DNA from: Acidobacteriota bacterium
Lineage (GTDB): Bacteria; Acidobacteriota; Vicinamibacteria; Vicinamibacterales; SCN-69-37
NCBI GenBank assembly: GCA_024640135.1
Contig: JAHEFO010000014.1
Coordinates: forward strand, 1 to 33,448
Length of the DNA stretch: 33,448 nucleotides
Reading direction: 5' to 3'
Below are positions 1 through 33,448 of the stretch, one piece after another. The notes beneath the pieces were generated by a model. It saw only the letters and a program-made list of their open reading frames with translations. It did not search any database and was not told the origin of the DNA. How positions within the stretch are numbered: the stretch's first letter is position 1; each line of letters starts with the position of its first letter. A program made the translations under genes and the position numbers.

Positions 1-119
1 ACGGTCGACCCGATCACCATGTGACGCACAGCGGCGTGGCCGGCGACACGGCCGGGCCTTGAAATAATCTGTGCAACGGCGCACACTCAGAGCCAGTACG
101 TCCTTCGAAGGAGGGCCCC
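1..119 (+). other. Upstream edge and leader of the cytochrome gene
   Basis: Frame 1 is open from base 1 and stops with TGA at 22-24 (last residues TVDPITM), so it may be the 3' end of a gene whose body lies outside the window; seven codons prove nothing. A small GC-rich dyad (GGCCG near 38-42, CGGCC near 49-53) could be a weak terminator. TAATCT at 65-70 is a possible -10 box for the cytochrome gene, with no convincing -35 box. GGAGG at 109-113 is the Shine-Dalgarno of the next gene. Confidence 0.25.
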
Positions 120-596
120 ATGTCGAGCTTGTTCCGCAAGTGCATGGTGGCGCTCACCGGCGTCGTGATTATCGCCAGCGTCGCCGCGCGCCAGCCAGCC
201 GCTCAAACACCAGTGCCATCACCGTATGTTGGCGCAGACGCCTGCAAGGACTGCCATTCCGGCCAGTACGCCTCGTGGGCTCAGACCAAACACAGCAAGA
301 CGCTGAACAAGCTTCAGGCAGCCGACCTGGAGGGAACCGCCTGTATCAAGTGTCACGTCACCGGATCACCGGAAATGATCGCCGCCGAGGGCGCGACGCC
401 GAGTTTTCCCAACGTGCAGTGCGAGGCCTGCCACGGCGCTGGACGTCTGCATGTGGAGGCGGCGGCGACAGGTGACTCAGTCACCGCACGTCCGGCAAAA
501 ACCACTGAGGAGACGTGCACGCGTTGCCATAACGAGGAAAGCCCGCGTTTCAAGCCGTTCTACTACACGGCGATGGTCGGCATGGTCCATCGGTGA
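120..596 (+). CDS. Periplasmic tetrahaem cytochrome c, c554-like
   Basis: This 158-residue exported protein has a hydrophobic N-terminal segment (about 8-23) followed by a possible signal peptidase site near AAQ28. It has four CxxCH haem-attachment motifs: CKDCH 42-46, CIKCH 75-79, CEACH 101-105 and CTRCH 133-137. The spacing and the CxACHGxG context resemble the cytochrome c554 / doubled CxxCH families, which shuttle electrons in the periplasm of respiring bacteria. Start ATG120 is set by GGAGG at 109-113, six bases upstream. No oxidoreductase partner is visible in the window; one could lie before base 1. The family call is secure as multihaem cytochrome c, while the redox partner and substrate are unknown. 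Confidence 0.85.
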   Translation: MSSLFRKCMVALTGVVIIASVAARQPAAQTPVPSPYVGADACKDCHSGQYASWAQTKHSKTLNKLQAADLEGTACIKCHVTGSPEMIAAEGATPSFPNVQCEACHGAGRLHVEAAATGDSVTARPAKTTEETCTRCHNEESPRFKPFYYTAMVGMVHR

Positions 597-623
597 GCCT
601 CACGCGCCAGTGACGCCTGGCTC

Positions 624-941
624 TCAGGCGCTTTCGTTGCCCTGGCGAATCAGCTCGAGTTTCGTGTCGCGCTCGGCCGCGAGCCGTTCGCGTTCCCGGC
701 GAAACCGCCGGCCGATTTCTTCGACTTCCGCGGGGTCGGCGCCAACAAGATTCTTCATCGCCGAATGCTGCAGGACATCCTGCTCGGCGATTTTTGAGTC
801 GAACAAGTTCCGCACTTCGGCGATGGCGGCCTTCTGCCCGTCAGTCAGCGGCACCGCGATCACGCCTTCCTCGGTATCCTTCTTGCGGAGTCGTTCCATC
901 GCCAGCTCGAACGAAGACTTCAGTCCGGTGTCGTCAGCCAT
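624..941 (-). CDS. Small charged conserved-looking protein, function unknown
   Basis: This 105-residue soluble protein has no signal peptide or membrane segment. It is rich in Glu, Arg, Lys and Ala, and most of it (residues about 8-28 and 36-100) should be helical, with a strongly basic/acidic tract EIGRRFRRERERL near 75-87 that could form a coiled coil. I do not recognise a family. It is read convergently to the cytochrome gene and lies 69 bp downstream of the glycosidase-like gene on the same strand. There is no Shine-Dalgarno; instead TATGCT lies at 953-948 with exactly six bases before ATG941, predicting a leaderless transcript of its own. Coding status rests on length, codon-position GC and this promoter. 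Confidence 0.65.
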   Translation of the reverse strand: MADDTGLKSSFELAMERLRKKDTEEGVIAVPLTDGQKAAIAEVRNLFDSKIAEQDVLQHSAMKNLVGADPAEVEEIGRRFRRERERLAAERDTKLELIRQGNESA

Positions 942-953
942 GTATTCAGCATA
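942..953 (-). promoter_or_regulatory. Leaderless-type -10 promoter of the 624-941 gene
   Basis: TATGCT at 953-948 is followed by six bases and then ATG941. A start site seven bases after the hexamer falls on the A of the ATG. No purine-rich ribosome site lies in between, and no convincing -35 box was found. Confidence 0.45.
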
Positions 954-1010
954 CCCTCACGTCTCCGCAAACACCCGCGCACTCCCGTGACGCCGCGAGC
1001 CTTCTGGCCT

Positions 1011-3863
1011 TCATCGGATCACGGCCGTCCGCTCGGGTTCGACATTCTCGAAGAACAACCCCTGAAACCGCCCCTCGGGCAATGCCGGCAGTCGGAGTTC
1101 CACGTCGTGTTCCACATCTGGCGCAAGCGTGGAGACGTCGGCGTAGAACCCCAGGAACGTGCGCCCAGGTGAGTGGCCGTAGATGCTGTTGTACGCGCGG
1201 ATGAGCTTCACTGGCTTGCCATCGATGATCAGGGCGACCTGCTGGCGTTCATCGGGTTCGGCGATTTGCACGAACAGCAGCAGGCGATCCGACCCCAACC
1301 AGGGCGCGAGAAGATCATCCGCCGTGTACGGCACGGGCCACGCGGCCTTCCTGGCGGCCAACTGCGCCCCGATGCGGCCGGGGATGACGATGGCGCCCTT
1401 GAGGACGCCGCCAGTGAACGCGGGATCGTACGGGAATACGGCGGCGCCGCGGCCGAACGCGCGACCGTCGAACGTAACCGATGCCTCGAGGACCTGTCCG
1501 GCACGACGGAACGGCACGTCGCGGCCGTTCACGGTGAGGCGCGAGGCGGTTCCTGAGGACGGCAGGACGATCTGAAGGTCTCGAACCGTGCCCGGCTCGC
1601 CGGACACGCCACTCACAGACACAACACCCTCGCTCAGAGCGGCCTGTCCCGCGGCGCCAAACAGCATCGGCGTCGCCGCAAGGTCCTGCACGGGGATGAT
1701 CTCGAGAACGATCGCCTCGGTCGCCGGCATCACCATCCGCACGTCGTCTCCGTAGTTCCAGATGCCCGCGCCTGGCTTCCCCACCAACCGACCCTCGTCG
1801 GGGTACAGTTCGCGGACCATGAACCGTGACCCGGTGGCCGTCCCACGCGGACGTTCATCCGCCAGGCCAATTGACGAATCGAGACGGAAGATCGCCTCCG
1901 TCTCTCGATAGTTGGGATTGAACGCGAACACAAACCCCCGGTCACCATCGATCGCCGCGGTGCCGTCGACGCGCCCGATCATTGGTGGGCCCATGATGGG
2001 TTTGAGGTGCCGCAACACCTCGGCGTGGGTGTCGGTCCAGTCGAGCCATCGACGGAAGAACGCCTTGTCGGCTTCGCTGAACGCCGCGAACTCGTCCTTG
2101 TCCCTTGCGGGCAGGAAACTGATGGTGTGGTTGAACGGCGCAGTGCCGATCGACGACAGCAACGAGTACTTCCAGCCCAGGACGTCCCAGTCGCGCGGCC
2201 GGAATCGATTCCGGCGCATGACGTTCTCACCGTCCGTGCGTTCAGTCTGGTGCGTGATGTAGCCCGGCATGATTTCGGGCGGCGCAAAACGCTCCACGCG
2301 GTATTTCCACGCCGCGAACCGCTGGCGATTGGCTGAGACCCGATCAGTGTGCAGATCTGGAAACGCGATGAAGCTCTCTGGCTGCTCGTCGGTCAGCGTC
2401 GGATGGGGATAGGAGCCGGCCAGCCAGGTCCACGGGCCGAAGTTCATGTACTGCTGGCGGCCATCCATGATGATGTCCGGTACGCGGCGGCGCAGTTCTT
2501 CGAGGATACGGCGGGCGCCGAACCACTGCGCGTACTTGCTCGTGGCCGCCGGGTCATCGTACGCAATCCACCAGTGGTCAAACGCGAATCCTCCGGCGCC
2601 AGTTGCCGTGACGAAATTCACCAATGTCTCAATCCACCAGTCCTGGAAGCCGCGCTGGCCGGTGTCAACGCCACGGTAGCCGCCAAGGTCGTCTTTCGCC
2701 CATGCCGTCCACGCCGGATCCTGAAGGAACGGCAGCGTCGGGTAGGCATACGCCACGAACTTGAGCCCGCGCGACGCGCCGGTCTCAATCATGTCGCGGA
2801 GTGATTCGGGGACCGGATCGCGGCCAGGGACCCAGTCGCCTGTCCTGATCTTCTGGCCGAGACCAAAGAACAGCAGGTTCTCCCAGCCCCAGGCGTCCCG
2901 GTTGTCCCTCAGGCGCGCCAACGACGAGTTGGAGGGCGCAAACAAGGTGGCCTTCGCGCCAAGTTGGCCGGCCATGTCCAGGATGCGCTGGTACTCCGCC
3001 CAACCGTCTGGCGTCGCCACGTCGATTTGATAGTCGTTTTCGGTCCACGGCACGTGCACGCGGAGGCTCTGTGTCGGGCGATACCGCAGAAACGCCCGGA
3101 CGGACTCCACGAGCGCGTCGGACTCTGCCTGGTCGATCACCGGATTCTCTCGCAGGTACTGCTCGTAGTCCGTCACGTGTGTCCACTCCGGCACGGATGT
3201 CGCGGGAATCAGGCGGCCGCGTCGAGCAACCAGCCCGATGAGGAGCCGGTCGGACTCGAAAACGCCGTCCGCGGGATTCCAATCCATCTCAGGCGCGTAG
3301 CTGCCGCCCACACGGGTACCGGAATCGGAGAACACGTTGTAGGGATTCTGGTGGAGCAAGAACACGGAAAGGCCACGGTCATCATTTGCCGGCAACCGAT
3401 AGATCATTCCGAACCGGCCCTCAGACAAGGGCAATCGCTCGACCGCCGATGGCTCCATCGACGCCTCGAACGTTCCGACGTCATTGACGCGGAACACTCC
3501 GGCCCCGGCCGGCTCGATCCGGAGTCGCTTGGAGATGAAACCCCAATCCGGCTGCAGCTCGTAGGTCGCGGTGATCCGCATTCCTGGCGCGGTGTACGAA
3601 AAGGCGAGGGTGTGTGCCTGGCTCTGCACCTCCGTCAGCGTGGCACTCGACACGTCCAGCGTCACACCATTTACGGTGACGCTGAACCCTTCGCCCTGGA
3701 GCCGAATCTCTTCTCCCGTGCGGAGGTAGACCAGCGACGCCAGCCGGCCATCAGCAAAGACAGCCTTGATGGCGCCATTCTGAAGGCCCTCAGGCTGTGC
3801 CGTGCACGACGCCGAGAGCGTAGCAAGAAGAACGAACAACACGCCGCTGCCAAGTCGTTTCAT
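1011..3863 (-). CDS. Exported lipoprotein resembling a TIM-barrel glycoside hydrolase
   Basis: This 950-residue protein begins with a lipoprotein-type signal ending LSASC (Cys20; the lipobox is imperfect, with Ser at -3). Residues about 25-225 read as a beta-sandwich like those in front of clan GH-D/GH31-type glycosidases. Residues about 270-560 read as a TIM barrel, with TLFAPSNSS at 307, FVAYAYPTLPF at 369, and a strand end GGFAFDHWW where Asp429 sits in the place of a retaining alpha-glycosidase nucleophile. IIMDG (Asp467) is a second acidic candidate. The C-terminal ~300 residues look like beta-sandwich domains. It probably acts on a carbohydrate in the periplasm or at the cell surface; the substrate and exact GH family are not recognised. 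AGGAGG at 3876-3871 is the ribosome site and touches the stop codon of the upstream gene, so the two are an operon. Confidence 0.7.
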   Translation of the reverse strand: MKRLGSGVLFVLLATLSASCTAQPEGLQNGAIKAVFADGRLASLVYLRTGEEIRLQGEGFSVTVNGVTLDVSSATLTEVQSQAHTLAFSYTAPGMRITATYELQPDWGFISKRLRIEPAGAGVFRVNDVGTFEASMEPSAVERLPLSEGRFGMIYRLPANDDRGLSVFLLHQNPYNVFSDSGTRVGGSYAPEMDWNPADGVFESDRLLIGLVARRGRLIPATSVPEWTHVTDYEQYLRENPVIDQAESDALVESVRAFLRYRPTQSLRVHVPWTENDYQIDVATPDGWAEYQRILDMAGQLGAKATLFAPSNSSLARLRDNRDAWGWENLLFFGLGQKIRTGDWVPGRDPVPESLRDMIETGASRGLKFVAYAYPTLPFLQDPAWTAWAKDDLGGYRGVDTGQRGFQDWWIETLVNFVTATGAGGFAFDHWWIAYDDPAATSKYAQWFGARRILEELRRRVPDIIMDGRQQYMNFGPWTWLAGSYPHPTLTDEQPESFIAFPDLHTDRVSANRQRFAAWKYRVERFAPPEIMPGYITHQTERTDGENVMRRNRFRPRDWDVLGWKYSLLSSIGTAPFNHTISFLPARDKDEFAAFSEADKAFFRRWLDWTDTHAEVLRHLKPIMGPPMIGRVDGTAAIDGDRGFVFAFNPNYRETEAIFRLDSSIGLADERPRGTATGSRFMVRELYPDEGRLVGKPGAGIWNYGDDVRMVMPATEAIVLEIIPVQDLAATPMLFGAAGQAALSEGVVSVSGVSGEPGTVRDLQIVLPSSGTASRLTVNGRDVPFRRAGQVLEASVTFDGRAFGRGAAVFPYDPAFTGGVLKGAIVIPGRIGAQLAARKAAWPVPYTADDLLAPWLGSDRLLLFVQIAEPDERQQVALIIDGKPVKLIRAYNSIYGHSPGRTFLGFYADVSTLAPDVEHDVELRLPALPEGRFQGLFFENVEPERTAVIR

Positions 3864-3875
3864 GGAGGCTCCTCC

Positions 3876-4403
3876 TCAGCGCGAGAACAGGACAAACCAG
3901 ACGGAGGCGCGAACGCCGGTCACGGTCCGCGCCTCGGACCGTTCGACCGGCACATCCAACTGGAACCGCAGCGCCTGACTTCCGGACACCCTGACGTCAA
4001 GCCCGAGGCCCGTCAACACAGCCCAATCCGGCGACCGCTGGCGGATCACCGTGCCGGCCAGGCCCTGCCCGAAGAGGGTCACGCGATCGCCGCCGGCCAG
4101 CGTCGCGCGCACGCCTGCCAGTGCCCGCCAGTCGTTGTGTCCTTCACGACGCGTGCCGCCTCCTTCGAAAACACCGCTGAGCGGTCCGAATCGACGAGCC
4201 ACCGTCACGCCTCCGCCAAAGTGCGACTCCGATGAGTGCTCACGGCGAATCAAATGGGGACCGAGGGCCAGCTCCCAACCGCGCTCCGCGGCCGCGCCCG
4301 GCGGCGCGACGGCGCCGGCGGAAGACTGCGCCTGGGCGCGCGCCGGAATCAGCGAGCAGAAGATAACCAGGAACAACACCGGGACGATACGCATTCGACG
4401 CAC
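3876..4403 (-). CDS. Small exported outer-membrane-type protein
   Basis: This protein is 175 residues from GTG4403 (172 from ATG4394). A signal peptide spans about residues 5-25 with a cleavage site near ARAQAQ. The mature part alternates hydrophobic and polar residues (ELALGPHLI, HFGGGVTVARRFG, VTGVRASVWFVLF) and ends close to an aromatic residue, as short outer-membrane beta-barrels do. I do not recognise a family. It is the first gene of the minus-strand unit with the glycosidase-like lipoprotein, 12 bp away. There is no Shine-Dalgarno; the -10-like TAGCGT at 4415-4410 lies six bases before GTG4403. It may help the downstream lipoprotein at the outer membrane, but that is guesswork from adjacency. 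Confidence 0.6.
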   Translation of the reverse strand: MRRMRIVPVLFLVIFCSLIPARAQAQSSAGAVAPPGAAAERGWELALGPHLIRREHSSESHFGGGVTVARRFGPLSGVFEGGGTRREGHNDWRALAGVRATLAGGDRVTLFGQGLAGTVIRQRSPDWAVLTGLGLDVRVSGSQALRFQLDVPVERSEARTVTGVRASVWFVLFSR

Positions 4404-4428
4404 GCTATCACGCTATAATCCGCGGCGT
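4404..4428. promoter_or_regulatory. Compact bidirectional promoter with overlapping -10 boxes
   Basis: Only 25 bp separate GTG4403 (minus) and ATG4429 (plus). Plus strand: perfect TATAAT at 4414-4419, predicted start near 4426, a leader of about 3 nt. Minus strand: TAGCGT at 4415-4410, predicted start exactly at 4403. The two hexamers overlap on bases 4414-4415. Neither gene has a Shine-Dalgarno. The -35 contacts for each would lie in the other gene's coding sequence and are not obvious. Confidence 0.5.
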
Positions 4429-5790
4429 ATGTCCCTTGGACGAATAGCGGTCGCGTCCCTGGGCTCCACGCTTCTGGCGCTCATGCTTGCCTGGGGTTGC
4501 GCCTCTCACGCCCCTGTCGATCCTCAGGTTTCTGCCGATCGACTTCATGCACTGGCCGGTGCCGCGCCTCGCGTAGACGGTACTCTCTCTTCAGAAATTC
4601 CTTCCGAGGTTCGGCTGGACGACGGGTTGACGGATGACGAGGCCGTCGCGCTGGCCTTGTGGAACAACGCCGCCTTCCAGGTCAGCGTCAGCGAACTCGG
4701 CTTCGCGCGCGCCGACCTGGTCGAAGCCGGGTTGTTGACCAATCCGGTGCTGTCGCTGCTGTTTCCGATCGGACCGAAACAGCTCGAAGCCGCGCTGCGG
4801 TGGCCTGTCGAAGTGTTATGGCAGCGGCCGCGCCGAGTCGCGGCGGCTGAGTTGGCAGGGGAGGCAGCGGCCGAACGACTGGTCCTGGCTGGACTGGACC
4901 TCGTCCTCGCCGTCAGGGTGGCGTACGCCGACTTCAGCCTCGCCACGGACCGACAGCGGCTCGCCGAAGAGGCGGCGTCGACGCTGGCGCGCATCAACAC
5001 GCTGACCCAGTCACGACTGGCTGTCGGCGATATCAGCGAACTGGACGCACGGGTCGCGGAAGTGGACTCGGCACGAGGCGCCCAGGACGCCCAGCGTGCT
5101 GGGCACGACGTGACGATCGCCCGCGAACGGCTGCGGCTGCTCCTGGGCCTCCCAGCCGACGCCGTCTTCCCGGCATTGGCCATGCCTGCGACGCCGCCGG
5201 TTGACTGTGGGCCGGCAGAGGCTCTGCTGCGGGAGGCACTGGTCGCGAGGCCTGATGTGCGCGCGGCCGAGATCACCGTCGAGGCCGCCGCGGCAAGACT
5301 CGGATGGGAGAAGTCACGGGTTGTCACCCTGACCGCCGTGCTCGACGCGAATGGCGAAGGCCGAAACGGTTTTGAGGCAGGACCGGGAATTGAACTCGGC
5401 CTGCCGGTGTTCAACAGGAACCAGGGAGGCCGGACGCGCGGTGAGGCCGAACTGCAGCGGGCGGCGGCCTCGTATGTCGCCATTCAGCAACGCGTCGCCC
5501 TGGAACTTCGCGAAGCGTCGACGCAGCTTGAGCAGGCCCGCCAGTCACTCACCGCCTGGCGCCAGGCCATCATGACGCCGCTGCTGGCCAATCTGGCGAG
5601 CGCACAGGCCTCATTCGACGCAGGCGACACATCATCTCTGTTCGTACTCGAGCACAGCCGGCGCCTTGCCGACGCCAGGGTGCGTGAACGCGAACTCGAC
5701 GCCGACCAGCAACGCGCACGAGCGCGCATCGAGCGAGCTGTAGGTCGATCGTGCCGCGTGGCATCCCAGGAGACATCGCGTGAGCATTGA
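4429..5790 (+). CDS. TolC-family outer membrane efflux factor (CusC/NodT-like)
   Basis: This 453-residue protein has an N-terminal lipoprotein-type signal (hydrophobic 8-23, WGC with Cys24). The rest shows the duplicated outer-membrane-factor pattern: long helices rich in Ala/Glu/Arg (GEAAAERLVLAGLDLVLAVRVAYADF; RVALELREASTQLEQARQSL), a repeated VEAGLLTNPVL-type turn early on and a PGIELGLPVFNRNQG segment in the second half, typical of the CusC/CzcC subfamily. It should trimerise as the outer membrane channel of the tripartite pump encoded by the next two genes; its end overlaps the adaptor gene by 11 bp. The frame is open back to 4051, but that part lies over the opposite gene and lacks a signal peptide, so ATG4429 is preferred. 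A promoter lies immediately upstream. Confidence 0.88.
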   Translation: MSLGRIAVASLGSTLLALMLAWGCASHAPVDPQVSADRLHALAGAAPRVDGTLSSEIPSEVRLDDGLTDDEAVALALWNNAAFQVSVSELGFARADLVEAGLLTNPVLSLLFPIGPKQLEAALRWPVEVLWQRPRRVAAAELAGEAAAERLVLAGLDLVLAVRVAYADFSLATDRQRLAEEAASTLARINTLTQSRLAVGDISELDARVAEVDSARGAQDAQRAGHDVTIARERLRLLLGLPADAVFPALAMPATPPVDCGPAEALLREALVARPDVRAAEITVEAAAARLGWEKSRVVTLTAVLDANGEGRNGFEAGPGIELGLPVFNRNQGGRTRGEAELQRAAASYVAIQQRVALELREASTQLEQARQSLTAWRQAIMTPLLANLASAQASFDAGDTSSLFVLEHSRRLADARVRERELDADQQRARARIERAVGRSCRVASQETSREH

Positions 5791-6961
5791 GACACGTTTA
5801 CTGGCCGTTCCCGTATTCGCCATGTTCTGTGCGTCATGCGGCGGCAGCGCTCCCCCTGCGGCGCCAGTGACACCGGCCGCCACGATCGCGGGCAAGGTGA
5901 CAGAGGCGTCACTGACGACCATCACGCTCACCGCGGAGGCCGAGACGAGGCTGGGCATCGAAACCGTCGCCCTCGAGGAGCGGGGTGTCGTTCGCACCCG
6001 GACGGTGGGCGGCGAAATTGTGGCCGCCGGCGGCTCCGAAAGCACACTCACGGCGCCATTTGCTGGCACGCTTGACGCCGCGAGCGCCGGGCCGTCAGTG
6101 GGCGCCTCCATCAGGAAGGGCACGACACTCTTTCGGCTCATCCCACTGGCCGCTTCTGAGCGCGATGCGCGCATCGAGGCCGATCGCGCCGTCAGTGAAG
6201 CGGCTGGCAGACAGGAAATGGCGGCGCTGCGCTCGGAGCGCGCGGTAAAACTCGCGCAGGACGGCGCCGGGAGCCGTCGCGCCGCGGAAGAGGCGCAGGC
6301 AGAACTGGCCGTGGCCAACGCGGCACTCAAGGCTGCACGCGAGCGTCTCGCCCTGGCCTCTGGCGGCGTCGGTGCGTCAGGCGCCATCACACTCGATGCG
6401 TCGTACGATGCGCTGCTGCGAGCCGTCCATGCCGTCCCGGGCCAGACCGTCGCGGCCGGCGCTCCGCTCGCCGACCTCGTCCGCCTCGACAGCGTGTGGA
6501 TCCGTGTTCCTCTGTATGCCGGCGACGTCCAGGCCATCGATCGGGGCGCTTCGGCGCGGGTCATGGCACTCGGCGCCGACGACACCACGCCGGGGACCTT
6601 GGCAAGACCGGTGGCCGCACCGCCCTCGGCCGACCCGTCAACCGCCGCCGTGGACCTCTACTTCAGCCTGGCCAACCCAGGGGGCTCGCTGCGTCCGGGT
6701 CAGCGCGTGAGCGTTCGCCTGCCGCTGGCTTCCGAGGTCAGCAGTCTGGTCGTGCCACAAGCCGCGTTGCTGCACGACGCGTTCGGCGGCACGTGGGTCT
6801 ACGAGGCCCGCGGGGGTCACGTCTTCGTCCGCAGACGTGTGTCGGTGATCGATATCGCAGGCGACCTGGCCGTGCTGGACCAGGGCCCGTCCGTGGGCAC
6901 CCGCATCGTCACCGCTGGTGCTGCGGAGCTCTTTGGCACTGAATTCGGCGTCGGCAAATGA
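5780..6961 (+). CDS. RND efflux periplasmic adaptor (CzcB/CusB-like)
   Basis: This 393-residue membrane fusion protein starts at GTG5780 inside the 3' end of the outer membrane factor gene. Its signal is of lipoprotein type, with Cys20 (FCASCGG) as a possible lipidation site. A beta-barrel/lipoyl half motif ([33 protein letters not shown]) at about 75-115 is followed by a short alpha-hairpin (about 125-195). The second lipoyl half ([30 protein letters not shown]) lies near 213-245, then the beta-barrel and the membrane-proximal domain with [10 protein letters not shown] and [10 protein letters not shown]. It should bridge the pump and the TolC-like channel. No His/Met/Cys metal-binding cluster is obvious, so metals are possible but not shown. 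It overlaps the pump gene by four bases. Confidence 0.9.
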
Positions 6962-9900
6962 TGCGCTGGCTGGTCTCGGCGGCACTGCGGCTCCGCGTTC
7001 CGGTGGTCGCCCTTTCGGTCCTGCTGATCGTGGTCGGAATCAACTCGGCCCGCCAGGCACCCTTCGACGTCTTCCCCGAATTTGCGCCGCCGCTAGTGGA
7101 GATCCAGACCGAGGCTCCTGGACTCTCCAGCGCAAACGTCGAAGCGTTGATTAGCGTCCCGTTGGAAGCTGCCCTGAGCGGGGTCCCCGGCCTCAAGACG
7201 TTGCGCTCGAAATCAGTCCTTGGCTTGTCATCAGTGATTTTGATCTTCGAGACAGGCATCGATCGCATTCCGGCGCGCCAATTGGTGCAGGAGCGGCTGT
7301 CACGGGTGGCCGCCGCCCTTCCGGCCGCCGCCCACGCGCCGGTCATCCTGTCCCCGCTTTCGTCGCTCAGCCGCGTGCTGAAGATTGGCATTTCGTCAGA
7401 CACGATGTCGCAGGTCGAGCTGACCACGCTGGCGAAGTGGACGATTCGGCCTCGGCTGATGTCGATTCCCGGAGTGGCCAACGTCGCGATTTGGGGCCAG
7501 CGCGATCGTCAACTGCAGGTGCTGGTCGATCCGGACCGGCTTCGCGCGAACGGCGTGTCGCTGGACGACGTCCTGACATCCACACGTGACGCCACGTCGG
7601 TGGCGGCCGGCGGCTACATCGAGACTCCGAACCAGCGGCTCCCCGTTGCACACGCGTCATCGGTGAGAAATGCCGAGGATCTCGGCCGGATGGCGGTGGT
7701 GTCCGGGCGGACGAGCGGACCCGGGCCAGGCGCGGCTCGCCGACTCAGCGACATCGCTGTTGTCACCGAAGGGTTCCCGCCTCCCATCGGCGACGGCATC
7801 ATCAACGATGGCCCCGGCCTCCTCCTCATCGTCGAGAAACAGCCGGAAGGCAACACCCTGCAGGTGACGCGCGATGTCGAAACGGCGCTTGAGGCCCTCA
7901 AGCCCGGCCTGGCCGGTGTCTCGGTTGATTCCACCATCTTCCGGCCCGCGACGTTTATCGAAATGTCGCTCTCCAACCTCAATCACGCGCTTCTCATCGG
8001 GTGCCTGCTGGTCATCATCGTGCTGGCGCTGTTTCTCTGGGACTGGCGCACGGCGATCATCAGCCTGACGGCCATCCCGGTGTCTCTGTTGACGGCTGCG
8101 CTCGTGCTCTACTACCGGGGCGGCACGCTGGACACGATGGTCATCGCAGGGTTGATCATCGCGCTGGGCGAAGTGGTGGACGATGCCATTATCGATGTGG
8201 AAAACATCGTCCGCCGGCTGCGACTCAATCGACAACTGGCACAGCCTCGTCCTGCATTTCCCGTCGTGCTGGAAGCCTCGCTGGAAGTCCGAAGCGCCGT
8301 CGTGTACGGCAGCGTGATCGTGGCGCTCGTATTCCTGCCGGTCTTCATGCTGGAAGGCCTGTCGGGGTCATTCTTCCGGCCGTTGGCGCTGTCGTACGTC
8401 CTGGCGATTGGCGCCTCACTGCTCGTGGCGCTCATCATCACACCGGCCATGTCGCTGCTGCTCCTGCCCAAGGCCGTGCATGAACACGAAGCGCCGATGG
8501 TGTCATGGCTGAAGCAGTTCTACCGCCGGTGGCTGCCCGGGCTGGTGGCTCGGCCGACGCGCGCACTCGTGATTGTGGCGGCCTCACTTACTGTGACCGC
8601 GGCGTCCTATTCGCTCCTGGGCGAGGAATTCCTCCCGCACTTCAAGGAGTACGACTTCCTGATGCACTGGGTGGAAAAGCCCAGCACGTCGATCGAGGCC
8701 ATGAACCGGATCACGATCCGGGCAAGTCAGGAGTTGCGTGCCATTCCAGGCGTACGGAACTTCGGCGCGCACGTGGGCCGGGCAGAGGTCGCGGATGAAG
8801 TCGTCGGCATCAACTTCACGGAGCTCTGGATCAGCCTCGACCCGGCCGTGGACTACAACGCCACGGTCGCAAAGGCCCAGGAGGTGGTGGACGGATACCC
8901 CGGTCTTCGGCGCGATCTGCTGACGTATCTGCGTGAACGCATCAAGGAAGTGCTGACTGGCGCCAGTGCCACCATCGTGGTCCGGATCTTCGGCCCGGAC
9001 CTCGAGATCCTGGCGGCCAAAGCCGCTGAAGTCGGCGCGGTGATCAGCGCGATTGATGGCGCGTCGGACGTGACCGTGCAGGCGCTGACGGTCGTGCCGC
9101 ACGTGGAGATCGCGTACCGGCCTGACAGGGCCCAACAGGTGGGGGTCAGTCCGGCAACGGTGCGGAGTACCGTGGCGACCATGCTGCGCGGAACGAAGGT
9201 CGGGGAGATCTACGACCAGCAGAAGGTGTTCGATGTGGTCGTGTGGAGCACACCGGACACGCGATCGGATCTCTTCGCGTTACGGCGTTTGCCCATCGAA
9301 TTGCCCGGCGGCGGTTATGCGCCGCTGTCGTCGGTGGCCGACGTCACGATTCTGCCGACGCCGAACGAGATCACGCGCGAGGGCGGATCGCGTCGCATTG
9401 ACGTGACGAGCAATGTGCGCGGCCGCGATCTGGGTGCGGTCGCTCGCGACATCGAGGCCGCGCTGGAGACGGTGCCGTTCGACACGGGCTATCATCCCGA
9501 GATTCTCGGAGAGTATGCGGCCCGCGAACAATCACAGAACCGGTTGCTGGCGCTCGGCGCGCTCTCACTGCTGGGCATTCTGCTGGTGCTGCATGTCGAC
9601 TTCGGATCGGCCCGCATGGTCGCCCTCATTGCGCTGACGATTCCATTCGCGCTCATCGGCGGCGTCGCCAGCGTGTTCCTCAGTGGAGGCGTTCTGTCAC
9701 TCGGATCGCTGGTCGGATTCGTCACTGTCCTCGGCATTGCCGCCCGGAACGGCATCATGCTGGTCAGTCACTATCGGCACCTGGAACAGGAGGAGGGCGT
9801 CCCCTTTGGACCGGAGTTGGCCATGCGCGGCGCCGAAGAACGGCTGGCGCCTATCCTGATGACGGCGCTCGTCACGGGTCTTGCGCTCGTGCCCATCATC

Positions 9901-10047
9901 ATGGGCGGCGACAAGTCTGGGCACGAGATCGAACATCCGATGGCGGTGGTCATTCTCGGCGGCCTGGTCACCTCCACGGTCCTCAATCTCTTTCTGCTGC
10001 CGGCCATCTACTTGCGCTATGGCAGGCGGACCGCAGCGCCTGAGTAG
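6958..10047 (+). CDS. RND efflux pump, inner membrane subunit (HME/CzcA-like)
   Basis: The length, 1029 residues, is normal for an RND pump. TM1 lies at about 10-30, then [10 protein letters not shown], which matches the heavy-metal RND N-terminus more than the multidrug one. TM2-TM6 follow about 335-500, with the TM4 proton-relay segment [13 protein letters not shown] near 404-416 carrying the Asp pair. TM7 is near 540 and TM8-TM12 near 865-1020. The periplasmic porter domains show [14 protein letters not shown] and VRIFGPDL, again HME-like. It uses proton influx to drive export through the adaptor and TolC-like channel encoded just upstream. ATG6958 overlaps the adaptor stop (ATGA). The substrate is undecided between divalent metals and organic compounds; no metal-responsive regulator is adjacent. 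Confidence 0.92.
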
Positions 10048-10060
10048 GGCCCAAGCCGAG

Positions 10061-10073
10061 TACACTAAAAGGC
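10061..10073 (+). promoter_or_regulatory. Leaderless-type promoter of the ABC exporter operon
   Basis: TACACT at 10061-10066 sits seven bases before GTG10074 in the 26-bp gap after the RND pump gene. The predicted transcript starts at about 10073, one base before the start codon. There is an AAAAGG tract but no properly spaced Shine-Dalgarno, so the ABC genes may have their own promoter as well as read-through. Confidence 0.45.
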
Positions 10074-10793
10074 GTGTCGGCGTCCCCGCCCACGCCAGTG
10101 TTCACCGCCCGCGGCCTCACGAAGGTCTATCCCATGGGCGATGTCGTCGTTCATGCGTTGCGCGGCGTAGACTTCGACCTGTTTCCCGGTGAGCTGGTGG
10201 TCTTGCTCGGGCCTTCCGGGAGCGGCAAATCCACGTTGCTCAACGTCCTGGGGGGCCTCGACGTGCCGACGGAGGGCCATGTGGTCTATCGTGACCACAA
10301 TCTGACGGAGGCAGGCGAGGCGGCGCTCACCGAATACCGGCGGGACCACGTCGGGTTCGTCTTCCAGTTCTACAACCTGATCCCGAGTCTGACCGCACGG
10401 GAAAACGTCTCCCTCGTCACCGAAATCTCGACGGATCCGATGACGCCTGAAGCAGCGCTGGAACTGGTGGGCCTGAGCGGAAGACTCGACCATTTTCCCG
10501 CGCAACTGTCAGGGGGTGAGCAGCAACGCGTGGCGATCGCCAGAGCCATCGCCAAACAACCAGACGTGCTCCTCTGCGACGAGCCCACCGGCGCGCTCGA
10601 TATCACCACCGGCGTGGTCGTCCTCGAAGCCCTCGCCAAGGTGAACCAGGAACTGGGCACGGCCACTGTCGTGATCACGCACAACGCGGCCATCGCCGCC
10701 ATGGCGGATCGGGTGGTACGGCTTGCCGACGGCCATGTGAGCGGCGTGGAACGCAACCGGACGAAGGTTGCCGCGAGGGATGTCACATGGTGA
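10074..10793 (+). CDS. ABC transporter ATPase, MacB/LolD type
   Basis: This 239-residue nucleotide-binding subunit has all the ATPase motifs: Walker [10 protein letters not shown] 46-54, Q-loop Gln98, signature LSGGEQQR 145-152, Walker B VLLCDEP 165-171 and switch His203. The [16 protein letters not shown] segment is typical of the MacB/LolD/FtsE branch that works with FtsX-like permeases (mechanotransmission rather than classical channel transport). It starts with GTG10074, and its stop overlaps the permease start by seven bases (10787-10793). It powers the permease and adaptor encoded next. The cargo is unknown. Confidence 0.95.
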
Positions 10794-13168
10794 GCCGGCT
10801 GCCGCTCTCCGCGCTCGATCGCAAGTTGCTCAGGGATCTCTGGGGCATGCGCAGCCAGGCCCTGGCGATCGCGCTGGTGATGGCCGCCGGCGTGTCGATG
10901 TACGTGACGTACTTGTCCAACTTCGACTCACTGCGGAGGACGGTTGACACCTATTACGAGCAGCAGCGGCTGGCGGACGTCTTTGTCACCCTCAAGCGCG
11001 CGCCCGAGCGGCTGACGGATCGCCTGCGCAATATTCCTGGCGTCGAGGTGGCGGACACGCGGGTGGTCGCCAGCGTGACGCTGGATGTGCCCGGCCTCAA
11101 TGAACCCGCAGCCGGCCTTCTTGTCTCAGTGCCCTCCGGCACGCGGCCGCTGCTCAATGACGTGTTTCTGCGGCAGGGCCGGTGGCCCGATGCGGGCCGC
11201 CCCGATGAAGTGCTGGCCAGTGAGGCGTTCTGTACGGCTCACGGCTTCGAGCCGGGCGCGTCGGTCGCGGCCATCATCAACGGGCGCCGCAGGAACCTGC
11301 GGATTGTCGGCATCGCCCTGGCTCCGGAGTTTGTGTATTCGATTCCGCCCGGCGAAATGATTCCTGACGATCGACGGTTCGGCGTCTTCTGGATGGAGCG
11401 TCGCGCCCTGGCCGCGGCCTACAACATGGAGGGCGGGTTCAACCAGGTGGCGTTCTCGCTCACGCCGGCCGCGCAGGAGGCGGAGGTGATCGCCTCGGTC
11501 GATCGACTGCTGGAGCCGTATGGCGGCCTCGGTGCGATTCCCCGCGCGCGACAGTTTTCGGCGTGGACGCTCGAGAACGAGCTGACGCAGCTCCAGACCT
11601 TTGGATTCCTCGTCCCCCTGATCTTTCTCGCCGTCGCTGCGTTTGTCCTGAACGTGGCGATGGTCCGCGCGCTGGCGCTGCAGCGACCGCAGATCGCTGC
11701 CCTCAAGGCCCTGGGCTACTCCAACCGGCAACTGGCCTGGCACTATCTCAAGTGGGCGCTTGCAATCGCGCTGACCGGCGCGGCGGTGGGTGTGGCGGCG
11801 GGCGGATGGCTCGGCACCGCCATGATCGAACTCTACAATCAGTACTTTCGATTTCCCGAACTCGAGTACCGGCTCTCCGCGGATGTCGTCATCGGCGCGG
11901 TGGCGTTCAGCCTTGTGGCCGCCGCGCTGGGCGCGAGATCGGCGGTGTCGCGCGCCGTGCAGGTGCCGCCGGCGGAAGCCATGCGGCCCGAGGCGCCCGC
12001 CCATTATCGCCAGAGTCTTCTGGAGCGCGCCGGCCTGAGCCGCTATCTCAGGCCTACCACCCGCATGCTGCTGCGGACGCTGGAGCGCCAGCCCATTCGC
12101 ACGGGGGCATCCGTGCTGGGTATCGCGCTGGCGGGGGCCGTGCTCTTTGTCGGCTTCGTCTTCATCGACGCGATCACGGAGCTCGTCGACTCCGAGTTCC
12201 AGGTGCGGATGCGCCAGGACGTCACGGTCTCGTTCGTTGAGCCCAGGTCGGCGCGCGTCCTCTACGACATGGAGAGGCTCCCGGGGGTCGTGTACGTGGA
12301 GACCCAGCGAACAGTCCCGGTCCGCCTGCGCGCCGGACATCGTGAACGCACACTCGCCATTACCGGACTCCCGCGCACACCCACGCTGAACCGTGTCATC
12401 GACCAGTACGGCCACGAGACCTTGATGCCCGCGACGGGCCTGCTGCTATCCTCGATTCTCGCCGAAGTGCTCAGGGTGGCTCCCGGCGACGACGTCACTG
12501 TGGAGGTCCTGGAGGGTGCGCGCCCGGTCGTCCGGCTGCCGGTGGCCGCGCTCGTGGACGACGCGATGGGGCTGCAGGCGTACCTGGCGTCGGATGAACT
12601 GCATCGACTGATGCGTGAGGGCAACCTGGTGTCTGGCGCCTATCTGCAGGTGGACGAAGCCCGCATGAGCGATCTCGAGGCCCGGCTCAAGCTCATCCCG
12701 GCTGTCGCCGGCGTGGCGTTGACCGAGACGATGCGGCAAAGTTTCCGCGAGACCATGGCCGAGAACATCAATATCCAGATCTTCATCAACGTCATCTTTG
12801 CGGGCATCATCGCCTTTGGCGTCGTGTACAACGCGGCCCGCATCTCCCTGTCAGAGCGCAGCCGGGAACTGGCGAGCCTGCGCGTGCTGGGCTTTACACG
12901 ACAGGAGATCTCCCTGATCCTGCTCGGCGAACTCGGCATTGTCACCGCAGTGTCCCTACCCCTGGGCTCACTGATTGGCTACGGCTTGAGTTGGTTGATT
13001 GTTGGAAGTTTCGCAAGCGAGGTGTACCGGATACCGCTGGTCGTTCGCGCCAGCACCATCGCGTGGACCTGGATCGTGGTGGCCACGGCCGCGGTCCTGT
13101 CGGGACTTGTGGTCCGCAGGCGGCTTGACCAGTTGGACTTGGTGGCGGTGTTGAAGTCACGGGAGTAA
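10787..13168 (+). CDS. FtsX-like ABC permease with two FtsX modules
   Basis: This 793-residue inner membrane protein has a first TM near 20-42 and a periplasmic MacB_PCD-like domain about 45-260. A three-TM FtsX core follows at about 272-390 (with [16 protein letters not shown], the usual cytoplasmic coupling-helix region). The cycle then repeats: TM near 435-460, a second periplasmic domain about 465-660 and a second FtsX core about 665-790 containing [16 protein letters not shown]. Duplicated FtsX permeases of this size act as one polypeptide with one ATPase. It is translationally coupled to the ATPase before it (seven-base overlap) and the adaptor after it (one-base overlap). It differs from the two ADOP proteins of the window in having an adjacent ATPase. 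Confidence 0.92.
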
Positions 13169-14376
13169 TGATGCAGACGCGACGTTGGTCGAGAATCGGG
13201 TGGTGGGTGATTGGCGTCGGTGTCGTGGCCACGCTCCTGGTGGTTGCCCTCCGGCCTACGGTCATTGATGTGGACGAAACAGCGGTCTCGCGCGGGCCGA
13301 TGTCCGTCACGATCGACGAGGAAGGCGAGACCAGGATCCGCCATCGGTTCGTGGTCTCCGCTCCGGTTTCCGGACGACTGCAGCGCATCGACCTGGAGCC
13401 GGGTGATCCGGTCGTGGCCGGGCGCACGGTCGTGGCCAGAGTCCAGGCGGGAGCGCCGCCACTGCTCGATGCGCGGACACGCGCCGAGGCCGAGGCCGCG
13501 CGATCGGCCGCCGAGGCGTCGCTTGGGCGGGCCCGCGCGGATGAACAGCGCACGCTGGCGGAATTGGACCTGGCCCGCCGCGATCTCACCCGCGAGCGAG
13601 AACTCGACAAGAGCGGCCTGACCACCAGGCAGGCCGTCGAACAGCGGGAGACGGCCGTGCGCAACGCTGAGGAAGTGGCGCGGGCGGCCACGTTTTCGGT
13701 CGCCACCGCCGAGTCCCAGTTGCAGCAGGCTGCAGCGCGCCTGCGGCCGGATGGGATCGCCGCCGAAGGCCGCCTGCTCAGTGTCGTGGCGCCAGTGAGC
13801 GGCGTCGTGCTTCGCCGGCTGCGCGAGAGTGCGTCGGTGGTGCCGGCTGGCGAACCCCTCCTCGAGATTGGGGATCCGCTGAATCTGGAGATCGTGTCGG
13901 ACCTGCTCTCGACCGACGCCGTGCAGGTTCAACCTGGCGCGAAGGTCTATCTTGAACAGTGGGGAGGCGACCAGCCGCTCACCGCGCATGTCCGTCGTGT
14001 CGAGCCGTCGGGGTTCATGAAGATTTCGGCACTCGGTGTCGAGGAGCAGCGGGTCAACGTCCTGATGGACGTCGACGATTCCGCCAATGCTCCAGCCTCG
14101 CTTGGCGACGGATTCCGGACTGAGGTGCGGATCGTGATCTGGGAGAGCGAAGACGTCCTGCAGGCGGCCACAAGCGCGCTATTCCGGAAGGGCGACGGGT
14201 GGGCTGTCTATGTCATTGCCGGCGACGTCGTGCGCGTCACGGACGTCACCATCGGCCATCGGAACGGACAGGTTGCAGAGATCCTGAGCGGGCTGACTGC
14301 CGGTGACGCCGTGGTCGCCCATCCGCCCGACACGCTGTCGGATGGCGCCAGAATCAACGTGCGCGCCCCACGCTAG
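13168..14376 (+). CDS. HlyD-family periplasmic adaptor of the ABC exporter
   Basis: This 402-residue membrane fusion protein has an N-terminal membrane anchor at about 11-28 (WWVIGVGVVATLLVVAL), with no cleavage site. The first lipoyl half is near 65-90 (VSAPVSGRLQRIDLEPGDPV), a long Ala/Glu/Arg-rich helical hairpin spans about 100-200, and the second lipoyl half (VVAPVSGVVLRRLRESASVVPAGEP) is near 207-235. A beta-barrel domain and a membrane-proximal domain complete it. Together with the ATPase and permease it forms a DevBCA/MacAB-like exporter, which would need a TolC-type outer membrane protein. None is encoded in this cluster, so sharing the TolC-like protein of the neighbouring RND operon is plausible but unproven. 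A1 of ATG is the last base of the permease stop TAA. Confidence 0.92.
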   Translation: MMQTRRWSRIGWWVIGVGVVATLLVVALRPTVIDVDETAVSRGPMSVTIDEEGETRIRHRFVVSAPVSGRLQRIDLEPGDPVVAGRTVVARVQAGAPPLLDARTRAEAEAARSAAEASLGRARADEQRTLAELDLARRDLTRERELDKSGLTTRQAVEQRETAVRNAEEVARAATFSVATAESQLQQAAARLRPDGIAAEGRLLSVVAPVSGVVLRRLRESASVVPAGEPLLEIGDPLNLEIVSDLLSTDAVQVQPGAKVYLEQWGGDQPLTAHVRRVEPSGFMKISALGVEEQRVNVLMDVDDSANAPASLGDGFRTEVRIVIWESEDVLQAATSALFRKGDGWAVYVIAGDVVRVTDVTIGHRNGQVAEILSGLTAGDAVVAHPPDTLSDGARINVRAPR

Positions 14377-14396
14377 TGTCAATCGAACCAGAGATC

Positions 14397-14614
14397 TTCA
14401 CCATGTAGAGCGTGAAGACTCATGAAGGCAGGGCTGGGTGCCGCCTTCGGCGGCAGGCACGATTGGAGGGACGTCGGAGACGAACAGACCGAGCGCAGTT
14501 CAGCGGTGCGTTCGTCGCCGACATCCCTCCGATCGCGCAGCCCGGCAGCGCCGGGCTCGGCAACCCTGCGTTCTGTCAGACGGCTCCATGGAGCCCCAGG
14601 CGCTTCATGGTGAA
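14397..14614. repeat. Hairpin-rich repeat-like element with terminal inverted repeats
   Basis: This non-coding stretch of about 218 bp lies between convergent genes. Its ends are inverted copies of TTCACCATG (14397-14405 and, reversed, 14606-14614). Inside are nested dyads: TCTTCAC/GTGAAGA around 14395-14420; GCCGCC-TTC-GGCGGC near 14441-14455; a 21-bp arm at 14465-14485 matching 14510-14530 in reverse at 19 of 21 positions; GCCCGGC-AGC-GCCGGGC near 14539-14555; and a perfect 14-bp palindrome at 14582-14595. This looks like a REP/MITE-type dispersed element or structured RNA, and it may also stop transcription from both sides. No target-site duplication is clear. Confidence 0.5.
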
Positions 14615-14630
14615 TAGGCAACCGCGCGCG

Positions 14631-15203
14631 CTACACAGACGTGAAATCCACGCGAACGAGCTTCTCCCTGATGAACCGAGGGACCTCCGGGAACGTGCGG
14701 GAGTCCACGAAATGTCCGCGGTCCGTGAACTCGAAGTAGCTGCATCGAAGCTGCGCGGCAACGAATCTCGGCTCTGCAATCGGAATATGCGGGTCATCCG
14801 TGGAGTTGTAGATGGCGATCCACTGCTGGTGCGCGCGGATATCCTCCCACCGCCATGGGTCGGCGTAGTAGCCGCTGGCCGCTTCCCCGCTGTCACCAAG
14901 GTCGGTGTGGCAAACACCGACGAGAATTGATCCCAGCAACCGGTGCCTCTCTGCGTAGCGCATGGCCGCAACGGCGCCGGACGAGTGGCCTATCAGAATC
15001 GTGTTCTCGTCGGCACCGAGGGACTCGAGAAACGGCAGCCAGAATCGTGCGCGGGCCCTGACGTTGTCGGGAAAGGTCTGGTTGATCACGTCAAGCCCAA
15101 GGGTCGTGAGTTCGCGCTCCAACCAGGGCAGCCAGATGTCATCGGCGGTGCCGCCGCCGTTGCCGTGGATGAGGATGGCCTTTGGCATGCGGGGTGGCGT
15201 CAT
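14631..15203 (-). CDS. RBBP9/YdeN-type serine hydrolase
   Basis: This 190-residue single-domain alpha/beta hydrolase begins with the strand and oxyanion segment AILIHGNGGG (9-18). The nucleophile elbow is GHSSG with Ser74, the acid is in NSTDDP (Asp136 or 137), and the histidine is in TDRGHF (His164). Size, order and the late PEVPRFI segment fit the RBBP9/YdeN family (DUF1234-like), whose bacterial substrates are mostly unknown. No signal peptide is present, so it should be cytoplasmic. ATG15203 overlaps the methyltransferase stop in an ATGA junction. The frame continues upstream to 15770, but that part only shadows the methyltransferase gene. Confidence 0.85.
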   Translation of the reverse strand: MTPPRMPKAILIHGNGGGTADDIWLPWLERELTTLGLDVINQTFPDNVRARARFWLPFLESLGADENTILIGHSSGAVAAMRYAERHRLLGSILVGVCHTDLGDSGEAASGYYADPWRWEDIRAHQQWIAIYNSTDDPHIPIAEPRFVAAQLRCSYFEFTDRGHFVDSRTFPEVPRFIREKLVRVDFTSV

Positions 15204-15904
15204 GACACCGGCGCGCCGATCAACAACCGGTTCTTCGGAGTGATGGAGGCCGGAATGGTCTGCGTCCAGACGCGATAGCCGTGACGTTCGAGGCGAATGG
15301 CGCGCATCACATCGACCGACGTCCCCAGATCGAGCCAGCCACCAAATGGCCCCGCGTCGCACGTGTCCTTGTCGTGACAACACGGCAATACGGCGACCCT
15401 GGCGCGGGCGTCGACGGCGCGCTCGAGAATCTGATCGGTCAGCGCCCCGCATCCATGACTCGACACCACCACATCGTCCGCCTCGAGATCGACCGAGTCG
15501 ATTGCGGCGGTGACGAACGTGATGCGGTTGGACAATCGGGGCCACACGTCGACCAGCGCCTCGTGGACACGGGCTGCGGAGGGTGGCGGCGAGGTGTCGA
15601 CCACCAGCGCCGACGGTGACGAGTTGTCGAGGAGCAGCATCACCTGTGCCAGCAGGCCGTGACCACCCCCGAGGTCGACGATGCGCCCGCCGCGGAAGAG
15701 CCGTCGCGTTCGTCGCGCCAGTTCCCAGGATTCGTAGAGTTCTTTCCGGGGCAAACAACCGGCCTGGCACACCGCGCGACCCAGCCGGTCCAGAAGCGTG
15801 CTGCCGGGGAAGCGGGCAAGATCGTAGGGCGTGAGCCGGCCGCGGGAGGAAGGCGAAAAACCCGGGGTCTGGCCCGGCTGATTGTCACGTAGTCGCGTCG
15901 GCAC
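15200..15904 (-). CDS. SAM-dependent methyltransferase-like protein with PCCH motif
   Basis: This 234-residue Rossmann-type protein has motif I IVDLGGGHG (75-83), an acidic strand end VVDTS (101-105), VVVSSHGCGALTDQ (145-158) and AVLPCCHD (171-178). A glycine motif with a HACG-like segment and a PCC-H strand recalls the Methyltransf_32 family, which includes the GSTCD and TRMT13-like tRNA methyltransferases; for this bacterial member the substrate is unknown. It starts at GTG15904 with no Shine-Dalgarno but with TACGCT at 15918-15913 upstream. It is divergent from the NicO-like permease and translationally coupled to the downstream hydrolase. Confidence 0.75.
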   Translation of the reverse strand: MPTRLRDNQPGQTPGFSPSSRGRLTPYDLARFPGSTLLDRLGRAVCQAGCLPRKELYESWELARRTRRLFRGGRIVDLGGGHGLLAQVMLLLDNSSPSALVVDTSPPPSAARVHEALVDVWPRLSNRITFVTAAIDSVDLEADDVVVSSHGCGALTDQILERAVDARARVAVLPCCHDKDTCDAGPFGGWLDLGTSVDVMRAIRLERHGYRVWTQTIPASITPKNRLLIGAPVS

Positions 15905-15930
15905 CCGTGTTCAGCGTATCTTGGAACGGC
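15905..15930. promoter_or_regulatory. Compact bidirectional promoter with overlapping -10 boxes
   Basis: Twenty-six bases separate GTG15904 (minus) and GTG15931 (plus). Plus strand: TATCTT at 15917-15922, predicted start near 15929. Minus strand: TACGCT at 15918-15913, predicted start near 15906. The hexamers share the TA at 15917-15918, which is symmetric on both strands. Neither gene has a Shine-Dalgarno, so both messages would have leaders of about two bases. Confidence 0.5.
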
Positions 15931-16584
15931 GTGGGCATCGAACTCATCGTCACCACCTGGTTGCTGGGCCTCGTCTCGGGCGTACGGCACGCCTTCGAAC
16001 CGGACCACGTGGCGGCGGTCTCCACTCTGGTGGCCGGCGGTCACGGAAGCCGGCGGGCGACGTGGCTGGGGGTCTGGTGGGGGCTGGGTCACACCGTCGC
16101 GCTTCTGGCCGGCGGCCTTGTGCTGGTGGTGCTGCGTGCCGAGTTGCCCTCGGCCGCCAGCGAAGTAGCTGAATTCGGCGTCGCGGTCATGCTCGTCGCC
16201 CTTGGCGTCCGGGCGATCCGGCACGCGTACAACCATGTGGCCGGCGCCCCTCATGTTCACGTCGCCAGCTCGGTGGACCTGAAGCGTTCGTTCGGTATCG
16301 GGATTATCCACGGGCTTGCCGGAAGCGGCGTGATCTCGGCGCTCGTGATGTCACAACTGTCGACCCTCCCCGCTCAGCTGGTCTATGTCGCGCTTTTCGG
16401 CCTGGGCTCAACCGCCGCGATGGCGGCCGTGTCGGGTGTCGCTGGCTGGCAACTGGCAAGGCTGGGCAACTGGCAGCGGACGCGAGTGCCGTTCCAGTGG
16501 GCCGCAGGCGTCCTGTCATTGGTGGTGGGTCTGGCGTGGGGCTACCCGTTCGCCAGCCGGATGCTGTGGCCGCTGGCCCAGTGA
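15931..16584 (+). CDS. NicO/UreH-like metal (nickel/cobalt) permease
   Basis: This integral membrane protein has 217 residues from GTG15931 and about six hydrophobic segments. Its first helix carries the NiCoT/NicO signature HX4DH (HAFEPDH, residues 20-26), and a second histidine-containing helix LGVWWGLGHTVALLAG follows. A loop with HVHV near 105 and the helix FGIGIIHGLAGSG complete the family pattern. It is shorter than classical NixA/HoxN (about 330 residues) and matches the NicO/UreH group. Transport of nickel or cobalt is inferred from family. An in-frame GTG at 15907 is possible, but it would leave only two bases to the opposite gene and put the -10 box inside the coding sequence. Confidence 0.8.
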   Translation: MGIELIVTTWLLGLVSGVRHAFEPDHVAAVSTLVAGGHGSRRATWLGVWWGLGHTVALLAGGLVLVVLRAELPSAASEVAEFGVAVMLVALGVRAIRHAYNHVAGAPHVHVASSVDLKRSFGIGIIHGLAGSGVISALVMSQLSTLPAQLVYVALFGLGSTAAMAAVSGVAGWQLARLGNWQRTRVPFQWAAGVLSLVVGLAWGYPFASRMLWPLAQ

Positions 16585-16693
16585 AGGCCGCAGGCGATCA
16601 GGTGCTCCGGCAGGTCGACCCGAGGCGCGCAGCCTCAAGCCGGGATCCAGGTCGACACAGAGCGGCGAAGTGCCTTGGCCGGGTCAGGCGCCG

Positions 16694-19126
16694 CTACGCG
16701 CCCCCGCCACGTCCGCCCCGGCCGCGGCCGCCGGCAGGTGTGGAGGGAATCGCATAGTCGTCCGGCGGCGTGCCGCCGAGCAGATGGCGCACGAAGAAGT
16801 CCCAGCGGCGGCGCATCATGTAGTTGCCGTCCTGGCCGTATCCGTGGCCCGCATTGGGGAAGATCAGCAGTTCGAAGTCTTTGTTCGCGCGGATGAGCGC
16901 TTCCACCACCAGCATGGTGTTGGACGCCGGGACATTGCTGTCCATGCCGCCGTGCGCGATCAGCAATTTGCCCTTGAGGTCCTTGGCAAATTCCTGGTTC
17001 GCCTCCACGGAGTAGCTGTCGTCCCGGCTGCCCGGGGGCCCGGTCAACTCGCCCTGATAGCGCTCGCCCCAGTCGTCCTCGTAGTTACGTTGGTCGTGAT
17101 TGCCGGACTCGGAGATGCCGACCTTCCAGAAATCCGGATACCTGAACATGGCTGATGTCGTGGCGAATCCCCCGCCGGAATGTCCCCAGATGCCTGTGCG
17201 TTCGAGGTCGATCCACGGGTATCGCGAGGCCAGTTCCTTCATCGCGGCGATCTGATCGGGGATCGTATTGTCGCGACCCATCGCACCGTAATACGCGTCG
17301 TGGAAGGACTTCGACCTGTTCGGCGTGCCCCGGCCGTCGATGGACACCACGATGAAGCCAAGCTCGGCGAGGGCCTGACGGTCACCGTGGGCCACGTTCC
17401 AGGAACGCGATCCGATGCTTCCCGACTGCGGGCCGGGGTAGATCTGGTTGATGATCGGATACTTGCGGCTGGCGTCGAAGTTGGTGGGCCGGAACAACAT
17501 GCCGTAGATGTCGGTCACACCGTCGGCGGCCTTGGTGTGGAACGGCATCGGCATCTTCCAGCCCGTGGCCATCAACTTCGAGGTGTCGGCCTTTTCGAGT
17601 TCCAGCACCTGCTTCCCCGTATTGCCGTCGCGCAAGGTTGTGATGGGCGCCAGGTCCCAGCGCGAGTACGTGTCGACAATCCAGCGGCCCGATGGCGACA
17701 ACTGCATGCTGTGATTGCCATCGTCTGGCGTCAGCGACACGTAGCCGGTGCCGTCGAGATTGATCTTGTAGTAGTGCGTCAGGTAGGGGTCCTGCCCCGC
17801 CTCGCGTCCCAGGCCCGACAGCCACATCGTGCGCGTCTTCTCGTCGAGGCGGGTCAGGCCGGTGATCGGCCCGTCGCCCTTCGTGATCTGATGCTTCAGC
17901 TGGCCGGTGGTCAGATCGTACAGATAGAGATGTCCCCAGTTGTCGCGCTGCGAATACCAGATCAGTTCGTTGGAATCCCACAACACGCGCCAGTTGACGC
18001 GGGATTCGTACTGCGTCTCTTCTGATTCGGTGAACAGCGTCCGGACCGCGCCCGTGCTGGCGTCGGCGATGCGGAATGTGGCGTCCTTGTGGTACCGGCT
18101 GGTGGAGACCAGCGCCAGTTTGGTGGCGTCCGCATTCCACTCGTAGTCGTTCACGCTGATGTCGTCGCCCAGCGTGGCACGGTGGAAATCAGGATCCATC
18201 TGCAGCCGCGTCATGCGCCCGGAGTCCACGTCGATGATGACGCGATGCACCATCGCCACGTCCTTGTCCCCGGGCAGCGGGTACTTCCATGCCGACAGCG
18301 TCGGATGACCCACGTTGGTGCTCACCATGTACATGTCGCCGACGTTGCGCTCGTCCTGCTGGTGCGTCGCGATCTTCCTGGAATCCGGCGACCAGAGCAC
18401 GATGGCCCCGGCGCTCTTCGTCCATCCTGCGTTGTCGGTGGCGTATCCGAAATTCTCGATGCCGTCTTTCGTGAGCTGGCGTTCGGTGCCGGTGGCCATG
18501 TCCCGGAGCCACAGGTTCCAGTCGCGAATGAAGACACCCTTCGTTCCGTCAGGCGCCATGCTGATGGGCGGTCCTCCGCCACCCACGCGTCCGCCACCTC
18601 GTCCTCCCCGGCCGCCGGCGCGACCGGCCCCGCCGCGGCCCGCGGTGGCGGGCGCACCTTCCTCCGGCGATACGGTTCCACAGGCGGCGCCGCGCACGTC
18701 GCACGACCATCGGTTGGCGCCCACTGACACGATCACGGCCGTGGCGGTCGGCGATAGAGTGAGCGGCGTCGTCGCGATGGTTTCTGCGGTGAAGCTCTCG
18801 CCCGACACCGCCGACAGGGCGGCCGCCACACGGGCGTGATCGAAGGCTGGCGCGCGCGTGCCCTGTGCGGGATCGACGAGCACGATCTCGGTTCCAGCGG
18901 GCCTCGTGCTCGAGTACCAGAATCGTTCGTCCGGCAACCATGTGGCATCGGCGGTGCCGCCGATCACCAGGCCAGTGAGCGCCCCGCCCAACTGCTTCGC
19001 GGCGTTGTCATAGTCTGCCGCCGTGAAGACACGACCCGGTGAGGACTGCGACTGGGAACCGAGCGGAACTGCCAGCGCCAGGAACAGCGGCAGCGCGAGA
19101 ACGAGACGTGAAACCCGGACCGTCAT
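16694..19126 (-). CDS. Secreted S9 (DPP IV-like) prolyl oligopeptidase-family peptidase
   Basis: This 810-residue protein has a Sec signal (about 6-25), an N-terminal DPPIV_N beta-propeller (about 60-540) and a C-terminal alpha/beta hydrolase domain. The triad is readable: Ser650 in GHSGGG, Asp729 in HGGMDSNVP and His761 in NAGHGYG. The spacings of 79 and 32 match human DPP IV (78 and 32). It should remove dipeptides or cleave small peptides in the periplasm or outside. Two low-complexity RGG tracts are odd: residues about 157-186 inside the propeller and the C-terminal tail GGRGRGGRGGG. Start ATG19126 is set by GAGGAGG ending five bases upstream; 14 in-frame codons before it lack a ribosome site. 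It is divergent from the 19258 gene. Confidence 0.88.
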   Translation of the reverse strand: MTVRVSRLVLALPLFLALAVPLGSQSQSSPGRVFTAADYDNAAKQLGGALTGLVIGGTADATWLPDERFWYSSTRPAGTEIVLVDPAQGTRAPAFDHARVAAALSAVSGESFTAETIATTPLTLSPTATAVIVSVGANRWSCDVRGAACGTVSPEEGAPATAGRGGAGRAGGRGGRGGGRVGGGGPPISMAPDGTKGVFIRDWNLWLRDMATGTERQLTKDGIENFGYATDNAGWTKSAGAIVLWSPDSRKIATHQQDERNVGDMYMVSTNVGHPTLSAWKYPLPGDKDVAMVHRVIIDVDSGRMTRLQMDPDFHRATLGDDISVNDYEWNADATKLALVSTSRYHKDATFRIADASTGAVRTLFTESEETQYESRVNWRVLWDSNELIWYSQRDNWGHLYLYDLTTGQLKHQITKGDGPITGLTRLDEKTRTMWLSGLGREAGQDPYLTHYYKINLDGTGYVSLTPDDGNHSMQLSPSGRWIVDTYSRWDLAPITTLRDGNTGKQVLELEKADTSKLMATGWKMPMPFHTKAADGVTDIYGMLFRPTNFDASRKYPIINQIYPGPQSGSIGSRSWNVAHGDRQALAELGFIVVSIDGRGTPNRSKSFHDAYYGAMGRDNTIPDQIAAMKELASRYPWIDLERTGIWGHSGGGFATTSAMFRYPDFWKVGISESGNHDQRNYEDDWGERYQGELTGPPGSRDDSYSVEANQEFAKDLKGKLLIAHGGMDSNVPASNTMLVVEALIRANKDFELLIFPNAGHGYGQDGNYMMRRRWDFFVRHLLGGTPPDDYAIPSTPAGGRGRGGRGGGA

Positions 19127-19245
19127 ACTGGCCTCCTCAGACCTTGCCGCGCCCAGGACGGAGCGCACGGCCGATGGTACGCCGGTCGTCCCCTGCTGGC
19201 AACCGCAGGGCGGAGGTCAAAGCGGGAGGTTTCTGAGGGTAGCGC

Positions 19246-19257
19246 TAGAATGGGTGG
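19246..19257 (+). promoter_or_regulatory. Leaderless-type promoter of the 19258 gene
   Basis: TAGAAT at 19246-19251 is followed by six bases and ATG19258, so the expected transcript starts on the A of the start codon. The rest of the 131-bp divergent region (19127-19257) must also hold the promoter of the S9 peptidase on the other strand, where GAGGAGG is the ribosome site; I see no clear -10 box for it. Confidence 0.45.
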
Positions 19258-20115
19258 ATGAGCATCCGCGCGGTGGTCGTCGCTGTCGCCCTCCTCACGC
19301 TGTCGCTCCCGGCGGTAGCCCAGCCCCGGGTGGAGGGCTTCGGTTCGCTCGGCACAGCCGTGAGTCAGCCGAGTGGCCTCTTCATCACCGATTACATTCC
19401 CGAACTCGTGTACGGCGGAGGAACCGGCGGCCGAGCCGGCCAGACGATCAACCTCGACAGCAGACGCGAACTCGACTTCGAGGGCGGCTTCAATCTGCTG
19501 TTCGTGCCCAAGGCCGGGCTGCAGGTCTTCGTCAGCCGCGTCAGCGGTGCGTTTGACGGCCCGAACACGCCCTACGACTATCGACTCGAATATCTCGCGC
19601 GACAGCCTCCTGACTACATCCAGCGCGCCTACACCTCCGAGCGGTCATTCGACTGGCCGGACACGGCGGGTGACATGACCACGTGGCATGTCGGGACCAA
19701 CGGACTCCTTCGGTTCGCTGGGAGCCGGGCCGATCTGACGGTCACAGGAGGACTGCTGCTGTCACGTTTCTCCGGAGGGTTCGAGACGGCCGCGTTTCAC
19801 CGGTTCAGGCTGGGTGGACATTCAGTACTGTTCTACGAGGAAGCGCTCGTCGCCATGCAGTTCGCGCCGTCGTGGCATACCGGCTTCAACGCCGGCGTGG
19901 ACGTAGCGGTGCGCGTCAGCCGGCACGTGGCTCTGACCGCCGGCATGCGCCTGCTGACTGTGCCGGATCCGACGGTCGACGTCGCCACAATCGTCGACGA
20001 TGACACGATCTTCTTCGATCTGACGCTCGACGATATTCAGGCCGCGCTCGGCGGCAACCGGGCCGACTTCGACCGGTTCGTGCCAGTCTTCCGCTTCGGG
20101 ATTCGGATCCACTAA
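19258..20115 (+). CDS. Exported outer-membrane-type beta protein, function unknown
   Basis: This 285-residue protein has a clear signal peptide (AVVVAVALLTLSLPAVAQ, cleavage after Gln22). The mature part is built of alternating strands with Gly/aromatic turns (DFEGGFNLLF, LQVFVSRVSGAF, ADLTVTGGLLLSRFSGGF, VAVRVSRHVALTAGMRLL) and ends in FRFGIRIH, resembling porin-like or opacity-type barrels. No named family is recognised. It is monocistronic, divergent from the S9 peptidase and convergent with the ADOP gene. There is no Shine-Dalgarno; see the promoter entry. Confidence 0.7.
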   Translation: MSIRAVVVAVALLTLSLPAVAQPRVEGFGSLGTAVSQPSGLFITDYIPELVYGGGTGGRAGQTINLDSRRELDFEGGFNLLFVPKAGLQVFVSRVSGAFDGPNTPYDYRLEYLARQPPDYIQRAYTSERSFDWPDTAGDMTTWHVGTNGLLRFAGSRADLTVTGGLLLSRFSGGFETAAFHRFRLGGHSVLFYEEALVAMQFAPSWHTGFNAGVDVAVRVSRHVALTAGMRLLTVPDPTVDVATIVDDDTIFFDLTLDDIQAALGGNRADFDRFVPVFRFGIRIH

Positions 20116-20236
20116 CTCTTGCAGGACACGCCCCCGTGAACTTCAGATAGAGTCAGGCGCATGTGTCCCACGATACGGCCTGTCGGCGATGATGCTCGGC
20201 CAGACGCCCGGGCCTACGCTGCGGGACGTCTAGCCA
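20116..20236 (+). other. Short intergenic region with a possible leaderless small ORF
   Basis: TAGAGT at 20148-20153 lies seven bases before ATG20161, the same arrangement as at the leaderless genes of this window. That ATG opens a 31-codon frame ending with TGA at 20254-20256, overlapping the 3' end of the ADOP gene on the other strand. The peptide (MCPTIRPVGDDARPD...) has no recognisable feature. It could be a real small gene, a gene start left by deletion, or chance. Confidence 0.2.
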
Positions 20237-22876
20237 CTAGTCGCGAAGCGCAATGATCGGATCGATAGCTGAGGCCCGCCGGGCCGGTACCCATGACGCG
20301 GCCAGTGAAATGACGAGAATGACGCCGGCATGGGCGGCCATCATTGGCCAGGCGACCGCATCCATTCTGGGAACATAGGCTGCCAGAAGGGAAGCGGCCA
20401 TCTTCGATCCGGCCGCGCCGATGACGATGCCAGTCATGGCGAGGCGAAGCGCGACGCCGACGATGCCGCGCCGCACCCGGTGCGGGTCGGCCCCGAGGGC
20501 CACGCGGATGCCGATCTCGCGAGTCTGCTGTTCGATGACCTGCGCCAGCACGCCATACAGACCCACACCTGCCAGGACCAGGGTCAGCAGCGCGAAGCCA
20601 CCAAGGACAACGATGGCCAGGCGGCGGGTTGCGAGGAAGCCGTCGGCGATATCGGCCATCAATCGCAGGTTGTAGACCGGCAGCGTTGGGTCGATGGCGG
20701 CGATGGCTGCCCGAACGGCCGGTGCCATCGCGAGCGGATCACCTGTCGTCTTGAGCGCAAACGACACATTGCCGAACGGCGGATGTTGCGCGATCGGCCG
20801 GTAGAAGTGCATCGGCCGGCCCGGCACCTCTGGGCCGCGCAGCGAGACGTTGCGCACGACGCCCACCACTTCCGCGGAGGCCATGGTACCGAATCCAGAT
20901 TCCACCTGCAGGCCAATCGGGGAGCGCCCGTCAGGCCACAGCAGTCGCGCCGTGGATTCGCTGAGGATCGCCACCGGGGGCGAGCCCCGCCGGTCGTGTT
21001 CGGTGAAGGGGCGCCCCTCCACGACCTCGATGCCCATGGATGCGAAGTAGCCTGGGGTTGCCGAGAGGAACGTGGCGAATCGCGGCGGTGCATCGTCGGC
21101 GCGCGGTTGCCCCGGGACTCCGAGCGTGACCCCGATACCGGTTGACACGTCGCCCGGCAGCATCCCCGTTGCCCCGACCGAGGCGACTCCCGGCAACGCT
21201 CGCAGTTGTGCCAGCGCCTGATCGACAAACAAGGAGGCCGGCTGCGGCCCTTCGTACGTGGCGGTGGGCAACGTCACGTCAAGACCGAGCACGCCCCGAC
21301 CGTCAAACGCCAGGTCCACCGAGGCCAGCCTGCGCATGGTCGCCGTGGTCGCCGTCGTGACGGTCAGCAGGATGAGCGCGCAAGCGACCTGACCGACGAC
21401 CAGACCGTGCCGAGTCCAGCGCCAGCCCCGCCCGTCTGTGACGCCGCCGCGGAGTGCGTGCGCCGCCGGCCGGGCCGTCACCGCCAGGCCCGGCGCCAGG
21501 CCGAACAGCAACGCCGAACACGCCGAGACACCCAGGGCGATCCACAACATCCGACTATCCACGCCGATGGCCGCGGCACCAGGAAGCCATTGGCGCCCGA
21601 ACACCGAAAAGGCCTGTAGCACCAGCACGCTCAGCGCCGTGCCTGCCGCGCCGGCCACGACCGCATGACAGCCCGCGTCGATCGCCATGAACTGGATCAG
21701 GCGCCGCCGGCTGGCGCCGAGGGCGCGGCGAAGCACGAACTCAGACTGCCTGCGTGCCACTCTCGCCAGAAGCAGGCCGGCCACGTTGGTGGTCGCCACC
21801 AGCAGCACCAGACCGACACTGATTGCCAGCAGCAACAAGGTGGGACGCACCTGGCTGGTGAGCGAATCCTGCAATCCTGTCAGGCGCGGCCCCTGATCCT
21901 CTCGTTCAGGTGCGCCGCGTTCCAGATCGAACGCGTCAAGCGCGGCCTGCGCCTGGTCGAACGTGACACCTGTCTTGATCCGCGCGATGACCATCGGCGC
22001 GAATCCCTGGCCGGTGACCTGAAGATCGGCACCGGAAGGCAGCCAGAGCTCCGTCGTGCCAGGGAACGAGAATCCCTCGGGCATCACGGCCATGATTCTG
22101 AACGGGCGGCGATTGATCGACAGTCTCCGCTCGAGGACATTCGGATCGCCGCCAAGGTAGCGGCGCCAAAACCCGTCGCTGATGACCACCAAGGCATTGG
22201 CCGTCGCCACGTCGTCTTCAACCGTGTACGGGCGGCCGATGTGGGCGGGAACCGCCAATGCGGTAAAGAACCCCGGCGAGGCCACTGTCGCTGTTGCGCG
22301 CACCGGGTTCGCGAAGCCGTCGACATTGACGCCGCCTTCGGCATAGAGACCCACGCCAGCGAACACCGGAAGCTCAATCATGCCGCGAGCCGGATTCATC
22401 CGGTTGTCGCCGAACGAATAGGCCGGATTCGCGACGAGGACGAGCCGATCGGCTGCTGGAAAGGGTAGCGGACGCCAGAGGAGCCGGTCGACGCTGGTGA
22501 AGATCCCGGTTGACACGGCAATGCCCAGGGTCAGTGTGACCAGCGTCATCGCTGAGAACACCGGCTGACGCCGCATCAACCGGAACGAGTACCGCATGTC
22601 GTGCCACATCGTGTGCACGCCTGCAAGGAATCCCCAGTGAGCGTCCTGCTGGATGGCCGACGGCTCCGCGCCCACATGCAACAGCAGGCTCATCAGGTCG
22701 CGCGCGCCCCTGAACAGGAGCGTCCGGCATCCGGCCGCGCGGCGCCCGGCCCACAATTCCGACAGGTCGCCAAGATATTGTTCGGCGCCTGCGTCCTGGC
22801 GGCGGCCGAGCCGCCATCGCAGCAACGTGCGGCTCACCGCGAGGAACCACCGGGGTGGTGTCTGGCCCGGCGTCAT
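20237..22876 (-). CDS. ADOP-type orphan MacB/FtsX permease
   Basis: This 879-residue protein has a cytoplasmic N-terminal part (1-95) followed by MRYSFRLMRRQPVFSAMTLVTLTLGIAVST, the hallmark entry of acidobacterial duplicated orphan permeases (ADOP). Then come a first MacB_PCD periplasmic domain (about 130-330), an FtsX core (about 340-490, with RQSEFVLRRALGAS), a TM near 505-525, a second periplasmic domain (about 530-740) and a C-terminal FtsX core (about 750-875, with EQQTREIGIRVALGADP and ending ARRASAIDPIIALRD). No ATPase is adjacent, as is usual for this group, and transport has not been established for the family. ATG22876 overlaps the PadR stop (ATGA), so expression is coupled to the regulator. 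Confidence 0.9.
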   Translation of the reverse strand: MTPGQTPPRWFLAVSRTLLRWRLGRRQDAGAEQYLGDLSELWAGRRAAGCRTLLFRGARDLMSLLLHVGAEPSAIQQDAHWGFLAGVHTMWHDMRYSFRLMRRQPVFSAMTLVTLTLGIAVSTGIFTSVDRLLWRPLPFPAADRLVLVANPAYSFGDNRMNPARGMIELPVFAGVGLYAEGGVNVDGFANPVRATATVASPGFFTALAVPAHIGRPYTVEDDVATANALVVISDGFWRRYLGGDPNVLERRLSINRRPFRIMAVMPEGFSFPGTTELWLPSGADLQVTGQGFAPMVIARIKTGVTFDQAQAALDAFDLERGAPEREDQGPRLTGLQDSLTSQVRPTLLLLAISVGLVLLVATTNVAGLLLARVARRQSEFVLRRALGASRRRLIQFMAIDAGCHAVVAGAAGTALSVLVLQAFSVFGRQWLPGAAAIGVDSRMLWIALGVSACSALLFGLAPGLAVTARPAAHALRGGVTDGRGWRWTRHGLVVGQVACALILLTVTTATTATMRRLASVDLAFDGRGVLGLDVTLPTATYEGPQPASLFVDQALAQLRALPGVASVGATGMLPGDVSTGIGVTLGVPGQPRADDAPPRFATFLSATPGYFASMGIEVVEGRPFTEHDRRGSPPVAILSESTARLLWPDGRSPIGLQVESGFGTMASAEVVGVVRNVSLRGPEVPGRPMHFYRPIAQHPPFGNVSFALKTTGDPLAMAPAVRAAIAAIDPTLPVYNLRLMADIADGFLATRRLAIVVLGGFALLTLVLAGVGLYGVLAQVIEQQTREIGIRVALGADPHRVRRGIVGVALRLAMTGIVIGAAGSKMAASLLAAYVPRMDAVAWPMMAAHAGVILVISLAASWVPARRASAIDPIIALRD

Positions 22877-23208
22877 GAGCGGAGCCTCACCTCGCGGTAG
22901 GCGGCGGCCCGGCGTAATCGAAGCCGGACCTGCTGCATCGAGTCGAGTGCCTGGACGCCGGCCGGCGTGATGGCAAACGCCCGACGACTCTGGCCGCCGC
23001 GCATCGCCGTGCCCGGCGCCATTCTTGACCGGACGAGTCCTTTGGTTTCCAGGCGGGCGAGCGCGGCATAGACCGCACCGATCGACACGTCGCGTGAGGT
23101 GTCCCGGGCCAGCACCTGCTGTACCGGCACACCATAAGCGTCCGCGTCGAGTCCCCGCACGGTCAGGAGCACCAGCTCTTCGAATTCCCCGAGATGATCG
23201 CCTTTCAT
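22873..23208 (-). CDS. PadR-family regulator paired with the ADOP gene
   Basis: This 111-residue winged-helix protein contains FEELVLLTVRGLDADAYGVPVQQVL (9-33), the recognition region VSIGAVYAALARLETKGLVRSR (41-62), the wing GGQSRRAFAITPAGVQAL (71-88) and a short C-terminal helix, as in small (PadR-s1) regulators. In acidobacteria PadR genes of this kind precede ADOP permease genes, and here the stop and start overlap by four bases. It probably represses its own operon through the dyad just upstream. AAAGG about seven bases before ATG23208 may be a weak ribosome site. The effector is unknown. Confidence 0.88.
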   Translation of the reverse strand: MKGDHLGEFEELVLLTVRGLDADAYGVPVQQVLARDTSRDVSIGAVYAALARLETKGLVRSRMAPGTAMRGGQSRRAFAITPAGVQALDSMQQVRLRLRRAAAYREVRLRS

Positions 23209-23218
23209 GTTTCGCCTT

Positions 23219-23240
23219 TGTATATCAAATATTGATCTGT
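23219..23240 (-). promoter_or_regulatory. Promoter and candidate PadR operator
   Basis: A perfect AT-rich dyad ATCAA-ATA-TTGAT lies at 23224-23236, a conspicuous AT island in GC-rich DNA. On the minus strand TATACA (23224-23219) is a candidate -10 box with its predicted start about 23212, four bases before ATG23208. The dyad abuts this -10 box, so a bound dimer would block polymerase. Confidence 0.45.
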
Positions 23241-23319
23241 CTGACGTTCGGCCTCGGGATCTGGTTGGGGCCTGGCATGCCGCATCTGGCCCTGGGCCGA
23301 CACGGGTTCCCAGAAGTGA

Positions 23320-23336
23320 GCGCCCTTGGGGGGCGC
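23320..23336 (-). terminator. GC-rich hairpin between PadR and S9 peptidase genes
   Basis: GCGCCC at 23320-23325 and GGGCGC at 23331-23336 form a six-base-pair stem with a five-base loop, in the 219-bp gap (23209-23427) downstream of the S9 peptidase gene on the minus strand. No T-run follows, so this is at best a weak intrinsic terminator. The rest of the gap shows nothing coding. Confidence 0.25.
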
Positions 23337-23427
23337 ACTCTATCAGGCGGCGCCGGCACGTTCGTACCTTGGCCTCCCTGTCCTGTGCCGGTGTGTGGAG
23401 AGCCTGGGCGGAGCTGATGCGTGCGCC

Positions 23428-25692
23428 CTACCGTCCTCCCGGCGGCAGATGGGTGTTCAGGTAGTTCGTCAGCAGGGTGTAGAGGTGCGGCGTGGTGCCT
23501 GGTCCCTCGGAAATGCCGTGGGACCGGTTCGGATACGACATCATCGTGAATTGCTTGTCGTTGGCGATGAGCTCGTTCACCAGCATCTCAAAGCTCTGGT
23601 AGTGCACGTTGTCGTCGCCGGTGCCATGGACGATGAGCAGATTGCCCTTGAGGTTCTTCGCGAAGGTGATGGGCGACCCGTTCTTGTAGCCCTCGGCGTT
23701 ATCCTGCGGCAGGCCCATGAACCGTTCCTGATAGATGCTGTCGTATACCCGCTGATCCGAAACGAACGACACCGCGACGCCGGTCTTGTACAGCTCGGGA
23801 TAACGGAACAGTGCGTTGAGCGTCATCTGTCCCCCACCGCTCCATCCCCAACTGCCCACCCGATCAGCATCCACATACGGCCACGCCGCGATCGCCGCGC
23901 TGACGGCGGCGGCCTGGTCGGCAGAAGCCAGGATGCCAATCTGGCGATACACGCTCTTGCGCCAGGCCCGGCCGCGCGGCGCCGGCGTGCCGTGGTTGTC
24001 GAAACTGGCGACGATGTAGCCCTGTTGGGCGAGCATGAGGTGCCAGAGATAGCGGTTGCCGCCCCAACTGTCCTGCACCGTCTGCCCCGCCGGCTCACCA
24101 TAGACGTAGACCAGAAGCGGATACTTCTTCGTCGGATCGAAGTTGGGCGGCAGGATGCGCCACGAATCAACCTGCACGTCGTCGCCGATGTCGAGCGTGG
24201 TGTATTCGACTCGCTTCCGGCTGAGCGCCTCCACCGTGGCGCGAAGTGCGGTGTTCGCCGCCAGCGGCCGCACGGTCTCCCCACTCGGCAGCCGAACGAG
24301 TTCGACCTGCGGCGGTGTGTCGAGCGTAGAGAAGGTGTGGAACGCCCAGCGGGCGGTCGGCGACACGTCGTAGCGATGTACGCCCGTCTGCGTCGCAGGG
24401 CCGACGCGCTCTGGGGTGCCGGTGCCATCCATGAGAACGCGGTACTGGAAGCGCGTAGTCGCGTTGTCAGGCGATGCGGTGACGTAGAGCACGCCGCTCT
24501 TTTCGTCGATCGCGTCAACGCTGATCACGTCATAGTCGCCGGGCGTCATCAGCCGGACCTCGCTGCCGTCGCGCGAGACGTAGTAGGCGTGGCGCCACCC
24601 GTCGCGCTCGCTGAGCCAGAACAGGCCTTTCCCCCCGGCGAGCCAGACGTAGGAGGCCATGTCGTCAAGCCAGGCCTCGTCCTTATCGACGAAGATCGTC
24701 CGCACCTGTCCGGTCGCAGCGCTGCCGAGCTGCACCTCATTGGTGTTCTGCAATCGGTTGAGCTGCTGAAAAATGACGTCCTCGGCATTGTCGGCCCAGT
24801 CGATCAGGGGGATGTAGATGTCGTGCGGGTCGCCCGCGGTCTGCATCCAGATCGTCGGGCCGCCTGCGGCCGGCACGACGCCGACGCGCACGGCTGAGTT
24901 GGGCTGGCCGGCTTTGGGATGCTTGAACGAGGTCGTCTTCGGGTACAGCTCGTCCGTGTTGTTGATCATCGTAAACACGGGCACGCCGTGGGTGTCGAAC
25001 TGCCAGTAGGCGATGAGCCGACTGTCAGGACTCCAGCGAAACCCGTCGCGGATGCCGAACTCCTCTTCGTTCACCCAGTCGGACGTGCCGTTGATGACGT
25101 CGTCCGTGCCGTCAGTCGTCAGCGCGCGAATCGTGCTCTCGGCGAGGTCTTCGACGTAGATGTTGTTCTTGACGACGTAGGCAGCCTTGCGGCCGTCAGG
25201 CGAGAGCTTGGCGAACATGAGCGTGGACGCCTCGAAGCGCGCGCCCAGTTGGCGGAGCCGACCCGAGGCCATGTCGTACGTCCAGAAGTCGCCGCGCGTG
25301 TTCTGTCGCCAGACGCGGCGCGAATTCGTCATGACGATCAGGACCTTTCGGTCCGGCGACCACGCGTAGTCGTCGATGGCGAGCGGCGCAGACGCATCTG
25401 GAGGCACGAGTCTGCCGGCGTCGACAAGAACCTCTCTGGCGCCACTGTCCGCGCGGTACAGGACAAGATCGAGTCCGGCACCACCGCCGGCGGTCGGTTC
25501 CACGGTGGTGTACGAATCGCCGTCGGCCATCCAGCGTGCAGGCCCGAATCGTTCGGCAGCAAAATCGCGCGAGGCGAAGATTCGGTCGACGCTGAGCAAC
25601 GTGCCGTCAGCAGGGCTCGTCTGCGGGACAGAACATCCTGCGACGAGTGCAAGCGTGGCGGCCAGCGGAAGGAAGCGGTGGGCACTGGGCAT
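23428..25692 (-). CDS. S9 (DPP IV-like) dipeptidyl peptidase lipoprotein
   Basis: This 754-residue protein has a good lipobox (LALVAGC, Cys20), a DPPIV_N beta-propeller (about 85-520) and a C-terminal peptidase_S9 domain. The triad is Ser618 in GWSGGG, Asp693 in HGTGDDNVH and His725 in NRSHG; the 75 and 32 spacings and the HGTxDDNVH motif are those of true DPP IV. DWVNEEEFG near 205-215 matches the DW-(V/I)-YEEE loop that binds the substrate N-terminus. It should release Xaa-Pro or Xaa-Ala dipeptides at the cell envelope, for protein scavenging. The middle Gly of GWSYGG is kept while Tyr is replaced by Gly. There is no Shine-Dalgarno; TAGACT lies six bases before ATG25692. Confidence 0.92.
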   Translation of the reverse strand: MPSAHRFLPLAATLALVAGCSVPQTSPADGTLLSVDRIFASRDFAAERFGPARWMADGDSYTTVEPTAGGGAGLDLVLYRADSGAREVLVDAGRLVPPDASAPLAIDDYAWSPDRKVLIVMTNSRRVWRQNTRGDFWTYDMASGRLRQLGARFEASTLMFAKLSPDGRKAAYVVKNNIYVEDLAESTIRALTTDGTDDVINGTSDWVNEEEFGIRDGFRWSPDSRLIAYWQFDTHGVPVFTMINNTDELYPKTTSFKHPKAGQPNSAVRVGVVPAAGGPTIWMQTAGDPHDIYIPLIDWADNAEDVIFQQLNRLQNTNEVQLGSAATGQVRTIFVDKDEAWLDDMASYVWLAGGKGLFWLSERDGWRHAYYVSRDGSEVRLMTPGDYDVISVDAIDEKSGVLYVTASPDNATTRFQYRVLMDGTGTPERVGPATQTGVHRYDVSPTARWAFHTFSTLDTPPQVELVRLPSGETVRPLAANTALRATVEALSRKRVEYTTLDIGDDVQVDSWRILPPNFDPTKKYPLLVYVYGEPAGQTVQDSWGGNRYLWHLMLAQQGYIVASFDNHGTPAPRGRAWRKSVYRQIGILASADQAAAVSAAIAAWPYVDADRVGSWGWSGGGQMTLNALFRYPELYKTGVAVSFVSDQRVYDSIYQERFMGLPQDNAEGYKNGSPITFAKNLKGNLLIVHGTGDDNVHYQSFEMLVNELIANDKQFTMMSYPNRSHGISEGPGTTPHLYTLLTNYLNTHLPPGGR

Positions 25693-25704
25693 CGCAGGAG
25701 TCTA
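25693..25704 (-). promoter_or_regulatory. Leaderless-type promoter of the S9 lipoprotein gene
   Basis: TAGACT at 25704-25699 is followed by six bases and ATG25692, placing the expected transcription start on the A of ATG. The six bases in between contain no purine-rich ribosome site. Confidence 0.45.
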
Positions 25705-25751
25705 GCGCACCGGCCGCTTCTTGCCGTGGAACTCGACGCCGTCTGCCACGG

Positions 25752-25856
25752 TCAGCGGGGCTTACGGCGGATGTACGCCGACCGGGAGAGGAGGTACAGC
25801 ACAAGCCCAGGCGTCTTCAACAGCTGAACACCCGTCCGCTGTGTTGACTCCAAAAT
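25752..25856 (-). other. Coding-like stretch downstream of the HAAS gene, possible gene remnant
   Basis: On the minus strand a frame through the hairpin at 25857-25904 continues to a TGA at 25754-25752. It reads as well-formed high-GC codons whose last part (QLLKTPGLVLYLLSRSAY, then a basic tail) looks like a protein C-terminus, although the frame differs from the HAAS gene. It has no start codon of its own that can be defended. It may be a remnant of a lost gene or part of a repeated element. Confidence 0.2.
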
Positions 25857-25904
25857 GAGCTCGGAGGCGATTTGGCTCGCGTCGCACGAATCGCCTCCGA
25901 GCTC
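25857..25904 (-). terminator. Perfect 16-bp inverted repeat, likely terminator
   Basis: GAGCTCGGAGGCGATT at 25857-25872 and its exact reverse complement at 25889-25904 are separated by a 16-base loop. On the minus strand the stem begins within the stop codon of the HAAS gene, and the 3' arm is followed by ATTTT (25856-25852). This fits an intrinsic terminator for the four-gene operon, although the T-tract is short and the stem unusually long and perfect. Confidence 0.6.
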
Positions 25905-26463
25905 AAGTCCGAGATGGCAGGGCGCTGCTGATGGTGCGCGCGAACCAGCGCAGGTACTTCGACAGACCCCATATCGCCGCCACGCCGGCCACAGACAACA
26001 CCGGACCGATGGCGATGGCCAGCGCCGGATGCACGTCACTGGCGCGCCCATCGATGAACGGCAGGCTGATGCCCAGGAGGTCAACGATGCCCGCCAACAG
26101 CACGGCAATGCCGGAGACAACGAAACTGACACCAACGGCGCCGAGCGTCACCACAATCACCAGCGTGGGAATGCTGGTCAGCGCCAGGATTCCGGCAAGG
26201 GCGAAGAACCGCTGGAATCCCGACATCGGCGGCCGTCCTGGCCCCGGGTTGAGCACCAGCTCCACGGCGTACGCTCGTGCCAGCATCTCAGCCGGCCCCA
26301 GCGCCGCGAGGGCCGACTCGAGCGATGTGCCAGCCGCCGTCGCCTCCGCAATGTGGCTGCGAATATCGCGAACAACCTCTTCGCGATCGGCCGGTGGCAT
26401 CGACCTGAGGCCCTCCTGCAGCCGCGACAGATATCGTTCAACGAGCGGGTGTTCCTGGGTCAT
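25903..26463 (-). CDS. HAAS (DUF1700)-domain membrane protein
   Basis: This 186-residue protein has an N-terminal helical domain, residues 1-70 (VERYLSRLQEGLRSMP, REEVVRDIRSHIAEA, ALAALGPAEMLARAY), which is the HAAS/DUF1700 pattern found next to PadR regulators. Three membrane segments follow at about 82-102, 106-128 and 142-165. Such proteins are thought to link PadR-type regulators with membrane processes or sense the envelope; the mechanism is not settled. ATG26463 overlaps the PadR stop (TGATG). The frame is open further upstream to 26751, but that part is PadR coding sequence in another frame. Confidence 0.82.
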   Translation of the reverse strand: MTQEHPLVERYLSRLQEGLRSMPPADREEVVRDIRSHIAEATAAGTSLESALAALGPAEMLARAYAVELVLNPGPGRPPMSGFQRFFALAGILALTSIPTLVIVVTLGAVGVSFVVSGIAVLLAGIVDLLGISLPFIDGRASDVHPALAIAIGPVLSVAGVAAIWGLSKYLRWFARTISSALPSRT

Positions 26464-26810
26464 CAGTCTTGTCCTGTCCGACCGAACCGCTTGACGGCGT
26501 CGGTCATGGCATCCCATTCGCGCTCGAGCGCCTCGAGGCGCGCACGGCCCTGTCGCGTGATGCGGTAGTACTGCCGTGGCGGCCCCGTCGGCGAATCCTG
26601 CATGAAGGTCTCGAGCAGTCCGTCGGCCTTCAGCCGGCGAAGCAACGGGTACACGGTGTTCTCGCCGGCAGCCAGCGGACTGAATTGATCGAGCGTAGTC
26701 ACTATCTCGTACCCATAGTTCGGGTGTGCCGCGAGCAGCCGGAGAATGCACAACTCGAGGACGCCTCGTCGAAGTTGGGACGTCCAGTCACCGAGCGCGT
26801 GTGAATTCAA
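26463..26810 (-). CDS. PadR-family transcriptional regulator
   Basis: This 115-residue winged-helix protein shows the PadR core WTSQLRRGVLELCILRLL, NYGYEIVTTL, the recognition helix TVYPLLRRLKADGLLE, and the wing GPPRQYYRITRQGRARLE, with a C-terminal helix. The start is a rare codon, TTG26810, chosen because GGGGGAG lies six bases upstream; an in-frame TTG at 26825 lacks a ribosome site. It begins inside the last 23 bp of the beta-lactamase-family gene and overlaps the HAAS gene by one base, so the three are translationally coupled. It likely controls this operon through the dyad at 29060-29080. The effector is unknown. Confidence 0.88.
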   Translation of the reverse strand: MNSHALGDWTSQLRRGVLELCILRLLAAHPNYGYEIVTTLDQFSPLAAGENTVYPLLRRLKADGLLETFMQDSPTGPPRQYYRITRQGRARLEALEREWDAMTDAVKRFGRTGQD

Positions 26811-28254
26811 TTGTGTCTCCCCCAAGCACGAGACCGAGCCTTGTGTCAGACCCGACCGTGGTCTGCCGCAGGATGGACGGACCGATCACGGCCGTGATGT
26901 CGGACCGCTGCCAGAATGCGGCGACACCCCCGTTCGCGACGGGCCGGAGGGTAGCACGGAGCGCAGAGCCGTATTGCAACTCCAGGCCGTTGCCAGCGGG
27001 GACAATTCGCAATTCCCCATAGATCGGCGACGTGTAAGTGCCGGCCCATGTGGCGGGGTCAACCGCGCCATCGGAAGCCACAGGCCGTTGCTTTGCCTGT
27101 GCCGAGTCGCGCGCGCGCTCCGCGGCAAGGTAGTGCTGCGTCCAGTCGCGCGACGTGCGGCCGGCGTACGCGTCAGCCACCGAGTACGCCATCGCCCACG
27201 GCATCACAGAGCTGTTCATGTTGGTCAACACCGCCACGCCCAGTTTCAGGTCAGGTTGCAGAAACACGAGGGCCGTCCATCCTTCGCCGTTGCCGCCGTG
27301 CTGGACGATGAGGTGACCGTGGTAGTCGCTGAGAAACCAGCCGAGACCATAGGATGAGAGCACCGCGTCCGGATACATGTACGCCGGCGGCGTCACAATC
27401 TGCGGCTGGCGCGTTGCGTTGATGACCTGCGGGCCGAGCAGCCTTGCGCCCTTCCAGGTGCCATCACCCAGGAGAAACTGAAGCCAGGTGGCCATGTCGC
27501 GTGCGGTGGCGTTGATGCCGCCTGCGCCATATGGCGGTCTCGGCACCAGCGAAACGGGACTCACCTTCCCTTCGACACGCGCGTGCGGTTGCACAGTTGT
27601 CGTGCCGGGCGGGGTGTGGCCAAGACCGGTGGCCGAACTGTGTGTCATGCCGAGCGGCGTCAGCAACCGCTCGGTCACGAACTGCGACCACGGCTTGCCG
27701 GAGAGGCGCGCGACTATCTCGCCAAGCGCGAGGTACATCTGGTTCTGATAGGTCAGGCGCGTGCGGACGGGAACGATTGGCGCGATGCCCTTCAGGCGTC
27801 CGATCACTTCGTTGTCCGACAATCCGGAGAACATCAGGAGGTCGGCGCGCGGCAAACCGGTTCGGTGCGCCATCAGGTCCCGCACCGTCAGCTGCGCGGA
27901 GAGCGCGGGATCAGCCGTGGCAAATTCAGGCAGGTACTTCACGACCGGGTCGGCAATGCGCAACTTGCCTTCGTCGGCCAGCATGCCCAGCGCCGCCACG
28001 GTGAACGTCTTCGTCACCGACGCGGTGTAGAAGGACGTCAAGTCGTCCGTCGCTCCGCCATAGCCCTTTGACAGCACGATCTGGCCGTCCTTCACCACCG
28101 CCACGGCGGCAGCGGGAACATCCCAGGCGTTGAACACCGTGGCGACCACCGACCCGATGCCCACAGAGGTTGGCGCGGCCGGCGCCTGAGTGGCAGTGGC
28201 GACGGGCCACACGGCGAGCAGGCACACTACGAGCGCAATTGGACGAATCCTCAT
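26788..28254 (-). CDS. Secreted serine hydrolase, class C beta-lactamase family
   Basis: This 488-residue exported protein (signal peptide about 5-22) has the penicillin-binding-protein-like fold of PF00144. Motifs: SxxK in ASVTKTFT (about residues 78-85), YxN in LTYQNQMY (about 168-175), and HxG in IVQHGGNGEG (about 318-327). The last ~100 residues form a separate beta domain (WAGTYTSPIYGELRI), of the DUF3471-like kind often attached to such enzymes. Family members include esterases, D-aminopeptidases and peptidoglycan carboxypeptidases, so beta-lactam resistance cannot be assumed. GGAGG precedes ATG28254 by six bases. It lies 15 bp after the DUF4097-like gene and overlaps the PadR gene. Confidence 0.88.
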   Translation of the reverse strand: MRIRPIALVVCLLAVWPVATATQAPAAPTSVGIGSVVATVFNAWDVPAAAVAVVKDGQIVLSKGYGGATDDLTSFYTASVTKTFTVAALGMLADEGKLRIADPVVKYLPEFATADPALSAQLTVRDLMAHRTGLPRADLLMFSGLSDNEVIGRLKGIAPIVPVRTRLTYQNQMYLALGEIVARLSGKPWSQFVTERLLTPLGMTHSSATGLGHTPPGTTTVQPHARVEGKVSPVSLVPRPPYGAGGINATARDMATWLQFLLGDGTWKGARLLGPQVINATRQPQIVTPPAYMYPDAVLSSYGLGWFLSDYHGHLIVQHGGNGEGWTALVFLQPDLKLGVAVLTNMNSSVMPWAMAYSVADAYAGRTSRDWTQHYLAAERARDSAQAKQRPVASDGAVDPATWAGTYTSPIYGELRIVPAGNGLELQYGSALRATLRPVANGGVAAFWQRSDITAVIGPSILRQTTVGSDTRLGLVLGGDTIEFTRAR

Positions 28255-28269
28255 GAAATCCTCCGATGT

Positions 28270-29022
28270 TTACTTGATGTCGAGCGAGGCCGTGCCGACT
28301 CCTACACGGAGTGTGACGGCGTCAGGTCCCGTGTCACTGAGCCGAAGCCGATGGCCAGGGCCTGGTTCACGAGGACTGATGATGCTGCGGCCGGCGAGAG
28401 TGACCCGCGCGTCGCCGACGTGTGACTCGACGTCCACGGGGCCTCGCGCGGCCGATGATGTCTGGGCGTGAATGTCGCCAACATGCAGCGACAAGTCCAG
28501 GCGGCCGCCCGGCACGTTGACACGAATCGATCCAGGCGCTGAGCCGAGACCGGCATTTGCGCGGACGCTGACACCGCCACTGACGTCCGAGACGATGATC
28601 GTGCTGTCGTTTGCATTGAGCAACACTCGGAAGCGATGAGGCACATGCACCGTCCATCGTTCAACCAGCGCGTCACTGCCTGGCACGCGCAGGCGTGCCG
28701 TAAACACGTCGCCGCTGCGGCCGGACACCAGGTTGGTGCGCGCCAGATCCGCCGCGAATCCGTCTGTCCGTTTTCGTCTCTGAGCCGGAGTCGAGATCTC
28801 GGTCGAGATGCGGATGCGATCTTCATCGGTCCCGATCACTTCGATCGAGCCGTCGCTGGTGCGCAACTCGATTGACTGCAGTCCGGCGGCCGCCTCATCG
28901 ACACTCAGGGTGCGAGGCGCCTGCGGTGGTTGTGAGGCACCTCGAAGGGCCACAAGTTCAGCCGCGACCGCGGTGCCCGCGATCCAGACTCCAACGACAA
29001 TCACAACGACGCGACGGGACAT
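28270..29022 (-). CDS. DUF4097-like secreted beta-repeat protein
   Basis: This 250-residue protein has an N-terminal hydrophobic signal or anchor (about 4-21). The rest is repeated short beta-strands with polar turns (IELRTSDGSIEVIGTD, TIIVSDVSGGVSVRA, GSIRVNVPGGRLDLSLHVGDI, PVDVESHVGDARVTL), the right-handed beta-helix look of the DUF4097 / GIN-type putative adhesins. These genes often sit with PadR and DUF1700/HAAS genes, as here. It is first in the four-gene operon and has a strong ribosome site (GAGAGGAG, six bases before ATG29022). Its role is unknown; an envelope-located partner or sensor of the HAAS protein is plausible. Confidence 0.75.
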   Translation of the reverse strand: MSRRVVVIVVGVWIAGTAVAAELVALRGASQPPQAPRTLSVDEAAAGLQSIELRTSDGSIEVIGTDEDRIRISTEISTPAQRRKRTDGFAADLARTNLVSGRSGDVFTARLRVPGSDALVERWTVHVPHRFRVLLNANDSTIIVSDVSGGVSVRANAGLGSAPGSIRVNVPGGRLDLSLHVGDIHAQTSSAARGPVDVESHVGDARVTLAGRSIISPREPGPGHRLRLSDTGPDAVTLRVGVGTASLDIK

Positions 29023-29035
29023 GGGAACTCCTCTC

Positions 29036-29056
29036 GCTTACGGCTTACGGCTTACA
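29036..29056. repeat. Three tandem 7-bp repeats upstream of the DUF4097-like gene
   Basis: GCTTACG, GCTTACG and GCTTACA follow each other without gap at 29036-29056, just before the ribosome site of the operon. A 7-bp unit between promoter and start codon could vary in copy number and change leader length. Confidence 0.7.
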
Positions 29057-29059
29057 GGG

Positions 29060-29080
29060 CTATTGTGCGCTGCACAGTAG
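29060..29080 (-). promoter_or_regulatory. 21-bp dyad, candidate PadR operator
   Basis: CTA-T-TGTGC at 29060-29068 and GCACA-G-TAG at 29072-29080 form a palindrome with only one mismatched pair and a three-base centre (GCT). It lies 38 bp before ATG29022 at the head of the operon that encodes a PadR protein. Arms containing TGTGC/GCACA with outer TA steps are a plausible site for a PadR dimer. The -10 and -35 boxes are not clear. Confidence 0.5.
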
Positions 29081-29082
29081 CA

Positions 29083-29583
29083 TCAGACGGGAGGCGCGTT
29101 CAGAAGGTTCCATCCAGGTCGATTCCTTCCGACAATAGGGGGGACGGGTCTCGATCTGTGGAAAGCTCCAGGGCTTGCACGATCCCGCCCGGGGCCGGAA
29201 TAGACGTCGTCGTTCTCTACCGCGAGGATATCAAGACCGATCGTGACGAAGGCCCGCATCATTTCGTCGAGCCGCCAGCGCACACGAGGCCCGAGCGCCA
29301 AGATGCTCTCTTCGAAGTGGTCGCCGGGCACGGCGTTGGCGACTGGGTAGGGAAATCGACCCAAAGGGTAGTAGCCGAGGGCGCCGCCCCAAGCGTGCCG
29401 TCCGTGCCCGTAACCGAACACCTAGGCCTCCACCCGACCCTCCCCAGGCTAGGTCCCCCATCCCGGTCAACCCGCCGGGCGAGCACCGGACCTATGGCGA
29501 AGGTCGTCCCACCCTGGGCTGAAGCAGGCTCCGCGAACGCAGCCGCCAGCGCCCAAAAACAACAGGCAAAGGATCCGTCCCAT
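29083..29583 (-). pseudogene. Frameshifted gene for a small secreted protein
   Basis: ATG29583 has a GGGAG ribosome site and TATAGG further upstream, and starts MGRILCLLFL. Removing one G in a GGG run near 29550 would continue it as a textbook signal peptide (ALAAAFAEPASAQ) and mature start GGTTFAIGPVLARRV. A second frame change near 29475 gives a Gly-rich stretch (GMGDLAWGGSGGGLG), and a third near 29420 gives the long open part ending at 29083 (VFGYGHGRHAWGGALGYYPLG, then HFEESILALGPRVRWRLDEM). The composite resembles a small outer-membrane-type protein of about 165 residues. Two to three frameshifts mean a decayed gene or sequencing errors in G-runs. It follows the trypsin-like gene by 57 bp and was probably its operon partner. 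Confidence 0.55.
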
Positions 29584-29640
29584 GCCCGATCTCCCTCTCG
29601 TCCCCCTATACTCTTCCGTCACGTTCGCCCTCCGGTCGGT

Positions 29641-30531
29641 TCAGGGATCCCGCCTGTCTTCTTCGTTCGTCAGGCCCAGGATCCAGTCGGCCTGCGGTGC
29701 AGTGCGATTCATTCGCGCCACTTGTCCGTACCAGCCATGGTCCATCAACTGCGGCAGGTCCATCGCCACGGTTCCCATGACCGCAACCAACTCCCATCGG
29801 TTGTCGAAGCGGGCGAAGACGCCGCCACCGCTGTCGCCGCCCAGGGGGATGTACTCGAGCGCGTCGGGGGTGGCGTCCCCCAGCACGTTCCATTGGGGAG
29901 CCTGGGGCGCATCCATGTCAAAGAAGGAATGGAGTGCCGCCACCGAATCCAGGACATTGAATCCCCCGTACTTCACCCCGGGAGGGGTCTGGTCTCCGGC
30001 GCCTCCCAGGGTGTTGGCGGGCTGGGCCGTGCCGAAACCCACGATGGCGACCCGACGCCCCAACTCCCGTCCACTTACATGCAGCGTCGCGGGCTCGACG
30101 CCGGCCACGTCCTGGTCGAGGCGGACCATCGCCAGGTCCACTCGGTGATCCATGTTCGCGGCGCCGGCATACCTCGGGTGGATGATCACGTCCTCGGTCC
30201 CCGCCGATGCGCCCTCCCACTCCCAGCGGTGGTCGGCCCCTGGTACCCAACCGTCCACGACGTGCGCTGCGGTGAGCACCCAACGGGGGTGGACGAGGAC
30301 TCCGCTACCTCCCTGATCGGTGTTCCCGGCCCGTACGAGCCTCGCCACGGCGGCGTATTCGGGGCGCGCTCCTACCTCCCGGAAGACGGAACGGTCGAGG
30401 TCGTGCCGCCAGGCCCCCGACTCCGTGGCTTCGACACGGGGGCCCGGGACGAACCCCACAGACAGGACTGCGACCCCCACCCAGAGAGCCCTGACCTCTC
30501 GTCGATACTTCAACGTACTCGACTTTCCCAC
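29641..30531 (-). CDS. Secreted trypsin-like (S1) serine protease
   Basis: This protein has 296 residues from GTG30531; GGAGG lies four bases upstream, and seven in-frame codons further upstream lack a ribosome site. A signal peptide (about residues 15-36, cleavage near VEA) is followed by an S1 domain with all catalytic motifs: TAAHVVDG (His90), DLAMVRLD (Asp132) and GGDSGGG (Ser234). GGSGVLVHPRWVLTAAH is the canonical first half. The mature enzyme has no cysteine, so it has none of the usual S1 disulphides. It should cut proteins outside the cell or in the periplasm; specificity is not readable. Codon choice (many GGG, CCC and GAG codons) differs from its neighbours, suggesting acquisition. 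A frameshifted partner gene follows. Confidence 0.85.
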   Translation of the reverse strand: MGKSSTLKYRREVRALWVGVAVLSVGFVPGPRVEATESGAWRHDLDRSVFREVGARPEYAAVARLVRAGNTDQGGSGVLVHPRWVLTAAHVVDGWVPGADHRWEWEGASAGTEDVIIHPRYAGAANMDHRVDLAMVRLDQDVAGVEPATLHVSGRELGRRVAIVGFGTAQPANTLGGAGDQTPPGVKYGGFNVLDSVAALHSFFDMDAPQAPQWNVLGDATPDALEYIPLGGDSGGGVFARFDNRWELVAVMGTVAMDLPQLMDHGWYGQVARMNRTAPQADWILGLTNEEDRRDP

Positions 30532-30797
30532 GGTACCTCCTTCAGGGCACAACCGAATGTCCCCCCTGCACTTGCTTTCGCCCCGCGTTGGTCGGCCTCA
30601 ACGTGCCGCAGGTGCCCGAGCGTCGACGCGCAACTCATATCCCGCCACCCCTTCCCTGAGTGTTCCGTCTACGTCGGCGAGTTCCCTGAGCGTGAAACCG
30701 GCGGGCGGGCGACGTCGGCCACCCCACGCTCGCCAATGCTGAACACACTCGGAAGGAGAGCGCGCAACCGCGACTCACGGGTGGGCGAACGTCGGAT
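30532..30797 (-). other. Intergenic region upstream of the protease gene, possible gene remnant
   Basis: These 266 bp between the second ADOP gene and the protease gene hold no complete gene. On the minus strand 30774-30598 is an open frame of 58 codons plus stop with no usable start codon at its beginning. Its end (FTLRELADVDGTLREGVAGYE) reads like the C-terminus of a real protein, so it may be a truncated gene. No clear promoter for the protease was found. Confidence 0.25.
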
Positions 30798-33448
30798 TCA
30801 CTCGACCCGCAGGGCAATCGACGGATCGATGGTGCTGGCTCGCCGCGCGGGCCATACGCAAGCCACGAGGGCGACTGCCAACACGAGCAGTACGGCTACG
30901 CTCATGCTCGGAATGTCACTCGCCTCCACCTGAAACAGCAGCGTCGACAGCATCGACGCCATCCATTGCCACGCCAGCAGACCAATGATCGCCCCCACGG
31001 CCACAGGTCGCATGCCTCGACGGGCAATCAGACTGACAATCCCCCTGGCATTCGCGCCCAGGGCCATGCGCAGACCAACCTCGCGAACCCGTCGGCGCAC
31101 CTCGAGGACAATACTGCCGTAGATACCGGCCACGGCCAGGACGAGGCCTATGCTGGCGAGACCAGCCAGCAGAAGCGCCACAAAACGATGTTCCGCACTC
31201 TCAGCCCGAAGCAATTCACGTCCGGTACTCGCTGACAGCAGCGGCAACATGGGATCGAGCTCGGCGATGCGGGCGCGAATGGTACTCATGACCGAGCTCG
31301 GGTCCACGGTCGTGCGCACGATGAACCTGACATACCCGTCGAGGGACTCGCGTGTCGGCCCCCAGATCTGAGCAACCTGCCCGTCGTTGGTTGACAGTCG
31401 ACTCCCGACAACATCGCCGACCACACCAACGATCTCCCGCGGCACGAGTTCTTCGTGCCGAACGCCTCGCCGGGGTATGTACAACCGCCGGCCCACAACC
31501 TCACCTCCGTGGGTTCTCGCAAAGGTTTCGTTGACAATCACCACTCTGTCGTCACCCGGCTCGAACAAACGCCCCTGCTTGAGGGGAATACCGAGCACGT
31601 CAAAGAAGCCCTCAACAGCGCCACCGCTGAGGGTCTCGCCAGACACGGGTGACGGGACCTGCCCATCAAGGTACGGCTGCCCTTCCTGTATGGTCAGACG
31701 GAACAGCGGCTGGCCGGTCGAGGTCACGCCCCGCACCCCAGGGAGGGCCGCCACCTCATCACGGACGCGGCGGAGGAATACGGACTTTGCCTCACGCGTG
31801 GGATACCGGCTCGTCGGCGTCGACAACGAGAAGGTCAGTAGCTCCTGCGCGGCAAAGCCCACGTCAACACTCGTCAGGTGATCGACACTGCGGGCCATCA
31901 GGACCGCACCCGAGACCAACACGACGCCGATGCCAGCCTGCACTGCCAGCAGGCCCTGTCGCAGACGTGACGACCGGCCGACGACGTGTGCGCTGCCACT
32001 GTTCACAAATGTGACCGCTCTCTTCTGTCGACTCACCTCCAACAGCGGCACGAGTCCACACAGAAGGGCCGCCAGCAGGCCGCCGACGGCCGCGCCGACC
32101 ATCGCGACGCCAAGGACGCCGTCAAAATGCGCAGGCGGAATCTTGCCCCCGGCGACGGCGGCCAGCAGCCGGCTGGAGGCCCAAGCGATGGCCACCGCCA
32201 GCACCGCTCCCGATCCGGAGAAGAGGAGGCCTTCGATAAAAAACTGGGACGCCAAGCGAGACACCGAGCTCCCGAGCGCCAGCCGGATGTTGAATTCGCG
32301 GACTCGGGCACTCGACCGAGCGAGCAGCATGTTCGCTGCATTGGCAACTGATACAACGGCAAACAGCAGAGAGGCTCCGAACACGAGCCACAGGCCTCGA
32401 ATGTACGCGTCACTCAACATCACGGTCGGCGCAATCAGCGCGGGCTGAAACCCCTCGCGGAGCCCTTCGTGCCCGCCAAGACGGGTGACCAAATCCGATT
32501 CGGCCACCGCTCTCGCCACCCCAGTGTGTAGCCGCCCGATGCCATACGTCAGAGTCGACGCCTCAAACAGGTCCACATCCTTTCGGACAAAGAAGAGGTC
32601 GGGCTGTTCCCAGGGATCAATCCGCGCGCTTTGTGGCCAGACTCCGGCGATCCGATAGATCGTCGTCCCCACCGTCAGCGGACGATCGACGACATCCGCA
32701 ACGCCGCCCAGTTGTCGCCGCCAGAATGACTCGGAGATCATCACCACCGGCGCCGTGTCTCCAGTTGTGTCTGTCGGGCCGAGCACCCGACCGGCAACCG
32801 GTCGCACCTGCAGTAAGGCCGCAAGATCCGGTGTCACATTCGCCGCCGACACGACCTCTGGAGCAGCGCCGCCGATGTACGTGGCCGAAGTTGGTTGATA
32901 ACCTCCGACGCCGGCAAACGCTCCAGACGACCGGGCCTGCTCAATCACCGGGAGTTCCGGTGTCGAAATCCACCCACGTTCCACGCTCCGAACCATGAGG
33001 TAGACGATCTGGCCGCCCTGGGGAAACGCCATCGGGCGCAGGACAACACGGTCGAGGGCGGCATACGACGCCGCGCTCACACCGATGCCCAGTCCGAGGG
33101 TCACCACCACCAGGACAGTCAGGGCCGGCTGACGGCGCGCCATGCGACCTGCCTGGCGCAGGTCCCTACCCATCTGCCCAAGTACGCGCAACGGGCTCGT
33201 CCAGAAGGGCGCCGACCGCGCCGCGAGGGAAGCCTCCCCCCTGGCGGCGTGACGCCAGGCAGCGGGCACGCCGAAGACCGTGTCACGCGCCATGACCCGG
33301 CCGAGCATCGCCATCGCCCGAAGAGGGTGGCCGGACCGCCGAAGCTCGTTCACATACCAATGAGCAGCGACGTCGGGAAACTCCCGGCCGTGGTTCAGGC
33401 GAAAGCTGGGGGGGTAGAGCCAGGCAACTGCAGCGGCCAGGTACCGGA
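30798..33448 (-). CDS. ADOP-type orphan permease, 5' end outside the window
   Basis: The frame stays open to the window edge: upstream of the GTG at 33353 it reads AVAWLYPPSFRLNHGREFPD, the usual ADOP N-terminus, so the start lies beyond 33448 and 883 residues are visible here. QAGRMARRQPALTVLVVVTLGLGIG is the first membrane entry, followed by a MacB_PCD domain, an FtsX core with SSARVREFNIRLALGSS, a second TM/periplasmic unit and a last FtsX core with VRRRVREVGLRMALGANARG ending ARRASTIDPSIALRVE. No ATPase is adjacent. It is a paralogue of the 20237-22876 gene. A PadR gene is expected just upstream, outside the window. Confidence 0.9.
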   Translation of the reverse strand, partial: RYLAAAVAWLYPPSFRLNHGREFPDVAAHWYVNELRRSGHPLRAMAMLGRVMARDTVFGVPAAWRHAARGEASLAARSAPFWTSPLRVLGQMGRDLRQAGRMARRQPALTVLVVVTLGLGIGVSAASYAALDRVVLRPMAFPQGGQIVYLMVRSVERGWISTPELPVIEQARSSGAFAGVGGYQPTSATYIGGAAPEVVSAANVTPDLAALLQVRPVAGRVLGPTDTTGDTAPVVMISESFWRRQLGGVADVVDRPLTVGTTIYRIAGVWPQSARIDPWEQPDLFFVRKDVDLFEASTLTYGIGRLHTGVARAVAESDLVTRLGGHEGLREGFQPALIAPTVMLSDAYIRGLWLVFGASLLFAVVSVANAANMLLARSSARVREFNIRLALGSSVSRLASQFFIEGLLFSGSGAVLAVAIAWASSRLLAAVAGGKIPPAHFDGVLGVAMVGAAVGGLLAALLCGLVPLLEVSRQKRAVTFVNSGSAHVVGRSSRLRQGLLAVQAGIGVVLVSGAVLMARSVDHLTSVDVGFAAQELLTFSLSTPTSRYPTREAKSVFLRRVRDEVAALPGVRGVTSTGQPLFRLTIQEGQPYLDGQVPSPVSGETLSGGAVEGFFDVLGIPLKQGRLFEPGDDRVVIVNETFARTHGGEVVGRRLYIPRRGVRHEELVPREIVGVVGDVVGSRLSTNDGQVAQIWGPTRESLDGYVRFIVRTTVDPSSVMSTIRARIAELDPMLPLLSASTGRELLRAESAEHRFVALLLAGLASIGLVLAVAGIYGSIVLEVRRRVREVGLRMALGANARGIVSLIARRGMRPVAVGAIIGLLAWQWMASMLSTLLFQVEASDIPSMSVAVLLVLAVALVACVWPARRASTIDPSIALRVE

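Follow-up and report, generated by a model that had tools for sequence, protein, structure and literature searches.

The window, the whole stretch of 33,448 nucleotides that was analysed, contains a divergent pair of genes with little DNA between them. On the minus strand a methyltransferase gene (15200-15904; Methyltransf_32, Pfam PF13679, 36.6 bits against a cut-off of 27, and relatives) begins at GTG15904, and on the plus strand a gene for a NicO/HupE-like permease (15931-16584) begins at GTG15931, a start supported by its homologs. Judged by its sequence, the permease is distantly related to NicO/HupE proteins and scores under the Pfam cut-off (PF03824, 23.5 bits; cut-off 27.7). The two start codons are separated by 26 bp (15905-15930), which read CCGTGTTCAGCGTATCTTGGAACGGC and are bordered on the left by CAC, which is GTG15904 read from the minus strand, and on the right by GTG15931. 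Downstream of the methyltransferase, a serine-hydrolase-like gene (PF06821, 14631-15188, minus strand) begins only 11 bp past the end of the methyltransferase gene, so that a predicted minus-strand promoter in the gap may drive both genes.

Within the gap, a pseudo-symmetric core of 10 bp, AGCGTATCTT (ANNNTANNNT; 15913-15922), carries a -10-like hexamer on either strand: TACGCT for the methyltransferase (15918-15913, minus strand) and TATCTT for the permease (15917-15922, plus strand), with the TA at 15917-15918 in common. The sequence-only reading had described exactly this arrangement, GTG starts 26 bp apart with two hexamers sharing one TA, and the sequence of the gap agrees. On both strands the spacer from hexamer to start codon is 8 nt, within the range of about 6-9 nt used here for leaderless starts and in front of a well-supported start on both sides, and no further TANNNT is present within 150 bp upstream of either GTG. 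The predicted transcription start sites, near 15906 on the minus strand and near 15929 on the plus strand, lie 23 bp apart and would leave leaders of about 2 nt; a TA common to both strands combined with this predicted distance corresponds to a configuration reported for bidirectional promoters. The absence of a ribosome-binding site, also claimed earlier, holds for both sides, as no Shine-Dalgarno core (GGAG, GAGG, AGGA or AAGG) occurs on either strand of 15905-15930 and the nearest approach to one is a plus-strand GGA at 15923. An Rfam RNA element was considered and rejected, the window having no match at the gathering threshold.

Both start codons were assessed by comparison with homologs. 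GTG15904 is the sole ATG, GTG or TTG between the conserved domain of the methyltransferase and the upstream in-frame stop, which lies three codons before it. In most methyltransferase homologs of the order the coding sequence begins about 8-14 codons downstream of this position. Where the genus members G006 and G001 have their GTG start, the window lacks a start codon, and beyond it, in the upstream direction, the alignment is poor; the first methyltransferase codons in this genome are therefore probably new. Among the 60 genomes searched, the methyltransferase has a match in 29 and the permease in 19, the own genome being counted both times. None of the 13 other genomes of the genus and family gave a permease match, and the closest relatives of the methyltransferase are in MAGs named Acidobacteria or Vicinamibacterales. 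At the 19 permease homolog loci, a start codon falls at query residue 8-10 in 14 and exactly at residue 9, equivalent to GTG15931, in 7. The two genes adjoin each other at none of 74 other loci examined, with flanks of at most 1.5-3 kb and some contigs represented twice.

The genus, a member of the Acidobacteria, has a clear leaderless signal. TANNNT at 6-9 nt before the start was found for 59 of 541 genes of the own genome (14 of 541 for the reversed motif ANNNTA), 39 of 215 in G005 (reversed, 7) and 12 of 85 in G003 (reversed, 3), and for 12 of 275 in the order-level relative G016 (reversed, 1); Shine-Dalgarno cores precede 130 of the 541 own genes. These 541 are the genes with a known upstream stop within a sample of 745,156 bases (of the first 559,455, 31,747 are N) from an assembly of 4,320,126 bases in 394 contigs. 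In this sample TA is strongly depleted (rate 0.0118, against 0.166 each for T and A, N included), and the density of TANNNT between genes is about three times its overall density. Among 110 leaderless-type sites of the genus, the spacer is 6 nt in 45, 7 nt in 22, 8 nt in 26 and 9 nt in 17, so that the 8-nt spacer at 15905-15930 is normal, and the start codon is ATG in 88, GTG in 21 and TTG in 1. TACGCT ranks third among the hexamers (7 of 110, the methyltransferase site counted), whereas TATCTT is weaker than the genus consensus and atypical, a T at position 5 occurring in 6 of 110. No -35 signal was detected at the 110 sites (TTG in 17, against 14 in the reversed control), and a -35 element is therefore not expected at 15905-15930. 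A consensus scan of 14500-17500 returned no sigma-70 promoter with a -35 element, and this type of promoter was ruled out.

Gene starts in these statistics were called with a simple, home-made hexamer finder, which misplaced both the permease start (at 15907) and the plus-strand start of the gene at 4429 (at 4627); the counts of gene pairs therefore took in every plausible start up to a difference of 6 score units and 90 nt. The genus sample yielded 148 divergent pairs, 52 of which allow a gap of 15-60 bp. Of the 148, 10 are compact pairs with TANNNT at 6-9 nt before each start, where the reversed motif gave 2; widening the spacer range to 5-10 nt raised the 10 to 12. In 300 dinucleotide shuffles the mean was 0.16 and the maximum 2, but the reversed motif is the fairer control because shuffling in effect lowers the TA content of the gaps. 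The order-level relative G016 gave no double-sided pair among 54. Compact leaderless pairs are thus real and recurrent in the genus.

The uniformity of these pairs is another matter. Their gaps range from 19 to 56 bp, and the predicted start-site distances are 18, 21, 21, 23, 23, 36, 37, 46, 53 and 57 bp, the first five belonging to the pairs with overlapping hexamers; one G005 pair has a 23-bp layout identical to that at 15905-15930. The suggestion of a recurring promoter type hence stands as far as compact double-sided pairs are concerned and falls as regards a single geometry. In the genus sample -10 DNA is shared in 5 of the 10 double-sided pairs, but the shared TA itself is not enriched. 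All that an overlap at the TA requires in addition is an A four positions upstream. Of the 110 leaderless-type sites 12 have this A regardless, and it is not enriched in divergent genes (6 of 61, against 6 of 48 co-directional leaderless-type genes). TA sharing by itself is weak evidence, and the exact overlap of hexamers may be a chance product once two starts are close.

The sequence-only reading had further attributed the same geometry, namely hexamers that overlap in a gap of about 25 bp, to positions 4404-4428. This identity was rejected on comparison with the ortholog pair of G006, in which the minus-strand gene is 61 percent identical over residues 34-172. G006 keeps an ATG matching ATG4394 as well as the proximal TAGCGT (4402-4407, minus strand, in the window), has TATGAT in place of the TATAAT of the window (4414-4419, plus strand) and lacks a start codon opposite GTG4403. 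As it supports ATG4394 and a separate minus-strand -10, the gap runs from 4395 to 4428, 34 bp between ATG4394 and ATG4429 (plus strand), with hexamers that do not overlap; they appear to do so because a second copy of TAGCGT is present at 4410-4415. G006 has about 29 extra bases between the two -10s, and the 4395-4428 pair is not in the set of ten double-sided compact pairs. The TolC-like gene of the window is intact at 4429-5790, and G006 has only a broken remnant beside its methyltransferase (locus L003, about 900-1200).

Taken together, the starts, the TANNNT sites and the genus-wide signal agree with the compact bidirectional promoter proposed earlier for 15905-15930, and we consider it probable, with some reserve, that the gap is a compact bidirectional promoter of sigma-70 type and of the leaderless kind. 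We infer that the pseudo-symmetric core would supply one -10 element per strand, with the -12/-11 TA step in common, and that RNA polymerase would bind it in one orientation or the other, never in both simultaneously. Rightward transcription would begin near 15929 and leftward transcription near 15906, and ribosomes would take up the two resulting mRNAs, each with a leader of about 2 nt, without a Shine-Dalgarno site.

The alternatives differ in how much of this they retain. It is rather unlikely that only the minus-strand promoter of the methyltransferase is real and that TATCTT overlaps it by chance, the permease being transcribed weakly, from within the methyltransferase gene or via another sigma factor. 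The commonness of TACGCT among the leaderless hexamers of the genus, the atypical TATCTT and the single A that suffices for an overlap (present in 12 of 110 sites) all fit such an account, but it leaves the plus strand with no other TANNNT within 150 bp upstream, and some distant permease homologs do have TANNNT, at 11-14 nt before their starts. Very unlikely, in our estimate, is that neither hexamer is a promoter and that the genes are read from elsewhere or not at all, the layout being a chance one in a genome rich in compact gaps: the 10 double-sided pairs, where the reversed motif gives 2, and the strong enrichment of TANNNT at 6-9 nt across the genus argue otherwise, even if those 2 pairs do occur and the window contains 12 copies of the core 10-mer.

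If the permease instead started at GTG15907, two bases away from GTG15904, the plus-strand promoter would lie elsewhere. This start gives a longer open frame and was picked by the simple gene finder, but none of the 19 homolog loci starts at the equivalent residue 1, against 14 at residues 8-10, and no TANNNT lies 4-14 nt before GTG15907, which makes it highly improbable. For gene-start calling in such genomes the leaderless signal should be heeded, as a choice based on length shifts the permease from GTG15931 to GTG15907.

Bidirectional promoters with shared -10 elements have been described in bacteria (Warman et al., 2021, as cited in PMC10268837 and PMC12825309). Their definition requires two mapped start sites, one per strand, at a distance of 7-25 bp (PMC10268837), and 18 bp is given as the commonest spacing, with 10 and 23 bp also common (PMC12825309). 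The bidirectional promoter predicted at 15905-15930 resembles them, as these sources present them, in its pseudo-symmetric -10 on both strands and its predicted distance of 23 bp; it differs in that both predicted products are leaderless mRNAs of protein genes. A bacteria-wide survey lists Acidobacteria among the groups with TA-led leaderless genes (PMC3160421), and in M. tuberculosis TANNNT without a -35 and leaderless mRNAs are established (PMC3898074). The TANNNT just before the start, without a Shine-Dalgarno site or -35, is common to those promoters and 15905-15930, whereas the former, as presented there, are single starts, shown or predicted, and the latter would have two on one core. 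According to a figure legend in PMC3898074, closely juxtaposed divergent promoters are common in M. tuberculosis, and prpD and the divergent Rv1129c are both leaderless. They thus form a divergent double-leaderless pair like the one predicted here, in a different phylum, the likeness lying in the closely placed divergent promoters and the two leaderless mRNAs. Because the 23-bp spacing, leaderless TANNNT without a -35 and juxtaposed divergent promoters have all been reported previously, the promoter kind predicted at 15905-15930 is, by analogy, one already known in bacteria, and its shared-TA layout is one reported spacing rather than a new type. In the literature searched, no paper combined Acidobacteria, promoters, transcription start sites and dRNA-seq, and none joined leaderless genes and bidirectional promoters with divergent transcription in bacteria; four papers mention both bidirectional promoters and leaderless genes.

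If the bidirectional reading is true, such gaps would be natural minimal promoters, two protein genes being served by one 10-bp core and neither having a leader, and polymerase competition and leaderless translation could be tested jointly in a lineage of Acidobacteria. Tentatively, we suggest as a possible though doubtful origin that a rearrangement deprived the methyltransferase of its original upstream region and start codon, and that the reverse activity inherent in the symmetric promoter of the permease captured the gene, which gained a new GTG about 8-14 codons upstream. In more general terms, leaderless translation might allow divergent genes of the genus to sit in gaps of 19-27 bp with one shared -10, hence with polymerase competition.

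A further compact divergent layout was noted at five loci from other families of the order (L079, L238, L242, L249 and L081), where 20-39 bp separate a permease homolog from a divergent CrcB-like ORF, called by script and by eye in the first four and by Pfam CRCB in L081. The partner of the permease is different in these pairs, and so is the -10 spacing.
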